The translations under genes were made by a program, and so were the position numbers. The notes beneath the pieces were generated by a model. That model searched no databases and was not told the DNA's origin. It saw only the letters and a program-made list of their open reading frames with translations. From Fibrobacterota bacterium (lineage in GTDB: Bacteria; Fibrobacterota; Fibrobacteria; UBA11236), in NCBI GenBank assembly GCA_019509785.1, contig JAEKLQ010000038.1, positions 8,446-72,445 of the forward strand: 64,000 bases of DNA, given 5' to 3'. This document shows, one piece after another, positions 1-64,000 of the stretch (position 1 is its first letter; each line of letters starts with the position of its first letter).

Positions 1-1040
1 AGCATGCCCGCGCCTAGCATATGCTTCCAGTTCACCCCGCCCGAAAGTTTGGGGAAGCCCAGGGCCAACATGGTTTGTACCGCGGCAAAGATTCCAAGGG
101 GCTTCCCCACGACCAGACCCAGGACGATCCCGATGCCGGCCGGGCTGGCGAGGCCGCGCAACACTTCAGGACCGATGCGGACCCCGGCATTGGACAAGGC
201 GAAAAGAGGCAGGATGAAGAAGCTGGTCCAGGGATGCAGGGCTTCCACGATGCGTTGCAAGGGCGACTCCAATGCGATACCGGAAGCATCACTTCGAGAC
301 CGCGCGGGTATGGCCCACGCCGTTACGACACCGGCGATGGTCCCGTGCACGCCGGCCTTTTGCAGGAAATGCCAGAGCGCGATTCCCGGGATCGCGTAAA
401 GCCAGGCGCGGCGTAGGCCCGCGCGATTGAAGGCGATCAAGACGGCGACCAGCGCGCCTGCTTCGGCCAAGCCTAGCCAATCGATCCGGCCCGTATAGAA
501 TACGGCGATTACGAGAACGGCCCCGAGATCATCGATGATGGCGAGGGCCATCAGGAAGATCTTCACGGAACCCGGGATCCTTTTGCCGAGCAAGGCCATG
601 ATCCCCAAAGCGAAGGGGATGTCGGTGGCCACGGGTATCCCCCATCCGCGAAGGGAGGCGTGGCCCGCATTGCAAAGGGCATAGATAAGGGCGGGGACCA
701 GCATGCCGCCCAAGGCGGCTAGGGCGGGAAAAGCAGCGCGGCGTAGGCCGGCGAGTTCCCCGGCAACGGTTTCCCGCTTGATCTCCAGTCCCACCACGAA
801 AAAGAAAACCGCCATCAGGGCGTCGTTGATAACGTGGTGGGGGGTTGTCGCGATTCCGAATGAACCGAGCCCGAAGGAGAGCGGCGCTTCCAGGATGCGG
901 AAATAGGTTTCGGCCCAGGGCGAGTTGGCCCAGGCCAGGGCCGCCGCCAAGGCCAGCAACAAAAGGATCCCGGAGGCGGCCTCCAGACGGGTGAAGAGGC
1001 GGATGGATCGGGCGATGCGTTCTATGGGCTGGGTGGGCAC
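1..1040 (-). CDS. nhaA: Na+/H+ antiporter NhaA (partial, C-terminus outside window)
   Basis: This inner-membrane antiporter exchanges cytoplasmic Na+ for periplasmic H+ and supports pH and salt homeostasis. About 346 codons are visible and the C-terminal end runs off the left edge. Family hallmarks are clear: the early segment INDALMAVFFFVVGLEIKRE, the motif ATDIPFALG with the conserved Asp, and AIIDDLGAVLVIAVFY with the paired Asp residues that bind and translocate Na+ in NhaA. Many hydrophobic helices alternate with short loops, as expected for a 12-TM protein. I chose the GTG at 1040-1038 because an in-frame TAA lies a few codons upstream and no ATG fits. No strong ribosome binding site is seen. 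It is transcribed divergently from the Cys-rich gene at 1247. The assignment is very safe; only the start is uncertain. Confidence 0.95.
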   Translation of the reverse strand, partial: MPTQPIERIARSIRLFTRLEAASGILLLLALAAALAWANSPWAETYFRILEAPLSFGLGSFGIATTPHHVINDALMAVFFFVVGLEIKRETVAGELAGLRRAAFPALAALGGMLVPALIYALCNAGHASLRGWGIPVATDIPFALGIMALLGKRIPGSVKIFLMALAIIDDLGAVLVIAVFYTGRIDWLGLAEAGALVAVLIAFNRAGLRRAWLYAIPGIALWHFLQKAGVHGTIAGVVTAWAIPARSRSDASGIALESPLQRIVEALHPWTSFFILPLFALSNAGVRIGPEVLRGLASPAGIGIVLGLVVGKPLGIFAAVQTMLALGFPKLSGGVNWKHMLGAGM

Positions 1041-1246
1041 GACGTTACGATTGGATTTTTAGGGAGTTTCTCTGGTGGTACGCAATCTTAAGAGTGGCTT
1101 GTAATCATACATAGTTTCCGGCCCGGATTCGCCCCCGGCAACCGTCTCGATGGCGATTCCCGGTCCCGGAAAGCGGCTTCGGCCAGCGGGCGGAGGCCTC
1201 GCCCGATCCCTATTTTAATTGGGTAGGACCGAACCGGGAGGCAACC

Positions 1247-1600
1247 ATGCGTAACGAGACGATGAACGAAAGGGCCATCGAATTAGGGGCCATCCTGGCG
1301 GATTGCATGCGCGCCTGCCAGCAATGCGCGATGGCCTGCCTGCGGGAAGAGGACGCGCGCCAAATGGCCGAATGCGTGCGGCTCGATTGGGATTGCGCCG
1401 ATGCCTGCGGCCTGGCCTTGGCGTTCCTGGATCGGCAATCCTCCAATTTGGAGGAGGCTTGCGATTTTTGTTCCGCCATCTGCGAAGAGTGCGCGGAAGA
1501 ATGCTCCAAGCATCCGCACATGGAGCACTGCCGGCTGTGCGCGGATGTCTGCCGGCATTGCGCCGAGGCTTGCGCGGACGTGGCGACGCTTTCGGGGTGA
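1247..1600 (+). CDS. Four-helix-bundle copper-binding protein (Csp/DUF326-like)
   Basis: This is a 117-residue cytosolic-looking protein (no signal peptide) with 17 Cys residues arranged mainly as CxxxC and CxxC pairs along amphipathic helices. That is the pattern of the copper storage (Csp/DUF326) family, where Cys line the inside of a four-helix bundle and bind many Cu(I) ions. Examples are DCMRACQQCAMAC near residues 19-31 and CRLCADVCRHCAEAC near 95-109. A GGGAGG ribosome binding site precedes the ATG. The MarR regulator starts 31 nt downstream, so the two may be co-transcribed, although copper control by this MarR is only inference. No copper ATPase or CueR-type regulator is in view. Metal identity rests on family knowledge. 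Confidence 0.85.
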   Translation: MRNETMNERAIELGAILADCMRACQQCAMACLREEDARQMAECVRLDWDCADACGLALAFLDRQSSNLEEACDFCSAICEECAEECSKHPHMEHCRLCADVCRHCAEACADVATLSG

Positions 1601-1631
1601 GTTCCCGCGGCGGAATATTACCTTTCCGCCC

Positions 1632-2147
1632 ATGCCTAAACTAACGCCCGCGGAAATCCCCTTATGGCTCCAACTCAACAAGGTTTCCAAGAAATACATG
1701 GATGCCTTGGCCGCCAAGCTCGGCCATATCGGGGTCCGCCGCCACTTCTTCCTCTTGGTGGCCATCGGGGAAGCCAAAGGCACCGCCACCCAGCAGGAGC
1801 TGGCCGATCTGCTGGATACCGACAAGGTGACCATGGTCAATATCCTGGACTCCCTTTCGGAAGCGGGATTCATCCGGCGCACCGCCAGTAAAGAAGATCG
1901 ACGCAAGCACTTGATCGTATTGACGCCGAAAGCGGATCGCCACCTGCCTAAGATCCGCAAGGTCATCGCCGATCTGAACCGCAAGGCCCTGGCGGGCCTG
2001 CCGGAATCCCTGGCGGCGCATTTTCCCTCGGCGTTGGCGGCCATGAAGGCCGAATTGGAAAAAGTGATCCAGGCCGCCGAGCCGTCGGAGTCCGCCTCGG
2101 ACGCTCCCCGCCCGGGACGTCGACCGCGTAGCGCCGTCTCCGCCTAG
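1632..2147 (+). CDS. MarR-family transcriptional regulator
   Basis: This 171-residue protein has a winged helix-turn-helix of MarR type. The segment ATQQELADLLDTDKVTMVNI is the HTH recognition region, and AGFIRRTASKEDRRKHLIVLT is the wing, with the D-x-R-x(3)-L motif typical of MarR. Helices before and after fit the dimerisation domain. The reading frame is open further upstream, but ATG 1632 starts the conserved N-terminal helix (LWLQLNKVSKKYMDAL), and the upstream part overlaps the Cys-rich gene in another frame. The last 25 residues are a basic, Pro/Ser-rich tail. It lies 74 nt before the PoxB-like gene and probably regulates it or itself; the ligand is unknown. Confidence 0.88.
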   Translation: MPKLTPAEIPLWLQLNKVSKKYMDALAAKLGHIGVRRHFFLLVAIGEAKGTATQQELADLLDTDKVTMVNILDSLSEAGFIRRTASKEDRRKHLIVLTPKADRHLPKIRKVIADLNRKALAGLPESLAAHFPSALAAMKAELEKVIQAAEPSESASDAPRPGRRPRSAVSA

Positions 2148-2221
2148 GGCCGAGGCGAATGGTCTTGCGCGGACGTCGCGCAAGGATTTGTTTTCCAGGG
2201 ACCCGGAACCTGGAGGCAAGC

Positions 2222-3979
2222 ATGGCTGCGAAAACGGCGGCGGATCTGATGGTCGAGATTCTTTCCGATTGGGGCGTGGAAACGGTGTTCGGGTTGCCGG
2301 GGGACGGCATCAACGGCATCATGGAGTCCCTCCGCAAGGCCAAGGACAAGATCCGTTTCGTTCAGGTGCGGCACGAGGAATCGGCGGCCTTCATGGCCTG
2401 CGCTTACGCCAAGTTCACCGGCAAGCTGGGCGTTTGCCTGGCGACCTCCGGGCCGGGCGGGATCCACTTGCTGAACGGGCTCTACGATGCCAAGCTCGAC
2501 GGGCAACCGGTGCTGGCGATCACCGGCCACCATTTCCACGATCTCATCGACACCCATGCCCAGCAGGACGTGGACTTGGACCGGGTCTTCACCGACGTGG
2601 CATTCTATTCGACCCGCGTCATGGGGGCCGCCCACGTGGAAGGGGTCACCCATCTGGCTTGCCGCACGGCGCTGGCCCGGGGCGGAGTGGCGCATATCAA
2701 TTTCCCCGTCGACTTGCAGGACGAGAAGCTCAAGGACGCTCATCGATCCAAGCGCAACATCCCCGGGCATACGGTGGAAGTCTTCGCGCGCGCGGCCGGT
2801 TTTCCCGCCCCGTCCGATCTGTCCAAGGCGGCGGAGGTCCTCAATGCCGGGAAGAAAGTCGTGATCCTGGCCGGACGCGGGGCCTTGGGCGCCAGGGCCG
2901 AGTTGGAGGAGATGGCCGAGAAGTTGGGGGCGCCCATCGTGAAGGCGCTTTTGGGCAAGGCCGCCGTGGCGGACAGGAGCCCTTATACCACGGGGGGCAT
3001 CGGGCTGTTGGGCACGGCCCCATCCGAGGACGCCATGATGGATTGCGATACCCTCTTCATCGTCGGATCGTCCTTTCCCTATATGGAATTCTATCCGAAG
3101 CATGACTCGGTGCGGGGAGTGCAGCTCGATGTCGATCCGGAGCGCATCGGGCTTCGCTTCCCCGTGGAAGCGGGATTGGTGGGCGACACCCGGGAAACGT
3201 TGCGACTACTCCTCCCGCTAATTAAACGCAATGAGAACCGGGATTTCCTTTCCAAGGCGCAGGCAGGCATGCGCGATTGGCGGGAGCTGATGGAGGAGCG
3301 CGGCACCCGCAAGGACAAACCCATGAAGCCGCAAGTGCCCGCATGGGAGTTGAACAAGCTCATCAAGGACGATGCCATCGTGGTCTGCGACAGCGGAACC
3401 ATCACGACCTGGTTCGCGCGCCATTTGGAGGCGCGGGGTACGCAGATGTATTCCCTCTCCGGGACCTTGGCCACCATGGCCTGCGGCCTGCCCTATGCCA
3501 TCGCGGCCCAGATAGCCTTTCCCCAGCGTCAGGTGGTGGCCCTCGTCGGCGACGGGGGCTTCTCCATGTTGATGGCCGAATTCGCCACCGCCGTCAAATA
3601 CAAGCTGCCCATCAAGATCATCGTCTTCAAGAACAATACCCTGGGGCAGATCAAATGGGAGCAAATGGTCTTCCTGGGCAATCCCGAATACGGCTGCGAT
3701 TTGCATCCCATCGATTTCGCCGGGGTGGCGCGCAGTTGCGGAGGTGCCGGCTTCTCGGTCGATGACGCGGATATGTGCGGCTCGGTGATCCGCATGGCCC
3801 TGGAAACGGAAGGTCCCGCCTTGGTCGAGGCCGTGGTCGATCCCAATACGCCGCCCATGCCCGGGAAAATCAAGGCGCAGCAGGCCGTCCATCTGGCCGA
3901 AGCCCTGGCCCGCGGCGAGGTCGACCGCAAGACCATCGTGGCCGAGGTCATCAAGGATCGCGCCCGCGAATTGGTGTAG
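2222..3979 (+). CDS. Thiamine-diphosphate enzyme, pyruvate:quinone oxidoreductase (PoxB)-like
   Basis: This 585-residue protein of the acetolactate synthase/pyruvate oxidase superfamily most resembles PoxB, which decarboxylates pyruvate to acetate and passes electrons through FAD to membrane quinone. The N-terminal PYR domain has the catalytic Glu in VRHEESAAFMA and the SGPGG loop. A central FAD-binding-like domain spans roughly residues 190-340. The C-terminal PP domain carries GDGGFSMLMAEF and KNNTLGQIKWEQM, the Mg/ThDP-binding GDG...NN motif. Length matches PoxB (about 570). GGAGG precedes the chosen ATG; an upstream in-frame ATG at 2159 lacks one. The dehydratase-like gene follows after 5 nt, so they form an operon. 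Acetolactate synthase or another 2-oxoacid decarboxylase is the main alternative. Confidence 0.82.
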   Translation: MAAKTAADLMVEILSDWGVETVFGLPGDGINGIMESLRKAKDKIRFVQVRHEESAAFMACAYAKFTGKLGVCLATSGPGGIHLLNGLYDAKLDGQPVLAITGHHFHDLIDTHAQQDVDLDRVFTDVAFYSTRVMGAAHVEGVTHLACRTALARGGVAHINFPVDLQDEKLKDAHRSKRNIPGHTVEVFARAAGFPAPSDLSKAAEVLNAGKKVVILAGRGALGARAELEEMAEKLGAPIVKALLGKAAVADRSPYTTGGIGLLGTAPSEDAMMDCDTLFIVGSSFPYMEFYPKHDSVRGVQLDVDPERIGLRFPVEAGLVGDTRETLRLLLPLIKRNENRDFLSKAQAGMRDWRELMEERGTRKDKPMKPQVPAWELNKLIKDDAIVVCDSGTITTWFARHLEARGTQMYSLSGTLATMACGLPYAIAAQIAFPQRQVVALVGDGGFSMLMAEFATAVKYKLPIKIIVFKNNTLGQIKWEQMVFLGNPEYGCDLHPIDFAGVARSCGGAGFSVDDADMCGSVIRMALETEGPALVEAVVDPNTPPMPGKIKAQQAVHLAEALARGEVDRKTIVAEVIKDRARELV

Positions 3980-3984
3980 CCGCC

Positions 3985-5082
3985 ATGGGCCCGCGCGTTG
4001 ACGTCCCCATCGAAGGCGTGGAGGCTTTCGCCTATCGCATCCCGACGGAGGAACCCGAATCGGACGGGACCTTGGCCTGGGACGCGACCGTGTTGGTGGT
4101 GGCCGAAGTCCGCGCCGGAGGGATGGCGGGATGGGGATACACCTACGCCGATGCCGCGGTGGCATCTCTGATACGCAGTAAACTCGCCGACGTCCTGCGC
4201 GGCAAGGACGCGTTCGCGACGGAAGCCGCCTGGCAAGCCATGGGGGGCTTCCTCCGCAATCTGGGCGGACCCGGACTTTCCGCCATGGCGGTTTCGGCCC
4301 TGGACGTGGGCCTTTGGGATTTGAAGGCCAAGCTCCTGGGCCTGCCCCTGGCCCGCTTGCTGGGGCAGGTCCGGGATGCCGTCGAGGTTTACGGGAGCGG
4401 CGGATTCACCAGCTATACCCCGGCCCGATTGCAGAGCCAGCTCGCGGCTTGGGCCTCCGAAGGCATGGCGCGCGTCAAGATGAAGGTGGGCCGTGATCCG
4501 GATGCCGATCCCTGGCGCGTGGAAGCGGCCCGGGAAGCCATCGGGGAAACGGCATTGTTCGTGGATGCCAACGGGGCCTACGCGGCGGAACAAGCCATCG
4601 GATTGGCGCATCGCTTCGCGGAAGCCGGAGTGGTTTGGTTCGAAGAACCGGTGCCCCACTGGGATCGCGCCGGCACCAGGACCGTGCGGGAACGCATCCC
4701 GGCGGGCATGGACGTGGCCGGCGGGGAGTACGGTTACCGCCCGGAGGATTTCCACCTCCTGATCCACCAGGAAACCTTGTCCTTTTTGCAGGCCGATGCG
4801 ACCCGTTGCGGGGGCATCACCGGCTTCCTGAAAGCCGCGGCCTTGTGCGAGGCGGCCGATATGCCCCTGTCCAGCCATTGCGCGCCTTCCTTGCACGTCG
4901 CCCTGGGTTGCGCGGCCCAGCCGATGCGCCACCTGGAATGGTTCCACGATCATGTCCTGATCGAGGAAAAGCTTTTCGAGGGGTTCGCGCGGCCGCGCGC
5001 GGGCCGCCTTGCTCCGGATCTATCGCGGCCCGGGTTGGGATTCGAATTCAAACGCGAAGATGCCCGGGCTTTAGCCGTCTAG
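3985..5082 (+). CDS. Enolase-superfamily (mandelate racemase/muconate lactonizing) enzyme
   Basis: This 365-residue member of the mandelate racemase branch probably dehydrates or epimerises a sugar acid or related carboxylate. The barrel carries the Lys-x-Lys base motif (VKMKVG), the three metal ligands in LFVDANGAY, VWFEEPV and AGGEYGY, a following QADATRCGGITG strand, and a His in SSHCAPSLH near the C-terminal side of the barrel. The N-terminal capping domain is complete. ATG 3985 lies 5 nt after the PoxB-like stop; a longer in-frame extension overlaps that gene and is rejected. It ends 3 nt before the convergent CDF transporter. Substrate cannot be told from sequence; the neighbouring 2-hydroxyacid dehydrogenase suggests organic-acid catabolism (inference). 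Confidence 0.82.
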   Translation: MGPRVDVPIEGVEAFAYRIPTEEPESDGTLAWDATVLVVAEVRAGGMAGWGYTYADAAVASLIRSKLADVLRGKDAFATEAAWQAMGGFLRNLGGPGLSAMAVSALDVGLWDLKAKLLGLPLARLLGQVRDAVEVYGSGGFTSYTPARLQSQLAAWASEGMARVKMKVGRDPDADPWRVEAAREAIGETALFVDANGAYAAEQAIGLAHRFAEAGVVWFEEPVPHWDRAGTRTVRERIPAGMDVAGGEYGYRPEDFHLLIHQETLSFLQADATRCGGITGFLKAAALCEAADMPLSSHCAPSLHVALGCAAQPMRHLEWFHDHVLIEEKLFEGFARPRAGRLAPDLSRPGLGFEFKREDARALAV

Positions 5083-5085
5083 GAC

Positions 5086-6030
5086 TTACGCCGGCCCGGG
5101 CAGCCCATGGGAGCCGCCGCGGTCGAGCGTCTGCCGGACCGCCACGAAAATGCGGGTGATGAAAGGAAAGGCTTCCTGCACGCGGCGCCGGAACGCCTCC
5201 GAGGCCCGCCCCACTTCTTCGGCGGTCATGTCGGGGCGGAAACGGAGTTCCATGTTCAGCAGGACTTGATCGGGCCCGAAATGCATGGTGAGGGGCTGAC
5301 CCGCCTCCAACACCCCGGGCTGGGATTGGGCCATCGCCTTCACCTGGCGCACCACCTCGGGGCCGGTGCTTTCCCCCGTCAGCAGAGCGCGGGTTTCATA
5401 GGCCAACACGCCCGAGACCGCTACCAGGGCGACCCCGATGAGGATGGAACCGATCCCGTCCCACACGGGCATGCCCAAAAGTTGATCCGCGGCCAAAGCG
5501 CAGAGCGCGATCACGAGCCCTCCCAAAGCGGCCGCATCCTCCGCCAGCACCACGAATACGGAGGGGTTCTTGCTGGCTTGGAAGGAACGCCAAATCCCTT
5601 TCCCTCCCCTCCCTTTCCGTAGCGATCGGAACGCGACGCTGAAGGAGTAGCCTTCCGAAACGAAAGCCACGGCCAGCACGGCATAGTTCCAGGCGGGGCG
5701 GCTCAAGGGTTCCGGGTGGCGTAGGTGCCGGATGCCTTCCCATACGGACATGCCGCCGCCCAACGCGAAGATGAGGATGGCCACCACGAAACCCCAGAAA
5801 TATTGCTCCAAACCATGCCCGAAGGGATGCTCGGGATCGGCGGGACGGGAACCGCGTTTCTCCCCCACCAGGAGCAAAGCCTGATCGGTACAGTCCACCA
5901 CGGAGTGGATGCCCTCGCTCAGCATGGACGAACTGCCGGTCGCCAAGGCGGCGGCGAATTTGGAGACCGCGATGAATAGATTGGCGCCGAAGGCGGCGAA
6001 TAGGACGAACCGGGATTCCTTGGCGCTCAT
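5086..6030 (-). CDS. Cation diffusion facilitator (CDF) family transporter
   Basis: This 314-residue inner-membrane divalent-metal/H+ antiporter, probably for Zn, Fe or Mn efflux, has about six transmembrane helices in residues 1-215. Metal-site motifs are visible: SEGIHSVVDCTDQ in TM2 (H-x3-D) and DPEHPFGHGLEQYFWGFVV before TM3, the HPFGHG signature of CDF proteins. The last 90 residues form the cytoplasmic alpha/beta dimerisation domain. GGAGG lies 9 nt before the ATG. The gene follows the FAD/Fe-S dehydrogenase by 54 nt on the same strand. Metal specificity cannot be read from the motif alone. Confidence 0.9.
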   Translation of the reverse strand: MSAKESRFVLFAAFGANLFIAVSKFAAALATGSSSMLSEGIHSVVDCTDQALLLVGEKRGSRPADPEHPFGHGLEQYFWGFVVAILIFALGGGMSVWEGIRHLRHPEPLSRPAWNYAVLAVAFVSEGYSFSVAFRSLRKGRGGKGIWRSFQASKNPSVFVVLAEDAAALGGLVIALCALAADQLLGMPVWDGIGSILIGVALVAVSGVLAYETRALLTGESTGPEVVRQVKAMAQSQPGVLEAGQPLTMHFGPDQVLLNMELRFRPDMTAEEVGRASEAFRRRVQEAFPFITRIFVAVRQTLDRGGSHGLPGPA

Positions 6031-6084
6031 GGATCCGATCCTCCGCCGCGCATCGCTCTGAAGATATTCACCGGCTTTGGTGAT

Positions 6085-9000
6085 TCACGAACCGCGCCGC
6101 CTGGTCCACGGAAGCCGATGGTTCCGGCCTATGGCCAACGCGGTTATGGCCGCGATTCCTATCGCCCCGGCCCACAGGAAAAACCGCAGCTTGGCCCGGC
6201 TCTTCGCCTTCGCGAATTGTTCCGTCAGCCGCCTTTGCCCGGCCTCCCCCTTCGCGGCCCGATGCAGAACCTGGGCCAGGTGGACGGGTTTTTGGCCGGG
6301 GATTTCCTTCATTTGATTGCGGCAGCTGAATCCGTTGGCGATGGATAAGGCGCCGGCGGGCCTCCGGCGCAGGGCCGGGAACAAGTGCAACTCGCCAATG
6401 CGCATTGACACCTCGTGCTTGTCCTTTTCGAAACCGAAGGAGCCGGCCAAGCCGCAGCAACCCGCATCGGGTTCCTCGCAGGTTAGCCCCATGTTCCCGA
6501 GGAGCTCGCGATGGCTATCCATCCCGAGGACCGATTTCTGATGGCAATGGCCATGCACCAGGGCCTTGGCGCGCAAGGGCGGCGGCGCATAGCCGGGAAC
6601 CTCGCGCATCAGGAATTCTTCCAGCAGGAAGGTTTGCTTGGACAAGCGAAGCGCATCCTCGTCCCCGTCCAGCATATTCGCCAACTCGTCGCGGAAAACC
6701 GAGACGCAACTGGGCTCCAATCCCACCACCGGTACGCCCGCGCGGATTTGCGGCCGCAACTCGGCCAGGATCTGGCGTAATTGGCGCTTGGCCAAATCCA
6801 GCATGCCGTAATCGTAGAGCGGCCGGCCGCAACACAGGGGCCGGCGCGCGAGCATCACCTCGAAACCGGCCGCTTCCAGGACTTCGCAGGCCGAAGCCGC
6901 CACCTCGGGCTCGAAGTAATTGTTGAAGGTATCGGCCCAGAGCAGGACCTTCCCGCGCCGGGGCGTCGCTTGCGCGTTACGGTAACGGCGCCGGTACCAA
7001 TCCCGGAAGGTGAGCCCCGCGAAAGCCGGCATGGATCGCTTCCGGGTCAATCCGCCCAAGGCGCGCGCCATATGGCTAAGCCCGGGAGTCTCGATCACGA
7101 AATTCGCCAGGCCAGGGACACGGGCGGCCAAGCGGGCCCACCAATAAATGAGCCCCATGCTATAGGCCGGACGCGGCCGCAATCTTCCGCGGTAGTGCCC
7201 CGACAGGAATTCCGCCTTATAGGTGGCCATATCCACCTTCATCGGGCAATCGGTTTTGCAGCCTTTGCAAGCCAGGCAGAGATCGAGCGACTCCTTGACG
7301 GCATCCGATCGGAAGCCATCCTTAATGGTGTCGCCCTGCAACATTTCGAAAAGCATGCGCGCCCGGCCCCGGGTGGAATGCTTTTCTTCCCGCGTGGCGC
7401 GGTAGCTGGGACACATGACAGTCTTTTCATCGCTCCGGCACGCCCCCACGCCTACGCAGCGCAGTACCGCCCGGGAAAGCTTGGCATCGTCCTTGGGGTA
7501 CCTGAATTTCGTCTCCGGTCGCGCCGGGCGGAAATTCTCCCCCAAGCGCAGATGGCTGGTGATGGGATTGGCGTCGATGGCCTTGCCGGGATTCATCTTG
7601 CCGTCGGGATCCCAGATGGCCTTGAACTCGCGGAAGGCCTGCACCAACTTTTCGCCGTACATCTTGGGCAAAAGTTCCGCGCGCGCTTGGCCGTCCCCGT
7701 GTTCGCCGGAAAGCGACCCGCCCATGGAAACGACCAGATCGGCGGCATCACCCATGAAGGAGCGGAAGGCCGTTATGCCCTTGCGCGTCTCCAGATCGAA
7801 CGGGATGCGGCAATGGATGCAGGCCTGGCCGAAATGGCCGTACAGGGCCGCGTCATAACCGTACTTCCCGAATAGCTTATCCAGGGCGCGCAGGTATTCC
7901 GGGAGCCGTTCGGGAGGCACGCTGCTGTCCTCCCAGCCCGGCCAGGTATCCGGCCGGTTGGGCACGCGCGCGGTGGCCGCCAATCCGCCTTCGCGCACGT
8001 CCCACATCTTTTGCTCGTCCTCGCGCCGCTCGTACTCCTGGACCTCCGGGGGGTGGGGCTGCGCCTTGAGCCGCGCGATCATGGCCTGGGCTTTCTCATG
8101 CAGCGTTTTGCGGTCATCCGCGCCCAGTTCCACCATCAGGAAGCCTTTGCCCTTGGGGAGCAAGGGCAGGGCCTCGGGATGCACGCCCTTCTCGCGCTCG
8201 TACCCTACCAGCTTATCGTCCAGGCCCTCCAGCCCGATGGGTCCGAACTTCATGATCTCGATCACGTGTTCGGCCGCCGAGAAGACGTCGGGATATCCCA
8301 GCACGATCAGCGCCCGCTGGCTCGGGCTATGGATCAACCGCAGGTCCGCTTCCAGCACGGTAACGCACGTCCCCTCCGTACCGGTCAGGGCGCGCGCCAC
8401 GTTGAATCCGCTTTCGGGCAGCAGTTGATCGAGATTGAATCCCGAGGAACGCCTGGGAAGCTGGGGCATGCGGGCGCGGATCTCGTCCGCGTATCGATAG
8501 CGCAGCTCGCGAAGCTTGCCGTAGATTTCGCCTTGGGGCCCCCCCGCGCTTATGATGGCATCCAACTCTTCTTCGCTCGTAGGTCCCACGCGCATGCGGG
8601 CGCCGCGATAGGTCAGTACTTCCAGGGCCAGCACGTTCTCGGCGGTGCGGCCGGCCATCACCGAATGCACGCCGCAGGAATTGTTCCCGATCATGCCGCC
8701 CAAGGTGCATTGCCGATGCGTGGCGGGATCGGGCCCGAAGGTGAGGCCGTGGGCCTCGGCGGCTTCGCGCAAGCGATCCAAAACCACTCCGGGTCGCACG
8801 CGCGCCATTTTCCGGAACGGGTCGATGCCCACGATCCCGTTCTGGTATTTGGTGAAGTCGAAGACGACGGCCGCATTGCAGGTCTGCCCCGCCAGGCTGG
8901 TGCCCGCGCCGCGCGGCAGGATGGGCGCACCGGCGCGGCGGCAAATCCCGATGGCCGCGACCACGTCTTCCTGGGTGCGCGGGACGATCAGGCCGATGGG

Positions 9001-9198
9001 GACTTGGCGGTAATTGGATCCGTCGGTCGCGTACAAGGCGCGCGCGCCGGCGTCGAAGCGGACTTCGCCGCGGATGCGCGCGCGCAATTCCTCGGCCAAG
9101 GCCTCCGCATGGTCCGTGCTCCACGCCCCCGTCCGCGCGGACCGATCGCTTTCGGCATCCGCGGATATTGCCGTCGCTGCTTGAGTCGGGCTTCTCAT
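6085..9198 (-). CDS. FAD-linked oxidase / Fe-S fusion, 2-hydroxyacid dehydrogenase (YdiJ or D-lactate dehydrogenase type)
   Basis: This 1037-residue fusion oxidises a D-2-hydroxyacid (D-2-hydroxyglutarate or D-lactate in known relatives) and passes electrons through FAD and Fe-S centres. Residues about 65-250 form the FAD_binding_4 domain, with LPRGAGTSLAGQ and GGMIGNNSCGVHS. The FAD-oxidase C domain follows and includes SLSGEHGDG and a His-rich active-site stretch near HFGQACIHCR. Then come two ferredoxin-like Cys clusters (CVGVGACRSDEKTVMCPS and CLACKGCKTDCP) and two CCG domains (LCCGRPLYDYG, DAGCCGLAGSFG). The end, after about residue 1005, is a predicted single transmembrane helix (FFLWAGAIGIAAITALAIG) with a basic tail, unusual for this family. 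GGGAGG precedes the ATG. Exact substrate is undetermined. Confidence 0.88.
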   Translation of the reverse strand: MRSPTQAATAISADAESDRSARTGAWSTDHAEALAEELRARIRGEVRFDAGARALYATDGSNYRQVPIGLIVPRTQEDVVAAIGICRRAGAPILPRGAGTSLAGQTCNAAVVFDFTKYQNGIVGIDPFRKMARVRPGVVLDRLREAAEAHGLTFGPDPATHRQCTLGGMIGNNSCGVHSVMAGRTAENVLALEVLTYRGARMRVGPTSEEELDAIISAGGPQGEIYGKLRELRYRYADEIRARMPQLPRRSSGFNLDQLLPESGFNVARALTGTEGTCVTVLEADLRLIHSPSQRALIVLGYPDVFSAAEHVIEIMKFGPIGLEGLDDKLVGYEREKGVHPEALPLLPKGKGFLMVELGADDRKTLHEKAQAMIARLKAQPHPPEVQEYERREDEQKMWDVREGGLAATARVPNRPDTWPGWEDSSVPPERLPEYLRALDKLFGKYGYDAALYGHFGQACIHCRIPFDLETRKGITAFRSFMGDAADLVVSMGGSLSGEHGDGQARAELLPKMYGEKLVQAFREFKAIWDPDGKMNPGKAIDANPITSHLRLGENFRPARPETKFRYPKDDAKLSRAVLRCVGVGACRSDEKTVMCPSYRATREEKHSTRGRARMLFEMLQGDTIKDGFRSDAVKESLDLCLACKGCKTDCPMKVDMATYKAEFLSGHYRGRLRPRPAYSMGLIYWWARLAARVPGLANFVIETPGLSHMARALGGLTRKRSMPAFAGLTFRDWYRRRYRNAQATPRRGKVLLWADTFNNYFEPEVAASACEVLEAAGFEVMLARRPLCCGRPLYDYGMLDLAKRQLRQILAELRPQIRAGVPVVGLEPSCVSVFRDELANMLDGDEDALRLSKQTFLLEEFLMREVPGYAPPPLRAKALVHGHCHQKSVLGMDSHRELLGNMGLTCEEPDAGCCGLAGSFGFEKDKHEVSMRIGELHLFPALRRRPAGALSIANGFSCRNQMKEIPGQKPVHLAQVLHRAAKGEAGQRRLTEQFAKAKSRAKLRFFLWAGAIGIAAITALAIGRNHRLPWTRRRGS

Positions 9199-9250
9199 GG
9201 ATAACCTCCCGTCGTCATCCGATACGGATGACGACGCCTATGGATGGGAC

Positions 9251-9757
9251 CTATGCCCGCCTGGGGAAGACGCTGATTTCGCCGTTGCATTCCAAGCGGG
9301 CCAGCGCGACCTCTTCCGGTTTCATGGCCTTCCCTTTCATGAACAACGCTTCTTGCAAATCGGCATCGCTGATGGCCGTCGCCCGCATGGCGCCGGAATC
9401 GATCGCGCCCTCCCGGATCAGGACGACGGGTTTCCCCTTCAGCAGGACTTCCATGCCGCGGTAACGGAAAGCGAGAAGAGCGAGGATGCGGTGGATCAGG
9501 ATGAAAACGAATCCCACGCCGATGGTCTGGAAGAACGGGGCCGACCCGTTGATGGCGCGGCTCATCACCGAACCGAAGATCACCGAAAGGATGATATCGA
9601 AAGGCGCATGGCGCCCCAACATGCGTTTATCGCCCCCGATGCGTATCAGCAGGATGCTCATCAGGTAGATGACCAGGGTACGCAGGGCCATCTGCCACAG
9701 ATTCGGCCCGCCATCCAAACCGAACAAACCATTCAACCAGGATTGGAGCGGATGCAT
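9251..9757 (-). CDS. DUF421 (YetF-like) membrane protein
   Basis: This 168-residue protein has two or three N-terminal transmembrane segments (about residues 22-100) and a small soluble C-terminal domain. IRIGGDKRMLGRHAPFDIILSVIFGSVMSRAI is close to the DUF421/YetF signature (R..GKR.lg.ltpfD.vl.i.lG.i.s.ai), and PVVLIREGAID matches the start of the cytoplasmic domain. The function of the family is poorly known; some members affect spore or envelope properties. I chose the ATG at 9757 because GAGGAAGG sits directly before it; a GTG four codons upstream is possible. It is the first gene of a leftward series with the FAD/Fe-S enzyme, 52 nt apart. Confidence 0.85.
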   Translation of the reverse strand: MHPLQSWLNGLFGLDGGPNLWQMALRTLVIYLMSILLIRIGGDKRMLGRHAPFDIILSVIFGSVMSRAINGSAPFFQTIGVGFVFILIHRILALLAFRYRGMEVLLKGKPVVLIREGAIDSGAMRATAISDADLQEALFMKGKAMKPEEVALARLECNGEISVFPRRA

Positions 9758-9876
9758 GGCCTTCCTCACCCGGGACCTATCGCCAATGGCCCCTTTCGGA
9801 AAGAACCTTTTGAGCAGGGCCCGGTCAAACGCGGGGTGCGGGCCCTTATATCCTCCATGGGATTAAGCCGAAAAAT

Positions 9877-11871
9877 TCAGAACGCCTGCGCCAAATCGAT
9901 CACCCACGCATCGGGCCAGGCCCCTCCGCCCGGGGCCCCGTAAGCCAGGTCCAAGCGGAGATGGAAGATACCGAGGATGGGATAGCGCAGGCCTCCGCCA
10001 TAAGCGACGCCTTGGCCGTCGGGCTGGGAGCTGAACGAAAAGCCGCGGCGCACGTCCCACACCTTGCCGAAATCCCAGAAAGGAACCAGTTGCAAGGGAG
10101 CCAGATGGCGCATGGGCCCGCGCGGATCGAACAGGCCGAAATCGAACACGTCCAAACGGGCCTCTCCGGAGACCAGGAAATACGCGGGCTGCAGGCCGGC
10201 CGTCACGCAAAAGCCGGCGCTATCCTTCTCCGGGCATAACCGCTGGTACCCGTAGCTGCGCACGCTGCGCCCTCCCCCCAGGAAGAATCGATCGGAGTTG
10301 GTTCCCCCTTCGCCGAAGAAACGGCCGCCGTCGAGGCGCGCCGCCAGTTTCACCTGCCGCAGCGGGGGGAAATACCAGCCCGTTTGCGTTTCGATCCAAT
10401 TATGGCGCAGGCGCGTGAAGGCGATTTCGCCGCCCTCCACGACCGGCCCGCCATTGCCTAGGATGAATGCGGCACGGGCGCCGCGGGTGGGATCGGCGGC
10501 ATGGTCAAGGAATGCCAACGCCGTGGTCTGGATGAAATTCAGGTTCAGGGAGCGCTCGCGGCCCTCGACCACCATGCGGCTTTTGCCTTCGAGTTCAGCA
10601 TCCCCGATCAGGCGCAGCCAACGTTTCCATGGGAAGGTGAGCCGCGTGCTGCTGGTCCCGCGGAAATCCCCCCCGAAGCGGCCTTGGCTCGGCGGGACGG
10701 GCGGATCCTGGAACCAGTTGGCGTCCGCGTCCTCGTCGAAGCGGACCAGGCGGCCGAAGGTCAAAGGGGATCCGTAGCCGGCGTAGAAGCGCTGGCGGTC
10801 CCAGGCCACCGATGCCCCTGCGCGTACTTCGTTCAAGGTCCCCGCCACGTTCTGATGCGCGCCATCGAAGGAAAAACCCGGGCCGTATTGCGATTCCCAG
10901 AATACCGAAGCGGTGAGGTTGCCGGGGATCCGTTCCTCGGCGTTGAGGATGAGGGCGCTGAGATGCGAAGGGCCGGGCAGCAGGCTATCCCGCAAGCGAA
11001 CGTAATCGAATACGCCCGAGTATTGCAGCTTCTCGATCATGCGATCGTTATCCGAGGCCCGCACCGTGTCCCCCGGCTTATAAGGCACCAGGGAGCGGAA
11101 GAGGGTATTGAGGGTTATGCCCTGCAGGCTATCGTCCGGCGGGGCGCGCGTATCGCGGATGAGCAGTTTCCCGTACAGAACCGGATAGGAGGGCTCGACC
11201 AGGTAATCGATTTTGACGGTCTTCGTGTCGGCCTTCACGTTGACCTTGTTTTCGACCTTGGCGCGGGCGAAACCCGCGTCGCCATAACGGCGCAGCACCA
11301 CGCGGCGATCCAGGAACAGGTTCTCTTCCATATAAGGCGTGCCCACGCGGCAATGCAATTGCTTGGGGCCCACCACCAAGGCGGGCTGGGGCACGGGTTC
11401 GGGCGGGGCCTCCTTCAGGGTATCCACGCGCGACGAATCGATGCCGACGCGCCCGGTATCGCTCGGCGCAGGACCCGCCGTGTCTTGCACCACCACCACC
11501 CGCACCGTATCGAACTTGTAACGGGAGCCTTCGTCCACGGTGATGCGGGCGAGCCAATCCTCGGGGCCGCCCGCCCGCTCCAGGACGAGATCCGTTTTCA
11601 CGTCGAAGAATCCGCTCCGCCGATACAGGTCAGAAACGTTGAAGGAGGCATCTTCCTTCCAGGTGGCGAGGGATTCGCTATCGTATTTCTTGGGATCGAG
11701 GGGGATGCTCTCCTTAAGCTTCCGGGCACCGAAGAAGTGATTGCCTTGCAATTGGATTTGGATATGCCCCCAAGCCGGCGGCGCCCACGCCGCCAAGGCC
11801 AAAAGAATCAGGGCCGCCGGCGGGACCACGGGCGCGACCGCGATCCGGACGCGGCGCATATTCGACTTCAT
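9877..11871 (-). CDS. tamA: TamA/BamA-family outer-membrane assembly protein
   Basis: This 664-residue Omp85 protein probably works with the upstream TamB-like gene to insert beta-barrel proteins or move lipid to the outer membrane. A signal peptide covers about residues 1-38 (hydrophobic ILLALAAWAPPAWG). Three POTRA-like units follow up to about residue 350, with a Pro/Ser-rich linker between the first and second. The rest is a 16-strand-like barrel containing the conserved FFLGGGRSVRSYGYQ lid-lock region and DFGKVWD. It ends in aromatic Phe, as expected for the terminal beta-signal. The start overlaps the tamB stop by ATGA, so translation is coupled. Longer in-frame starts lie inside tamB and are rejected. 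BamA proper is unlikely because it has five POTRAs and no TamB partner. Confidence 0.9.
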   Translation of the reverse strand: MKSNMRRVRIAVAPVVPPAALILLALAAWAPPAWGHIQIQLQGNHFFGARKLKESIPLDPKKYDSESLATWKEDASFNVSDLYRRSGFFDVKTDLVLERAGGPEDWLARITVDEGSRYKFDTVRVVVVQDTAGPAPSDTGRVGIDSSRVDTLKEAPPEPVPQPALVVGPKQLHCRVGTPYMEENLFLDRRVVLRRYGDAGFARAKVENKVNVKADTKTVKIDYLVEPSYPVLYGKLLIRDTRAPPDDSLQGITLNTLFRSLVPYKPGDTVRASDNDRMIEKLQYSGVFDYVRLRDSLLPGPSHLSALILNAEERIPGNLTASVFWESQYGPGFSFDGAHQNVAGTLNEVRAGASVAWDRQRFYAGYGSPLTFGRLVRFDEDADANWFQDPPVPPSQGRFGGDFRGTSSTRLTFPWKRWLRLIGDAELEGKSRMVVEGRERSLNLNFIQTTALAFLDHAADPTRGARAAFILGNGGPVVEGGEIAFTRLRHNWIETQTGWYFPPLRQVKLAARLDGGRFFGEGGTNSDRFFLGGGRSVRSYGYQRLCPEKDSAGFCVTAGLQPAYFLVSGEARLDVFDFGLFDPRGPMRHLAPLQLVPFWDFGKVWDVRRGFSFSSQPDGQGVAYGGGLRYPILGIFHLRLDLAYGAPGGGAWPDAWVIDLAQAF

Positions 11872-14800
11872 TCCGAGTCCCTGGCCGCCCGCCGCTCGCC
11901 GGCCGTATCGGCGGCTTGCTCTTGCAGCAATTCGCGCATGCTCTCGGGCTTGGACCAACGCCGGACCCAGAAACGGTAGTCGTAGTTGAGCCCCAGGCGT
12001 TGCCCGATGCGTTCCTGGTTCGGATCCATGGTCCCCGCCGTATCCGTGTATACGGAAGCGTCGAGGGACACGTTGTTCTTGAGCCGCTTCTTCCACTGCG
12101 GATCGCGGACGAGACGGGCCAGGGGCGGGCGCCATTCCAGGGCCATGCGATAGGCCCAGGGATCGTTGTTCTCCGTCTCCTGGGGCCGATAGTAGGATCG
12201 CAGGCTGAGCCGGGTGCGCCAGAATTCCTTGCTGATGACCTCCAAGGCCAAGGCCTCGGTGGCCGTATCGGAGGAGGACCCCTGGTTGGAGGCGAGGCTC
12301 CCTAGACCAGTAATCTTGGTTTGCGCTATCCAATGGCCGGAAAGCTTGCGGGACGCGCGCGAGAGGTAGTCGCTGGCAAGGGGCTCCAGCAGGGCCAAGG
12401 CCTGCTCTTGGTAGGAAAGGCCCGAGCCGCCGCCCGCGAAGGCGGAAGAATAGCATCCGCGCCGCACGGAATAGACCAGGGCGGCCACGTCGGCCCCCGC
12501 CCCGTAGGCCCCGCCGCAATCGGTGTCGTAGGAGAATTCCGTCTGCGATAGGGGCCCGGCAAGGCGGTTGATGACCGTACAGGAATCGGTGGTGCCGGCT
12601 TCGCAATCCTTGGCCAATTTTTTCCTGGCTTCGAGATCGAGATGGCCCTCCTCCAAGGTGGAGTTGAGCCATTTGATCTCCATGCGGCTCAGATCGTAAG
12701 CCTGGGCTTTGGTTCCCAACTGGCCTTCGGTGGAGTTGATGCGGCCCTGCACCAAGGCATAAGGGTAGGTCCCGCGCATGGAGAAATTCCCCACGTAAGC
12801 GAACCGCAGCACGTCGGTCTCCACGCGGTTGCCGGAGCCGGCGGTCTCCAGGTCGAGGCGTATCTCCATCGGCCGCGCCGGTCGGGCGCCCCGCGCCTGG
12901 GGCTTGCGCTTGAACAGGTTCTGCAGGGTCTCGAAACTGCGCAGGCGGTATTTGACGTTGGAACTATCGAGGCGGGCGCTCGCTTCCAGGAAAGCGAAAT
13001 CGCTTTGGCTATAGACGCCTCCCGCAGGTTCGGTTTTGGGCGCGCGATAGGTGAAGTTCAGGCGCGAGAAATCGGCCGCCGCGCGCAGCGGGGATTTGAC
13101 ATGCTCGATCGATCCGGACCCGAGCCGGGCCTGGAGTTCCAGTTTAGAAGTATCCGAGCGGAGATCGATGCGTAGGTCCTTGAGCCGGATTTTGTCGCCG
13201 GGGCCGAGTTGGGCCAAGAGCCCGTCCCCCTGCAAATGCGCGGTCAACGCATGGGCGTCGCCGAGGTCCATCGCCGCAGTTCCTCCCAGGCTTCCGCTCT
13301 TTCCCTTCATGGACAAATCCGGAATCGAGAGACGGCCGCGGACGATATGCAAAGGCGCGGAGAACGACTGGGTATCCAGGCCCGGCACCGCGTATCGCCC
13401 GCGCAGGGTGTCCAGATCCATCTTCCAACCGGCTGGTCCTTCCCTGAAGACGACGGCAAAGGGTCCGTACGCATCCAGCCCGAGGATCTCTCCCGACTTT
13501 CCCGGCAGGGCGGCATCCCCGCGCAGCGAGACATTCCCGCGGAAGTCCGCATAGGCGCGCATACGTCCGGAAACCCGGAGGAAAAGTTTCCTTCCCACCG
13601 CCACCTTAAGGCTGACAACCTGCTCGGCCCTGAGGACCCCGCCCAACCCCAGTTCCAGGGAGTCGGCGAAAAGCGGTTCCTTTTCGGATTGGGTAACCGC
13701 CCGGATGATCAGGGAATCCCCGTTCCCCAGCAAGGCGATCTCACGCGCCTTCAGGGTCCCGTTGGTCGCGGCCGGCTGCAAATCGCGGGCATGATAGGCC
13801 CCGCGGAACCCGCCCGAATCCGAGTAGTCCAAGCGCCCGTCCAAGCTACCCGAAAGTAAAGGGGGGTGGGCCGAAGCGATGCGCAGGGCCTTGGCCAGAT
13901 CGAATCGATCGGCTTGCAGGAAAACATGCCGGATGTCCTCGCGGTTTACGGCCGCCAGTTGATGGAATTGGCGGCCGTGCAAGGCCACCTCCCCGCCGCC
14001 CCGCAGCGAGTTCCCGCCCAAGGAGGCGTCCAGCTCCGTAACCCGCAAGCTACGTCGATCCCATTCCGCCCGGGCATTGGCTTCCAGCGGCTCCGATCGA
14101 TAATTCCCGGTGACCCGCGCGTCGGCGCGGCCGGTATGCGCGCTGGTGTCCCACGCGAAGGATGCGCTCATCTTGGGCTTTCGGGCCGCCAAGCTGTCCA
14201 GACCCCGGTATGGCAGAGTGTAGATGGCCAAGCCCCGCAGGCGCGCCTCGATGCGATCGGAGCGGAGGCTCGCCTCCGCGGATCCGAAATCGGGATGCCA
14301 TAAGGTGAAATCGGCCTTCCGGCTGGCGCTGTCCATCGACATGCGGCCGGTCAGGCGCCAGACCACGCCTTTGCGATGCCAGTAAGAAGGGGACAACACG
14401 ATTCCGTCGGGCCCATAGCGCGCCATCAGGTGGATGGAATCCGCTTCCGCCCCGAAGGCCCGCAATCCGCTCACCACCGCGTCCAGGCCGACCCGTCGCC
14501 CCTCCGCGCGCCCTTTCGCCTGCAGCGATCGAAACCGCACATTGGTATCCGCGAAAGCCCGCACCCAAGGTTCTTCGGGAGGGATGGAAAGGGAAAAAGG
14601 ACCGGCCCATCCGGATGCCGTCTTGCGCAGATCCGCCGACAACCGCGAGCCGTCCCCGGTCGCGATCTCCGCCACCAATGCATCCGGCCCCATACGCGGC
14701 GCCTTCACCTGCACGTTGGCCGGCAGGATTTTTCCCGCCGTCGCGATGCGGATATTCCGCGCGTACCCTCGTAAGGAGACCTCCAGATGGCGCGCCAACC

Positions 14801-15806
14801 AAGCCGCATTGGCGAGGGAATCGAGGGCCAGCGTACGCAAGCCACCCTCCAGCGCGAGGTCCTCCCCTTTCGGCCCACGGCTCCGGAGCGACCACGTCCC
14901 GGAGGTATCCCGGAAATCCAAGGACCCGTCCATCTTCTGCGGCCCGATGCGATAGGCGGCCCGCGGATCGAATCCGGAAATATCCGCCGTAAAATTGGAA
15001 TGGACGCGATAGCCCGTCCCTTGGGCGGCCTGCAGGGAGAAGCGGAGATCCTGGACCAGAGGCAAGGAAGACGGCGCTTTGAATGCTTGTGCATACGGAG
15101 CGGAAGAAGCCATGCGTATTCCGACATCCGCTTGCGCACGCAGCAGGTCCGCCTTAGGGCCGCTCGCCACAACTGCCACGCTATCAAGCCCGCGCGCGAT
15201 TTCGAGGCGCGCATGCAAATTATCGCCTGGCCATTCCATGCTTGTCTTCAAGCTCGGGGCCAGCCCATGCAAGGCCCGGGCGCCTAAGCTTCGGACTTCC
15301 AGCGAGGCGGAACGCGGTCCGCCGGTCGCGGCCGTGATCCCATCGGCCTCCGCCAGGAAGCCGGAATCGTCCTCCACCCGTACGCGCCCAACCTCGACGC
15401 GGACGGAAACGGGAAGCTTGAAATCCGGAAACGGAAGCGAATCGCGCGCGGGCCGCTTGGCTTTTGGCTTGGCCTCGTCCGCGGGATGCAAAGCGAGGCG
15501 AAGGGTATCGAGGGTGAAATCCACCGATGGCGAAAAGCGCCACAGGCTACGGAACAGGTTCGCGGTCACCGCCGTGGCGCCTCCGCGCGCGGTCATTCCG
15601 GGAGCATGATAAAGGAGGGAATCGGCCCTAAGTTCCAGGCTCCAACGCCAACGCGCGTTCACCAGCCGCAACGATCCCGTTCCGACCTTGATGTCCCGGC
15701 CCAGATAATGCCCCACCGCCCAGTGGCCGGCGAGATAAATCAGCGGGATCAGGACCAGCGTTAGGACGAACCAAATCATCAAAACGCGTTTCAGCCATTT
15801 GCCCAT
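11868..15806 (-). CDS. tamB: TamB-like translocation/assembly module protein (AsmA/DUF490 superfamily)
   Basis: This 1312-residue inner-membrane-anchored periplasmic bridge protein has one N-terminal transmembrane helix (about residues 8-30, VLMIWFVLTLVLIPLIYLAG) followed by a very long beta-rich region of repeating short strands typical of AsmA/TamB hydrophobic grooves. The last third carries the DUF490-type C-terminal domain, including YPYALVQGRINSTEGQLGTK and later GLGSLASNQGSSSDTATEAL. Size is close to E. coli TamB (about 1260). It ends in a charged tail instead of a barrel-like strand. A two-Cys insert (CEAGTTDSC) and another Cys pair (CGGAYG...RRGC) sit in the C-terminal domain and may form disulfides. 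It is directly upstream of and overlaps tamA. Confidence is high from domain layout plus context. Confidence 0.87.
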   Translation of the reverse strand: MGKWLKRVLMIWFVLTLVLIPLIYLAGHWAVGHYLGRDIKVGTGSLRLVNARWRWSLELRADSLLYHAPGMTARGGATAVTANLFRSLWRFSPSVDFTLDTLRLALHPADEAKPKAKRPARDSLPFPDFKLPVSVRVEVGRVRVEDDSGFLAEADGITAATGGPRSASLEVRSLGARALHGLAPSLKTSMEWPGDNLHARLEIARGLDSVAVVASGPKADLLRAQADVGIRMASSAPYAQAFKAPSSLPLVQDLRFSLQAAQGTGYRVHSNFTADISGFDPRAAYRIGPQKMDGSLDFRDTSGTWSLRSRGPKGEDLALEGGLRTLALDSLANAAWLARHLEVSLRGYARNIRIATAGKILPANVQVKAPRMGPDALVAEIATGDGSRLSADLRKTASGWAGPFSLSIPPEEPWVRAFADTNVRFRSLQAKGRAEGRRVGLDAVVSGLRAFGAEADSIHLMARYGPDGIVLSPSYWHRKGVVWRLTGRMSMDSASRKADFTLWHPDFGSAEASLRSDRIEARLRGLAIYTLPYRGLDSLAARKPKMSASFAWDTSAHTGRADARVTGNYRSEPLEANARAEWDRRSLRVTELDASLGGNSLRGGGEVALHGRQFHQLAAVNREDIRHVFLQADRFDLAKALRIASAHPPLLSGSLDGRLDYSDSGGFRGAYHARDLQPAATNGTLKAREIALLGNGDSLIIRAVTQSEKEPLFADSLELGLGGVLRAEQVVSLKVAVGRKLFLRVSGRMRAYADFRGNVSLRGDAALPGKSGEILGLDAYGPFAVVFREGPAGWKMDLDTLRGRYAVPGLDTQSFSAPLHIVRGRLSIPDLSMKGKSGSLGGTAAMDLGDAHALTAHLQGDGLLAQLGPGDKIRLKDLRIDLRSDTSKLELQARLGSGSIEHVKSPLRAAADFSRLNFTYRAPKTEPAGGVYSQSDFAFLEASARLDSSNVKYRLRSFETLQNLFKRKPQARGARPARPMEIRLDLETAGSGNRVETDVLRFAYVGNFSMRGTYPYALVQGRINSTEGQLGTKAQAYDLSRMEIKWLNSTLEEGHLDLEARKKLAKDCEAGTTDSCTVINRLAGPLSQTEFSYDTDCGGAYGAGADVAALVYSVRRGCYSSAFAGGGSGLSYQEQALALLEPLASDYLSRASRKLSGHWIAQTKITGLGSLASNQGSSSDTATEALALEVISKEFWRTRLSLRSYYRPQETENNDPWAYRMALEWRPPLARLVRDPQWKKRLKNNVSLDASVYTDTAGTMDPNQERIGQRLGLNYDYRFWVRRWSKPESMRELLQEQAADTAGERRAARDSE

Positions 15807-15904
15807 GGACCCATGCCGGAATCGGGGAACCGCCTTGTTGGGAAAATAAACGGCGGCGGCAAGGCGCGGAAGGATTTCCGCGGCGGGAATTCAGCAGCCG
15901 GAAT

Positions 15905-18013
15905 TCAACGGCGCAGGTAACCGAAAGTGAAGAAGAGGTTTTCGCTTTTATTGGTCAGGGCCCGGAATTCGCCTTGGCTCCCTTGGATGGTCTTCAGATC
16001 GCCCGTAGTGGTGAGCGTTCCATGGGCGATGTAGGCGCCGTTTCCGACTTGGCCGCCCCGCGCGGAAACGGGCCACCAAGCGAGGCTCAACAGGTAATTC
16101 CCGTCCTTGTCCTTACGCAAACGCGCCAGATCGGCCGCGCTCACGTCCCCGATGGCTTTGTTCACGTATACGCCCAGGTTATCGAAGAAGGAAAGATCGT
16201 AATGGAAAGGGGCGTTTACCTTCAATGAAATCAAATAGGGTTTCGTGTTCTTGGAGTTGGCATTCACCGCGTCCGAAAACACGACGTTCACGGAAGGGGG
16301 GCAATTCAGGCAGACTCCCGGCGTTACGGATTGATCGATGATGAGGATGGAGTTCGGCAACGAAATCGGCCCGTCCAGCTTGGGGACGGTAACCAGGCCC
16401 GAACCCTTTGTCTCCAATTCATACACCGCTTTCGGCAAAACTCCGCCCACCGGAACGTAGTCCTTCATGTTGCTCGGGTTGCCTTGGGCGTCCGCGACGC
16501 CGGCCGCGCCGGACTTGATGCGGAGGGAATCCCCCGGAAGCGGGAAAACGGATCCGTCGAAGGTGTAAACATAGGTGTTACCCCCAGTCGATTGCACGGA
16601 AACCACCTTGATCTTGCCGCTTGGATCGGAAGCGCCCGGCCGCTTGATATCGAAAGGGAATCCGCCCGCGAGATCCGCCTTCACGGCTTCCGAGAAGGTC
16701 ACGGTGAGGGTGGGCTTATCGCTCGCGTTCGCGGGAGGAACGGACACCGCCGAAGCGATGCGCGGGCCCACGCCATCGCCGATCACGAAGGAGGCGCCGT
16801 CGAATACCTTGCCATCCGCCAGGATCTTCCCGTAGGGTTTGGGATCGAAGCCGGTGCCGGCCGCGAACTCCTTATCCTTGAACGTCGCCAGGATATGGGT
16901 CCCATCGATCCGCGCGATATCCGCCGCCAGGACCGTCACCGTGGAGGAAGGATTGAAGGGATCCTGGAGTTGGATCTGGGTCGGGAGGCTGCCGATGGCT
17001 TTGGGGAACTCCACCCATACCTGATCGATGCGCCCGTTCCCGTCCGCGTCCTGGTACAAGGCCTTCGCGACGGCAATCAGGCTATCGGGCTGCGGATTGG
17101 GGTTAGGATTCGGATTGGAGCCCAACCCGGACAAGGGCGCCACGTCATCCATGTTAGCCGCGACGAAAGGCTGGGCCACGTAATTGGTGGTATCCCCGAT
17201 CTTCTTGGAGGCGAGATAATCGACGAAAAGCATGGTTCCGTTCCCGTCGGCGACGAACAGATGGCCTTTGCCGTCCACGGTGCCTTGATCGAAACTGGCT
17301 CCCGCGAAGGTCCGGGTGGACACGATCAGCCCGTTGGCCGGATTGATCTGAACGATGTTCTCCCCGCCGAAGAGCATCAATTGGCCCGTGTAGGAATCGA
17401 ACGCCATGCCGTGCCCGCCTTGCAGGTTCTTGATCAGGCGATGGGTAGTGAAGGTCTGTAAATCCAAGGTCCCGAAATTCCCGACTCCGTCCGTTCCGCT
17501 GCTGGTGTAAAAGGCATGGCTCGCGTCCTGGAAGGCCAGGGAAGTGACCTTGGTGTCATCGCCGGTCAACGGGATGGCGGTCCCGTCCGCGAAGGGCGCC
17601 AAGGGTATTTTCGCCAAGCCCCCCGGAATGCCGCTCGCCCAAGCGTATTGTTGGCCGGGATCCAAGGCCATATGGTAGGCCTCCACCCCGCCCGCGGTGT
17701 GGGTGACCACGGCTTGGGTCGCAATGTTGATCTTGTGGACCTTATCGCCTTGCCCGCCGACCAGTAGCTCGCTATCCGGGGCGAAGATCAATCCGTCGGA
17801 CCCGTCGGTCTTGGCCACGTTGACGACGGCGCCCACCACCAATTTTGTCCCATCGTAATTGAAGCTGATCTTGTTGACGTCGGCCCCGCCCTTATAGGTA
17901 GTGAAATAGAGATCCCCGGAGGTGCCCGCGGCCCATACGGCGGCACACATGGAGGAAACGCCCAGTACGATCGGCAACAAACGCCTCAAGTTCCGCGCGG
18001 ATGGAAGGGACAT
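15905..18013 (-). CDS. Secreted beta-propeller protein with Ig/SbsA-like C-terminal domains
   Basis: This 702-residue exported protein was not matched to a named family. A signal peptide spans about residues 1-29 (LLPIVLGVSSMCAAVWAAG). Residues 30-300 show repeated four-strand units like NHL/YVTN propellers (SDGLIFAPDSELLVGG, MAFDSYTGQLMLFGG, VDGKGHLFVADGNG). A linker rich in Asn-Pro (about 300-310) leads to a DxDxDG-like calcium motif (YQDADGNGRIDQVWVEF) and two SbsA/Ig-like domains (LTVTFSEAVKADL, VNVVFSDAVNANS). A Cys pair (CLNCPP) lies near residue 578. Start 18013 is chosen because GGAGG lies just upstream; 15 further in-frame codons exist before it. It is likely cell-surface or secreted; ligand unknown. 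Separate transcription from tamB is likely (98 nt gap). Confidence 0.7.
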   Translation of the reverse strand: MSLPSARNLRRLLPIVLGVSSMCAAVWAAGTSGDLYFTTYKGGADVNKISFNYDGTKLVVGAVVNVAKTDGSDGLIFAPDSELLVGGQGDKVHKINIATQAVVTHTAGGVEAYHMALDPGQQYAWASGIPGGLAKIPLAPFADGTAIPLTGDDTKVTSLAFQDASHAFYTSSGTDGVGNFGTLDLQTFTTHRLIKNLQGGHGMAFDSYTGQLMLFGGENIVQINPANGLIVSTRTFAGASFDQGTVDGKGHLFVADGNGTMLFVDYLASKKIGDTTNYVAQPFVAANMDDVAPLSGLGSNPNPNPNPQPDSLIAVAKALYQDADGNGRIDQVWVEFPKAIGSLPTQIQLQDPFNPSSTVTVLAADIARIDGTHILATFKDKEFAAGTGFDPKPYGKILADGKVFDGASFVIGDGVGPRIASAVSVPPANASDKPTLTVTFSEAVKADLAGGFPFDIKRPGASDPSGKIKVVSVQSTGGNTYVYTFDGSVFPLPGDSLRIKSGAAGVADAQGNPSNMKDYVPVGGVLPKAVYELETKGSGLVTVPKLDGPISLPNSILIIDQSVTPGVCLNCPPSVNVVFSDAVNANSKNTKPYLISLKVNAPFHYDLSFFDNLGVYVNKAIGDVSAADLARLRKDKDGNYLLSLAWWPVSARGGQVGNGAYIAHGTLTTTGDLKTIQGSQGEFRALTNKSENLFFTFGYLRR

Positions 18014-18151
18014 ATCGGGTCCTCCGGAAATGGCTTCGGTACGGGTCAAAATGCTCATCTAAGATAACCCGCGCAACCGAATGCGCGTGATCGAAAATGG
18101 GCTATTACTGCCAAGCCGGGTGGGGCCGCGGTTTCTCCGATTTGTCGGGGT

Positions 18152-18826
18152 TCAGTTTGCCCGGGCGGGCCCGGGATCAGGGAGGATGAGGAAAACCCCC
18201 GTCAGCTTCCCGTCTTTCAAGGTCAGGGATGCCCATTGGGAGGTGTCGGCGGAAGCCAGGCGCCGCCGGGCGTCATCCCGGAGCTTTCCTTTCGGATCCA
18301 GGAAGTCCTCCCGTTCTTCGTCGGCGAGATAGCCCAAGGCCTTCCCCCAATCGCGCTTCGAAACCGCTTGGAAAAAAGCCTCCGCGGCCCGCTTCAATTC
18401 CAACTCCGCCGCCTCCGCGCGGTTCGAATCCGGAACCACGGCGAAACCGGTATCGGGATCATCCTGCCGGTTCAAGCTGTCCGGTCGTCCCTGGGCCAAC
18501 ACCGGCAGCACGTCGGGGAGCCCGTAGATAAGTCCTTTGCGGACTTCGATAAGCGGATTGTTAAGCAGGGTCGCCCTCCGGATCGCGCGCACCCGGTCCC
18601 TGTATTCGGGTAGGATCCCCTCCGTCCCATCCGCCAGTTTAGCGCGATCTTCCGGGCCCAGATAGCCGGCGGCGGCCCGGTAGTCCCGTTTCGAAAGCGC
18701 CAGGGAAAAAGAGGTAAGGACGTCCAGACGCTCTTGCTGCGGGTCTGAAAACCGCGGGAAGGCGGAGGAAGAGCAGCCGACAAGACCGACCACCACTATC
18801 AGCGCAAGCGGTAAGCATGAACGCAT
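18152..18826 (-). CDS. Lipoprotein of unknown function
   Basis: This 224-residue protein has an N-terminal signal and lipobox (VVVGLVGC, Cys at residue 18), so it should be lipidated and processed by LspA. The mature part is mostly helical and charged. It contains two similar helical stretches, each with SKRDY/W and a following 'A-x-G-YL' turn (LALSKRDYRAAAGYLGPEDR near residue 42 and AVSKRDWGKALGYLADEERE near 155). This suggests an internal duplication of a roughly 110-residue unit, like DUF4878/NTF2-type lumazine-binding lipoproteins. No catalytic motif is seen. A G-rich ribosome binding site lies before the ATG. Function unknown. Confidence 0.75.
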   Translation of the reverse strand: MRSCLPLALIVVVGLVGCSSSAFPRFSDPQQERLDVLTSFSLALSKRDYRAAAGYLGPEDRAKLADGTEGILPEYRDRVRAIRRATLLNNPLIEVRKGLIYGLPDVLPVLAQGRPDSLNRQDDPDTGFAVVPDSNRAEAAELELKRAAEAFFQAVSKRDWGKALGYLADEEREDFLDPKGKLRDDARRRLASADTSQWASLTLKDGKLTGVFLILPDPGPARAN

Positions 18827-18869
18827 AGCGACCCCCTCTATCCCGGTACGCCGGGGATGCGTCCGAGAT

Positions 18870-18888
18870 TAGTTAATTTATTTAACTA
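18870..18888. promoter_or_regulatory. Short perfect inverted repeat, possible operator
   Basis: TAGTTAA and TTAACTA are spaced by 5 bp in an AT-rich patch between the divergent lipoprotein (18152-18826) and sensor (18989) genes. The position upstream of both genes and the size fit a small-regulator operator. No regulator is known, so this is a weak call. Confidence 0.3.
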
Positions 18889-18988
18889 TTTAGGATTCCG
18901 CACGGTACTTTCGGCTCCCAGGGCTTTTTCCCGGAATTTGGTTTATTGTCCATATGGTTAATCCTATCTACCTTATCGCGCCTTGCTG

Positions 18989-20128
18989 ATGTTCACCCGC
19001 ATCCGGATCCGCATACTCGCGATCGTCCTCCTCGCCATCATACCCGCGATGGCCTTGATATGGTATTCCGCCAACGAACGCAAGGAACAGATGTCCCGGG
19101 AAGCCGAGCGCAATACCCTGCGATTGAGCCGCTTCCTGGCGAGCAACCTGGAAAGGGATTTGGCGGAGGGAGAGAGTTTCCTGGCCGCGGCGGCGGAAGC
19201 CTTGCGCGGCGATCATCTTTTGGCCGGAGGATGCTCGGAGGCGCTCCGAGGTTTCCTGGGCGATTCCTCAGTCTATGCCAACGTTGGCCTTTCCGGTCCG
19301 GACGGAAAAATCCTTTGCAGCGGCCGACCATCGGCTTCATTTCCGGGATTGGGAGCCCTGGAATGGTTCCATGGGGCGGATTCGGCCGACGATTTCTCGG
19401 TCGGGTTCGATTTCAACGGTGGCATAAGCCGTGCCCCGTCAATCGTATTGGTCCGACCCGTTTCCGCGGCACATGCGGATGGGAGGATCGGACAGGAGTA
19501 CCTCTTCGCCGTCATGGAGCTCGATTGGCTGAACGAATTGGCGGAAGGCTCGCGTCTGCCTGCCGGATGGGCCATCTCGGTCGTTAACCGAAAAGGCGAT
19601 GCGGTAGCGCGTTTTCCCGACCCCCAGAAATGGGTCGGCAAATCACGGCAGCCTGCCGACGGATTGCGAAACCTGACGGCCCCCGAAGGTACCCGGGTAA
19701 CGCGGGGGATCGACGGCATCAAGAGGCTCTATGCCTACGCCAAGGTGCGGAGGAAAGGCGATCTCATGGTCAACGTCGGGGTGAGCCGGGAAGCCATCCT
19801 GGCGCCCGCCAACCGGGCGCTCCGCGATCAGCTCACGGCCCTCGGGATCGTCGGCATCCTGGCCGTCCTGGCTGCCTGGTTCGGATCGGACGTCTTCCTG
19901 CTCAAGCAAGTGCGGATGTTGATCAACGCCGCCAAGCAACTGGGGGCGGGGAATCTCGCCGCGCGCTCGGGGCTTTCCTACCATAGCGGCGAGCTCGGCG
20001 AGCTGGCCCGGGCCTTCGACGAAATGGCGGAGACGCTGGAATGGCGCAACGCCCAATTACGGGAATCGGAATTCTCCCTTCTCGCTCTCTTGAAACGCAA
20101 GCCGGAATCCGGGGCGAATCCAGAATGA
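18989..20128 (+). CDS. Membrane sensor with Cache-like periplasmic domain and HAMP, no output domain
   Basis: This 379-residue protein has a transmembrane helix at about residues 6-25, a periplasmic region to about 285 and a second helix at about 290-310 (LTALGIVGILAVLAAWFG). A HAMP domain (about 310-365) includes LINAAKQLGAGNLAARSG and GELGELARAFDEMAETL. The periplasmic part resembles dCache sensors (AEGESFLAAAAEAL, LVRPVS, GWAISVVNRKGDAVARFPD). After HAMP only about 15 residues remain, so there is no HisKA, HATPase, GGDEF or methyl-accepting domain. An alternative TTG start lies two codons upstream; no clear ribosome binding site is seen. The stop overlaps the start of the pseudo-receiver gene. 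It probably signals through a separate partner. Confidence 0.75.
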   Translation: MFTRIRIRILAIVLLAIIPAMALIWYSANERKEQMSREAERNTLRLSRFLASNLERDLAEGESFLAAAAEALRGDHLLAGGCSEALRGFLGDSSVYANVGLSGPDGKILCSGRPSASFPGLGALEWFHGADSADDFSVGFDFNGGISRAPSIVLVRPVSAAHADGRIGQEYLFAVMELDWLNELAEGSRLPAGWAISVVNRKGDAVARFPDPQKWVGKSRQPADGLRNLTAPEGTRVTRGIDGIKRLYAYAKVRRKGDLMVNVGVSREAILAPANRALRDQLTALGIVGILAVLAAWFGSDVFLLKQVRMLINAAKQLGAGNLAARSGLSYHSGELGELARAFDEMAETLEWRNAQLRESEFSLLALLKRKPESGANPE

Positions 20129-20556
20129 ATCCATCCGAGCGCCCGGAAATATTATTGATCACGGACGATGCCGCGGACGAGTCCAACGTTTCCCACATCC
20201 TGGGCAAGTACCAGTTCGCCAATTCGTTGGTTAAGCTGCATGGACCGGCGGAGGCGCTCAAGTACTTGGCGGCTCGGGAAGCGCCCGGGAAAAGCCTAGC
20301 GGATCCCGGGCCCGAATTGATCTTGATCGGGGTCCGGGAACCGGGTCCCTCCCGCCTTTCCTGGCTCAAGGAATGGCGGCGCGGCCCCTTGGCCGGGGTC
20401 CCCCTCATTTTTCTCGTGGACTCGACCGAAGCGGAAGCGGAGTTCCGAAAGCTGAATCTCCCGCTTTCGATTTGCGTAACCCGCCCCATCGGGTTTTTCA
20501 AACTTCTGGAAGCCATGCAAAAGCTTCGGATGCGGTGGGTAGTCCTGAAACCGTAG
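20125..20556 (+). CDS. Receiver-like (pseudo-receiver) domain protein
   Basis: This 143-residue stand-alone CheY-like fold resembles the Rcp1 type. The acidic pair is kept (LLITDDAADES, Asp14-Asp15), but the phospho-acceptor position is Gly69 in ELILIGVREPG where D-L-x-x-P-G is expected. The usual Lys-Pro near the C-terminus is Arg-Pro (CVTRPIGFFKLLEAM). Strand 4 (GVPLIFLVDST) keeps a Ser/Thr-like switch region. It therefore probably does not work by Asp phosphorylation. The ATG overlaps the sensor stop as ATGA, showing translational coupling and suggesting a physical or functional pair. A longer upstream start inside the sensor gene is rejected. Confidence 0.7.
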   Translation: MNPSERPEILLITDDAADESNVSHILGKYQFANSLVKLHGPAEALKYLAAREAPGKSLADPGPELILIGVREPGPSRLSWLKEWRRGPLAGVPLIFLVDSTEAEAEFRKLNLPLSICVTRPIGFFKLLEAMQKLRMRWVVLKP

Positions 20557-20583
20557 GGACGGCCGGTATCCGGAATCCGCGAT

Positions 20584-20607
20584 GGCCGACCGGTTTCCGG
20601 TTCGGCC
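20584..20607. terminator. Strong GC hairpin between convergent genes
   Basis: A 10-bp stem (20584-20593 with 20597-20607, one bulged T) with a TTT loop lies between the pseudo-receiver stop and the panE stop. It has no T-run on either side, so it may act as a bidirectional RNA end or only as a stable structure. Confidence 0.35.
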
Positions 20608-20613
20608 GGCCCA

Positions 20614-21555
20614 TCATCCTTCCAGGCGGGACAACTCCCCGAAGAGGTCTTGCATGGCCGGCGCCAGGCCTCCCGCGGCGGCGATGGCCTTTAACGGCTT
20701 CGCGTAAATGGCATCCAATTCCATCGGCCTTCCCGCTTCGCGATCCAATTGCATGCTCGGCTTATAGGGGATCATCTTCTCCGTATCGGCCAACATGCGA
20801 TCCCGGAAGCCGGCGGGCAGACGGCATCCGCAGGCCGCCGCGCCGTCAATCACCTCGTCCATCAAGATGGAAATGCGCTTCCGCGTGGAAGGATCCTTCA
20901 GCAAGGCCGAAGTATCCTTGCCGGTCAAGGCGCACATGCCGTTGAACGGGATATTCCATGCCAGCTTGCGCCAACGCGCATCGCGCCAATCCTCCAGCAG
21001 CTTCACGTCCACGCCCGCGGCCTGGAAATCCTCCGCGACGGCCCGCATCTCCGGCGTGACGCCTTCCGATCCCGAACCGAAGGCGGCCAGGCTTACCGCC
21101 CCGTAGTCGAGATGCTGGATCCATCCCGGCCCGGCCTTGCGCGAGCATAGGAAACACAAACCGCTGAGGACCTTGGCGGCGGGCGCGGCGGCGGAAACCT
21201 CCCGTTCGGGATCCAAGCCGTTCTGCAAGACCAAGGCGATGCCGCCGGGTTTAAGCGCGTATTTCAAGACGCCGGGCAGCAGGCCGTTGGCTGTGGTTTT
21301 CCAGGCGATCACCGCGACATCGGCAGGTTCCAAATCCTCCGCCCGGGACACGGCGTCCACCACCGGCAACCGGAAATCCCCCTTGGGCGAATCGACGCGA
21401 AGGCCATGGGCCCGCACCTGGGCGAAGTCGGTATTCACGAGGAACTGCACCTGGCGGCCGGCTTTCTGCAATAAGGCGCCGTAGTAGCCGCCTACGGCCC
21501 CGGTTCCCAGGATGGAATAGGTCAGGCCCAAGGCCCTGGAGGGATCAGAAGCCAT
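20614..21555 (-). CDS. panE: Ketopantoate reductase family protein (PanE-like)
   Basis: This 313-residue cytosolic NADPH enzyme would reduce 2-dehydropantoate to pantoate in the pathway to CoA. The Rossmann start YSILGTGAVGGYYGALL, the linker VIAWKTTANG, and the catalytic helix RDARWRKLAWNIPFNGMCALTG with its Lys and Asn are all in place. PYKPSMQLDREAGRPMELD matches the substrate-binding Ser/Glu segment of ApbA_C. ATG 21555 is chosen; the frame is open upstream but starts with non-homologous residues. It stands alone (no panB or panC nearby), and the family also holds paralogues with other 2-oxoacid substrates, so the symbol is probable only. Confidence 0.8.
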   Translation of the reverse strand: MASDPSRALGLTYSILGTGAVGGYYGALLQKAGRQVQFLVNTDFAQVRAHGLRVDSPKGDFRLPVVDAVSRAEDLEPADVAVIAWKTTANGLLPGVLKYALKPGGIALVLQNGLDPEREVSAAAPAAKVLSGLCFLCSRKAGPGWIQHLDYGAVSLAAFGSGSEGVTPEMRAVAEDFQAAGVDVKLLEDWRDARWRKLAWNIPFNGMCALTGKDTSALLKDPSTRKRISILMDEVIDGAAACGCRLPAGFRDRMLADTEKMIPYKPSMQLDREAGRPMELDAIYAKPLKAIAAAGGLAPAMQDLFGELSRLEG

Positions 21556-21730
21556 GGAAAACCTCAGCCAAGCCGCCTCGGCAATGCGGAACCAGGGCAA
21601 TGCCCGAAGCCCGAATCGGGGCCAAAGGCGCACAAAACCAGGGCGAACAAGGTAATTCCGGTGAAATTCGAGGGAGCGAAGCTAGGCTGCACTGGGAAAA
21701 ATCTAGCATCTTTATTAACATTACCCGCTC

Positions 21731-21736
21731 TAATAT
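21731..21736 (+). promoter_or_regulatory. Candidate -10 element before rpmG
   Basis: TAATAT lies 55 nt before the L33 start in an AT-rich patch of the intergenic region. No convincing -35 hexamer is present at 16-18 bp, so only the -10 is proposed. Confidence 0.25.
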
Positions 21737-21791
21737 CGGCCCGGCCGGCCGCGGTAAGCGGTAACGCCATCAGGGCTTAAGGAGTTCAGCC

Positions 21792-21974
21792 ATGCCTCAG
21801 ATCAAAGGAAAGCGCGTCGTCGTCACCCTCGAATGCACCGAGGCTCGCGCCGCCGGCTTGCCGCCTTCCCGCTACATGACCACCAAGAACAAGTCCAAGC
21901 AATCGGGCCGCCTCGAGAAGAAGAAGTACAATCCCTTCATGCGGAAGCATACGCTCCACCGCGAAGTGAAGTAA
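21792..21974 (+). CDS. rpmG: 50S ribosomal protein bL33
   Basis: This 60-residue basic protein of the large ribosomal subunit contains [44 protein letters not shown], the standard L33 sequence. It has one Cys only, so it is the zinc-free 'C-minus' type. A short extension (RAAGLPPSR) after the first strand is common in FCB bacteria. AAGGAG lies 8 nt before the ATG. It is not next to secE, nusG or a tRNA as in many genomes; the HIT and HemB genes follow on the same strand. Confidence 0.95.
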
Positions 21975-22074
21975 GGTCCCGCGGAGGACGCCCGTCCTCC
22001 GTTTGTCCGGAGTCTCCGCTGCGGATTCTCCGAAAGACTTTCTAGAGGTTCGAACCATCGCCCGGGGTCGGAAC

Positions 22075-22464
22075 ATGGCAACGCTCTTCACCCGCATCAT
22101 CAAGGGGGAAATCCCCTCGGTCAAGATCCTCGAAGACGAACGTTACTTCGCCTTCCTCGACATCCGTCCCATCAACCCCGGCCACACGCTAGTCATCCCC
22201 AAGCTCGAAGTGGATTCGCTTTGGGAGGCGCCGGCGGATCTGTTGGCCGGCATGCTGCCCTTCGCCCAAAAGGTGGCCAAAGCCGTCCAAGCCGCCACGG
22301 GTTGCCTTCGCGTGGGCGTTCTGGTTGCCGGTTTCGAGGTGCCGCATGCGCATATCCATCTCGTGCCCATCGAAGGCGAAGGGGAATTGACCTTCAGCCG
22401 CGCGCGGCCCGCCAAACCCGAGGACCTCCAGGCCATTGGCCAAAAAATCCGGGAGCATTTGTGA
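22075..22464 (+). CDS. HIT-family protein (histidine triad hydrolase)
   Basis: This 129-residue cytosolic protein of the HIT/HINT nucleotide phosphoramidase or Ap4A-hydrolase-like group has the triad PHAHIHLVP at about residues 94-102, with FAFLDIRPINPGHTLVIPK as the conserved N-terminal part. ATG 22075 starts the conserved MATLFTRIIKGEIP; an upstream in-frame start adds 24 unrelated residues. The stop overlaps a GTG that could start hemB, so the genes are in one transcript. Substrate is not deducible. Confidence 0.9.
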   Translation: MATLFTRIIKGEIPSVKILEDERYFAFLDIRPINPGHTLVIPKLEVDSLWEAPADLLAGMLPFAQKVAKAVQAATGCLRVGVLVAGFEVPHAHIHLVPIEGEGELTFSRARPAKPEDLQAIGQKIREHL

Positions 22465-22508
22465 ACCCAAAGAATAACCAGCCCGGCGCGCAAGACGCGT
22501 TGGGCGGG

Positions 22509-23480
22509 ATGCCCCAACGCCCGCGGCGCAACCGCAGGACGGCCTCCATCCGCGCCATGGTCCGGGAAACCGAACTCGCGCCCTCCCACTTCATCCTTCC
22601 GCTCTTCGTGCAGGAAGGCAAGGACCAGCGCACGCCCATCCGTTCCATGCCCGGCGTGGAGCGCCTGAGCCGGGATCTGATCATCAAGGAAGCCAAGCGC
22701 GCGCTTTCCCTCGGCATCGGTTCCGTGGCCCTTTTCCCCGTCATCGCCGAAGCCAAGAAGGATGCCAAGGCTTCCATTTCCGCATCCGACACGGGGCTCT
22801 TGCAGGAAACCGTCCGCGATCTGAAACAAAGCGTGCCCGAGATCACGGTGATCACCGACGTGGCCATGGACCCGTATTCGACCGATGGCCATGACGGCCT
22901 GGTACGGGACGGGCGCATCCTCAACGACGAGACCTTGCCCATCCTGGCGGCCATGGCCTTGGCCCAGGCCCGCGCCGGCGCCGATATCGTGGCCCCGTCG
23001 GACATGATGGACGGCCGCGTGGGGTATCTGCGCCGCGCCTTGGATGAAGCCGGCTTCACCGAAGTGGGCATCCTCGCCTATACGGCCAAGTACGCGTCTT
23101 CCTTTTACGGCCCGTTCCGCGAAGCCCTGGACTCGGCGCCCAAGCATGGCGACAAGAAGACCTACCAGATGGATCCGGCCAATCGGCGCGAAGCGCTGAT
23201 CGAAGCGGAGCTGGACGTGCGCGAAGGCGCGGACATGGTGATGGTCAAGCCCGCCCTCCCCTATCTCGACGTGATCGCCGCCCTCAAGGCGGCCGTGAAC
23301 GTGCCCATCGCCGCCTATCACGTGAGCGGCGAATACGCCATGATCAAGGCCGCCGGCCAATTGGGTTGGCTGGACGCGGAGGCCGCCATGCTGGAATCCC
23401 TGCTTTGCATCCGCCGGGCCGGCGCGGACGCGATCCTGACCTATGCCGCGATGGAAATCGCGCAACGCCTCAACGGCTGA
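22509..23480 (+). CDS. hemB: Delta-aminolevulinic acid dehydratase (porphobilinogen synthase)
   Basis: This enzyme condenses two 5-aminolevulinates to porphobilinogen, the second step from ALA in heme and corrinoid synthesis. The protein has 323 residues, the normal HemB length. Active-site lysines are visible in AYTAKYASSFYGPFR (about Lys194) and MVMVKPALPYLDV (about Lys247, the Schiff base). The metal loop reads TDVAMDPYSTDGHDG with Asp instead of the three Cys of zinc enzymes, so it is the Mg-dependent class. ATG 22509 gives the classic N-terminus (RPRRNRRTASIRAMVRET). A GTG at 22461 overlapping the HIT stop would add 16 residues and has GGGAG upstream, so it remains possible. Confidence 0.95.
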   Translation: MPQRPRRNRRTASIRAMVRETELAPSHFILPLFVQEGKDQRTPIRSMPGVERLSRDLIIKEAKRALSLGIGSVALFPVIAEAKKDAKASISASDTGLLQETVRDLKQSVPEITVITDVAMDPYSTDGHDGLVRDGRILNDETLPILAAMALAQARAGADIVAPSDMMDGRVGYLRRALDEAGFTEVGILAYTAKYASSFYGPFREALDSAPKHGDKKTYQMDPANRREALIEAELDVREGADMVMVKPALPYLDVIAALKAAVNVPIAAYHVSGEYAMIKAAGQLGWLDAEAAMLESLLCIRRAGADAILTYAAMEIAQRLNG

Positions 23481-23548
23481 CGCCGCCCGTTCGCGGCGAA
23501 CCGGTCATCCATTCATGATCAATTCGGCGTAAACCGGACAGGATCATG

Positions 23549-23914
23549 TCAAAGCGATCGGTCATCCTTCCAGACGACCTTTCTACCCGCACTGTGCTCA
23601 TCGAATACGGCGTCGCATTTCCCGTCGCCAAGTCCGCCCAATCCGCCCGAGGGCGCGCAGATATACCGCTGGTTCGCGTCGAATAAAGAGTCGTATTGAT
23701 CGCAACAATCCGAAGAAACCAGGTAGACCTTCGAACCGCCGTGATCGAATTCGATGATCTCGCGGGGCGGGTCGGCCACACGCTCGGCCTTGTATTGCGA
23801 GATCCGGCTTTCCACCCAAGCCGGCAGCGCCTCCGGATCGGATGAAGCTGAATCATCCGCGCAGGAGGATAAGAGTGGAACCAATCCGAGCAAGAAAATG
23901 AGTTTGCGTTTCAC
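23549..23914 (-). CDS. Small lipoprotein, DUF6970-like
   Basis: This 121-residue protein has a short signal and lipobox (LVPLLSSC). The mature domain has PAWVESRISQYK, FDHGGSKVYLVSSDCCDQYDSLFDANQRYICAPSGG and GLGDGKC, a Cys-rich pattern I recall from DUF6970 lipoproteins found widely in Bacteroidetes-like bacteria. Function unknown. I chose GTG 23914, seven bases after GAGG; a TTG one codon upstream is too close to the site. It converges on hemB, with a small hairpin (23481-23498) right after the hemB stop. Confidence 0.7.
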   Translation of the reverse strand: MKRKLIFLLGLVPLLSSCADDSASSDPEALPAWVESRISQYKAERVADPPREIIEFDHGGSKVYLVSSDCCDQYDSLFDANQRYICAPSGGLGGLGDGKCDAVFDEHSAGRKVVWKDDRSL

Positions 23915-24071
23915 CAATCCACCTCGCTTTGTTGCCGGCGTCCGTTGCCGACTAGTCAGGTTTAAGTTAATGAGTGAGATCGTTGGTCAATCTTAAGCCG
24001 GTCGCGGAAATCGCTCTCAATTCCGGAGCGGGGCCGCGCGTGGCGCTGAACCCATTATTTATATTAGTCGC

Positions 24072-24782
24072 ATGCTGACCGACCTCCATTTGCAAAAATA
24101 CCTCGACGGGGAGCTTTCCGAGGAGGACGAGAAGGAACTCGAGGCGCGGCTGGAAAAGGATCCCGATCTGAAGGCCCGCCTGGAAGCCTTGGAAAACCAA
24201 AGCCAGGTGGTGGGTCAGCATGCCTGGCAGCGCTTCCGTAAGGGCCGGCGCTCCCGCCACGGCAGCCGCACGCGTTACACCACCATGCTTCCCGCCCTGT
24301 TGTTCCTGATCGTGGTGCTCTTGGTCGCCAAGCATTGGTTCGCGCGGCCAGGGGAGAATTCCACCTTCATCATGAGCGGGGGAAACGGGAAAAGCGTCGA
24401 AGTGCTGTACGATTCCCCGGCAGGTTGGCGCTATCTGGATAAGGACTACGCCGCCGGGGACAGCCTGACCCTCTCGGTCCGCGATACCGGCGCTTACCAC
24501 GTGGCGGTGGAAGCCGTCTTCGGGACCGGCCAGGATGCCGAGGTGGTCGAGGCATGGCCGGATGCGCCCGAGCGCGTGTACGGCCAGCAAGGGAAGAAGC
24601 CCGTATTCCTGGCGGCCTCGCGGTCCGCGCCGGGCGTGGCTCCCGCGCAAATCGTTGTATTTTATGATGATAAACCGTTGCCGCCGTTGGGCGCCGCGCG
24701 CATTCTGGAAATCTTGTCTTCGCATGGTAACGAACGCGGCGGGATCGAATTCCACTATCAAGTTTTTTCCGCAGGCCGCTGA
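24072..24782 (+). CDS. Single-pass membrane protein, anti-sigma-like N-terminus
   Basis: This 236-residue protein starts with HLQKYLDGELSEEDEKELEARLEKDPDLKARLEALE, which resembles the zinc-finger anti-sigma (RsgI/ChrR-type) helix pair but lacks the Cys and His zinc ligands. A basic stretch and one transmembrane helix (about residues 74-92, LPALLFLIVVLLVAKHWF) follow, then a 140-residue periplasmic beta-rich domain similar in style to DUF4384-like modules. No sigma factor gene is adjacent, so the anti-sigma role is speculative. The ATG has no ribosome binding site; TATATT lies about 12 nt upstream, so the transcript may be nearly leaderless. Confidence 0.65.
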   Translation: MLTDLHLQKYLDGELSEEDEKELEARLEKDPDLKARLEALENQSQVVGQHAWQRFRKGRRSRHGSRTRYTTMLPALLFLIVVLLVAKHWFARPGENSTFIMSGGNGKSVEVLYDSPAGWRYLDKDYAAGDSLTLSVRDTGAYHVAVEAVFGTGQDAEVVEAWPDAPERVYGQQGKKPVFLAASRSAPGVAPAQIVVFYDDKPLPPLGAARILEILSSHGNERGGIEFHYQVFSAGR

Positions 24783-24787
24783 TCATA

Positions 24788-24810
24788 AGAGGGTGTTGTA
24801 CACCCCCTCT
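24788..24810 (+). terminator. Hairpin after the anti-sigma-like gene
   Basis: GGGTGT-TGT-ACACCC with flanking AGAG/CTCT and a two-C bulge lies 5 nt after the stop at 24782. There is no long T-run after it, so termination is only likely. Confidence 0.35.
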
Positions 24811-24901
24811 CACCTTTGGTAAAGTCACGCATCAGCGCGCGAAGCGCTTCCGGCGGCCATTGACGGCGCGGAAAGCGATTTGGTATCTTCAGCCAGCCCC
24901 T

Positions 24902-24923
24902 TTACTGCGCGTTTGGGCAGTAA
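24902..24923. promoter_or_regulatory. Inverted repeat upstream of parE
   Basis: TTACTGC and GCAGTAA are spaced by 8 bp, about 80 bp before the parE start, in a 223-nt gene-free stretch. It could be an operator or an RNA hairpin; no further evidence. The rest of the stretch shows only a lone TACAAT at 24945. Confidence 0.25.
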
Positions 24924-25005
24924 TCAAGCGGGGCCGGGCCGATTACAATGTCCGGGTCCTCCGCCTTAGCCGGCTGGGACCAAACGCATAGGGGATAGAC
25001 CGAGA

Positions 25006-26958
25006 ATGGCCAAGACCGCCGAGAAAGTCGCGAAAAAAGAGCCCAAAGGGGAATCCGGTACTGGCCGTTACGATGAAGACAGCATCAAGACGCTGGATTG
25101 GATCGAGCACATCCGCCTGCGGCCGGGCATGTACATCGGCAAGCTCGGCAACGGCTCTTCTCCGGACGACGGGATCTACGTGCTCTTCAAGGAGATCGTG
25201 GACAACTCCATCGACGAGTTCGTCATGGGGGCGGGAAAGCAGATCGATATCGCCATCGGGGAAGACGGTTCCTGCACGGTGCGCGACTTCGGGCGCGGCA
25301 TTCCGCTCGGCAAGGTCGTCGATGTGGTCTCCAAAATCAATACCGGCGGCAAATACGACGGGGAGGCCTTCAAGAAATCGGTGGGCCTGAACGGCGTGGG
25401 TTCGAAGGCGGTGAACGCTCTGGCCTCGTGGTTCAAGGTGCAATCCTTCCGCGAGGGCCGCGTAAAGACCGCCGTCTTCGAGAAGGGCGTGCTCAAGCAA
25501 GAGGAAAAGGAAAAGCCCACTTCCGAACCCAACGGCACCTTGATCAGCTTCCTGCCCGATCCCGAGCTGTTCCCCAAATACAAATGGGCGGCGGAATTCC
25601 TGGAAGAGCGAATCTTGTACTACGTCTACTTGAATGCCGGCCTCACCATCAATTTCAACGGGCAGAAGTACCTGTCCAAGGCCGGGCTGCACGATCTGCT
25701 GACCCGGCACACCGACGACACCAAGCGCTACCCGATCATCCATTTTAAGGATTCGGACCTCGAGGCGGCCATCACCCACGACAATTCCTACGGCGAGCGC
25801 TATTACTCTTTCGTGAACGGCCAGTTCACGACGGAAGGCGGCACCCACCTGGCGGCCTTCAGGGAAGGCATCATCCGGGCCTGCAAGGACTTCTTCAAGA
25901 AGGAATTCGACGCTTCGGACATCCGCGCCAGCATCGTAGGCGCCATCTCGATCCGCATGCACGAGCCGGTGTTCGAATCCCAGACCAAGACCAAGCTGGG
26001 TTCGACCAACTACGACGAGAAGGGCAACTCGCTGCGCACCTGGATCGTCGATTTCGTGCGCAACAACCTGGAGCAGTACCTCCATAAGAATCCCGAGACG
26101 GCGAAGGAGATGTTGGCGAAGATCCAGCAATCCGAGCGGGAACGCAAGGATATGGCGGGCATCCGCCGCCTGGCCAACGAGCGCGCCAAGAAGGCCAGCC
26201 TGCACAACAAGAAGCTGCGGGACTGCAACATCCACTACAACACGACGCATAAGAAGCGCGAGGATTCCAGCCTCTTCATCACCGAGGGCGATTCGGCCTC
26301 CGGTTCCATCACCAAGGCCCGGGACGTGAACAGCCAGGCCGTATTCAGCCTCAAGGGCAAGCCCCTCAATTGCTACGGCATGACCAAGAAGGTCGTGTAC
26401 GAGAACGAAGAGTTCAACCTTTTGCAGCATGCCCTCAACATCGAGGAAGGCATCGAGGAACTGCGCTACAACCGGGTCATCGTCGCCACCGATGCCGATG
26501 TGGACGGGGCCCATATCCGCCTGCTGCTGTTGACCTTCTTCCTTCAATTCTTCCCGGAGCTCATCAGCCGAGGCCACGTTTACGTTTTGCAAACGCCCTT
26601 GTTCCGGGTACGGAATAAAAAGGAAACGAATTACTGCTACTCCGAAGCGGAGAAGGAAAACGCCTTGAAGAAGCTCGGCCGCAACGCCGAAATCACGCGC
26701 TTCAAAGGACTTGGCGAAATCTCGCCGGACGAGTTCGCCGGCTTCATCGGCAAGGACATCCGCCTTGAGCCGGTCATCCTGCACGGCGACACCAAGGTGC
26801 ACGAGATATTGGAATACTTCATGGGCAAGAATACGCCGATGCGGCGCGACTTCATCATGGAGAACCTGAAGATCGAGGAAGACGTGGTGGAAGACGCCGA
26901 AGCGCTGGTCGCGAGCCGCGCGAACGAGCTTGCGGCAGAGCAGAGTAAAGAAGAGTGA
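25006..26958 (+). CDS. parE: DNA topoisomerase IV subunit B (ParE/GyrB type II topoisomerase ATPase subunit)
   Basis: This 650-residue ATPase subunit powers strand passage with the ParC subunit encoded next. GHKL motifs: [19 protein letters not shown] and [14 protein letters not shown]. The transducer domain follows, and the TOPRIM domain has [11 protein letters not shown] and the metal-binding [18 protein letters not shown] (not EGDSAGGS) and [26 protein letters not shown] are typical of the Bacteroidetes-like ParE group. No GyrB-specific 170-residue insert is seen. The start has a preceding GAGA but no strong ribosome binding site. The 3' end is made of a decamer repeat encoding Lys/Ser/Glu. 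A true gyrB pair is presumably elsewhere. Confidence 0.93.
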
Positions 26959-26971
26959 AGAAGAGTGAAGA
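26942..26971 (+). repeat. Three tandem decamers across the parE stop codon
   Basis: AGAGTAAAGA, AGAGTGAAGA and AGAGTGAAGA follow each other without gap from 26942 to 26971. The parE stop (TGA 26956-26958) is inside the second unit. The next base run leads directly into the heptamer repeats. Confidence 0.8.
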
Positions 26972-26972
26972 A

Positions 26973-27058
26973 GGGTACAGGGTAAAGGGTTAAGGGTACT
27001 GAAAATGGAAGCAATCGCTCCTCTTAACCCTTTACCCTTTACCCTTTACCCTATACCC
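26973..27058. repeat. Inverted heptamer repeat array between parE and parC
   Basis: Four forward heptamers (GGGTACA, GGGTAAA, GGGTTAA, GGGTACT at 26973-27000) are followed by a 23-nt spacer and five inverted heptamers (TTAACCC, three TTTACCC, TATACCC at 27024-27058). A 16-bp perfect stem forms between 26979-26994 and 27023-27038. It fills most of the 135-nt gap between parE and parC and could be a cruciform, an attenuating hairpin or a dispersed intergenic repeat. Confidence 0.85.
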
Positions 27059-27093
27059 TGTTCCTAACCGAAGAAAAGACCCCGAAGGATAGA

Positions 27094-29085
27094 ATGGCAT
27101 CGAATACCCTGAAAGACCATCTCCCCCACGTCCAGGACATGTACAAGGAGTACTTCCTGGATTACGCGTCGTATGTGATAACCGATCGGGCCGTGCCGCA
27201 TCTGGCCGACGGCCTCAAGCCGGTACAGCGCCGCATCCTGCATTCCTTGCGCGAAGAAGAGGACGGGCGGTTCCACAAGGTCGCCAACATCATCGGGCAG
27301 ACCATGAAGTACCATCCCCATGGCGATGCGGCCATCGGCGATGCGCTGGTGAACCTGGGGCAGAAGAACCTTCTCATCGATACCCAAGGGAACTGGGGCG
27401 ATCCGGTGACGGGGGACTCCGCGGCAGCGGCGCGATACATCGAAACCAAGCTTTCCAAGTTCGCCTTGGAAGTGGCGTTCAACCCGGCCACCACCACCTG
27501 GCAGAGGTCTTACGACGGCCGCAACCTGGAACCGGTGCTCCTACCCATGAAGTTCCCGTTGGTCCTGGCCCAAGGCGCCGAAGGCATCGCCGTCGGCTTG
27601 GCCACCAAGATCGTCCCGCATAATTTTTGCGAACTCATCGAAGCCTGCATCGCGGTGCTCAAGAAAGAGAAATTCAAGCTGCGGCCGGACTTCCCCACCG
27701 GCGGCATCGTGGACGCCTCCAATTACAACGACGGCCAATCGGGCGGAAAGCTCAAGGTGCGCGCGCGCATCATCGAGGTCGATAACAAGACGCTGGCCAT
27801 CACCCAGATCCCTTACGGAACCACCACGGGCAGCCTCATCGACTCCATCGTGACCGCCAACGACAAGGGCAAGATCAAGATCAAACGCATCGAGGACAAG
27901 ACGGCCGCCAACGTGGATATCGTCATCCACCTTCCCCCCGGCGCCGAGCCGGAGAAGTCCATCGACGCGCTCTACGCCTTCACGGATTGCGAAACCTCCA
28001 TCTCGCCCAATTGCTGCGTCATCTTCGAGAACAAGCCCGTATTCCTGGGGGTCTCCGAGCTGCTGGAGCTTTCCGTGCAGGATACGGTCAAGCTCCTTAA
28101 GCAAGAACTGGAAATCCGCAAGCAGGACCTCTCGGAGAAGTGGCATTTCAAATCCTTGGAAAAGATCTTCATCGAGGAACGCATCTATCGGCAGATCGAA
28201 AAATGCGAGACCTGGGAAGCCATCATCGATACCATCGATAAGGGACTTAAGCCCTACCGCAAGCAATTCGTCCGCGACGTGACCGTGGACGACATCACCC
28301 GCCTCACGGAGATCCGCATCAAGCGCATCTCCCGCTTCGACGGCTTCAAGGCCGACGAGGAAATGATCGCCCTGCAAAAGGAAATCGGCGAGACCGAGAA
28401 GAACCTCAAGGGCCTTACCAGGTACGCCATTTCCTACTACGAGAACCTATTGTCCAAGTACGGCAAGGGCCGCGAGCGCAAGACCAAGATCGCCCGCTTC
28501 GACGATATCGACGCCGCCGAGGTGATCTTGTCCAACCTCAAGGTCTATATGGACCGCGAGAACGGCTTCGTGGGGACCAAGGTCTCGAACGGCGAACTGA
28601 TCGGGACGGATTTTTCCTCTATGGACGAGGTGATCGCTTTCAAGGAGGACGGAACCTTCGCGGTAACCAAGGTGGGCGAGAAGAATTTCGTGGGCAATAA
28701 GATCCTCTTCGCGGCCAAATTCGATCGCGCCGATGAGACGACGGTCTACAACATGCTCTACCGCGATGGCCGCGGCGGAAACCTGATGGCCAAGCGATTC
28801 CAAATCGGCGGCATCACCCGCGATAAGCAATACGATCTCACCAAGGGCAGCCCCCAGTCGAAGGTCTGGTATCTCGAGGTGCAGCCCGCGAAAATCTCGG
28901 ATAAGGTCATCGTCCATTTGGTGCCGCAACCCCGCATCAAGACCGAAATCCCCCTCAACTTCGAAGACTACGAGGTGAAGGGCCGCGGAACGAACGGCAA
29001 CATCGTCAGCCCGCATGCCGTTAAGCGGGTGGAACGAAAGACCAAGCTACCAGAGACGAATGATGAAAAGGGCGCCAAGAAATAG
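27094..29085 (+). CDS. parC: DNA topoisomerase IV subunit A (ParC/GyrA type)
   Basis: This 663-residue DNA cleavage and religation subunit is the partner of the upstream ParE. The winged-helix core has DYASYVITDRAVPHLADGLKPVQRRIL, the active-site Tyr in AAAARYIETKLS (about Tyr115) and the tower region. The quinolone-determining loop reads YHPHGDAAIGDALVNL, with Ala79 at the place of GyrA Ser83 and Asp kept at the Asp87 place. The C-terminal part has degenerate pinwheel repeats (GFVGTKVSNGELIGT, GGNLMAKRFQIGGITRDKQYDL) and no GyrA box (QRRGGKG), so ParC fits better than GyrA. It is shorter than E. coli ParC (752). The tail is Lys-rich. Confidence 0.92.
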   Translation: MASNTLKDHLPHVQDMYKEYFLDYASYVITDRAVPHLADGLKPVQRRILHSLREEEDGRFHKVANIIGQTMKYHPHGDAAIGDALVNLGQKNLLIDTQGNWGDPVTGDSAAAARYIETKLSKFALEVAFNPATTTWQRSYDGRNLEPVLLPMKFPLVLAQGAEGIAVGLATKIVPHNFCELIEACIAVLKKEKFKLRPDFPTGGIVDASNYNDGQSGGKLKVRARIIEVDNKTLAITQIPYGTTTGSLIDSIVTANDKGKIKIKRIEDKTAANVDIVIHLPPGAEPEKSIDALYAFTDCETSISPNCCVIFENKPVFLGVSELLELSVQDTVKLLKQELEIRKQDLSEKWHFKSLEKIFIEERIYRQIEKCETWEAIIDTIDKGLKPYRKQFVRDVTVDDITRLTEIRIKRISRFDGFKADEEMIALQKEIGETEKNLKGLTRYAISYYENLLSKYGKGRERKTKIARFDDIDAAEVILSNLKVYMDRENGFVGTKVSNGELIGTDFSSMDEVIAFKEDGTFAVTKVGEKNFVGNKILFAAKFDRADETTVYNMLYRDGRGGNLMAKRFQIGGITRDKQYDLTKGSPQSKVWYLEVQPAKISDKVIVHLVPQPRIKTEIPLNFEDYEVKGRGTNGNIVSPHAVKRVERKTKLPETNDEKGAKK

Positions 29086-29133
29086 CCCTCTCGGCCCCCG
29101 CCAGCCACCTCCAAGCACACGAATCGACCCGCA

Positions 29134-29160
29134 GAAATGAACTTTTCAAAAGTTCATTTC
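29134..29160 (+). terminator. Perfect 13-bp palindromic hairpin after parC
   Basis: Arms 29134-29146 and 29148-29160 pair perfectly, followed by a T-rich stretch (TATTTTATTT, then GGTTTTTGAG). It lies 48 nt after the parC stop. The stem is AT-rich, which is odd for this genome, but form and place fit an intrinsic terminator. Confidence 0.6.
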
Positions 29161-29192
29161 TATTTTATTTAGGTTTTTGAGTCTTTTATAAA

Positions 29193-29226
29193 CTCATAAA
29201 TAAAGTGATCTTATGAGGTTTTTTAC
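29193..29226 (+). terminator. Second hairpin with T-run in the AT-rich island
   Basis: CTCATAA (29193-29199) pairs with TTATGAG (29211-29217), then a G and six T. It forms a tandem terminator with the 29134-29160 hairpin, isolating parC from the lipoprotein cassette. Confidence 0.5.
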
Positions 29227-29263
29227 TGCTCTAAGTGAACTTTTTAAATCTTCTTTTTTATTT

Positions 29264-29269
29264 TATACT
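29264..29269 (+). promoter_or_regulatory. Candidate -10 element of the lipoprotein cassette
   Basis: TATACT stands at the downstream end of the AT-rich island, 70 nt before the lipoprotein start at 29339. The -35 region is only T-rich, so this is a weak proposal. The gene-free stretch 29086-29338 otherwise holds the two hairpins and repeated TGAACTTTT words at 29138 and 29236. Confidence 0.3.
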
Positions 29270-29338
29270 TCATATTTAGTTCGTTCTGGGGTATCTTCAG
29301 TGGGTTGGCGCCAATGTGGGCGCAATGGAAGGACCCCA

Positions 29339-30226
29339 ATGAAGAACGCATACCTGCTCGGACTGACGGCCGCGACGGCCACCCTTTTTACCGCCTGCCT
29401 GTTTTCCGGAGAAACCAATAACACGGGCCGCGCTTCGGTCGGCCTGGAGATCAAAGCCTCCGCTTCAACCTCGACCGGCGCGCTGGCGAAGGCGAGCGGA
29501 TTGATCTTGGGAGACACCGCCGGGGTTCACGTGGACCTCAGCGATGCCAAGCTGGTGATAAGCCGTATCAAGCTGGAATCCGAGAACGGTAGCGGCAGCT
29601 GCGACAGCACCGGCAATGTCCTCAAGAAGGAAGGTGAACCCGGCGACACCTCCGGCCGCGGATCCGAAGTCGAGAACGAAAAGGAAATGGAATGCGAAGA
29701 CGGGTCAGGCCTGGTGGTCATCGACCTCCTCACAGGCGTTTCTTCCCCCGACCTCGGCACCCTGAGCGTGCCCGCCGGCCTTTATAACGAGGTGAAGTTC
29801 GAGTTGCACCATGGGCAGAATGATTCCACCTTGGGCGGCCGCACCTTGGTGGCGCATGGCACCTTGACCTTGGCCGACGGTTCGAGCAAGCCGTTCTCCC
29901 TCGCCCTCACCCTGGACGAAAACCTGAAGATCAGGAGCGATTCGGGCCTGAATCTGAGCGCGGGCGCCCTTCAGACCGTGGCGGTGAAGCTGATGGCCGG
30001 CGATTGGCTTAAGGGCCTCGACTTATCCGCCTGCCTGAACGTCGTGGATCCCGCCGCCGCCTCCATCGATATTACCGAGGATTCCCCAGTCGGCAAATGC
30101 CTGGACGCCGAGCACCGCATCAAGGATAATTTCCGTTCGTCCTTCCACGCGGGCGAAAAGGACGAGCATGAGACGGAAGGAACGGAAAGCAAGGATTCCA
30201 CCGACGACTCGGGAAAGACGAAGTAA
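29339..30226 (+). CDS. Lipoprotein with DUF4382-like domain
   Basis: This 295-residue exported lipoprotein has signal and lipobox in LTAATATLFTAC (Cys about residue 20). The mature part has a beta-sandwich pattern like DUF4382: VHVDLSDAKLVISRIKLES, LVVIDLLTGVSSPDLGTLSVPAGLYNEVKFELH, then a second strand-rich half ending in GDWLKGLDLSACLN. It carries acidic low-complexity segments (EVENEKEMECEDGSG and a Glu/Asp/Lys-rich C-terminal tail of about 35 residues) that may bind cations or reach outward. GGAAGGA lies before ATG 29339; an in-frame start at 29213 inside the AT island is rejected because it would bury the signal peptide. It is followed by the TIGR02147 regulator and a similar lipoprotein. 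Function unknown. Confidence 0.75.
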   Translation: MKNAYLLGLTAATATLFTACLFSGETNNTGRASVGLEIKASASTSTGALAKASGLILGDTAGVHVDLSDAKLVISRIKLESENGSGSCDSTGNVLKKEGEPGDTSGRGSEVENEKEMECEDGSGLVVIDLLTGVSSPDLGTLSVPAGLYNEVKFELHHGQNDSTLGGRTLVAHGTLTLADGSSKPFSLALTLDENLKIRSDSGLNLSAGALQTVAVKLMAGDWLKGLDLSACLNVVDPAAASIDITEDSPVGKCLDAEHRIKDNFRSSFHAGEKDEHETEGTESKDSTDDSGKTK

Positions 30227-30277
30227 AGGAACCCTGACGGCCGAGCCCGGCCCGGCTATCTTATACCAAGACCGACC

Positions 30278-31150
30278 ATGCAGAAACCCGATATCTTCGC
30301 CTACCTGGATTACCGCAAGTACCTCCGGGACGCGTTCGAAGCGATGAAAGCGGCGGCCCAAGAGGGCCGGGCGGCCCAAAAAGGCGGTGCGAAGATCAGC
30401 TATCGCTCCTTCGCGAAAGAGGCCGGGTACTCCTCCCCCAACCTGTTGCAGTTGATTTTAGCCGGGGAGCGCGATCTGGCTCCCGCCCACGTACCGGGCA
30501 CGGTTCGGGCCCTTAAGCTGAATAAGCAAGAAACGGAATTCTTCGCCGACCTGGTCGCCTTCGATCGCGCCGAAGGTTTCGATGAAAAGACCTTCCACTA
30601 CCAGCGCATGTTGCGCTCGCGCCGGCATGCCGAGGCGCGTCCCATCGAAAAGGGGCAATTCGAATACCTGGAGCAGTGGTACCATCCCGTGGTCCGGGAA
30701 CTCGTGGCGCATCCTGAATTCGACGGGACGCCGGAGTGGATCGCCGGGCGCGTGCATCCCCGCATCACTCCCGCGCAGGCGGAAAAATCCCTTCTGTTGC
30801 TGGAGCGGCTGGGAATGATCCGCCGCGATGGCGCCGAGGGCAAACTCGTCCAATCCGATGCGCAGATCAGTACGGCGCCCGAGGTGGCCTCGCTTGCGGT
30901 GGCCAACTACCATCGTTCCGTACTCAAGCTCGCGGAAAGCTCCATCGAATCCTTCGACGGGGACCAACGCGATTTACGGGCCGTAACCTTGGGGATCCCC
31001 AAGGACAAGTTCCCCGAATTGAAGCGAAAGCTGGAGGCGTTTTGGCGGGAGATCCTGGATCTGGCCGCCGGAGCCGGACCGGTGGAAGAAGTCTACCAAA
31101 TCAACCTGCAAGCCTTCCCCCTCACCCGGCCCGAGGCTCCCCATGCGTAA
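30278..31150 (+). CDS. TIGR02147-family putative DNA-binding regulator
   Basis: This 290-residue protein was recognised from IFAYLDYRKYLRDAFEAMKA at the N-terminus, ISYRSFAKEAGYSSPNLLQLILAGERDL (a lambda-repressor-like HTH), LNKQETEFFADLVAFDRA and FEYLEQWYHPVVRELVAHPEF. These are hallmarks of the TIGR02147 (DUF4423-containing) family, which is expanded in Fibrobacter. The C-terminal half resembles a winged-helix/sensor region (AEKSLLLLERLGMIRRDGAEGKLVQSD) and the conserved end KDKFPELKRKLEAFWREIL. It starts 51 nt after the first lipoprotein, and its last 8 nt overlap the start of the second, so the three are co-transcribed. It probably regulates this cassette or surface genes; no direct evidence. 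Confidence 0.85.
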   Translation: MQKPDIFAYLDYRKYLRDAFEAMKAAAQEGRAAQKGGAKISYRSFAKEAGYSSPNLLQLILAGERDLAPAHVPGTVRALKLNKQETEFFADLVAFDRAEGFDEKTFHYQRMLRSRRHAEARPIEKGQFEYLEQWYHPVVRELVAHPEFDGTPEWIAGRVHPRITPAQAEKSLLLLERLGMIRRDGAEGKLVQSDAQISTAPEVASLAVANYHRSVLKLAESSIESFDGDQRDLRAVTLGIPKDKFPELKRKLEAFWREILDLAAGAGPVEEVYQINLQAFPLTRPEAPHA

Positions 31151-31973
31151 CCTACGCGCTACCTTGTCGGCGGGCATCCTTTGCGTCCTCTTGTGCGGCT
31201 GCATCTTGGATCGCACCGCGGGTGGGACCGGCGTCGGCAACCCCACCAAGGGAACGGTCACCGTCGCCATGGTGGCCCTGGATTCCGCCCCGGTCGCGAA
31301 GGCCGCCGCCAAGGCGGCAGCCATGACCCGCAATCCCGACGGCTCCTTCGATATCCGCGATGCGGGCGGAAGCGTTTTCACGGTGAAGACGGGATATGCC
31401 AACGTGGGCCGCATCCGCATCGCCCTGCCCGACGGGGTCGACTGCTCCCAGGCCGACGAAACCGCATGCGAATCGGGAGAAGCGACCATAGACGGTCCCT
31501 GGGTCTCCGATCTCATGACCGGCAAATGGATCCCGGATCCCGGCACTGTACGCATGCCGTTGGGGGTTTATAAGCGCCTGGAAGTAAGACTGGAGTCCCA
31601 AGATAAGGTGGCCGCGGGGGCCCCCGATCTGGGCCGCCACAGCCTGGTCTTCGGGGGAACCTTTTCCTGGTCGGGTCGCGCCGATAGGCCTTTTACCGTG
31701 GCCTTGGACTTCGACGAGGACGAGCGCTTCGAATCGCCCGCCGGCTTCGCCGTGGCCGAAGGAAGCACGACCATCACGGTGGCCTTGGATATCGCCCGCT
31801 GGCTGTCGCAAGCCAACCTTACGGCCTGCCTGGAGAACGGATCCCTGCCGCTGGACTCCACGGGCGGATTCGCCTTCGAGAAGGACGGCGGTTGCGGCGT
31901 CGAGCAAGAAATGAAGGATGCCGTCAAGGCTTCCGGGACCGTGAGCGGGAAGCACGAGGGCGACGGCCCCTGA
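31143..31973 (+). CDS. Lipoprotein with DUF4382-like domain (second of cassette)
   Basis: This 276-residue exported lipoprotein has lipobox VLLCGC (Cys about residue 20) followed by TAGGTGVGNPTKGTVTVAMV, a start seen often in Fibrobacter-type lipoproteins. The body follows the plan of the first lipoprotein: a Cys pair loop (DCSQADETACESG), WVSDLMTGKWIPDPGTVRMPLGVYKRLEVRLES (the 'DLLTG...LPAGxYxxVxxxL' pattern), FTVALDFDEDERFESPAGFAV, then DIARWLSQANLTACLENG near the end. The start overlaps the regulator stop by 8 nt. The two lipoproteins are diverged paralogues in architecture. Function unknown; it may sit on the outer membrane surface. Confidence 0.75.
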   Translation: MRNLRATLSAGILCVLLCGCILDRTAGGTGVGNPTKGTVTVAMVALDSAPVAKAAAKAAAMTRNPDGSFDIRDAGGSVFTVKTGYANVGRIRIALPDGVDCSQADETACESGEATIDGPWVSDLMTGKWIPDPGTVRMPLGVYKRLEVRLESQDKVAAGAPDLGRHSLVFGGTFSWSGRADRPFTVALDFDEDERFESPAGFAVAEGSTTITVALDIARWLSQANLTACLENGSLPLDSTGGFAFEKDGGCGVEQEMKDAVKASGTVSGKHEGDGP

Positions 31974-32000
31974 GGCGGGAGCCTACCCTCCCCCCGCCCG

Positions 32001-32636
32001 TTAAGGCAATTTGCGGACGACCTGCAACCCGTCGCGCACCGTCAGCAGCACGTTCTCCACCCGCGCGTCCGCGGCGATGCGCCGATTGACCGCGTCGATG
32101 GCGCGGCTTTCGCCGTCCCGGGGTTCCAATACCTGGCCTGACCATAAAGTATTGTCCACGAGGATCAACCCGCCCGGCCGGATCAACTCCACGATGCGTT
32201 CGTAATAAGCGGGGTAATTCGACTTGTCCGCATCGATGAAGGCCAGATCGAACGGCCCGGGGAGGGTGGCCAAGGTTTCCAAGGCCGGTCCCATGCGGAT
32301 CTTGATCTTGCGGCCATGCGGGCTGCGATCGAAGTAGCGTTGCGCCATGTCCGCATGGGCCTTTTCGATCTCGCAGGTGATCACGCGGCCGTCTTCGGGC
32401 AGGCCCTCCGCCAGGGATAGGGCGGAATATCCCGTGAAGGTTCCGATCTCCAGCACTTGCTTGGCGCCCGATACCGCGGCCAGCAGCTTCAGGAACCGCC
32501 CTTCCAGACGTCCGGTCAGCATTTGCGGCGACTGCATGCTGGCGTAGGTCTCATCCGCCAGGGCCCTGAGCAATTCCGGCTCCGGCCGGGTGCGATCGAA
32601 TGCGTATTTCTCCAGCTTCCCGTCGACGATATCCAT
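32001..32636 (-). CDS. SAM-dependent O-methyltransferase (class I, caffeoyl-CoA type)
   Basis: This 211-residue cytosolic Rossmann methyltransferase has SAM-binding motif I VLEIGTFTGYSALSLAEGLP, an acidic second motif (VITCEIEKAHADMAQRYF) and the metal-dependent COMT signature DLAFIDADKSNYPAYYE, with LVDNTLWSGQV after it. The family methylates catechol-like hydroxyls using a divalent metal. The ATG has GGGAGG just upstream. It is the last gene of a minus-strand series with dtd (26 nt apart). The small-molecule substrate is unknown. Confidence 0.9.
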   Translation of the reverse strand: MDIVDGKLEKYAFDRTRPEPELLRALADETYASMQSPQMLTGRLEGRFLKLLAAVSGAKQVLEIGTFTGYSALSLAEGLPEDGRVITCEIEKAHADMAQRYFDRSPHGRKIKIRMGPALETLATLPGPFDLAFIDADKSNYPAYYERIVELIRPGGLILVDNTLWSGQVLEPRDGESRAIDAVNRRIAADARVENVLLTVRDGLQVVRKLP

Positions 32637-32662
32637 ATGCCTCCCTTGGCGGATGGCCGCCT

Positions 32663-33115
32663 TTATTCCCGTCGCTTGCTATCCATGAGGATGGTCACCG
32701 GGCCCTGGTTGCGCAAGGCGACTTCCATATCCGCCCCGAAACGGCCGGTAGCCACGGGACGACCGAGCTCCCGGGACAATGCCGCCGCGAATCCCTCGTA
32801 GATGGGAACGGCCAGCTCCGGGCCGGCCGCCGCGGCGAAACCGGGGCGATTGCCCTTGGCGGTGGACGCGAAGAGCGTGAACTGCGAAACCACCAGGGCA
32901 TCCCCGGCGATGTCCAGCAAGGAAAAATTCATCTTGCCTTCCGCATCCGGGAAAATGCGCAGGCGGGCCAGCTTGCCCGCCAGCCATGCCCCGTCTTCGG
33001 GCGTATCGTCCTGGGCCACTCCCGCCAGAAGCAGCAAGCCCCGGCCGATGCGGGCGATTTCGGCGCCGTCTACCGCCACCGAAGCTTCCCCCACCCTTTG
33101 GGCCACGATCCGCAT
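32663..33115 (-). CDS. dtd: D-aminoacyl-tRNA deacylase
   Basis: This protein removes D-amino acids (and mischarged glycine) from tRNA, protecting translation. The 150-residue length is standard. Both active-site motifs are seen: SQFTLFAS (about residues 77-84) and [12 protein letters not shown] near the C-terminus, containing the Gly-cisPro pair. The N-terminus [17 protein letters not shown] is typical. It lies between the O-methyltransferase and a gene of unknown function on the same strand. Confidence 0.96.
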
Positions 33116-33157
33116 ACCAGGGAAAGGTATTAAGAGTCCCTGACAGAATGCGGGATT

Positions 33158-34252
33158 CTAATGCGCGTGCTGTAAACGCTCGTCGGGTTGCGACGTCCCG
33201 CGCGGGGCGTAATCGAGGAAGTAGAGCAACATCTCGGCGGCATGCCGGGCGTGGGGAACGGACACGCGGCGCTCTACGAACTCCGGCGAGACGAGCCCCA
33301 TGCCGAAGGGCGGATCCTGATCCGGATGGAACCCCCAACTCAAGGGGTAGGTCCGGGTTGGAATGTCCATGGGCGGATCCCAGGCGTGGAAATGCGCTTC
33401 GGCCCAGGCCAAGGACGGGTTGGCATCCTTCACCTTTTCCGAAAAGGGCGGGCCGCCCGTAGGCACGTCCCGATAGTCCAGCCAGAAAACGGGGGCATAG
33501 GGATCGAAGGAAGGCGGCAAATGCCAGTCGTCCGGGAGGCCCAGGCTCTTGAGCCCGAACTTCAACCATTTGGTTTGGTAGACGGGATGGGCGGCGCCTT
33601 CGGTATTGCCGTTGATGTAATCGGTGCACCGGAAGGTTTCCGCCTGCTCCAGCGCCCGCGCCACCAGGGGATGATCCTTATCCGAGACCAGGGAAATCAG
33701 GAAGAGGATCTGCCCCAGGTTGTCCGGCTCGCGTTCCCCATCGCGCGCCGCATCGAACGGCTCGGTGAGGCCCAGGATCCAATCCTTAGCCAGCTCGAGA
33801 TTTCCCGTACGGCGCAGGGCTTCGCAAATGATGGCCGCATCCCGGTAGTTGGGGGACTCGCGGTCGAGGAAGTTCGCGTAGGGTTTCCCATCCATGATAT
33901 TGATGAGCACTTCGTGCAGGAGAACGCGCATCAGTTGGCTATGGGAATTCCCGAACAGCCCCGGTTCAGGGCTCTTGAAGTCCGGCAGTTGCAGAGGATT
34001 CCCGGTCAGGTAGGTGCGCGTTCCTTCCACCATCAGGCAAACGCCGGTCTCGTCCTCCTGGATGGAGTACTGTTTCCCTTCGCGCGATTGCCATCTTACC
34101 GTGTATTCATGGGGGATGATTTGCTCGTGGAGAACCTTCCAACTGCGGAGCATCTCTCCCGTGGAAGCATCGTAAAGCACGCCTCCCTTATATAACAGCT
34201 TGCGTCGGTTACCCATGCCGAAAAGGAAGAAGGGCAGGTGCGGTATCTTCAT
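33158..34252 (-). CDS. Protein of unknown function, 364 residues
   Basis: I do not recognise a named family. There is no signal peptide; the first residues (MKIPHLPFFLFGMGNRRKLLYKGG) are hydrophobic but short. The N-terminal third is beta-rich with VLYDASTGEML and YTVRWQSREGKQYSIQEDETG. The middle is helical with repeated hairpins (AAIICEALRRTGNLELAKDWIL, DNLGQILFLISLVSDKDHPLVARALEQAETF), recalling an alpha/alpha-toroid of glycan-processing proteins. The last third is rich in Trp, Pro and aromatic residues (FDPYAPVFWLDYRDVPTGGP). GGAG lies 9 nt before the ATG. A role with sugars is only inference from composition. Confidence 0.6.
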   Translation of the reverse strand: MKIPHLPFFLFGMGNRRKLLYKGGVLYDASTGEMLRSWKVLHEQIIPHEYTVRWQSREGKQYSIQEDETGVCLMVEGTRTYLTGNPLQLPDFKSPEPGLFGNSHSQLMRVLLHEVLINIMDGKPYANFLDRESPNYRDAAIICEALRRTGNLELAKDWILGLTEPFDAARDGEREPDNLGQILFLISLVSDKDHPLVARALEQAETFRCTDYINGNTEGAAHPVYQTKWLKFGLKSLGLPDDWHLPPSFDPYAPVFWLDYRDVPTGGPPFSEKVKDANPSLAWAEAHFHAWDPPMDIPTRTYPLSWGFHPDQDPPFGMGLVSPEFVERRVSVPHARHAAEMLLYFLDYAPRGTSQPDERLQHAH

Positions 34253-34383
34253 CGGAGGATCTCCAATACCTCAGGACGCCTCCGGAAATGCGTCCCGATC
34301 CACGGCCGGCTGGCAATGGGATTCATGTCCGGATTTACCCTTAAACTAATTTTCGGGCCAAGGAGGGAAAGCAAAGAAAGGGA

Positions 34384-34413
34384 GCCCGCCGCGCGGGGCG
34401 GAGCGGTGCGGGC
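34384..34413 (-). terminator. Hairpin after the DUF3052 gene
   Basis: GCCCGC (34384-34389) and GCGGGC (34408-34413) pair just downstream of the DUF3052 stop in the minus direction, followed there by a pyrimidine stretch with short T-runs. The 165-nt gap to the next gene also supports an RNA end. Confidence 0.4.
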
Positions 34414-34417
34414 GTTT

Positions 34418-34954
34418 TTAGCGGCCCTTAGTGCGATCCTCGAGCCGGAATACGAATTTCAGGCCCGACCAGGTCTCGTCGATCGCGCAAACCTTAACGT
34501 CCACGAGCCCGGCCGCCAGGCCCAGGGCCCGTACCCGGGCTTCGTTGAGTTCCCCGGGGACGGGCTTACGCCCCTTTATCATTTTGGGCCAGCAAATCCA
34601 CAACATCCCATCGGAGGCGAGCAGCTTTTTCAGGGCGGATATGGCGGGGGCGAGTTCGGACTCCGTCCGGCAGAAGGCTTGGATGAACCCGAAGGAAGGC
34701 CGGAGGGCGCCGGAAGCACCCTTTTTTATGGTGGAGAGGGAGGCCGCTTGCGGCAACCCGGCCTCGGTGGCCGAGACGTGGGAGGGCAAAGGACCGAGGA
34801 TTCGGGAGTAACCGGCGGGCGCCCCGACGAACAGGGCCCGCCGCGAGGGGACGGAGACCGCCTTCCCTTCGGAAAGCGGCTTTCCCTTGGAAAGCTTGCG
34901 TGGGCCGGCTACTCCCAGTTTTTCCAGCAAGGATTTCGGGGAATATCCCGCCAT
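34418..34954 (-). CDS. DUF3052-family protein
   Basis: This 178-residue cytosolic protein starts with MAGYSPKSLLEKLGV, the conserved opening of DUF3052, and carries DGMLWICWPKMIKG and the family end GLAAGLVDVKVCAIDETWSGLKFVFRLEDR. Function of the family is unknown. Its middle segment holds about 20 extra Ser/Gly/Ala-rich residues. It lies upstream of the unknown 364-residue gene and downstream of enolase, all on the minus strand. Confidence 0.85.
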   Translation of the reverse strand: MAGYSPKSLLEKLGVAGPRKLSKGKPLSEGKAVSVPSRRALFVGAPAGYSRILGPLPSHVSATEAGLPQAASLSTIKKGASGALRPSFGFIQAFCRTESELAPAISALKKLLASDGMLWICWPKMIKGRKPVPGELNEARVRALGLAAGLVDVKVCAIDETWSGLKFVFRLEDRTKGR

Positions 34955-35012
34955 TCCTCATCCCGCCAGGACTACGGGATTCGCGCAGGCGAACCCCGCG
35001 AGCCCATCCAAG

Positions 35013-36356
<1,344 letters not shown>

Positions 36357-36370
36357 CTATCCTTTGCGGC

Positions 36371-37051
36371 ATGCCCCGCCTGCTCGGGACTGCGCTCCGC
36401 TGGTTCCTCATCCCCTTTCTCGCGTTGTTGGCTTGGGCCATGGCCGGTGCCTTCTTCGGCTCAGCGCGTAGCGCCCTCAGCGCCGGAACGCTGCTCTGGT
36501 GCGGCTCCGGATTCTTGTTCCGCGCCGCGTCCCATTGGCTTTGGCGCCGGCTGGGCCGGGACGATCCGTTCGGATTCATCGACACATTGGAACATGAATT
36601 GACGCACGCCCTCATGGGCTATCTGACTTTTTGTCCGCCGGTATCCCTCTCGGCGACGCTGAAGTCGGGCGGCGAAGTGGAATTGAAAGGGGCCAACCCC
36701 TTGGCGGTGCTGGCCCCCTACTTCCTGCCCTTGTGGTGCCTGTTGGCCGCCCTTCTCGGCTTGGCGGTGAAGCCCGGCCTGCAAGGCGCCTGGAGCCACG
36801 GGCTTTTCTTCCTGCTCGGCTGGTTCGCATGGCGGCTATGCCTGGAATACCGCTGGCGCCAAACCGACCTGCATGCTTACGGTTTCGTCTTCTCCACCTT
36901 CGCGGTCGCCATCCTGCTGTTCTTGAGCCTCGGCCTAATCCTGTGGATGCGCGGCGTTCTCGGTTGGGCTTGGCTGCCAGCCGCCGTCAAGCATTCTTGG
37001 GGCGAATTACCTACCCTTTGGGCGCGGATCGGGAGGAATGGCGCCCACTGA
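36371..37051 (+). CDS. Polytopic membrane protein with HExxH motif (M50-like)
   Basis: This 226-residue protein has about five transmembrane helices. After the second lies DTLEHELTHALMGYLTF, an HExxH zinc-protease-like motif next to a membrane segment as in M50 (site-2) proteases. Then come PLAVLAPYFLPLWCLLAALLG and a late QTDLHAYGFVFS stretch. M50 enzymes usually have a second Asp motif (NPDG), which is not obvious here; TDLH could be a substitute. It may be a minimal intramembrane protease or a non-catalytic relative. ATG 36371 is preferred by the hydrophobic start; an in-frame ATG at 36341 is possible. No ribosome binding site is seen. It stands between divergent eno and a secreted lipocalin-like gene. 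Confidence 0.6.
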   Translation: MPRLLGTALRWFLIPFLALLAWAMAGAFFGSARSALSAGTLLWCGSGFLFRAASHWLWRRLGRDDPFGFIDTLEHELTHALMGYLTFCPPVSLSATLKSGGEVELKGANPLAVLAPYFLPLWCLLAALLGLAVKPGLQGAWSHGLFFLLGWFAWRLCLEYRWRQTDLHAYGFVFSTFAVAILLFLSLGLILWMRGVLGWAWLPAAVKHSWGELPTLWARIGRNGAH

Positions 37052-37132
37052 GCCCTTCCTTCGCCTTGCGCCGGTTTTTACCTTACCTCCGCGAATGGTA
37101 ATGGCGATTCGACCCTTGTATCCTATCATCGA

Positions 37133-38206
37133 ATGAGGCGACCCATCGATATCCGCAATAGCTTCCGGCCCTTGCTAACTCTGGCCATGCTTTTGGCATC
37201 GGCCCTACCTTCCCTGGCTGCGCAGCATATCCAGCAGCCCACCGGGGATTTGCGGGCCGCGGTCCTGACCGATCTCAAACCCCACCCCAGCGGTAGCAAG
37301 ACCTATAACGAATTCTGGACCTACCATTTCATGTTGGACGGGAACATCCAGGTCATCCTCAATTTCTCCCGGGTGAACCTGGGTTCCTTCAAATCGCCCG
37401 TATGCGGCGCGGATCTTACCATCATGGGGTTCCAAGGCAGGAATTGGACCGTGGCGCGGGAGTACGATAAGAAGAATTTCGTATTCACCGATTCCGCGCA
37501 AGCGTTAAGGGTGCACGAGAACATCTGGTTCTCCGGGAAGTTGCCCGAATCGCATCATGCGCATTTCGCCACCAACAAGAAAAACGTCGGCTACTACCTG
37601 GACCTGGACTTCTCGGATATCCTGCCGGGGCGGGTTTGGGGCGATGGCATGTTCAAGTTCGGGGGCGGGGATGCGGTGGGGATTTTCATCCATATCCCTT
37701 CCGCCAAGGTGAAGGGCCGCCTGGCCGTCAACAAGGATACCTTGGACGTGAACGGCACGGCCTATATGGACCATACCTTCCAAACCGATCTGGCGCCCAA
37801 CCTGATCTCCGCCGGCTACCGGTACGTGGCTTCTGAGGGACAGGCGGAATCGGGCTACTTCCTGGATCCGGCCTCCAAGTACGAAAGGCAACCGGTAGGT
37901 TACGGGTTGAAGACCTTGAACGGGGAACTGGTTTTACGGAAACCGACGAGCCTCAAGGCGCTCTCCGCGTCCAGCGCCATGGGTTCCAAGGTCCCGACCG
38001 CGCTGGAGATCGGCTTTCAGGACGGCAGCAAAACGGTATTGAACCGCAGCGAAGATCGCCTGCAGCAATCCGTGTTGCATGAGTTCAGCGGATTCTCCAA
38101 GATGGCCATCAAGAGCTTCATGGGCGGGGAGATCCTCACGTTCCGCGGGCTGGGCACCATTTCCGGCACGCGTCCCATGGCCTACGACTTCTTTACCGTG
38201 GAGTGA
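37133..38206 (+). CDS. Secreted lipocalin-like protein (Svf1/AttH/CrtC-like)
   Basis: This 357-residue protein has a signal peptide (LLTLAMLLASALPSLAA, cleavage near residue 30). The body is beta-rich with two lipocalin-like halves. FWTYHFMLDGNIQVILNFSRVNLG, VHENIWFSGKLPESHHAHFATN and especially VNGTAYMDHTFQTDLAP match the 'G-x-x-Y-x-D-H' element of the Svf1/AttH/carotenoid-hydratase-like superfamily. Such proteins bind or hydrate lipids or isoprenoids. Here the role is probably envelope lipid binding. A squalene-synthase-like enzyme lies 24 kb away but is not linked. It converges with the propeller gene, 18 nt apart. Confidence 0.7.
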   Translation: MRRPIDIRNSFRPLLTLAMLLASALPSLAAQHIQQPTGDLRAAVLTDLKPHPSGSKTYNEFWTYHFMLDGNIQVILNFSRVNLGSFKSPVCGADLTIMGFQGRNWTVAREYDKKNFVFTDSAQALRVHENIWFSGKLPESHHAHFATNKKNVGYYLDLDFSDILPGRVWGDGMFKFGGGDAVGIFIHIPSAKVKGRLAVNKDTLDVNGTAYMDHTFQTDLAPNLISAGYRYVASEGQAESGYFLDPASKYERQPVGYGLKTLNGELVLRKPTSLKALSASSAMGSKVPTALEIGFQDGSKTVLNRSEDRLQQSVLHEFSGFSKMAIKSFMGGEILTFRGLGTISGTRPMAYDFFTVE

Positions 38207-38224
38207 ATTCCCCGCGCCGGGAAT

Positions 38225-39217
38225 TCATTCCTTAGGCGTCGGCAACATGGCGGAAACGCCTTTCTCGGTCGCGAACCAGACACCCGCATCCTTGTCCACC
38301 GCCACGGCAAAGACGAAGCGCGTTTGGATTCCGGTGGTATTGTTCTTGTTGAACAACCGCCAAGTGGTCCCGTCGTACCGCGCGGCCCCGCCCTTGGCGG
38401 ACACCCACATCGTCCCCGATTTCTCGGCATACAGGCTGTAAACCTGCTCGGACGCGATTTCGCCCAATTGGGAAGAGCCTTTATAGGACGTCCAGGCGCT
38501 GCCCGCCAGGCGGCCGACGCCCATCTGCGTCCCGATCCACTTCGCGCCATCGGGGGCGATCATGATGGAGGTGATGCTGTTATGCGGCAAACCCTGGTTC
38601 GTGTTGTCCCGCGTGTAAGTGGTCCAGGCGGTATTGCTGAACTTCACCAGGCCGGCGATGGTCCCGAGCCATTTGTCCCCCGCGGAATCCACCGCGATGG
38701 CGGTCACCATCTTATGTGGTAGGCGTCCCGAGATGCGCTCCTCGCCGTAGCTCGTCCATGCCGAGCTTCCCCGCAGCAAGGCGAAACCGTTCTTGGTCCC
38801 GAACCAATGCTCATCCTTGCGGATGGCCATCGAGGTCACGAAATTGTCCGGCAGGCCGCCGGAAGTATTCTCCTTGGTGAAGGACCGCCAATTCCCGTTG
38901 GCGTACCAGCTGACGCCGCCCTCGGTGGTCACCCACAACTCGCGGTTCTCCCCGATTTGTAACGCGGTGATTACGTTGGAGACCAGCCCCTTCCCCGTGT
39001 TCTCGACCGTGAAGGTCTGCCAATTCCCCAATTGATCCAGGCGGACGATCCCTTTCTTTGTCCCGAACCATTTGAGCCCCTGATCATCCGTGGCCACGGC
39101 CACCACTTCGGGATCGGGGAACTTGGTAAGGTCCTGGATCTGCCAATGGTAATCGGGTTCATCCGCGTAAGCGGCGATAGGGAGGATGAAGGCGAGCGCG
39201 CGCAGTAGGGTTTTCAT
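38225..39217 (-). CDS. Secreted seven-bladed propeller (two-component regulator propeller repeats)
   Basis: This 330-residue protein has a short signal peptide (ALAFILPIAAYA). Seven repeats with the signature W-[FLIV]-[GTS]-T/A end each blade: KWFGT, LWVTT, HWFGT, KWLGT, KWIGT, MWVSA, VWFAT. Each is preceded by GLP-x-N-x-[VI]-T-[SA]-like turns. This is the Reg_prop repeat normally found in the periplasmic part of hybrid two-component systems, but here the propeller is free, with no kinase. It may bind polysaccharide or be a surface scaffold. The next minus-strand gene upstream is the large secreted protein at 39258. Confidence 0.82.
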   Translation of the reverse strand: MKTLLRALAFILPIAAYADEPDYHWQIQDLTKFPDPEVVAVATDDQGLKWFGTKKGIVRLDQLGNWQTFTVENTGKGLVSNVITALQIGENRELWVTTEGGVSWYANGNWRSFTKENTSGGLPDNFVTSMAIRKDEHWFGTKNGFALLRGSSAWTSYGEERISGRLPHKMVTAIAVDSAGDKWLGTIAGLVKFSNTAWTTYTRDNTNQGLPHNSITSIMIAPDGAKWIGTQMGVGRLAGSAWTSYKGSSQLGEIASEQVYSLYAEKSGTMWVSAKGGAARYDGTTWRLFNKNNTTGIQTRFVFAVAVDKDAGVWFATEKGVSAMLPTPKE

Positions 39218-39257
39218 GCAAGGAATTTAATAAGCCTCGGGTCCCAAAACCCGGCGC

Positions 39258-41339
39258 TTATTCCTTCCGCGCCTCCTTCACCACCCTGCGCGGGTTCCAC
39301 CATTCCCGGAAATCGGCCAGGCAATAGCCTCCGGTGCCCGGATGGTAGAGCCACATCCCCCCTTCCCCGTCCGCGAGCGCGACTTTCCCGCGCCAGGGGC
39401 GGAAGAGTTCCACCTGGAAGAGGGGATTGGAGGGATGGCGGAACAGGAACCCCGCGGCCGCCGTGTTGTTTTCGACCGAAGGCTGCACCGGAAAGGGCAG
39501 GACCACGGCGGGAATCGCTTGGTCGGCCGAATCCTCCGGGGCCTCTTGTACGCGCGAAATCCCGTCCCGGGTCCCATCGTAACGGGCGTTCAGCCCCAGC
39601 TTCGCCCCGGCGAAATCGACATAGGTAAAGCGATGCGCGCCCAAGGGCCAATGCGAGGCCGGGGAATTGCGGGCCAAGGTGGAGTCGCGCAAGGCATCCA
39701 AGGAACGCGCCTTGGAAGCCTCCACCACTTCGATCCCGCCGCGCAGGTATTTCTGATATCCCCAGTTAAGCCAGGTAGGCAACGGGCGCAGGCGGCTGAG
39801 GATTACGTAGACCCCGAGATCGGAGCGATCGTAGAAGCGGAAATCGAAATCGCGCGTCGTATAGGTGGCCCCGTCCCATTTCCATTCCGCGGGTACGTGC
39901 TGCGGCCAAGCCTCGGAATTGTACTGGTCCGATGGCGCATAGCCGTAAAGGAAATTCCGGTGGATGGCCATGTTGTTGGCCCGCCATTGCATGCCGCGGA
40001 AATGCAGGATGTCCTTTACCTCGCGCGGGCGTTCCCGCGCCGGATCGAGCAACAAGGATCCCGGCCGCGTGATGACATCGTAGACCCAGGGGGCGTCGCT
40101 CAAGCCGAAGCGAAGGGTGGGGAAATTCGGCCCGGTGTAGGATTCGTAGCGGCCGCCCGCGGTCAGCAGCCAATCGGCCCCTCCCGAATAGGACTCGGTG
40201 GGCCGGCTGCGCAGGCCTCCGCCCGCATAGGCCGAACGCATCTCCGCGCGGTATTCCCCGGGGCGCTCTTGCATATAGGCGAGGATGGGCGCGGGCACGC
40301 GGTATTTCAATACGGCCGAGAACAGGGCCATATGCGCATGGGGCGTGCGCGTGCGCCATAGACCGGGGGCGTAGGCGCCGAAGGACCCGGATTGCAAACC
40401 GAAGAAACTGCATACGGCATCGTTCCCGATCAGGCTGCTATCGTCGTAAACCTCGGAGGATCGGCGGTAGGGGCCGTAACGCAGGGCGTCATAGCTTTGG
40501 AAGGCGAACTCGGACGCCAGGAAATCGAGCAGGCAGGCCGCGCCTTCGGAAACGGCCGCGTCCCGGGAAAAGCTGTAGAGGTTGTCCAAGGCGTGCAGGG
40601 TGAAGCGTTGGTAGATCTGGGCGTTGAATTCGAAGAAGCCTTTGCGGATGGCTTGCTGCATGGCCTTCAGCAGCAACCGCTGCAACGGCCCTTGGGAGTT
40701 GTCCAGCTCGATGCCTTCGTGCTGCAAGGAATCCCGCAAGGCGGTCAATTCCGCCAGGCCCCGCAGGTTCCGGGTGATGATCTGGTTGATCAGGAAGCGC
40801 GTGGATTCGGCCATGAACAAATGGTTCTCGGTCTCGGGCAGGCTAACGAAGCCGACTTCGAAATGGGACTTGGAGGTTTGGCCCCAGACGCGCGCCACCC
40901 GCTTGATGAGATGCACCATGGTCTTGTCCGTCAGCAAGTCGCGGTCGCCTTCGAAGAGGCAAAGCAGGGAAGCGCAATTGAGAAGCGCCATGTCGAAATC
41001 GCCTTGATCGTACCCGGGCACCGGAAAGCTGGTGCCGATGGATCCGAGCGGGCCGATATTCCCGCCCACCACGTAGCGCTGCAGGGCCTGGCCCACACGC
41101 TGCCTGTCTCCCGCGGGGCCGTGTTGGGCCAAGGTCATCAAAGCGATCCATTCCTGGAAAACGCTCATGCCGTCGTTATGGCGGTTCCAGGCATGCACGC
41201 CCCCGTTCCGATCGACCCGCTCCTTCCAGGCTTGCAGGACGATGGGCCGGAATTCATCGGCGTGGTTGACGGCGATGGCGCGGGCACGCGCCGCCACGCA
41301 TAGGCAGAGGATGGGGATCAGGATATGGTTCAAGCGCAT
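39258..41339 (-). CDS. Large secreted protein of unknown function
   Basis: This 693-residue exported protein has a signal peptide in the first 22 residues (ILIPILCLCVAARARA). I do not recognise the family. The N-terminal two thirds are helical with paired helices and aromatic-rich loops (HNDGMSVFQEWIALMTLAQ, MVHLIKRVARVWGQ, SFSRDAAVSEGAACLLDFLASEF), and the C-terminal third is beta-rich (FDFRFYDRSDLGVYVILSRL, GFLFRHPSNPLFQVELFRPWRG). This is the general layout of polysaccharide lyases of the toroid plus sandwich type (for example PL8, PL15 or heparinase-like). No catalytic Tyr/His/Asn set can be assigned with confidence. It is the upstream neighbour of the propeller gene and could be one operon (40 nt). 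Surface glycan processing is inference only. Confidence 0.6.
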   Translation of the reverse strand: MRLNHILIPILCLCVAARARAIAVNHADEFRPIVLQAWKERVDRNGGVHAWNRHNDGMSVFQEWIALMTLAQHGPAGDRQRVGQALQRYVVGGNIGPLGSIGTSFPVPGYDQGDFDMALLNCASLLCLFEGDRDLLTDKTMVHLIKRVARVWGQTSKSHFEVGFVSLPETENHLFMAESTRFLINQIITRNLRGLAELTALRDSLQHEGIELDNSQGPLQRLLLKAMQQAIRKGFFEFNAQIYQRFTLHALDNLYSFSRDAAVSEGAACLLDFLASEFAFQSYDALRYGPYRRSSEVYDDSSLIGNDAVCSFFGLQSGSFGAYAPGLWRTRTPHAHMALFSAVLKYRVPAPILAYMQERPGEYRAEMRSAYAGGGLRSRPTESYSGGADWLLTAGGRYESYTGPNFPTLRFGLSDAPWVYDVITRPGSLLLDPARERPREVKDILHFRGMQWRANNMAIHRNFLYGYAPSDQYNSEAWPQHVPAEWKWDGATYTTRDFDFRFYDRSDLGVYVILSRLRPLPTWLNWGYQKYLRGGIEVVEASKARSLDALRDSTLARNSPASHWPLGAHRFTYVDFAGAKLGLNARYDGTRDGISRVQEAPEDSADQAIPAVVLPFPVQPSVENNTAAAGFLFRHPSNPLFQVELFRPWRGKVALADGEGGMWLYHPGTGGYCLADFREWWNPRRVVKEARKE

Positions 41340-41486
41340 GCTGTTCAGGAGGCTCCGGCCCGGGGCCGGCCTCGTTCCATTATATCCGTTGCCATGGAAA
41401 GGCGGCCAGCGGACAGCTGGCGATTACGGGGAGTAAAACACAAATTTTTGCTACAATAAGCTGCCTTCGAGCCATCCGGAGGCGTC

Positions 41487-42437
41487 TTGATTCCCCATCA
41501 TTTCCATCTCATCTGGATCGGGCGCCATTTCCCGTTCGTGAACCGCTTGGCGGTGGAGTCCATCCTCCAGACCAATCCCGGGGCCCGGATTACCTTGCAT
41601 TTCGAAGATCCGCCGGATAACGACGATTGGCGGGCCTTGCAGTCCAAGGTGGAGTTCCGGCCCCTATCCCTGGAAAACCTGCTCGAAGGACTCCCTGCTT
41701 CCATGAGTTCCGTCATCCCCGTCCTGTCGGGTATCTCGACGGGTTATCTCGCCGGCCGCGCCAATATCCTCCGCTACCTCATATTGTATCGTGAGGGAGG
41801 CATCTACATCGATTTCGACACGGTAACCACGCGGGACTACCGGCCCTTGCTTTCCCATCCCGCCTTCATCGGGGAAGAAACCGTTTTCAAGTACGACGAT
41901 GATCGGGTGGAGGGCCGCTTCCCGCCCGCGCTCATCCCCACCGGCATCGCCTTCGGCGCCAGCTATTACCTCTCCCAGGCCAACTGCCGATGGTTGGGCG
42001 ATTCCGCGGCGGGCAATGCGCTCAATCGCTCCCTGATGCGCTATTGGTCGGTTCGCAAGTTGAATAACGCCGTGCTGGGCTCCGCGCCCGGCAACGCCTT
42101 CTTCGGCAAAGCCATCGCCCTGGTTCCGGAAACCGATCCGAAAATCCGTTACGCGCTCGGGCCCATCCTCATGAACCGCACCTGGGCCACCGAGGCCGCC
42201 GCGCACATGCGCCGGCTCTCCGCCGATCATTTCTACTTCATCACCCCCAGCCAGACTTTCCGTTTCTTCTACGGGCCCGCCCGTCCCCTCCCCCCCGATG
42301 CCTATTCGCTGCATTGGTGTTCCAGCAATCACAAGCAGCTGGCCGCGGGCCTGACGCGCGAGAACCTCGCGAAGCACTCCGCCCATCCCACCCTGTTCCA
42401 TAAGCTGGCCCACGAGGTGTTGGGAAGGGGGATCTAG
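41487..42437 (+). CDS. Glycosyltransferase with DXD motif (GT32/capsular sugar-transferase type)
   Basis: This 316-residue cytosolic sugar transferase has the typical start IPHHFHLIWIG and the catalytic-metal stretch YLILYREGGIYIDFDTVTTRDY, with the Asp-x-Asp motif of Gly_transf_sug (GT32-like) enzymes. They use nucleotide sugars to extend surface or intracellular glycans. It begins with TTG 41487, supported by GGAGG five bases upstream and by the homologous N-terminus. A TACAAT (41452-41457) lies upstream as a possible -10. The TM protein gene follows after 4 nt. Donor and acceptor are unknown. Confidence 0.82.
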   Translation: MIPHHFHLIWIGRHFPFVNRLAVESILQTNPGARITLHFEDPPDNDDWRALQSKVEFRPLSLENLLEGLPASMSSVIPVLSGISTGYLAGRANILRYLILYREGGIYIDFDTVTTRDYRPLLSHPAFIGEETVFKYDDDRVEGRFPPALIPTGIAFGASYYLSQANCRWLGDSAAGNALNRSLMRYWSVRKLNNAVLGSAPGNAFFGKAIALVPETDPKIRYALGPILMNRTWATEAAAHMRRLSADHFYFITPSQTFRFFYGPARPLPPDAYSLHWCSSNHKQLAAGLTRENLAKHSAHPTLFHKLAHEVLGRGI

Positions 42438-42441
42438 CCCG

Positions 42442-43005
42442 ATGCCAAAAAACGGCATGCCGCCCGCCCCTTTCGGGGCGCCCGACCCTCTTGGGACGCC
42501 CCATCCTCCCGGTTCCGGCGGATTGAGGGTTTGGATCCTCGCCCCCTTGCTGGCATGGCTGGCGGTCGCGGTGATCCTGTTCGTTTATTTCGATCAGCGC
42601 GGCCGCTGGACCACCCTCTCCGGCATGAACGGATACCGCGATTGCTTCGGCTCTCCCCCGCCGGCGAACTTCCGCCTCATCCATTGCGAGGCGCTCCGGC
42701 ATTACCGCCTCACCGGGGAACTTTTGGCCATGGAATGCTATGTGCAAGCCAAAGGCGAGTTCGATACTTCGGGAAGCGATTGGAAGGTAGCGCCCTCCCT
42801 GGGGGAAACGGGCGGGTTACCCAAGCTCCTGCGCGATGAGGGATTGATCCGGATTCCCGCTTGGTTCGGCCTCCCTGGCAATGCCCTCGGCGATACGAGC
42901 CATGCCAAGGTCTTGCATTCGGGCGGCGGCCGGCTGCTTTCGATCTACCCTGCCGGCAAGGAAGGGATCCTGATCGCCGGAGGTTGGCTTACGAAAAGCC
43001 CCTAA
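42442..43005 (+). CDS. Single-pass membrane protein of unknown function
   Basis: This 187-residue protein has a Pro/Gly-rich N-terminus, one transmembrane helix (about residues 30-50, WILAPLLAWLAVAVILFVYF) and a periplasmic domain of about 130 residues with two Cys (NGYRDCFG, LIHCEAL). No family is recognised. It starts 4 nt after the glycosyltransferase, so it belongs to the same transcript and perhaps to glycan export or anchoring. It converges with the DUF2334 gene. Confidence 0.6.
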   Translation: MPKNGMPPAPFGAPDPLGTPHPPGSGGLRVWILAPLLAWLAVAVILFVYFDQRGRWTTLSGMNGYRDCFGSPPPANFRLIHCEALRHYRLTGELLAMECYVQAKGEFDTSGSDWKVAPSLGETGGLPKLLRDEGLIRIPAWFGLPGNALGDTSHAKVLHSGGGRLLSIYPAGKEGILIAGGWLTKSP

Positions 43006-43042
43006 GCCGCAATCGCCTCCGCGGCGGATGCGGAAACGGGTC

Positions 43043-43810
43043 TTACGCGGCGCCTGCCGAAGCGAAATCCAAGTCCTCGGCGAAGGCCTGTTCCCGATCC
43101 CGCATGGCCGCGGCCAATACCGAACGAATGTTGCCGACGGTGGCGGGATGATCGAAATCGAAGGGATGCATGGCCACGCGCAGGACGGGGGCCTGGGACC
43201 AAAGCCGCAACAACAGCGGGCAGACGACCAAGGAACCGTACTTGCGCAGCCAGGTACGCGTGGCCCAGGTGATGACGGGGCTTTTCAGGCTCGCTCCCGT
43301 ATCGACGCGATACATGCGGCGCTGATCCTCCGTGAACCGGAACCCCTGGTCCTTGAGGGCCCCGGGCAGGTGGGCGTTGAAGAGCCAGGCCGGAGCCACG
43401 AATCCGACGGGATCCTTTCCCAGGCAGGTCCGGAAGGCCTCGCGGCCCGCTTCCAGCTTCCGCCGTTGCGCCTCCGCGTCCAGGGCCAGGAATTCCCCCT
43501 CCCCCGCAGTCAAAAGTTTCCGCTTCAGGAAATCTCCCGCTCCCCAGGAGCCCGGTTGCGGGGGCGGTTCCAGATGGCAATACCCATGGAGATGCCAATC
43601 AATCCGGAAGGGCCGCTCTTCCCGGCACCAGGCCCGGAAAGCCATGTCCTGGGCCGCCGGGTAACCGCCATGGTACTCCGGCACGAACAGGTAGGTGAGC
43701 TTGGACAGGCCCAACTCGCGGTATACGGCTTCCGCGCGACCTATGCGTTCCCGGTGGAACGGCGTGATGTCATGCAGGGAAACCACCAATTTCCGTTGTC
43801 CGGAAATCAT
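43043..43810 (-). CDS. DUF2334 polysaccharide-deacetylase-like protein
   Basis: This 255-residue carbohydrate-esterase-like (NodB-related) protein starts KLVVSLHDITPFH, with the His-Asp metal pair. The second site is WHLHGYCHL (H-x-H...H), and the downstream strand is VGFVAPAWLFN. The end AMHPFDFDHP fits the last catalytic His strand of DUF2334. It would remove acetyl groups from an N-acetylated sugar or lipid-linked sugar. The ATG overlaps the stop of the GT4 gene (ATGA), so both are translated together and probably act in one pathway. A longer start inside the GT4 gene is rejected. Confidence 0.85.
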   Translation of the reverse strand: MISGQRKLVVSLHDITPFHRERIGRAEAVYRELGLSKLTYLFVPEYHGGYPAAQDMAFRAWCREERPFRIDWHLHGYCHLEPPPQPGSWGAGDFLKRKLLTAGEGEFLALDAEAQRRKLEAGREAFRTCLGKDPVGFVAPAWLFNAHLPGALKDQGFRFTEDQRRMYRVDTGASLKSPVITWATRTWLRKYGSLVVCPLLLRLWSQAPVLRVAMHPFDFDHPATVGNIRSVLAAAMRDREQAFAEDLDFASAGAA

Positions 43811-44997
43811 GGGCCGGCCTCGCCGGGCGGGCGGGTCCCCAAGCGGGCCGAATACCTCTTGATCATCCGTCCGATGGCATCGTCCCATCCCCCATAGCGC
43901 AAAGCCAAGGAGCGGGAGCGGGCGAACTCGGCGGGCCAATCGCATTTGATCGCCTTCGCCACGGCCTGCCGGAATCCCTCCGCATCGCCTGCGGGGAAGA
44001 GGAAGCGGGATCCCGCCTCCCGCAACAGTTCCCCGGTTCCTCCGGCATCGGGCCCGACCACCACCAGCCCGCGCGCCATGCCTTCCAACACCCCCAGGCC
44101 GAAAGTCTCATGGGGCCCTGGCGCCAGCAGCACGTGATGGGCGTCGTAGATGGCGCGCACCTCGCCGGGATCGGCCACGAAACCGAGGTAGCGGTAGCGC
44201 GCGTGCCGGAAGGAAGCGAACCCGCCCGCCATCGCCCCGCGCCCCATCACGGTAACTCTTACGTTACCCCGGAGCAGATCGGGAAGGGACTCCAGGAGCA
44301 AATCCACGCCCTTATCGCGATCCAATCGCCCCGCGTAGAGAAGGCTTACCGGGCCTTCCCCGGGGACCGACTTGGCGTCCGGGGAGATGTCGTCCGGCGC
44401 CGATATGCCTTCCAGGAAATGGGCCGGCACGCCGAAGGGCAAATGGGCCACCGCCCGCACGCCTTTGGACCGCAGGCGCTCCTCCATGGTCCGCGAAGCC
44501 ACCGCCGTTAGATCGTATCCGCGTTGCAGGCGGTAGAGGAGGAAGGCCGCCGCCTTGGCCAGGGGCGCGCGCAGGCCTTGCAAAGCTCCCCGTTGCGACC
44601 AGGGTTCGATGTAGGTGGGCACCGGGTCGCTGTGGTAGAAGGAAACCAGCAATCCGCGGAACAGGCCGAGCTTGCGCAGGGCGAGGCAGAACAGGCCCGT
44701 CAGCCAAGGGTCGCCGGCCTCGAGCACGTCGGGCCGCTGCGCGCGGATGAGCTTGAAAACGTGGAAGAAGTCGATCAGCAAGCGATAGCCCGCGGGATCC
44801 TTGGTCAGGGCCGGGCCGTAAGCCTCGATCAAGGTGACGTTCGGCGCCTCCTTGAGTTTCTGGCGGGCGGGCCCAGGGTAGACCAGGAAATAACCGATCC
44901 CGGGCCGTTTCCGGAACCATTCGATCTTCGCCCGATGGTAGGTGCGGATGCCGCCGGCCTTGGGCGAAAAGAAGGTATTGATATCGAGGAAGACCAC
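43807..44997 (-). CDS. GT4-family glycosyltransferase
   Basis: This 396-residue GT-B enzyme has FLDINTFFSPKAGGIRTYHRAKIEWF as acceptor-side start, LLYAGRLDRDKGVDLLLESLP opening the nucleotide-sugar domain, and HETFGLGVLEGMARGLVVVGPDAGG, the Glu-x7-Glu donor-binding motif. This is typical of GT4 transferases that build glycolipids or surface glycans. No ATG fits; GTG 44997 directly precedes the conserved first strand, while TTG 45015 is possible. The frame is open further but overlaps the divergent GT4 gene. It is coupled to the DUF2334 deacetylase. A de-N-acetylation step after sugar transfer is a plausible pair function, as in GlcNAc-phospholipid pathways. Confidence 0.87.
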   Translation of the reverse strand: MVFLDINTFFSPKAGGIRTYHRAKIEWFRKRPGIGYFLVYPGPARQKLKEAPNVTLIEAYGPALTKDPAGYRLLIDFFHVFKLIRAQRPDVLEAGDPWLTGLFCLALRKLGLFRGLLVSFYHSDPVPTYIEPWSQRGALQGLRAPLAKAAAFLLYRLQRGYDLTAVASRTMEERLRSKGVRAVAHLPFGVPAHFLEGISAPDDISPDAKSVPGEGPVSLLYAGRLDRDKGVDLLLESLPDLLRGNVRVTVMGRGAMAGGFASFRHARYRYLGFVADPGEVRAIYDAHHVLLAPGPHETFGLGVLEGMARGLVVVGPDAGGTGELLREAGSRFLFPAGDAEGFRQAVAKAIKCDWPAEFARSRSLALRYGGWDDAIGRMIKRYSARLGTRPPGEAGP

Positions 44998-45096
44998 TTC
45001 GCGCCTATGTAGCAATATTTTACTTTTACCCTTCCGATGGAAACCGAAGCCGCGGCATTGGTGGGGGAAGAAATGCCAGCTGCGACGGAGCCTAGC

Positions 45097-46410
45097 ATGG
45101 GCCGATACCGTCCCCACGACCTAATCTACCTTCCCAGCATCATCCGCTTCGTTTTCCTCTATGTTTTCGAATTCCTGGCCTGCCTGCCCGCCCTTTTCCG
45201 GTTACGCGCCCGTTACCGCCAGATCAAAGCCCGGCCTCCGGCCGAACCCATGGTCGCCTGCGTCGGCGACAACCTGGACGAGGTGAACGGCATCGCCCTT
45301 TCGCTGAGGATCATGGTGCGGGAACTGCGCTTGAAAGGCCATCAGGCCTTCGTCTTCGGCGCGGCCTTCCATACCCGGCCGCCCCGCCGCGATGGGCCGG
45401 ACGGGTGCGTGGTGATGGCCTCCGGGCGGTTCTCCGTGGATCAAGCGGGTTACCCGGCCAGCGAAGTCGCCATGCTGAAGCTCGACCGCTTCATCGAGTT
45501 CCTGTATAACCATCCCGTGGATGTCATCGAGTTCCAGACCCCGGGCACGGTCGCGGTGCAATGCCTGATCGTCGCCAAGGCGGCGGGCATCAAGACCCTC
45601 AGCCATTACCGCACCGACATCCCGACCTATTCGCGCCTATTGGTGAAGAACCGGTTGGGCGTGTGGTGCATCAACACCTGGACGATGTGGATGACGCGGT
45701 TAATGGGCCCCGTCATCGTTCCCTCGGAAGCCTACCGCGCCAAGGTGGCCGCGCTGGGTGTCCCGCTGGAGCGGATCTATAAGCTGCCCCGGGGGGTGGA
45801 CTTTTCGAATTTCCATCCCGACAAGGCCCGCAACGGGGCGTGGCGCCGTTTCGGCCTGCCCGAATCCGGCCTACGGCTGATCTACGTGGGCCGCGTTTCC
45901 AAAGAGAAGAACCTGGACGCCCTGGCGGACGTCTTCCCCTCCTTGGCCGGACGTATCCCGGGCGTTACCCTCGCCATCGTGGGCGAAGGGCCTTATCGCG
46001 TCGGCCTGGCCGCCCGCTTCGCCGGCCGGAATGACGTGCATTTCACCGGGGTGGTGCAGGGCGAGGATCTCGCCGGCATATTCGCCTCCGCCGATCTGCT
46101 GGTCTTCCCCAGCCTGACCGATACCTTCGGCAATAGCGTGGTGGAAGCCCTGGCTTCGGGCGTGCCTTGCATAACCTCCAATGAAGGCGGACCGCAGGAA
46201 ATCATCATCGCGGGCGAGTGCGGCCTCGTATTCGATCCGAAACTCCCGGGCGATTTGGAAGAGAAGATATTCACCCTGGCCTCCGATCCCGAACGCCTCC
46301 AAGCCTTCAAAGCCAAAGCCCGGGTGCGGGCCCTGGAATTCACCTACGACCGATCCGCCGACGCCTTCTGGGATTTCTACCGGAAGTACCATCGCAATCA
46401 AATCCCCTAA
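45097..46410 (+). CDS. GT4-family glycosyltransferase (SQD2/PimB-like)
   Basis: This 437-residue GT-B enzyme begins with an N-terminal membrane-associating stretch (IIRFVFLYVFEFLACLPALFRL), then CVGDNLDEVNGIALSLRIMVRELRLKGHQAFVF. This resembles SQD2/PimB-type lipid glycosyltransferases in which 'D-x-x-x-x-x-NG' opens the fold. The donor domain has LIYVGRVSKEKNLDALADVFP and LTDTFGNSVVEALASGVPCITSNEGGPQEII. It probably glycosylates a lipid at the inner membrane. GGAG precedes ATG 45097; an in-frame ATG at 45037 would add 20 residues and overlap the divergent gene's possible start. Roughly 100 bp separate the divergent GT4 genes and must contain both promoters. Confidence 0.87.
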   Translation: MGRYRPHDLIYLPSIIRFVFLYVFEFLACLPALFRLRARYRQIKARPPAEPMVACVGDNLDEVNGIALSLRIMVRELRLKGHQAFVFGAAFHTRPPRRDGPDGCVVMASGRFSVDQAGYPASEVAMLKLDRFIEFLYNHPVDVIEFQTPGTVAVQCLIVAKAAGIKTLSHYRTDIPTYSRLLVKNRLGVWCINTWTMWMTRLMGPVIVPSEAYRAKVAALGVPLERIYKLPRGVDFSNFHPDKARNGAWRRFGLPESGLRLIYVGRVSKEKNLDALADVFPSLAGRIPGVTLAIVGEGPYRVGLAARFAGRNDVHFTGVVQGEDLAGIFASADLLVFPSLTDTFGNSVVEALASGVPCITSNEGGPQEIIIAGECGLVFDPKLPGDLEEKIFTLASDPERLQAFKAKARVRALEFTYDRSADAFWDFYRKYHRNQIP

Positions 46411-46419
46411 AGGAGCAGC

Positions 46420-46716
46420 ATGTTCGTCCACGCCGTTTATTTTTGGCTTAAGCCCGATCTCTCTCCCGCCCAGGTCCGTCAATTCGAAGAACTGGCCACG
46501 GCCATGTCCAAGGCGCCTACAGTGCGGAATCTATGGCTGGGCAAGCCGGCGGCCACGAATCGGCCGGTCATCGAACGCAGCTATTCCTACGCCTTGACGG
46601 TCGTGTTCGACGATGCCGCGGGCGAGGCGGCGTATCAGACGCATGCCACCCACGATACCTTCCGGGAAAAGTGCGGTTCCTTCTGGAGCCGGGTTCAGAT
46701 CTTCGATTCGATCTAA
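46420..46716 (+). CDS. Dabb (stress-responsive alpha/beta barrel) domain protein
   Basis: This 98-residue cytosolic protein starts with MFVHAVYFWLKPDLSPAQVRQFE and has YSYALTVVFDDAAGEAAYQTHATHDTF, the pattern of Dabb dimeric ferredoxin-like domains. AAAGGAGCAGC is a good ribosome binding site, 9 nt after the GT4 stop, so it shares the transcript. Function of most Dabb proteins is unknown. Confidence 0.85.
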   Translation: MFVHAVYFWLKPDLSPAQVRQFEELATAMSKAPTVRNLWLGKPAATNRPVIERSYSYALTVVFDDAAGEAAYQTHATHDTFREKCGSFWSRVQIFDSI

Positions 46717-46729
46717 GGCCGGAGGCCCG

Positions 46730-47443
46730 TCACGATAAGGCCGAACAAGTGGCGATGAAAGACGCTTCCGCGATTTCGGCGACCGTACCCAGGGTCTGCA
46801 CGGTCAGGCCTTCCATGCGGCGGTTGAGGAAGCGATAGGTCGCGATCATCAGCGCGAAATAGGTCGCGGTCAGGATGGCCGCCGCCTGCCAGGGAAACAA
46901 GGCCATACAGCAAATGAGCGCGCCGGTGAACAGCAAGGCCCTGATCTGCCGCCGCCGCACGTCCGGGTCCTTGCGGCCATGCCTGGTTTCCAGCCGATGC
47001 CGGCTGAAGATGATGCCCATGGCCTGAGAGCTGCGGCCCAGGATGGGCGCTAGCAAGACCGCGAAGGGCTGCCAGTCGGGGCGCATGTGGGCCAACCCGT
47101 TCGCCTTCACGAATATCAGCAGGACCACGGCGGCGATGCCGCGCCAATGGTATTCGGGCTTGGGGGCGAATCCCGATCCCGGGAAGGTGCGCCGGCCGTC
47201 GACCAGCTCGGCCACGGCGCGCAAGTGGATGCCGCCGGTCATGGATTCCAGCACCGCGATGGTGGCCAGGCAGGCCAGGTAGATGGGCATCAGGGCCTTG
47301 AAGGCCAGGAAAACCAGGACCAGCACGCTGCCCATTCCCGCGCCCACCAGCGGGAAGAAATGCACCGACCGGTTCAAGGGGATATGCTTCTTGAACGGGA
47401 TCGGCAGAACCGTCAGGTAACTCAGGGCGTTGCTGAGGCTCAT
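46730..47443 (-). CDS. CobS-related membrane protein (degenerate motif)
   Basis: This 237-residue protein with about six transmembrane helices aligns with adenosylcobinamide-GDP ribazoletransferase (CobS). Shared features are SLSNALSYLTVLPIP at the start, TGGIHLRAVAELVDG, a helix-rich middle and the end LNRRMEGLTVQTLGTVAEIAEASFI. In true CobS the central motif is GGxHLDGLADxxDG, followed by a D-S-R-V-G loop. Here the first Asp is Arg, and the loop is EYHWRG. Catalysis is therefore doubtful and the product may have another role. It follows RNase R by 19 nt on the same strand; no other cobalamin gene or riboswitch is nearby. Confidence 0.7.
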   Translation of the reverse strand: MSLSNALSYLTVLPIPFKKHIPLNRSVHFFPLVGAGMGSVLVLVFLAFKALMPIYLACLATIAVLESMTGGIHLRAVAELVDGRRTFPGSGFAPKPEYHWRGIAAVVLLIFVKANGLAHMRPDWQPFAVLLAPILGRSSQAMGIIFSRHRLETRHGRKDPDVRRRQIRALLFTGALICCMALFPWQAAAILTATYFALMIATYRFLNRRMEGLTVQTLGTVAEIAEASFIATCSALS

Positions 47444-47462
47444 GGGCGCATGTCGTTCGAGG

Positions 47463-49811
47463 TCATGCGCGGCCGAGGAAATCGAAATCGACCTGGCCGC
47501 TGAAGGGATCGGAGCGATCCAATCTTACTCGCACCTTGTCGCCCAGTTCGAAGCGCTGCCGAGTGCGCCGGCCCACCAAGTGGCCCGTCTCTTCGTCCTT
47601 CTGGTAGAAGTCGTCCCGCAGGGCGCGGACGGGGATCAACCCTTCGCCCATGGGGTCCTTCAGGGAGACGAAGATGCCGAAGTTCTCCAGGCCGCTCACC
47701 TCGCCCGTGAATTCATGCCCCACGAATCCGCGCAGCACCCATGCGGTCGCCGTCTTGAGGGAGCGGCGCTCGACTTTCATGACCGCGATTTCCCGCTCGG
47801 AGATCTTCTCGGCCACGTCCCGCGCCAGGGTTTTCAGATGCTTGTGGACGCGTTGCCCGCGCACGTGGGCCTTGATGACGCGATGGGTCCAAAGGTCGGC
47901 GTAGCGGCGGATGGGCGAAGTGAAATGCGCGTAATGCAACCAGCCGAGCGCGAAATGGCCGAGCGGATCGGCGCTGTACTGCGCCTTTTTCATGCTCTGC
48001 AGGATCTTGCGCTGCACCGCCGGCGGCAGGGCGCCGCCTTCCCGGCCCAGCATGCGGATGAAGAATTTCTGGATGGCGGGATTGAGGTTGCCGCGCGTGG
48101 CCGCCATCTTGTCGAATACCTCGGCCATGCCCTTGTCCTTATGGGCTTGGCCCTGGCTGGCCCACAGCTCGGCCACCACGTCCAGATCGGGCTGTTCATG
48201 CACGCGGAACAGGCCCGGCAACTTGTGCTTGGTCAGGAACATGGCCGTGGCCTGGTTGGCCAATAGCATGCATTCCTCGATCCAGGAATGGGAGGCATGG
48301 CGCACGGCGGGATAGATGCGGAACGGCGCCCCGTCCTTCATCTCCACCTTGGGCTCGGGGAACTGGAAATCGATGAAGCCGTCCTGGCGGCGCCGGGCGA
48401 GGAGCACGGCGGTGAACTCGTCCAATTCCTTGAGGAACGGGTCGCCGGCTTCGCGGGCGGCCTGCGCCTCCTCGTAGCTATAGAAATGCTCCACGCGGAT
48501 GAAGGACTCGACGAAGTCGAATTTCTTGAGCGACCCGTCGTGGGCGACTTCCATCATGCAGCTGAACGCCAGGCGTTCACGGCCTTCCAGGAGGCTGCAC
48601 AAATCGGAAGACAGGCGTTGCGGCAGCATGGGCGCGGCGGTCCACGGTAGGTACTGGGTGAAGGCGCGCTCCAGGGCTTCGTGGTCGAGGGCCGTATCAG
48701 GCCCCACGTATTCGGCCACGTCGGCGATATGCACGCCCAGCAGCCAGGTCCCGTCCTTGCGGCGTTGCAGCGAGATGGCGTCGTCGTGATCCTTCGCCGT
48801 GGAAGGATCGATGGTGATGATGTGCAGATCCCGGTAGTCCGTCCGGTTCTCCAGCATTTCCCAAACGGGTTCGGGGAAAGAACCCGCGTCTTGCAACGCC
48901 TTCTTGGGATAGCCGTGGGGAAGATGGTTTTCATGGAAGAATTGCTTGGATACTTCGGCGAAGGAGATCTCTTCCTCGAGGGTGGCGACCACGCGCCCGA
49001 TACGCTCGCTGCCGTCTTCCTCAAGGATGCGCGCGCTGACGATGTCCCCGGCCTTGGCGCCGCCCAGGTTCTTGCGCGGAATGAGGATCAGATCCTCGTC
49101 GGAGCCGGGACGGCCGCCTTGCGAAGGTTTTACGAAATGGAAGCCGCCTTGGCGGATGAGTTTGCCTTTGACGAGGCCGGCATCGCCCTCCTCGCGCCCG
49201 CCTTTGCCGAATGCCCCGCGGGCCCCCGCGCCCGTACGGCGCTTGGACTTATCGAAATCCCCGTCGCGGTTTTCCCGGAACCCACCCTTGGGGCCGCCCC
49301 TGGGCAGGAAACGGCTGGCCGCGCCCTTGGGGCCGCCGGTCTTGGAGCCGCCGAACTTGGGCCGCCCACGCGAGTCCAGGCCGGGGGCCCGCCGTGCGCC
49401 GGGTTCCGCATTTGCCGCGTTCCCTCCGCGCCCCGCGTCTGCGGCGCCCGCCTCTTCGTCGGTAGCGCCGCGCACTTCGCTATCCGAATCGTACACGATC
49501 TTGCCGTCCCCATCCGTCAAGGATTCCGGGAGGACCTGCGCGGTATCCCGGGCCTTGCGCGCGCGCCGCGACACCCCCGTCGCTTCGTTTTCCTCGGCCA
49601 CGAACTTGCGGCCCTTCACGCGGCGCACCATGCCGGAGTCTACCAGGATTTTTAGTTGGACTTGGAACTCCCGGGAACGATCCCGCGGGACCTCGAAGAA
49701 TTCCTCCAGGGCCGGCAGGCTTTGGGGCCGGCGGCCTTGGGAACGCAGTCGCTCGAGGATGGAGTTCCCCTCGGGGATGCCGCGGACGGGACGGGACTTT
49801 TCCTTGGGCAT
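47463..49811 (-). CDS. rnr: Ribonuclease R with Gly/Arg-rich insert
   Basis: This processive 3'-5' exoribonuclease of the RNB family degrades structured RNA. The 782-residue protein has an N-terminal HTH (about residues 15-70), an unusual low-complexity segment (about 75-215) and cold-shock domains (LVKGKLIRQGGFHFV onwards). The RNB core has the catalytic Asp set in TIDPSTAKDHDDAISL, YLPWTAAPMLPQRLSSDLCSL and HYAHFTSPIRRYADLWTHRVI, and a C-terminal S1 domain (FTGEVSGLENFGIFVSLKDP) completes it. The insert is rich in Gly, Arg, Lys and Ala, like RGG RNA-binding tails. E. coli RNase R has 813 residues with a basic C-terminal tail; here the basic region has moved inside. The small Cys protein lies just upstream. 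Confidence 0.94.
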   Translation of the reverse strand: MPKEKSRPVRGIPEGNSILERLRSQGRRPQSLPALEEFFEVPRDRSREFQVQLKILVDSGMVRRVKGRKFVAEENEATGVSRRARKARDTAQVLPESLTDGDGKIVYDSDSEVRGATDEEAGAADAGRGGNAANAEPGARRAPGLDSRGRPKFGGSKTGGPKGAASRFLPRGGPKGGFRENRDGDFDKSKRRTGAGARGAFGKGGREEGDAGLVKGKLIRQGGFHFVKPSQGGRPGSDEDLILIPRKNLGGAKAGDIVSARILEEDGSERIGRVVATLEEEISFAEVSKQFFHENHLPHGYPKKALQDAGSFPEPVWEMLENRTDYRDLHIITIDPSTAKDHDDAISLQRRKDGTWLLGVHIADVAEYVGPDTALDHEALERAFTQYLPWTAAPMLPQRLSSDLCSLLEGRERLAFSCMMEVAHDGSLKKFDFVESFIRVEHFYSYEEAQAAREAGDPFLKELDEFTAVLLARRRQDGFIDFQFPEPKVEMKDGAPFRIYPAVRHASHSWIEECMLLANQATAMFLTKHKLPGLFRVHEQPDLDVVAELWASQGQAHKDKGMAEVFDKMAATRGNLNPAIQKFFIRMLGREGGALPPAVQRKILQSMKKAQYSADPLGHFALGWLHYAHFTSPIRRYADLWTHRVIKAHVRGQRVHKHLKTLARDVAEKISEREIAVMKVERRSLKTATAWVLRGFVGHEFTGEVSGLENFGIFVSLKDPMGEGLIPVRALRDDFYQKDEETGHLVGRRTRQRFELGDKVRVRLDRSDPFSGQVDFDFLGRA

Positions 49812-49855
49812 GCTTCAGCGGCCTCCGGTGCGGGTGCGCGCCCCGGGGCGCGAGG

Positions 49856-50194
49856 TCATTTGACTCCGGCCTTGCTGCGCTCGTACTTGAGGATAGGATC
49901 GCATTTGCCGGGGAATTTTACCGTGATCTTATCGGCGCAACCCGTGGCGGTAAGGTTGGGGCAGGTGAGGCAGACGTTTTCGAACCATTCCTGGGAAATC
50001 CCCGGGGGCGGATCGTTCGACTTGCGCTTCCCGCCGGAGCCGCCCATCTCCAAGTGGTCGAGCTTGGTGATGATCCCCTTGCAGACGGTGACCAATTGGT
50101 TCACGGATTGCGGCGGTAATTGCATGCTGGCTTGCTGCAGGTACATCTGCAAGGCCTGCGCCACGAGGTCCTTCTCTTCTTCCGATAATCCCAT
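49856..50194 (-). CDS. Small Cys-containing protein of unknown function
   Basis: This 112-residue protein has a helical N-terminus (GLSEEEKDLVAQALQMYLQQASMQL) followed by a Gly/Lys linker and a Cys cluster (ENVCLTCPNLTATGCADKI...FPGKCDPIL) that could bind zinc or an Fe-S centre. No family is recognised. ATG 50194 is chosen; longer starts are TTG and lack a ribosome binding site. It lies 45 nt upstream of rnr and so is probably in the same transcript. Confidence 0.6.
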   Translation of the reverse strand: MGLSEEEKDLVAQALQMYLQQASMQLPPQSVNQLVTVCKGIITKLDHLEMGGSGGKRKSNDPPPGISQEWFENVCLTCPNLTATGCADKITVKFPGKCDPILKYERSKAGVK

Positions 50195-50284
50195 TTTCCC
50201 GCCTTGATCGCGCTCCGGCGATCGGATCAATGTAAAAATTTACCCGGCGAGTCGGACCGGGGCAGGAGGCATCCTGGAGACCAT

Positions 50285-50416
50285 GGCGCGCCAATGTAGC
50301 GCCCGGCGGAGCGCCAATGGAGCGCCACGGAATGCCAACTAAGTACTGACAGAAGGCCAATGAAGCGGACCAGCGGCGCGCCAATGGAGCGCCCGGCGGA
50401 GCGCCATTGGCGCGCC
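50285..50416. repeat. Palindromic GC-rich repeat cluster
   Basis: Two 36-bp near-identical copies (50285-50320 and 50375-50410, two differences) are built from units such as GGCGCGCCAATGG and AGCGCCAATGGAGCGCC. The second copy extends into a perfect 13-bp inverted repeat (50375-50387 with 50404-50416). It lies in the 347-nt gene-free stretch 50195-50541 between the small Cys gene and the histidine kinase. No start, ribosome binding site or conserved frame is seen; a MITE or REP-like element is possible. Confidence 0.75.
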
Positions 50417-50541
50417 AAGACTTTCGGAGGTCCCCCAGAAGCCCTGAACCCGTCGCCTCGCATAAGCCTAGGCCGTGCACGTTGCCCGTGGGCAGATCGA
50501 ATTTCTGCCCCGGACCGTATTGGAAAACGTGGGAAGGGACG

Positions 50542-52845
50542 TCAGGCGGCCTTGCCGAGGGGCCCGCGATCGGGGTCCGGCGCGATGGGGGCGGCCTTCG
50601 CGCCCTTGCCGGCCAAGGCTTCGCGCACCTTGTCCGCCATGGCGGCCATGTCGAAGGGTTTTACGAGCACGCCCGCCTCGCCTTTCGCGAGAACCGGCGC
50701 CATATCGTATTGATGCTGCCTGCCGGTGCAAAAGAGGATTTTCAAATCGGGCCGCAGGCGCCAAAGCACGTTGGCGGTATCCAGGCCGTTCATCACGGGC
50801 ATATCCACGTCGAGCACCACGAGATCGAAATGCAACCCGCTTTCCACTATGCGGATGGCCGACGCCCCGTCGGCGGCGGTGGCCGCGGTATAGCCGAGCT
50901 CGCCCATGATGCGGGCGGCCATGCGACGGATGACTTCGTCGTCGTCCACGAACAGGATTTCGCCTTGGCGGGGTTCCCCCTTGCCGCCGGGCGCCGGGGC
51001 CGGGGCCGCCGGCTCGCGGCCTTCCGCTTTGACGGCGGGCTGGAAATAGAGCTGGAAGCGCGTGCCGATCTTGCGATCGCTATCCACCTCCACGAACCCC
51101 TTATGCTGCTTCATGATCGAATCGACGATGGTGAGGCCCAGCCCCGATCCGTTTTCCCGCTTGGTGGTATAGAAGGGTTCGAAGATTTGATCGAGCTGAT
51201 CGAGGGGGATTCCCTCGCCGGTGTCCTGGAGGGTTAGCCGCACCAGTTCGGGAGCCGTGCAGCCGGCATGCTTTTGGCGGAAAGCCTCGTCCACCGCGAA
51301 GCGCTCCACGACCAGGCTCAAGGTGCCGCCGGCTTTCATGGCGTCCCGGGCGTTCACGCAGATGTTGAGGATTGCCTGTTCCAGTTGGGATCGGTCGGCG
51401 GAAATCCAGGTTTCCGCCGGGGGCAACTTCGCCTTCACCTGGATGCGGCTTTCGAAGGAATGCCCGCACAGGGACACCAGGCTACGGACGATGGCATTCA
51501 GATCCAGCGGTTCCATCACGATTTCCGCCCGGCGGGACAAGGCCAATAGGCGTTTGACCATGGCCGAGGCCCGATCCGCGCAGCCTTCGATGACTTGCAA
51601 ATCGTCCAGCAATTCCTGGGGCGTAGAATGGCCCTTCTGAAGGCGTTGGCGCATGAGGGACGATGTGCCGACCATGCCGCCCAAGACGTTATTGAACTCG
51701 TGGGCCAGGCCTCCAGCCAAGGTGCCCACGGTTTCCATGCGCTGGGAGTGGAAGAGTTGATGGTTCAATTCCACGGTACGGGTCACGTCATCGATGCGCA
51801 GCGCCACTTCGCCCCGGTTGCGGCGGAACATGGTGAACAGGTTGGCGCGGTAGTACACCACGTTCCCGTCCTTGCGCTTATAGGGCATGGGCTCGAAGTC
51901 CATGCCCGTGGAGGCTTCCACCTGCAGCACGTTCTTGAGGGCGTTGGCCATGAAATGGTATTCGGGCACGAGTTCCCAGAACACGTTCCCCAGGGCTTCC
52001 TCTTCCGCGATCCCGAAGAACTCCTGGGACTTGCCGTTCCAGGTCGTCACCGTGCCCAACAAATCCATCCCGATGATGGCCGAAGGCATGGATTCGATGA
52101 GGGAGCCGAGCTGGTCCTTCAATTCCCGGATATGTTCAGAAAGCTGGGTCTGATCGAGCAAGGAGCTGGCGTATCGGCACATGTTCTGGAACAGGTCCCG
52201 CTGCTGGCGCGTCCAGCCTTGATCGCTATTGATGCGCTGCACGCAGAAAAGGGATTTCCCCTGCAAGGTCGTCTCGATGGGGAAAGCCATCGCGGCGCGG
52301 CACTCGACCTTGCTCGCCAAATCGAACTCGTCCTCGAGGGCCGCGCGGAACTCCTCTTCCAGGGAGCTGTACTGGGCATCGGGCACGATGGAAATGGGTT
52401 CGGGCCATTCGCAAGTGGTCGGCCCGCCGGGGTGCTTCACCGCCTTCTGCAGGAACTTGACGAAGGTGCCGGGCGGCGAATTGTCCACGAAGTACGGCAG
52501 CGGCAGCCGCTTGATACCCTTATCCACGGCCTCCTGGGAGACGGCCCAGGTGGGTTTGGGCCCATCGCCGACCAGGATGTAGGAAACCCGATCGGCCTTG
52601 AGCTCGATCAGCAATTCCTCCACGATGACGTCCATCAGATCATCGTCGTCCAGGCGCATGGTGATGCGCTGGACGAAATCCATCAGGCGCTTCTGGTTGC
52701 TGAAGTAGAGGGAGTGCTCCAGATCGGTGATCTCGAGCTTGGCGAATACGTCCATGAGGGTGGACAATTGCTTGGTCAGGCGCTGGTTCTGCGCTTCCAG
52801 CCCGCGCACCCGCGCGTCGACGTCTTCGTCCCAAGGCTTCGGCAT
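50542..52845 (-). CDS. Hybrid sensor histidine kinase (GAF-PAS-HisKA-HATPase-REC)
   Basis: This 767-residue soluble kinase lacks transmembrane helices. A coiled-coil start leads to a GAF-like domain (about 50-240), then a PAS domain (about 250-365, IESMPSAIIGMDLLGTVTTWN). HisKA with the phosphoacceptor His382 in LAHEFNNVLGG follows, then HATPase_c (LNICVNARDAM, DTGEGIP, GSGLGLTIV) and a C-terminal receiver with Asp679 in DLVVLDVDMPVMNG and the KPF lysine. It autophosphorylates and passes phosphate to its own receiver; the missing Hpt and output partner must be elsewhere. ATG 52845 has GAGGA upstream. A -10-like TATAAG lies at 52912-52907 on this strand. It is divergent from glgM. Confidence 0.92.
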   Translation of the reverse strand: MPKPWDEDVDARVRGLEAQNQRLTKQLSTLMDVFAKLEITDLEHSLYFSNQKRLMDFVQRITMRLDDDDLMDVIVEELLIELKADRVSYILVGDGPKPTWAVSQEAVDKGIKRLPLPYFVDNSPPGTFVKFLQKAVKHPGGPTTCEWPEPISIVPDAQYSSLEEEFRAALEDEFDLASKVECRAAMAFPIETTLQGKSLFCVQRINSDQGWTRQQRDLFQNMCRYASSLLDQTQLSEHIRELKDQLGSLIESMPSAIIGMDLLGTVTTWNGKSQEFFGIAEEEALGNVFWELVPEYHFMANALKNVLQVEASTGMDFEPMPYKRKDGNVVYYRANLFTMFRRNRGEVALRIDDVTRTVELNHQLFHSQRMETVGTLAGGLAHEFNNVLGGMVGTSSLMRQRLQKGHSTPQELLDDLQVIEGCADRASAMVKRLLALSRRAEIVMEPLDLNAIVRSLVSLCGHSFESRIQVKAKLPPAETWISADRSQLEQAILNICVNARDAMKAGGTLSLVVERFAVDEAFRQKHAGCTAPELVRLTLQDTGEGIPLDQLDQIFEPFYTTKRENGSGLGLTIVDSIMKQHKGFVEVDSDRKIGTRFQLYFQPAVKAEGREPAAPAPAPGGKGEPRQGEILFVDDDEVIRRMAARIMGELGYTAATAADGASAIRIVESGLHFDLVVLDVDMPVMNGLDTANVLWRLRPDLKILFCTGRQHQYDMAPVLAKGEAGVLVKPFDMAAMADKVREALAGKGAKAAPIAPDPDRGPLGKAA

Positions 52846-53052
52846 TGCTGATCCTCGGCGCGGCGGACCGGACTCATGAGCCGGCCCATCCTCGCCCCCG
52901 GTTAAACTTATAAAAGCGCGCGCGAGGGTTAAATCCGTCCCCGGATCGGCCCGCCGATTTCCCAAGCGCCGCAAACATCCGGGCTTGCGCGCTCCGCTTC
53001 GCGCGAAATCTCTATTCCCGCGCCGCCGAAATTCTTAATTTTCCTCGTTCCG

Positions 53053-54306
53053 ATGAAGATTACCCTCCTCAGCAACGAGTATCCTCCCTACGTTTACGGG
53101 GGCGCCGGCGTCCACGTCGAATACCTTTCCCAGGCGCTCTCCGCCTTGCCGGGGAATGCCGTCGAAATCCTTTGCTTCGGCGATCAGAAAACGGTGACGG
53201 GCCCGGCCTATGGCGGAACCCAGCATGGGGGCACGCTTTCGGCGCGTGGGCTCAAACCCGATTTCGCCCTTCCCGCGCAAAATCCGCAATTCGCCAAGCT
53301 GATGGACACCTTGGCCCGCGACGTCATGATGGCGGGCGCGGCAGTTCCGAGCGAGATCGTGCATTGCCATACCTGGTACACGCATTTCGCCGGCTGCATC
53401 CTGAAGAACCTGTTCCGCATCCCCTTGGTCCTGACCACGCATAGCCTGGAACCCCATCGCCCTTGGAAAGTGGAGCAATTGGGTAACGCGTATCACGTGT
53501 CCACCTGGCTGGAGCGGACCGCCTACCAGAATGCCGACGGCGTGGTGGCGGTTTCGGAGTCCATGCGCCGGGACGTGCGCGAGCTTTACGGCGTGTCGGA
53601 CGAACGCATCCGGGTGATCCCGAACGGGATCGATCCCGAGGAATACCATCCCAGCCCGGATCCGGTCCTGCTAGGCGCCTACGGAATCGATCCGGCCCTG
53701 CCCTACGTCCTCTTCGTCGGGCGCATCACGCGGCAAAAAGGCGTGCTCCACCTCATCAACGCCATCAAGCATCTGCGCCCGGGCACCCAGGTGGTCCTCT
53801 GCGCCGGCGCGCCGGACACCCCCGAAATCGGCGAAGAGATGAAGAAGAAGGTGGAGGCGGCCCGCAAGGATTCCTCGCACTCCATCATCTGGATCCCCCA
53901 GATGCTTCCCAAGCGGGAAATCATCTCCATGTACACCCACGCCGCGGTGTTCATCTGCCCTTCGGTCTATGAGCCCTTCGGCATCATCAATCTCGAAGCC
54001 ATGGCTTGCGAAACCCCGGTGGTGGCCTCCCAGGTGGGCGGGATTCCCGAAGTGGTGGTTCCCGGCGAGACCGGGCTACTGGTCCCTTTCAAGGCGCGCG
54101 GCAGCGAGGATTTCGAACCGGTCGATGCGGAGAAATTCTCCCGGGATCTGGCGGCCGCCGCCAATTCCCTTCTCGACGATTCCGGCCTGCGCCGGTCCAT
54201 GGCCAAGAAAGCGCGCAGGCGCGTCGAGGATCATTTCGCCTGGACCCAGGTGGCCAGGCGCACGCAACAATTTTACGAGGAGCTGATTCGCACCCATGCC
54301 CGTTAA
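53053..54306 (+). CDS. glgM: Glycogen synthase of GlgM type (maltose-1-phosphate synthase)
   Basis: This 417-residue GT4-like transferase combines ADP-glucose with glucose-1-phosphate to maltose-1-phosphate in the GlgE pathway, or extends alpha-glucan with ADP-glucose. The N-terminus LLSNEYPPYVYGGAGVHVEYL is the GlgM signature. The donor domain starts LFVGRITRQKGVLHLINAIK and has VYEPFGIINLEAMACETPVVASQVGGIPEVV, the Glu-x7-Glu motif. Its length is below GlgA (about 480) and equals the mycobacterial enzyme. Adjacency to glgE, which overlaps it by 11 nt, supports the GlgM role. No ribosome binding site precedes the ATG; the leader is AT-rich (AATTCTTAATTTTCC). Confidence 0.9.
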   Translation: MKITLLSNEYPPYVYGGAGVHVEYLSQALSALPGNAVEILCFGDQKTVTGPAYGGTQHGGTLSARGLKPDFALPAQNPQFAKLMDTLARDVMMAGAAVPSEIVHCHTWYTHFAGCILKNLFRIPLVLTTHSLEPHRPWKVEQLGNAYHVSTWLERTAYQNADGVVAVSESMRRDVRELYGVSDERIRVIPNGIDPEEYHPSPDPVLLGAYGIDPALPYVLFVGRITRQKGVLHLINAIKHLRPGTQVVLCAGAPDTPEIGEEMKKKVEAARKDSSHSIIWIPQMLPKREIISMYTHAAVFICPSVYEPFGIINLEAMACETPVVASQVGGIPEVVVPGETGLLVPFKARGSEDFEPVDAEKFSRDLAAAANSLLDDSGLRRSMAKKARRRVEDHFAWTQVARRTQQFYEELIRTHAR

Positions 54307-56299
54307 GCCCAAGAACGTAAAAGCGAAGAATGCCTCCCCCAAAGCCGCTGCGGTTCCCGCGGCGCCGGCTAAGGCCGCGGCCAAGTCCCCTGGGGTTCCG
54401 ATCGTGGCCAAGCCGGCCGCGGTTCCGACCGCGGCCAAACCCGCCCCCGCGGCGGCAGCGATAGCCAAGCCCGTCGCCCCCGCGGCGCCCTCCGTACCGG
54501 CCCTCAAGAAGCCCGTCCCGCTTTCGGCCGCCGCCAAGGCAGCGCTCCGGGCGAAATCGCAAGTGCCCGATACCGAAGCCATCCACACCGTGATCGAGAA
54601 CCTCCAGCCCTTGGTCGATGGCGGACGCGTCCCGGTCAAGGCCATCCCCGGGGAAATCATCGAAGTCACCGCGGATATCTTCCGCGACGGCCATGAGAAA
54701 TGCGAAGCCTCTCTGCTTTTCCGCAAGCTCGGAGCGGAAAAGTGGATCCGCACGCCCATGGAATTCGTGGATAATGATCTCTGGCGCGGCCGCTTCGCCC
54801 CCAACGAAGCCGGCGAATGGGAATACCTCATCGAAGCCCGCACCCTCGGGCATTCGAGCTCCCGCGAGATCCCGTACGTGGATACGCCTATCCGATCCGA
54901 AAAGCCGGCGCGGCTTAGGGTGGATTCCCCCTTGGTGGAGTTCAGCGCCTGGTACGAAATGTGGGCCCGCTCCCAGGGCAAGGACGGGAACAAGAGCGCC
55001 ACCTTCGCGGACATGACCGAAAGGCTCGCCGACATCAAGGACATGGGCTTCGACGTGCTTTACCTGCCGCCCATCCATCCCATCGGGGAGACCAAGCGCA
55101 AAGGCGCCGACAACGCCCTGGTGGCCCAACCCGGGGAACCCGGATGCCCCTATGCCATCGGCAACCGTCATGGCGGGCATAAGGCGGTGGATCCGGATTT
55201 GGGGACCCTCGCCCAATGCCGGGCCTTCTTCCAAACCGCCCAGGACATGGGATTCACCCTCGCCCTCGACTTCGCGCTCAATTGCTCGCCAGACCATCCT
55301 TACGTGAAGAACCATCCCGATTGGTTCTACCGCGAAAAGGACGGCACCATCAAATGCGCCGAGAATCCTCCCAAGAAATACGAGGACGTCTACCCGCTCA
55401 ATTTCTTCTGCCCGGATCGCAAGAATCTGTGGAAGGAGATCAAGTCCATCGTGGAGTTTTGGATGGACATGGGCGTGACCATCTTCCGCGTGGATAATCC
55501 GCATACCAAGCCCTTCGTGTTCTGGGATTGGATGATCCGGGAGATCAAAGCCGAGAATCCGGAGATCATCTTCCTGGCCGAGGCCTTCACCCGCCCGAAG
55601 ATCATGAAACATCTGGCCAAGATCGGCTTCGACCTGTCGTACACCTATTTCACCTGGCGGACCAACGCCCAGGAGCTTCGGGAATACCTGGAAGAGTTGA
55701 CCCAGTCTTCCGCAAAGAATTTCATGAAGCCCATCTTCTTCCCCACCACCCCGGATATCCTGCCCTGGCATCTGCAGAACGCGACGCCGGCCATGTTCAA
55801 GATCCGTTTCGCCCTGGCTTGCACCCTGGTCGGGGCCTACGGCATGTACAACGGTTATGAGATATGCGAAAGCGCGCCCGTGCCTGGCAAGGAGGAGTTC
55901 CTCCATTCGGAGAAGTACCAGTACAAGGCCTGGGATTGGGATCGCCCGGGGAACATCAAGGGCTTCATCAAGCGCTTGAACGAGATCCGCCAGGACAACC
56001 GCGCCCTCCATCGCCTGAAGAACCTTCGCTTCCACGACTCCAACAATCCCAGCATCCTGGCCTACTCCAAGACCGAAGGGGAAAACATCATCCTTTGCGT
56101 GGTGAACCTGGATCCGCATAACCGCCAAGCGGCGACCCTGAACCTGGACCTGGGCAGCATGGGACTGGCCAACGAGAACATTTACGGCGTATACGATCTG
56201 CTCACCCATGAGAGCTACGTGTGGTCGGGGCGGTACAATTACGTCGAGCTCTCGCCGCAGAAGGAAGTCCTGCACCTTCTCAAGATTGAGAAATTTTGA
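54296..56299 (+). CDS. glgE: Alpha-1,4-glucan:maltose-1-phosphate maltosyltransferase (GlgE)
   Basis: This enzyme transfers maltosyl from maltose-1-phosphate to the non-reducing end of alpha-1,4-glucan. The 667-residue protein starts with about 85 Ala/Lys/Pro-rich residues that look disordered. A GlgE N-terminal sandwich (about 100-205, IEVTADIFRDGHEKCEASLLFR) and a GH13_3 catalytic barrel (about 210-560) follow. The nucleophile Asp400 lies in IFRVDNPHTKPF and the acid Glu429 in IIFLAEAFTRPK. GMYNGYEICE and the beta C-domain (YVELSPQKEVLHLLKIEKF) complete the match. It overlaps glgM by 11 nt. The other pathway genes (treS, pep2/mak, glgB) are not in this window. Confidence 0.95.
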   Translation: MPVKPKNVKAKNASPKAAAVPAAPAKAAAKSPGVPIVAKPAAVPTAAKPAPAAAAIAKPVAPAAPSVPALKKPVPLSAAAKAALRAKSQVPDTEAIHTVIENLQPLVDGGRVPVKAIPGEIIEVTADIFRDGHEKCEASLLFRKLGAEKWIRTPMEFVDNDLWRGRFAPNEAGEWEYLIEARTLGHSSSREIPYVDTPIRSEKPARLRVDSPLVEFSAWYEMWARSQGKDGNKSATFADMTERLADIKDMGFDVLYLPPIHPIGETKRKGADNALVAQPGEPGCPYAIGNRHGGHKAVDPDLGTLAQCRAFFQTAQDMGFTLALDFALNCSPDHPYVKNHPDWFYREKDGTIKCAENPPKKYEDVYPLNFFCPDRKNLWKEIKSIVEFWMDMGVTIFRVDNPHTKPFVFWDWMIREIKAENPEIIFLAEAFTRPKIMKHLAKIGFDLSYTYFTWRTNAQELREYLEELTQSSAKNFMKPIFFPTTPDILPWHLQNATPAMFKIRFALACTLVGAYGMYNGYEICESAPVPGKEEFLHSEKYQYKAWDWDRPGNIKGFIKRLNEIRQDNRALHRLKNLRFHDSNNPSILAYSKTEGENIILCVVNLDPHNRQAATLNLDLGSMGLANENIYGVYDLLTHESYVWSGRYNYVELSPQKEVLHLLKIEKF

Positions 56300-56402
56300 C
56301 GGACAGCGCCGCGAACGCCGGCCCGGTTACAGCGGACTGATCCGAAAAGTCCTATATTAAGGGCTGGCGCCCACGGCGGCGCCGCGGAGCGGACGGGACG
56401 AG

Positions 56403-56693
56403 ATGGAAGCCAAGGAATTGAAGATCGCCTGCCCCTGCTGCAGGGCCCAGCTCATCATCGACGCCGCCACGGGCGGCATCATCAAATTCATCCCCCACAA
56501 GGACGAAGCTCCCAGCCTGGAGCAGTTCATGCAAGCGGACAAGACCCGCGCCGCCGATCTCGCGGCCAAGTTCGACGCCTCCAAGAAGGAAGAAGATCAG
56601 CGCCTGGACCTGCTGAAGAAGAAGTTCGAGTGGGCCAAGAAAAACAAGGACAAGCTCCCCGAGGCGCCGAAGCCGGGGATCATGTGGGATTGA
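56403..56693 (+). CDS. Small zinc-ribbon-like protein
   Basis: This 96-residue cytosolic protein has one knuckle CPCCRAQLIIDAATGGIIKF at residues 10-29, a half zinc ribbon as found in small helper proteins, followed by a charged coiled-coil-like helix (KFDASKKEEDQRLDLLKKKFEWAKKNKD). It ends in PKPGIMWD. With one Cys pair it may need to dimerise to bind zinc. It lies 103 nt after glgE and 65 nt before ptsP. Role unknown. Confidence 0.7.
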   Translation: MEAKELKIACPCCRAQLIIDAATGGIIKFIPHKDEAPSLEQFMQADKTRAADLAAKFDASKKEEDQRLDLLKKKFEWAKKNKDKLPEAPKPGIMWD

Positions 56694-56758
56694 TCCGCCC
56701 GCAGCCGATACCTCAACTCTTTCGATTCGCCTTTTAACGCCTTAACCCGAAGAACGAA

Positions 56759-59041
56759 ATGTCCGACGCTTCCACAGCCTTGGAAATCATCCGTTCCGTG
56801 GCGCAGACCATGCAGGAATCGACTTCGACTCGTCCTGCCTTGGATGCGGTCGTCAAGCTCATCTCCGAGAAGATGGGCGTGGACGTTTGTTCCATCTACC
56901 TGTACCAGGGCGCGGAAAACCGCCTGCACTTGGCCGCCAGCCAAGGCCTGAACAGGAAGCCCGGCGAGGATATCGCCATGTCCCCCGAGGAAGGCCTCAC
57001 CGGGCACGTCTTCAGCCGGGGCGAGATCATCAACATCGCCAATCCCAAAGACGATAAGCGCAACAAGTATTTCCCCGCCCTCGGCGAAGATCGCCTGAAG
57101 AACTTCCTGGGCATCCCCATTCCGCCCGCCTCCAAATTCGGGGCCGGCGTCATGACCTTGCAGTCCACCGATCCGGAGCACTTCTCCCCCATGGTCGAGG
57201 ACTTGGCGTATACCTTGGCGGCCCAGCTCGGCACCCTGCTCGAGAATCGCAGCCTCCGTTCGGCATCGCCGATACCCGGTAAGGGCGATCCGGAGACGCC
57301 CAAGGAGGCCCCGCCTTTCGTGCGCGCCCAAGTGGCCGTAGGCGGGATCGCCGATGGGCCCGTGGTGGTGCTGAAGACCCACCAGATCTGGGATACCATC
57401 CTCTTCGCCGAATGCCTGGATGCCAAGGCCGAATTGGAGATCATGCAGAAGGCCCTGGAGGTCGCCCGCGAAGAAAGCCTATGGCTGAAGAAACGCGCGG
57501 GAGAACTCTTCGCCGAGCTGGACGCGCGCATCTTCGAGGCGCATGAGCTTATGCTGCGCGACGAGCATTATATCGGCTTAATCGAAAGCCACATCCGCGA
57601 GAACCTGGCGGCGCCGTTCGCGGTAAAGCTGGCCACGCGCGAACTGGTCAAGTCCATGCTCGATTCGGGCATCCCCTTCGTCACCAGCCGCGCCGCCGAT
57701 CTGAGGGACGTCGGATTGCGCATCCTGAACGCCCTGGGCGAGGTCTCGACCGAGAACCGCGATCCGGCGGCGGCGGCGCAGGACGGCAACATCGTGGCCG
57801 CTGTGGAACTGTTGCCCTCCGATCTCATCTACCTGTCCACCCGCCGCATCCTCGGCATCCTATGCGAAACCGGCGGCCTGACCTCGCATGCGGCCATCCT
57901 GGCCCGCTCCCTCGGCATTCCTTGCTTCATGGGCATCCCGGGCCTCACCGGATATATCCAGAACGATACGCGCGTGATCATGGACGGGAACTCGGGGATC
58001 CTGTATATCGACCCGGACGTGCACGTGCAGCGCGAATACGCCCGCTTGCTGGACGACTTGGGCACGCGCACCCTGGCGGTTCCCGACTTCGCCTCGGAAA
58101 CGAAAGACGGCGTAGCCATCCATCTCTCCGGGAACCTTTCATTGATTTCGGACATGGAGTTGATGGAGCAGTACGGCATCGAAGGCGTGGGCCTCTACCG
58201 TTCGGAATTCTTCTTCATGATCCGCAGTTCCTTTCCGGACGAGGAAACCCAATTCGGGATCTACCAGCGCGTACTGGAACGCTGCGGCAAGCACGGCGCG
58301 ACTTTCCGCCTGCTGGACGTGGGCGGGGACAAGCCCCTGAAGTATTTCGATTGGGGCAAGGAAGAGAACCCCAGCCTGGGCTGGCGCTCCATTCGCATGC
58401 TGTTGTCCCGGCCCGATATTCTGAAGCCGCACCTGCGCGCCTTGCTGCGCACGGCGCAGTTGGGCGAGTTCCGCCTGGTCATCCCCATGCTCTCCCTCAT
58501 TACCGAGTTCCGCGCCCTGAAGGAGCAGATCGATCTGGTGTTGAAGGAACTGGAAGCCGAAGCCGGCCACCCCCTGAAGCGTCCGCCGGTGGGGGCGATG
58601 ATCGAGATCCCCTCGGCCATGATGCAGATCCGCGATTTCGCGGAAGAGGCGGATTTCCTGAGCATCGGCACCAACGATCTCATCCAGTACCTGTTCGCCA
58701 TCGATCGCGGGAACGAGCGGGTGGCTTCTTATTACCAGCCCTTCCATCCCGCCTTGATCCAGGCGCTGATGCGCATCTCGGCGGCGGCCCATGCCGCCGG
58801 CAAAACCGTGACGGTTTGCGGCGAAATGGCCTCGGACCCGCAAGCCCTGCCCATCTTCCTGGCCCTCGGAATCACGCGCCTCTCCATCGCCCCGGCCGCA
58901 GCCGATTCCTTGCGCACGGCCATCCGTAACCTGAACGTTAAGGATTGCAAACGGCTCTTGGGGAAAATCGCCAACCTGCATACGTCCGAGGACGTCAAGG
59001 CGGAGATCGAGGCATTCCTGGAATCGGTGGCGGCCGCCTAG
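56759..59041 (+). CDS. ptsP: PtsP, GAF-containing phosphoenolpyruvate-protein phosphotransferase (nitrogen PTS enzyme I)
   Basis: This enzyme autophosphorylates with PEP and passes phosphate to NPr/HPr, linking carbon and nitrogen state to regulation. The 760-residue protein has an N-terminal GAF domain (about 10-165, IYLYQGAENRLHLAASQGL), an EI N-terminal domain, the phospho-His domain with ETGGLTSHAAILARSLGIPCFMG and the PEP-binding barrel. The barrel has LYRSEFFFM, RLLDVGGDKPLKYF, GAMIEIPSAM, FLSIGTNDLIQYL and the catalytic Cys in VCGEMASDP. No HPr or EIIA gene is nearby. The stop faces dnaA, with a small hairpin between them. Confidence 0.93.
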   Translation: MSDASTALEIIRSVAQTMQESTSTRPALDAVVKLISEKMGVDVCSIYLYQGAENRLHLAASQGLNRKPGEDIAMSPEEGLTGHVFSRGEIINIANPKDDKRNKYFPALGEDRLKNFLGIPIPPASKFGAGVMTLQSTDPEHFSPMVEDLAYTLAAQLGTLLENRSLRSASPIPGKGDPETPKEAPPFVRAQVAVGGIADGPVVVLKTHQIWDTILFAECLDAKAELEIMQKALEVAREESLWLKKRAGELFAELDARIFEAHELMLRDEHYIGLIESHIRENLAAPFAVKLATRELVKSMLDSGIPFVTSRAADLRDVGLRILNALGEVSTENRDPAAAAQDGNIVAAVELLPSDLIYLSTRRILGILCETGGLTSHAAILARSLGIPCFMGIPGLTGYIQNDTRVIMDGNSGILYIDPDVHVQREYARLLDDLGTRTLAVPDFASETKDGVAIHLSGNLSLISDMELMEQYGIEGVGLYRSEFFFMIRSSFPDEETQFGIYQRVLERCGKHGATFRLLDVGGDKPLKYFDWGKEENPSLGWRSIRMLLSRPDILKPHLRALLRTAQLGEFRLVIPMLSLITEFRALKEQIDLVLKELEAEAGHPLKRPPVGAMIEIPSAMMQIRDFAEEADFLSIGTNDLIQYLFAIDRGNERVASYYQPFHPALIQALMRISAAAHAAGKTVTVCGEMASDPQALPIFLALGITRLSIAPAAADSLRTAIRNLNVKDCKRLLGKIANLHTSEDVKAEIEAFLESVAAA

Positions 59042-59042
59042 G

Positions 59043-59057
59043 ACCGCTTTAGGCGGT
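59043..59057. terminator. Small hairpin between convergent ptsP and dnaA
   Basis: ACCGC-TTTAG-GCGGT is followed by TTTAG in the plus direction, one base after the ptsP stop; the gap to dnaA is only 26 nt. It can act for ptsP transcripts and may overlap the dnaA end. Confidence 0.35.
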
Positions 59058-59067
59058 TTAGTGCCGC

Positions 59068-60411
59068 TTAAGACCGCGTCGTCGCCAGCTTGGACATGAT
59101 GGCGTCCACGCTGCGTTTGAATTGATCGTCCTTTTCAATCGCCTTCTCGATGGTCTTGATGGCGTGGACCACGGTGCTATGATCCCGGCCCCCGAAGCGC
59201 TGGCCGATGGTTTTCAGGGAAGCGGAGGTCAATTCCTTCATCAGGAACATGGCCACTTGGCGGGCCTGGGCCACTTCCTTGGTGCCGCGGCCCTGCTCGA
59301 TGATCTTGTCCACTTCCACCACGAAATAGTTTGCCACCACCGAGGTGATATCCTCCGGAGTGATCTTCTTGGTCGGGCGGTTCATGCCCGCGCGATTGAC
59401 GATCTCCTTGGCCAACTCCATGGTGATGTCCGAATGCTTGATGGAGGCCTGCAGCAGGAGCTGGCGGATGGCGCCTTCCAGGATGCGGATGTTGGAGTCG
59501 ATGGCTTCGGCCAGGAAGGCGATGATGTCGTCGGAGATGTCCAGGTTGAGGGCGATGGCCTTGCGCCGCAGGATGGCCTCGCGGGTCTCGCGATCGGGCT
59601 GCTGGATATCGACGAACAATCCCCATTGGAAGCGGCTCACCAGGCGATCCTCCAACCCTTTCAATTCCCCCGGAGGCGCATCGCTGGTCAGCACGATCTG
59701 CTTGCGGCTCTGGTGCAGGGAATTGAAGATGTGGAAGAACTCCTCCTGGGTGCGATCCTTTCCGCTCATGAATTGCACGTCGTCCATGAGGAGGACGTCC
59801 ACTTCGTTCCGGTAGTAGGTGGAAAGCTCGTTGATGCGGTTGTGCTGGATGGACTCGACGAACTCCCGGTAGAACGCTTCCGAGGTCACGTACCGGACCT
59901 TCTTGCGGGGATTCTCGGCGATAACGTGATTGCCGATGGCCTGCAAGAGGTGGGTCTTCCCCAGCCCCACCCCGCCGTAGATAAGCAAGGGGTTGAACTT
60001 GGTTCCGCCCGGATCCTTGGCCACGGCCTGCGCGGCGGAATAGGCGAATTGGGAGTTGCTGCCGACCACGAATTCCTCGAAGGTGTAATTCGGATTCAGG
60101 TCGATGGCGGGCATGCCGGAGAATGAGCTCGAATAGCCGGGGGTCGGCGCCACGGCAGGCATGCGGCGCAGGCTCACGCGCACCTCGCGGCCGTTGGCTT
60201 CCACGAAGCAATGCTCGATCAAGCCCTGGTAAAGCTTGCCCAACTGATCCATGTCTATTTGGGATGGGACGGCCAGGCTCACCTGGAACTCGCTGAGGTC
60301 GAAAACCTTTAGCGGTAGGATCCACTGGTTGAAGGCGTCATCGGAAAGCTTTCCCTTCAGGGATGTCAGGCATGCGGACCAGGGATGAAGGGAGGTTGCC
60401 GAATTGATCAT
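59068..60411 (-). CDS. dnaA: Chromosomal replication initiator protein DnaA
   Basis: This is the AAA+ initiator that binds DnaA boxes and melts the origin. The 447-residue protein has domain I (WILPLKVF...), a short domain II linker, AAA+ domain III with Walker A GGVGLGKTHLL and Walker B VDVLLMDDVQFM plus the ISM stretch, and domain IV with the family signature GGRDHSTVVHAIKTIEKAI, which contacts DNA. Its neighbours are unusual: dnaN and recF are absent and it lies tail-to-tail with ptsP. Upstream (60412-60719) there are no clear consensus DnaA boxes. An autoregulatory role is likely but not shown. Confidence 0.97.
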   Translation of the reverse strand: MINSATSLHPWSACLTSLKGKLSDDAFNQWILPLKVFDLSEFQVSLAVPSQIDMDQLGKLYQGLIEHCFVEANGREVRVSLRRMPAVAPTPGYSSSFSGMPAIDLNPNYTFEEFVVGSNSQFAYSAAQAVAKDPGGTKFNPLLIYGGVGLGKTHLLQAIGNHVIAENPRKKVRYVTSEAFYREFVESIQHNRINELSTYYRNEVDVLLMDDVQFMSGKDRTQEEFFHIFNSLHQSRKQIVLTSDAPPGELKGLEDRLVSRFQWGLFVDIQQPDRETREAILRRKAIALNLDISDDIIAFLAEAIDSNIRILEGAIRQLLLQASIKHSDITMELAKEIVNRAGMNRPTKKITPEDITSVVANYFVVEVDKIIEQGRGTKEVAQARQVAMFLMKELTSASLKTIGQRFGGRDHSTVVHAIKTIEKAIEKDDQFKRSVDAIMSKLATTRS

Positions 60412-60666
60412 GCCGATGGGATTCTTCCAGGGGAAAGCGTCGGGGCCTGGGGGTCAAATATAATCAACAAGCTTCGGCCCTGAGCCACGATTGGCGGCCC
60501 GATTCCGGTCGAAAGAGCCGGGGTTTTCAACATAGTATCAACGGATTTTCCACCGACCCTCGAGGGCGCGCGAAAAACGAGTAGAGGAATTATTACCTTG
60601 TGGGCGCCGCTCGCCGTGCGCGGGCGACGCCCGCAACGGGCGGGCGGAGTTCTTGTGGTCTTCGGC
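60412..60666. other. Gene-free region upstream of dnaA, no clear origin signals
   Basis: I looked for TTATCCACA boxes on both strands and found only poor matches (for example TTTTCCACC near 60546). A TATATT-like -10 for dnaA lies at 60462-60457 on the minus strand, without a good -35. The stretch also has GC-rich inverted words (CGCCCGC and GCGGGCG) around 60610-60650. No AT-rich unwinding element is obvious. Confidence 0.4.
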
Positions 60667-60695
60667 TTGTTTCCGGTGTCGCGGTAAGCTACAAT
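60667..60695 (+). promoter_or_regulatory. Sigma70-like promoter
   Basis: TTGTTT (60667-60672) and TACAAT (60690-60695) are spaced by 17 bp, the ideal distance. Transcription would begin near 60702, giving an 18-nt leader for the GTG start at 60720. This is the best promoter-like match I found in the window. Confidence 0.5.
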
Positions 60696-60719
60696 GAACC
60701 CTAGCGAAGCCACCATCCC

Positions 60720-61292
60720 GTGATCGTCCCCCGAGAACAAATCCCATACATCGGCCTCGGCCTGCTGGCACTATTGCTAGTGCTGCATTGGGCTTGGTGC
60801 TGGTACGTGGCTTACCCGATCTCCTTCGAACGGCAATTGAAAAAAGGCAAGCCGTGGGTATACATCCCCCTGCGGTGGCGGGGCGGACGCAAGTTGTGGA
60901 TCATTTTCATTTCCCGCATCCTCATGCTGGCCGTCGTCGCTTTGGGAGTGGTCCTCTCCGGGCATTTCCTCCATAGGGACGAGGCCCCTTGGCTTTTCGC
61001 GTATTTCCTCATCCTCGGATTTCTGATGGTGCGCCTTAACGCCTTATGGCTGGCTCTGCGGTACCGGCAACAGGAGGACTCCTATTATTTCCTCCATGAT
61101 GAACTGAGGCTCCGGCTCGAGAGCGAGGGCAAGGACATGCCCGAATCGGCCTTCAAGAACCTGGCGGCTTATCAGCACCAGAATCTGTTGCGGAAAGCCG
61201 ATGAAAAGGGCGAACTGATCAAAACCCTCCGGAGCCAGGCTAAGGTCTCCCGGAAAAACCGCAAGCAAGCGCGCACTCCCGTCGAAGCTTAA
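60720..61292 (+). CDS. Three-TM membrane protein of unknown function
   Basis: This 190-residue protein has hydrophobic helices at about residues 8-32, 57-80 and 88-112, followed by a basic, helical cytoplasmic tail with many Arg/Lys/Gln. The GTG start is the only one compatible with the frame (the ATG at 60694 runs into a stop after nine codons). No ribosome binding site is visible. No family is recognised. It is divergent from dnaA. Confidence 0.6.
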   Translation: MIVPREQIPYIGLGLLALLLVLHWAWCWYVAYPISFERQLKKGKPWVYIPLRWRGGRKLWIIFISRILMLAVVALGVVLSGHFLHRDEAPWLFAYFLILGFLMVRLNALWLALRYRQQEDSYYFLHDELRLRLESEGKDMPESAFKNLAAYQHQNLLRKADEKGELIKTLRSQAKVSRKNRKQARTPVEA

Positions 61293-61297
61293 GAAGC

Positions 61298-61352
61298 GTC
61301 TCATCGACAGGGTCCACCTAGGCCGGTCGAGACCTCCCCCCGCTTTTTTTTT
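61298..61352 (+). terminator. Hairpin with nine-T run after the membrane protein
   Basis: GTCTC...CGAC (61298-61308, two bases bulged) pairs with GTCGAGAC (61326-61333). After a C-rich stretch a run of nine T follows at 61344-61352. The distance from stem to T-run is about 10 nt, longer than usual, so confidence is moderate. Confidence 0.4.
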
Positions 61353-61400
61353 ATCATTTGCCGGTTCTAAGCGCCCAATCCGGCGCTGCGGGCCGAATCC

Positions 61401-62576
61401 ATGTTCCTCATCCCCCCCAAAGCCGTCGACGATCCGGAAGCCAAATGGAAACGCTCCATGGCCTCCGGTCGGATTGATGATCCGCAAGCTTTCGCGGCCT
61501 TCCTCCTGGAAAAGACGTCGCGCACCTTCGCCCTCAACATCCAGGTGCTCCCCGCCGGATTGCGCCGCCAAGTACTGCTGGCCTACCTGTTCTGCCGCAT
61601 GGCCGATACCCTGGAAGACGACGCGGACCTCACGGAAGGCGCGAAGGCGCGTTTGCTGGACTCCTTCCGGGGGCTTTTCCCCCCGGGCCCGACCTCCGAA
61701 GGCCGCATCGCCGCCTTCCGCTCGCTCCTGCCGGCGGAATGGAACGCGTCGGATCGTTGGGATCGGTTGCTGGTCTGGCACTGCCATTGGATCTTGCCGC
61801 AATTGCAAAGCTTTCCCGCCGGCGCGGTGGAGGCCATTTCCCGTTGCGTCGACGAAATGTGCGTGGGGATGATCGATTTCACCCGCCGCCAGGCGCGAGT
61901 CCGCGAAGCGCGAGGCCCGGAAGATCGAAGCCGGGAAGGCCAGGTTCTGATCGGAAGCATCGAGGAATTGGATCAGTACTGCTATTACGTTGCGGGAACG
62001 GTGGGCAACCTGCTTTGCGATCTTTTCACCTTGCATTCGCCGCTCATCGGCGCGAAGCGCTCTCGCGCCCTGCGCGCCCTTTCGGTCTCCTTCGGGTTGG
62101 GGCTGCAATTGACCAATATCCTGAAGGACGTCCAGGAAGATCGCGGCCGCAACGTTTCCTACATCCCTTCCGACTTGCTCGCGGAGGAAGGCCTGGATGC
62201 GGCCGCTTTCGGCGCAGGCGGCCCGGCCTCCGCGCGGGTCATGGCGCGGCTGTTGGCCAAAGCGCAAGGCCATCTGCGGGACGCGTTGGAATATACCTGC
62301 CTGCTCCCTCGGCTGGAGCCGCGCTTGCGGCTGTTTTGCCTGTGGCCCCTGTTCATGGCGGCCGAGAACCTGGTGGTGATGGCCGAGCATCCGGGTGGCG
62401 CGCCTACGGAAGGCAAGCTTAAGATCACGCGCGGGCAAGTGAAGGATATCGTCGGGCGCACCAGCCTGGCGTGCTGGTCCAACCTGTGGCTTCGCCGCAT
62501 GTTCCGCGCGACCATGTCGCGCCTGGACGCTCGTTTAGCCCCCGCTCTTACCCCCGATCATAAGGAAGCCAAGTGA
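61401..62576 (+). CDS. Squalene/phytoene synthase family enzyme (squalene synthase-like)
   Basis: This 391-residue isoprenoid head-to-head synthase condenses two farnesyl- or geranylgeranyl-diphosphates. The two Asp-rich Mg motifs are seen: ADTLEDDAD (about residue 70) and NILKDVQEDRGRN (about residue 240). YCYYVAGTVGNLLCDLF between them matches eukaryote-like squalene synthase (YCHYVAGLVG) better than bacterial HpnC/HpnD. It has no C-terminal membrane helix. The product may be squalene for hopanoids or a carotenoid precursor. The stop overlaps the lspA GTG start (GTGA), so they are co-translated. No ribosome binding site is clear for the ATG. Confidence 0.85.
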   Translation: MFLIPPKAVDDPEAKWKRSMASGRIDDPQAFAAFLLEKTSRTFALNIQVLPAGLRRQVLLAYLFCRMADTLEDDADLTEGAKARLLDSFRGLFPPGPTSEGRIAAFRSLLPAEWNASDRWDRLLVWHCHWILPQLQSFPAGAVEAISRCVDEMCVGMIDFTRRQARVREARGPEDRSREGQVLIGSIEELDQYCYYVAGTVGNLLCDLFTLHSPLIGAKRSRALRALSVSFGLGLQLTNILKDVQEDRGRNVSYIPSDLLAEEGLDAAAFGAGGPASARVMARLLAKAQGHLRDALEYTCLLPRLEPRLRLFCLWPLFMAAENLVVMAEHPGGAPTEGKLKITRGQVKDIVGRTSLACWSNLWLRRMFRATMSRLDARLAPALTPDHKEAK

Positions 62577-63154
62577 ACGCATCCAATCGTTGGACCGCCC
62601 GCCTGGGTTTGGGCATTCTGCTTATCGCCACCCTGGCCCTGGATCAATGGACCAAGCTCCTGGCGCGCGTCCACTTCGGCCTCGCCGGCGGTGAGCCCGA
62701 TTATTTCAAGATCAAGCATGTCCTGGGGGAATGGATCCAGTTCCGCCTCGTCTACAACGCCGGCGCAGCCTTCGGGATGCGGCCCCAGCAGCTGATCCCC
62801 GGGCTCAACCCCACCCTCTTCTACGCGCTGTTCTCGGCGGTGGCCATCGGCTTCCTGGTCTTCCTTTACCGGCGGGTCCCGCGCGGGGACAATTGGCAGA
62901 AAGCGGGAATCACCTTGATCCTCTCCGGCGCCTTCGGCAACCTGATCGATCGGATGCGCTTCGACAAGGTGACCGATTTCATCGATGTGGGGATTCCCGG
63001 CTATGCCTGGCGCTGGCCCACCTTCAACGTGGCCGACAGTTGCGTTTGCGTCGGCGTGGCCATGCTGGTCCTCGCCAGCCGCCTCCCCCAAGGCAAGCAC
63101 GATGAGACGCCCGCCGATCCCGCCACCCTCCCCGACTCCCAACCGCAATCCTAA
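62573..63154 (+). CDS. lspA: Lipoprotein signal peptidase (signal peptidase II)
   Basis: This inner-membrane Asp protease cleaves lipidated prolipoproteins before the modified Cys, serving the several lipoproteins in this window. The 193-residue protein has four transmembrane helices. ALDQWTKLLAR, FRLVYNAGAAFGM, GAFGNLIDRMRFDKVTDFIDV (first catalytic Asp) and PTFNVADSCVCVGVAML (second catalytic Asp) are the family motifs. An extra loop (residues 38-50) and a Pro-rich tail are present. It starts at GTG 62573, overlapping the squalene synthase-like stop by 4 nt. rluD follows after 7 nt, a common pairing. Confidence 0.95.
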   Translation: MNASNRWTARLGLGILLIATLALDQWTKLLARVHFGLAGGEPDYFKIKHVLGEWIQFRLVYNAGAAFGMRPQQLIPGLNPTLFYALFSAVAIGFLVFLYRRVPRGDNWQKAGITLILSGAFGNLIDRMRFDKVTDFIDVGIPGYAWRWPTFNVADSCVCVGVAMLVLASRLPQGKHDETPADPATLPDSQPQS

Positions 63155-63161
63155 GGACTTT

Positions 63162-64000
63162 ATGAACTTCATCGCCGGCACTGCCTGGACCTGCGGTTCC
63201 GACGAAGCGGGTTCGCGCTTGGACGCGTTCATAGCCGCCCGGGCGGAAGGCGTTTCCCGCAGCCGCGTGCAGAAATGGATCGTGCAGGGCTGCTTCCTGC
63301 GCAACGGCAAGCCCGCGCGCAAGAGCGACGTCTTGGACGTGGGCGATGCCATCGACGTGGTCCGCGCTCCCGAAGAAGATCTTTCTTCCACCCTCGTGCC
63401 CGAAGAAATCCCTTTCCCCATCGTCTATGAGGACGCCGATTTGCTGGTGGTGGATAAGCCCAAGGGGATGGTGACCCATCCGGGGCACGGCATCCATTCG
63501 GGAACGCTCGCTAACGCGTTGGCCCATCGCTACGCCAACCTTTCGGACGTGAACGGGCCCTTGCGGCCGGGCATCCTGCACCGACTGGACAAGGACACAT
63601 CGGGCCTTTTGGTGGTGGCCAAGCATAACGCGGCCCATCTCGAATTGGCGCGGCAGTTGGAGGCGCGGACCATCAAGCGCATCTACCGGGCCATCGCCTG
63701 GCGGGAAATGGCGGAAGCCTCCGGCATCGTCGACCAGCCCATCGCCCGTAATCCGCGCGACCCGCTCAAGATGGGGATCCACCCGGAGGGCAAGCGAGCG
63801 GTGACGCATTGGCGCGCCTTGGGCTTCTACCAATTCGCGTCCCACCTGGAACTAGAACTGGAAACCGGCCGCACCCACCAGATCCGCGTGCATCTGGCGC
63901 ATATCCAGCATCCCGTGGTGGGCGATCCGACCTATGGCGGCCGCACTTCATTCTTGGATCGAATCCAACCCATCCACCATCCTTTCGCCTCCAAGCTGCT
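63162..64000 (+). CDS. rluD: RluD-type 23S rRNA pseudouridine synthase (partial, cut by right edge)
   Basis: This enzyme isomerises uridines in helix 69 of 23S rRNA. Some 279 codons are visible and the C-terminal end is outside the window. An N-terminal S4 domain (GSRLDAFIAARAEGVSRSRVQKWI) precedes the catalytic domain with LRPGILHRLDKDTSGLLVVAK, containing the catalytic Asp. RTHQIRVHLAHIQHPVVGDPTYGG gives the conserved end motif. AAGGA lies 6 nt upstream of the ATG. RluA/RluC relatives share the fold, but the S4 domain with the lspA context favours RluD. Confidence 0.93.
   Translation, partial: MNFIAGTAWTCGSDEAGSRLDAFIAARAEGVSRSRVQKWIVQGCFLRNGKPARKSDVLDVGDAIDVVRAPEEDLSSTLVPEEIPFPIVYEDADLLVVDKPKGMVTHPGHGIHSGTLANALAHRYANLSDVNGPLRPGILHRLDKDTSGLLVVAKHNAAHLELARQLEARTIKRIYRAIAWREMAEASGIVDQPIARNPRDPLKMGIHPEGKRAVTHWRALGFYQFASHLELELETGRTHQIRVHLAHIQHPVVGDPTYGGRTSFLDRIQPIHHPFASKL

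Follow-up and report, generated by a model that had tools for sequence, protein, structure and literature searches.

A TIGR02147 regulator and its coupled lipoprotein as a probable member of an expanded family of regulator-lipoprotein modules in Fibrobacterota

Dedicated regulation of surface proteins is a recurrent theme in Bacteroidota, in which Sus-like/PUL and ECF-sigma/FecR loci occur as many paralogous loci, each with its own regulator for the surface proteins. For the N-terminus of the regulator described here, the comparison class is formed by the HTH repressors of the XRE/Cro-HigA type. Fibrobacterota include leading rumen cellulose degraders. In the genome paper of Fibrobacter succinogenes S85, few regulators were recognised near the cellulase genes. 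In the envelope of this strain, lipoproteins with carboxypeptidase-regulatory-like domains were measured at lower levels on cellulose than on glucose (PMC6851124). The lipoprotein export signal (LES) of Bacteroidota is a short signal that adjoins the lipid cysteine of envelope lipoproteins (PMC5080379). TIGR02147 (Fsuc_second) is catalogued as a family of paralogues, with no function assigned. The literature searched, which misses most subscription journals and does not thereby prove novelty, contains no mention of TIGR02147 and no description of regulator-lipoprotein modules, and DUF4423 appears in one paper only, as a table entry in Bdellovibrio. To the known family, we add the pairing with a lipoprotein, a tag common to the partner lipoproteins and upstream DNA elements that are specific for each module.

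The window, i.e., the whole 64,000-nucleotide stretch of Fibrobacterota DNA that was analyzed, contains three genes that form one cassette, at the coordinates previously assigned to them in a sequence-only reading (Table 1). The middle gene was rightly recognised as TIGR02147 (E 6e-72; 242 bits against a cut-off of 50, with positions 2-271 of the 272 in the model covered) and belongs to DUF4423 as well (Pfam PF14394; E 2.4e-41; 141.7 bits against a cut-off of 30). Its overlap with the downstream lipoprotein gene indeed amounts to 8 nt (31143-31150). A parC/gyrA-like gene (27094-29085) flanks the cassette upstream, and an O-methyltransferase-like gene on the minus strand (32001-32636) converges on it from downstream. 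Two matches below the cut-off, HrpB4 for the regulator and FAD_binding_4 for L2, were judged to be due to chance. Between a parE-like gene and the parC-like gene, at 26972-27059 of the window, a telomere-like heptamer (AAGGGTA / TTTACCC) forms arrays in head-to-head orientation. The 19-base pattern of this array has 187 matches in the genome with at most two mismatches, compared to one for the reversed control, and the matches are often inverted pairs, 50-100 bp apart.

Table 1. Features of the cassette and its upstream region (positions in the window).
Feature	Position	Strand	Description
AT-rich putative promoter/operator region	29086-29338	+	between parC stop and start of L1; top 6-mer TGAACT/AGTTCA
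Distal inverted repeat AGAAATGAACTTTTCAAAAGTTCATTTCT	29133-29161	.	holds half-sites TGAACT and AGTTCA; may also serve as parC terminator
Proximal TGAACT half-site	29236-29241	+	98 bp from the distal one; present in the window, L130 and L132; TGAATT in L133
Conserved GGGGTATCTTC block, putative -10 region	29288-29298	+	conserved in the orthologous upstream alignment
L1, upstream lipoprotein	29339-30226	+	295 aa, lipid Cys20; weakly DUF4382-like, without the conserved tag
TIGR02147/DUF4423 regulator	30278-31150	+	290 aa; HTH-like around residues 42-62, DUF4423 domain 115-282
L2, coupled downstream lipoprotein	31143-31973	+	276 aa, lipid Cys20; first 8 nt overlap the regulator gene
Post-lipobox tag region of L2 (AGGTGVGNPTK)	31218-31250	+	tag score 18.0; common to partner lipoproteins

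The two lipoproteins share a general plan, as had been proposed, and they are homologous rather than unrelated according to both BLASTP (E 6e-18; 35% over 136 aa) and an alignment of 15 sequences comprising their orthologues and paralogues. The motifs LxTG, PxGxY and WLxxxxLxxCL are present in both, with P139, G141, Y143, W220 and C229 as their invariant residues. Throughout the alignment, Cys20, the cysteines at 101, 109, 229 and 251, PxGxY and W220 are kept. L1 and L2 are lipoproteins based on their lipobox sequences, FTAC and LCGC, respectively, and on Cys20, which is invariant in the 15 sequences. Of the DUF4382 likeness, only a weak match of L1 below the Pfam cut-off is left (E 0.016; 15.9 bits against 25), as L2 gives no hit. 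The AlphaFold model of L2 is confident (pLDDT 83) and shows a mostly beta fold.

The genome from which the window originates (5.4 Mb, 106 contigs) encodes 34 full-length TIGR02147 genes; the automatic list of 36 regulators counts two of them twice. The surroundings of all 34 loci were analyzed with genes predicted by a simple codon model and lipoprotein signals by a simple lipobox rule. A lipoprotein gene lies directly downstream on the same strand in 33 of the 34 cases; the automatic rule identifies 31 of these and inspection by eye the other two. Among 701 non-regulator genes from 856 kb of this genome, 39 (5.6%) are followed by a lipoprotein gene in this way. With the automatic count of 31, the binomial p is about 6e-36. 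The median gap between both genes is -4 nt, and a 4-nt ATGA overlap is the commonest arrangement. One full-length regulator (L063; C25:170753-171592) has no downstream lipoprotein, and a peptidase-like gene follows 350 bp further on. Across the phylum Fibrobacterota, TIGR02147 is carried by 157 of 168 genomes, with 23-84 matches per genome in the genus of the window. In Fibrobacter, the pair was seen by reading in all 30 best loci and in 28 of 28 testable loci in a later count. When each genus is represented by one genome, 15 of the 27 testable loci are paired by the automatic rule and about nine others have a tagged lipoprotein by eye, which brings the count to about 24. A second phylum was entered through a single-protein scan of named genomes that led to two MAG loci, whose titles ('Deltaproteobacteria', 'Nitrospira') we do not trust as taxonomy. 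In this phylum, TIGR02147 is present in 37 of 46 genomes and the pairing in 27 of 34 loci by the automatic rule, or about 30 by eye. The expectation of a repeated association beyond chance is thus borne out in this genome, across the phylum and beyond, which supports the idea of a widespread, dedicated regulator-lipoprotein module. In the genera g21 and g31, all eight genomes analyzed of one genus and both of the other lack TIGR02147, although their relatives have many; they represent a natural loss that can be used for comparing lipoprotein content. On the Bdellovibrio plasmid pBdHAGR1 (L192:2995-4547), a DUF4423-type gene shares 4 nt with the gene of a protein that is exported but not lipidated. 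Judging from this pair, the coupling may go back even further, unlike the lipid anchor.

A regulator flanked by a pair of lipoproteins, as had been put forward, is real at this locus, but the general unit is a regulator with one downstream lipoprotein. The three-gene form is kept in the same-genus loci L130, L132 and L133, while L131 ends at a contig edge, and the L130 and L133 cassettes again have parC on one side and the methyltransferase gene on the other. An upstream lipoprotein likewise occurs in a sister paralogue group (L142-L145), but it is of a different, shorter kind. The flanking upstream lipoprotein is a variant of this genus and, with another lipoprotein, of the sister group. L145 comprises two regulator-lipoprotein cassettes in tandem on the same strand. 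Within the genome of the window, regulators and partner lipoproteins co-diversify (Mantel rho 0.45, p 0.001), a correlation that can arise from linkage without functional interaction. The lipoproteins diverge faster than their regulators, as is expected for surface proteins.

Upstream of the cassette, an AT-rich island and two hairpins had been noted. Of these, the island and the first hairpin (14-bp arms) are confirmed, whereas the second one (29193-29217, 7-bp arms) is not conserved. The first hairpin scores as terminator-like and also holds two copies of the TGAACT element; together with its T-run, it is kept in L130 and L133. In an unbiased 6-mer count over four orthologous upstream regions, TGAACT/AGTTCA is the top word with 12 copies for 0.36 expected, copies that are not independent across orthologues because these share ancestry. 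Its log-likelihood ratio (LLR) is 30.4, while the values of 60 simulated sets do not exceed 9.7, and TGAACT is absent from the 6.2 kb upstream of other cassettes. A scan of the upstream region with the sigma-70 consensus found no promoter, and no Rfam element was found in the region. The sister group has other top words, namely TGAATC and the 7-mer TGAATCA (nine copies, 0.38 expected), and three of the five regions have TGAATCA placed alike, at about -194 and -105. For Fibrobacter, the repeated word is GTGTTC, seen in 9 of 9, 6 of 6 and 3 of 3 regions of three related groups that span several genera. As a prediction test, two other cassettes with repeated words were compared to their orthologues. 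GCTTAC occurs at -180, -81 and -70 in the genome of the window and at -184, -84 and -73 or -181, -83 and -72 in two orthologues. For the other cassette, the literal prediction failed, as the exact word GTTCTCA is absent from the orthologue; GCTCTCA is present instead at both places (-177 and -76 versus -174 and -77). Such a concerted change of separate copies is as expected for a site that is read by one protein. Each closely examined regulator group has its own repeated upstream element (TGAACT, TGAATCA, GCTTAC, G[TC]TCTCA or GTGTTC). Genome-wide, the signal is modest: repeated upstream 7-mers are slightly enriched (8 of 34 versus 38 of 368, p 0.028; p 0.16 with another statistic), palindromes are weakly enriched upstream of all cassettes (p 0.008, confounded by terminators), and the spacing of roughly 98 bp, which several cassettes share, shows no enrichment over the whole set.

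The predicted structure of the regulator has a pLDDT of 91.8. No PDB structure matches it at E < 0.001, and the best weak matches are mostly winged-helix proteins. At the profile level, residues 28-72 weakly match the HTH of HigA antitoxins (E 0.075) and residues 126-184 metal-dependent winged-helix regulators, while HTH_31 is matched by five of 33 paralogues (best E 6.6e-4). Among the 141 positions that are fixed in five orthologues, residues 58 and 59, in the HTH-like part, rank second and third in variability between paralogues. This is the pattern expected for DNA specificity, and both residues presumably lie where the recognition helix contacts the bases, based on our own alignment to the 434 repressor. 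In an alternative reading, the regulator acts in trans, globally or across modules, and its adjacency to a lipoprotein gene merely reflects joint duplication and co-expression. Linked genes co-duplicate anyway, the Mantel correlation is moderate and a clear repeated element is missing before many of the cassettes. Nonetheless, the different elements directly upstream of the own cassette of each orthologue group examined, the absence of TGAACT upstream of the other cassettes and the differing recognition-helix residues of the paralogues make a trans-acting role, be it global or across modules, unlikely.

The partner ectodomains are varied. CarboxypepD_reg is the commonest domain (30 of 70 partners), next to SdrD_B, SpaA-like, DUF2341, laminin-G, LRR, Kelch and CHB_HEX_C, and many partners match no domain at all. 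A DUF4382-like partner is not the general rule, since most partners are of other kinds; their common feature is a tag, G-G-[TS]-[ED]-x-[GE]-N-[PT], which closely follows the lipid cysteine. In an unsupervised alignment of the 70 partners, only the lipid cysteine and the following GG-x-TE-x-GN are conserved. A motif of width eight learned from other genomes, [GT][GV][TS][ED][TV][GE]N[TPG], mostly occurs 3-15 residues past the cysteine, with a log-likelihood of 497 compared to 139 for shuffled sequences. Applied to the held-out genome of the window, it separates the partners from 62 other predicted lipoproteins (AUC 0.86, p 7e-9); the tag is not seen in these 62 and is confined to the regulator-coupled ones. 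L1 scores -4.4 despite an outer domain homologous to that of L2, which indicates that the tag tracks being the gene coupled to the regulator. The stretch SGETNN of L1 was considered as a copy of the tag and rejected, given its score and its absence from the orthologues. The tag is too degenerate to be searched for at the DNA level; a strict nucleotide pattern hit no more than four places. The shortest partners (92-103 aa) comprise little beyond the lipobox, the tag and low-complexity sequence. The downstream lipoproteins of L214 and L216 carry the octapeptide in tandem (GGSEVGNP, GGSDFGNP). We take the tag as a putative functional element.

One possible function is feedback: in the cytoplasm, the regulator would bind the lipoprotein before its processing, or bind its tag, and thereby gauge export of the lipoprotein or the need for it. 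A tag that is restricted to coupled lipoproteins and missing from L1, the tandem copies, the short partners that are recognisable only by lipobox and tag, and the tight translational coupling would all fit such a sensor. Yet, a signal for surface export or modification would explain the tag equally well, and a tag common to all modules cannot by itself give module-specific feedback, so we consider this reading improbable. A toxin-antitoxin, immunity or defence unit, suggested by the weak HigA likeness and by a small HTH protein beside an exported one, is very unlikely and was rejected, as none of the three proteins matches a PADLOC model at E 0.01, the partners are lipoproteins with domains of adhesion or carbohydrate-binding type, and the chromosomal position is conserved within the genus.

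The most economical model, and the one we favour as probably correct, is that of an expanded paralogous set of autoregulated modules with one regulator and one envelope lipoprotein each, of which this cassette would be a member. It builds on the pairing, the gene overlap, the tag, the co-diversification, the group-specific elements and the variability of the recognition helix. The TIGR02147/DUF4423 protein would be a cytoplasmic one-component regulator, whose HTH-like N-terminal domain most likely binds the repeated element before its own operon; here, these would be the TGAACT half-sites about 98 bp apart, possibly with looping of the DNA between them. It would control itself and the translationally coupled lipoprotein, by either repression or activation, and the DUF4423 domain, predicted as a winged helix with additional helices, would receive the input signal, presumably a ligand. 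The lipoprotein would be exported, lipidated and anchored via a tether that bears the GG[TS][ED]xGN[PT] tag, so that its fast-changing ectodomain may bind or display something at the envelope. The lipoprotein may be located at the surface, and the role in surface display or sensing that had been suggested for the module may hold. A broader version, to which we give somewhat less than even chances, is a phylum-wide surface-protein repertoire of tens of regulators per genome with private operator codes and one tagged lipoprotein each, in which the undescribed octapeptide, shared with at least one other phylum, would act as a module-specific signal for sorting, modification or feedback. The pairing gives the large, unexplained TIGR02147 family a testable job. 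Should every member have private control over a single envelope lipoprotein, then the sequence would reveal the envelope repertoire as regulator, target and DNA word. The common tag is a concrete target for mutation.

Several described systems resemble parts of this module. Like the LES of Bacteroidota (PMC5080379), the tag is short and lies beside the lipid cysteine of envelope lipoproteins, but it reads GG[TS][ED]xGN[PT] instead of a Lys/Asp/Glu-type signal right after the cysteine, and it is restricted to regulator-coupled lipoproteins. By fold, L2 is closest to the six chains of MbnP (PDB 7l6g; E 3e-4 to 5e-3), yet we do not claim membership because the TM-score is only about 0.3; an MbnH-type partner does not adjoin L2 either. 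The regulator has an HTH-like region where an HTH is expected from XRE/Cro-HigA repressors, although its match to them does not reach significance and it carries DUF4423 as an additional domain. Compared to the Sus-like/PUL and ECF-sigma/FecR loci, the module has no TonB receptor, sigma factor or anti-sigma factor, and consists of one cytoplasmic one-component regulator and one lipoprotein; like them, it occurs in numerous paralogous copies that each devote a regulator of their own to surface proteins.
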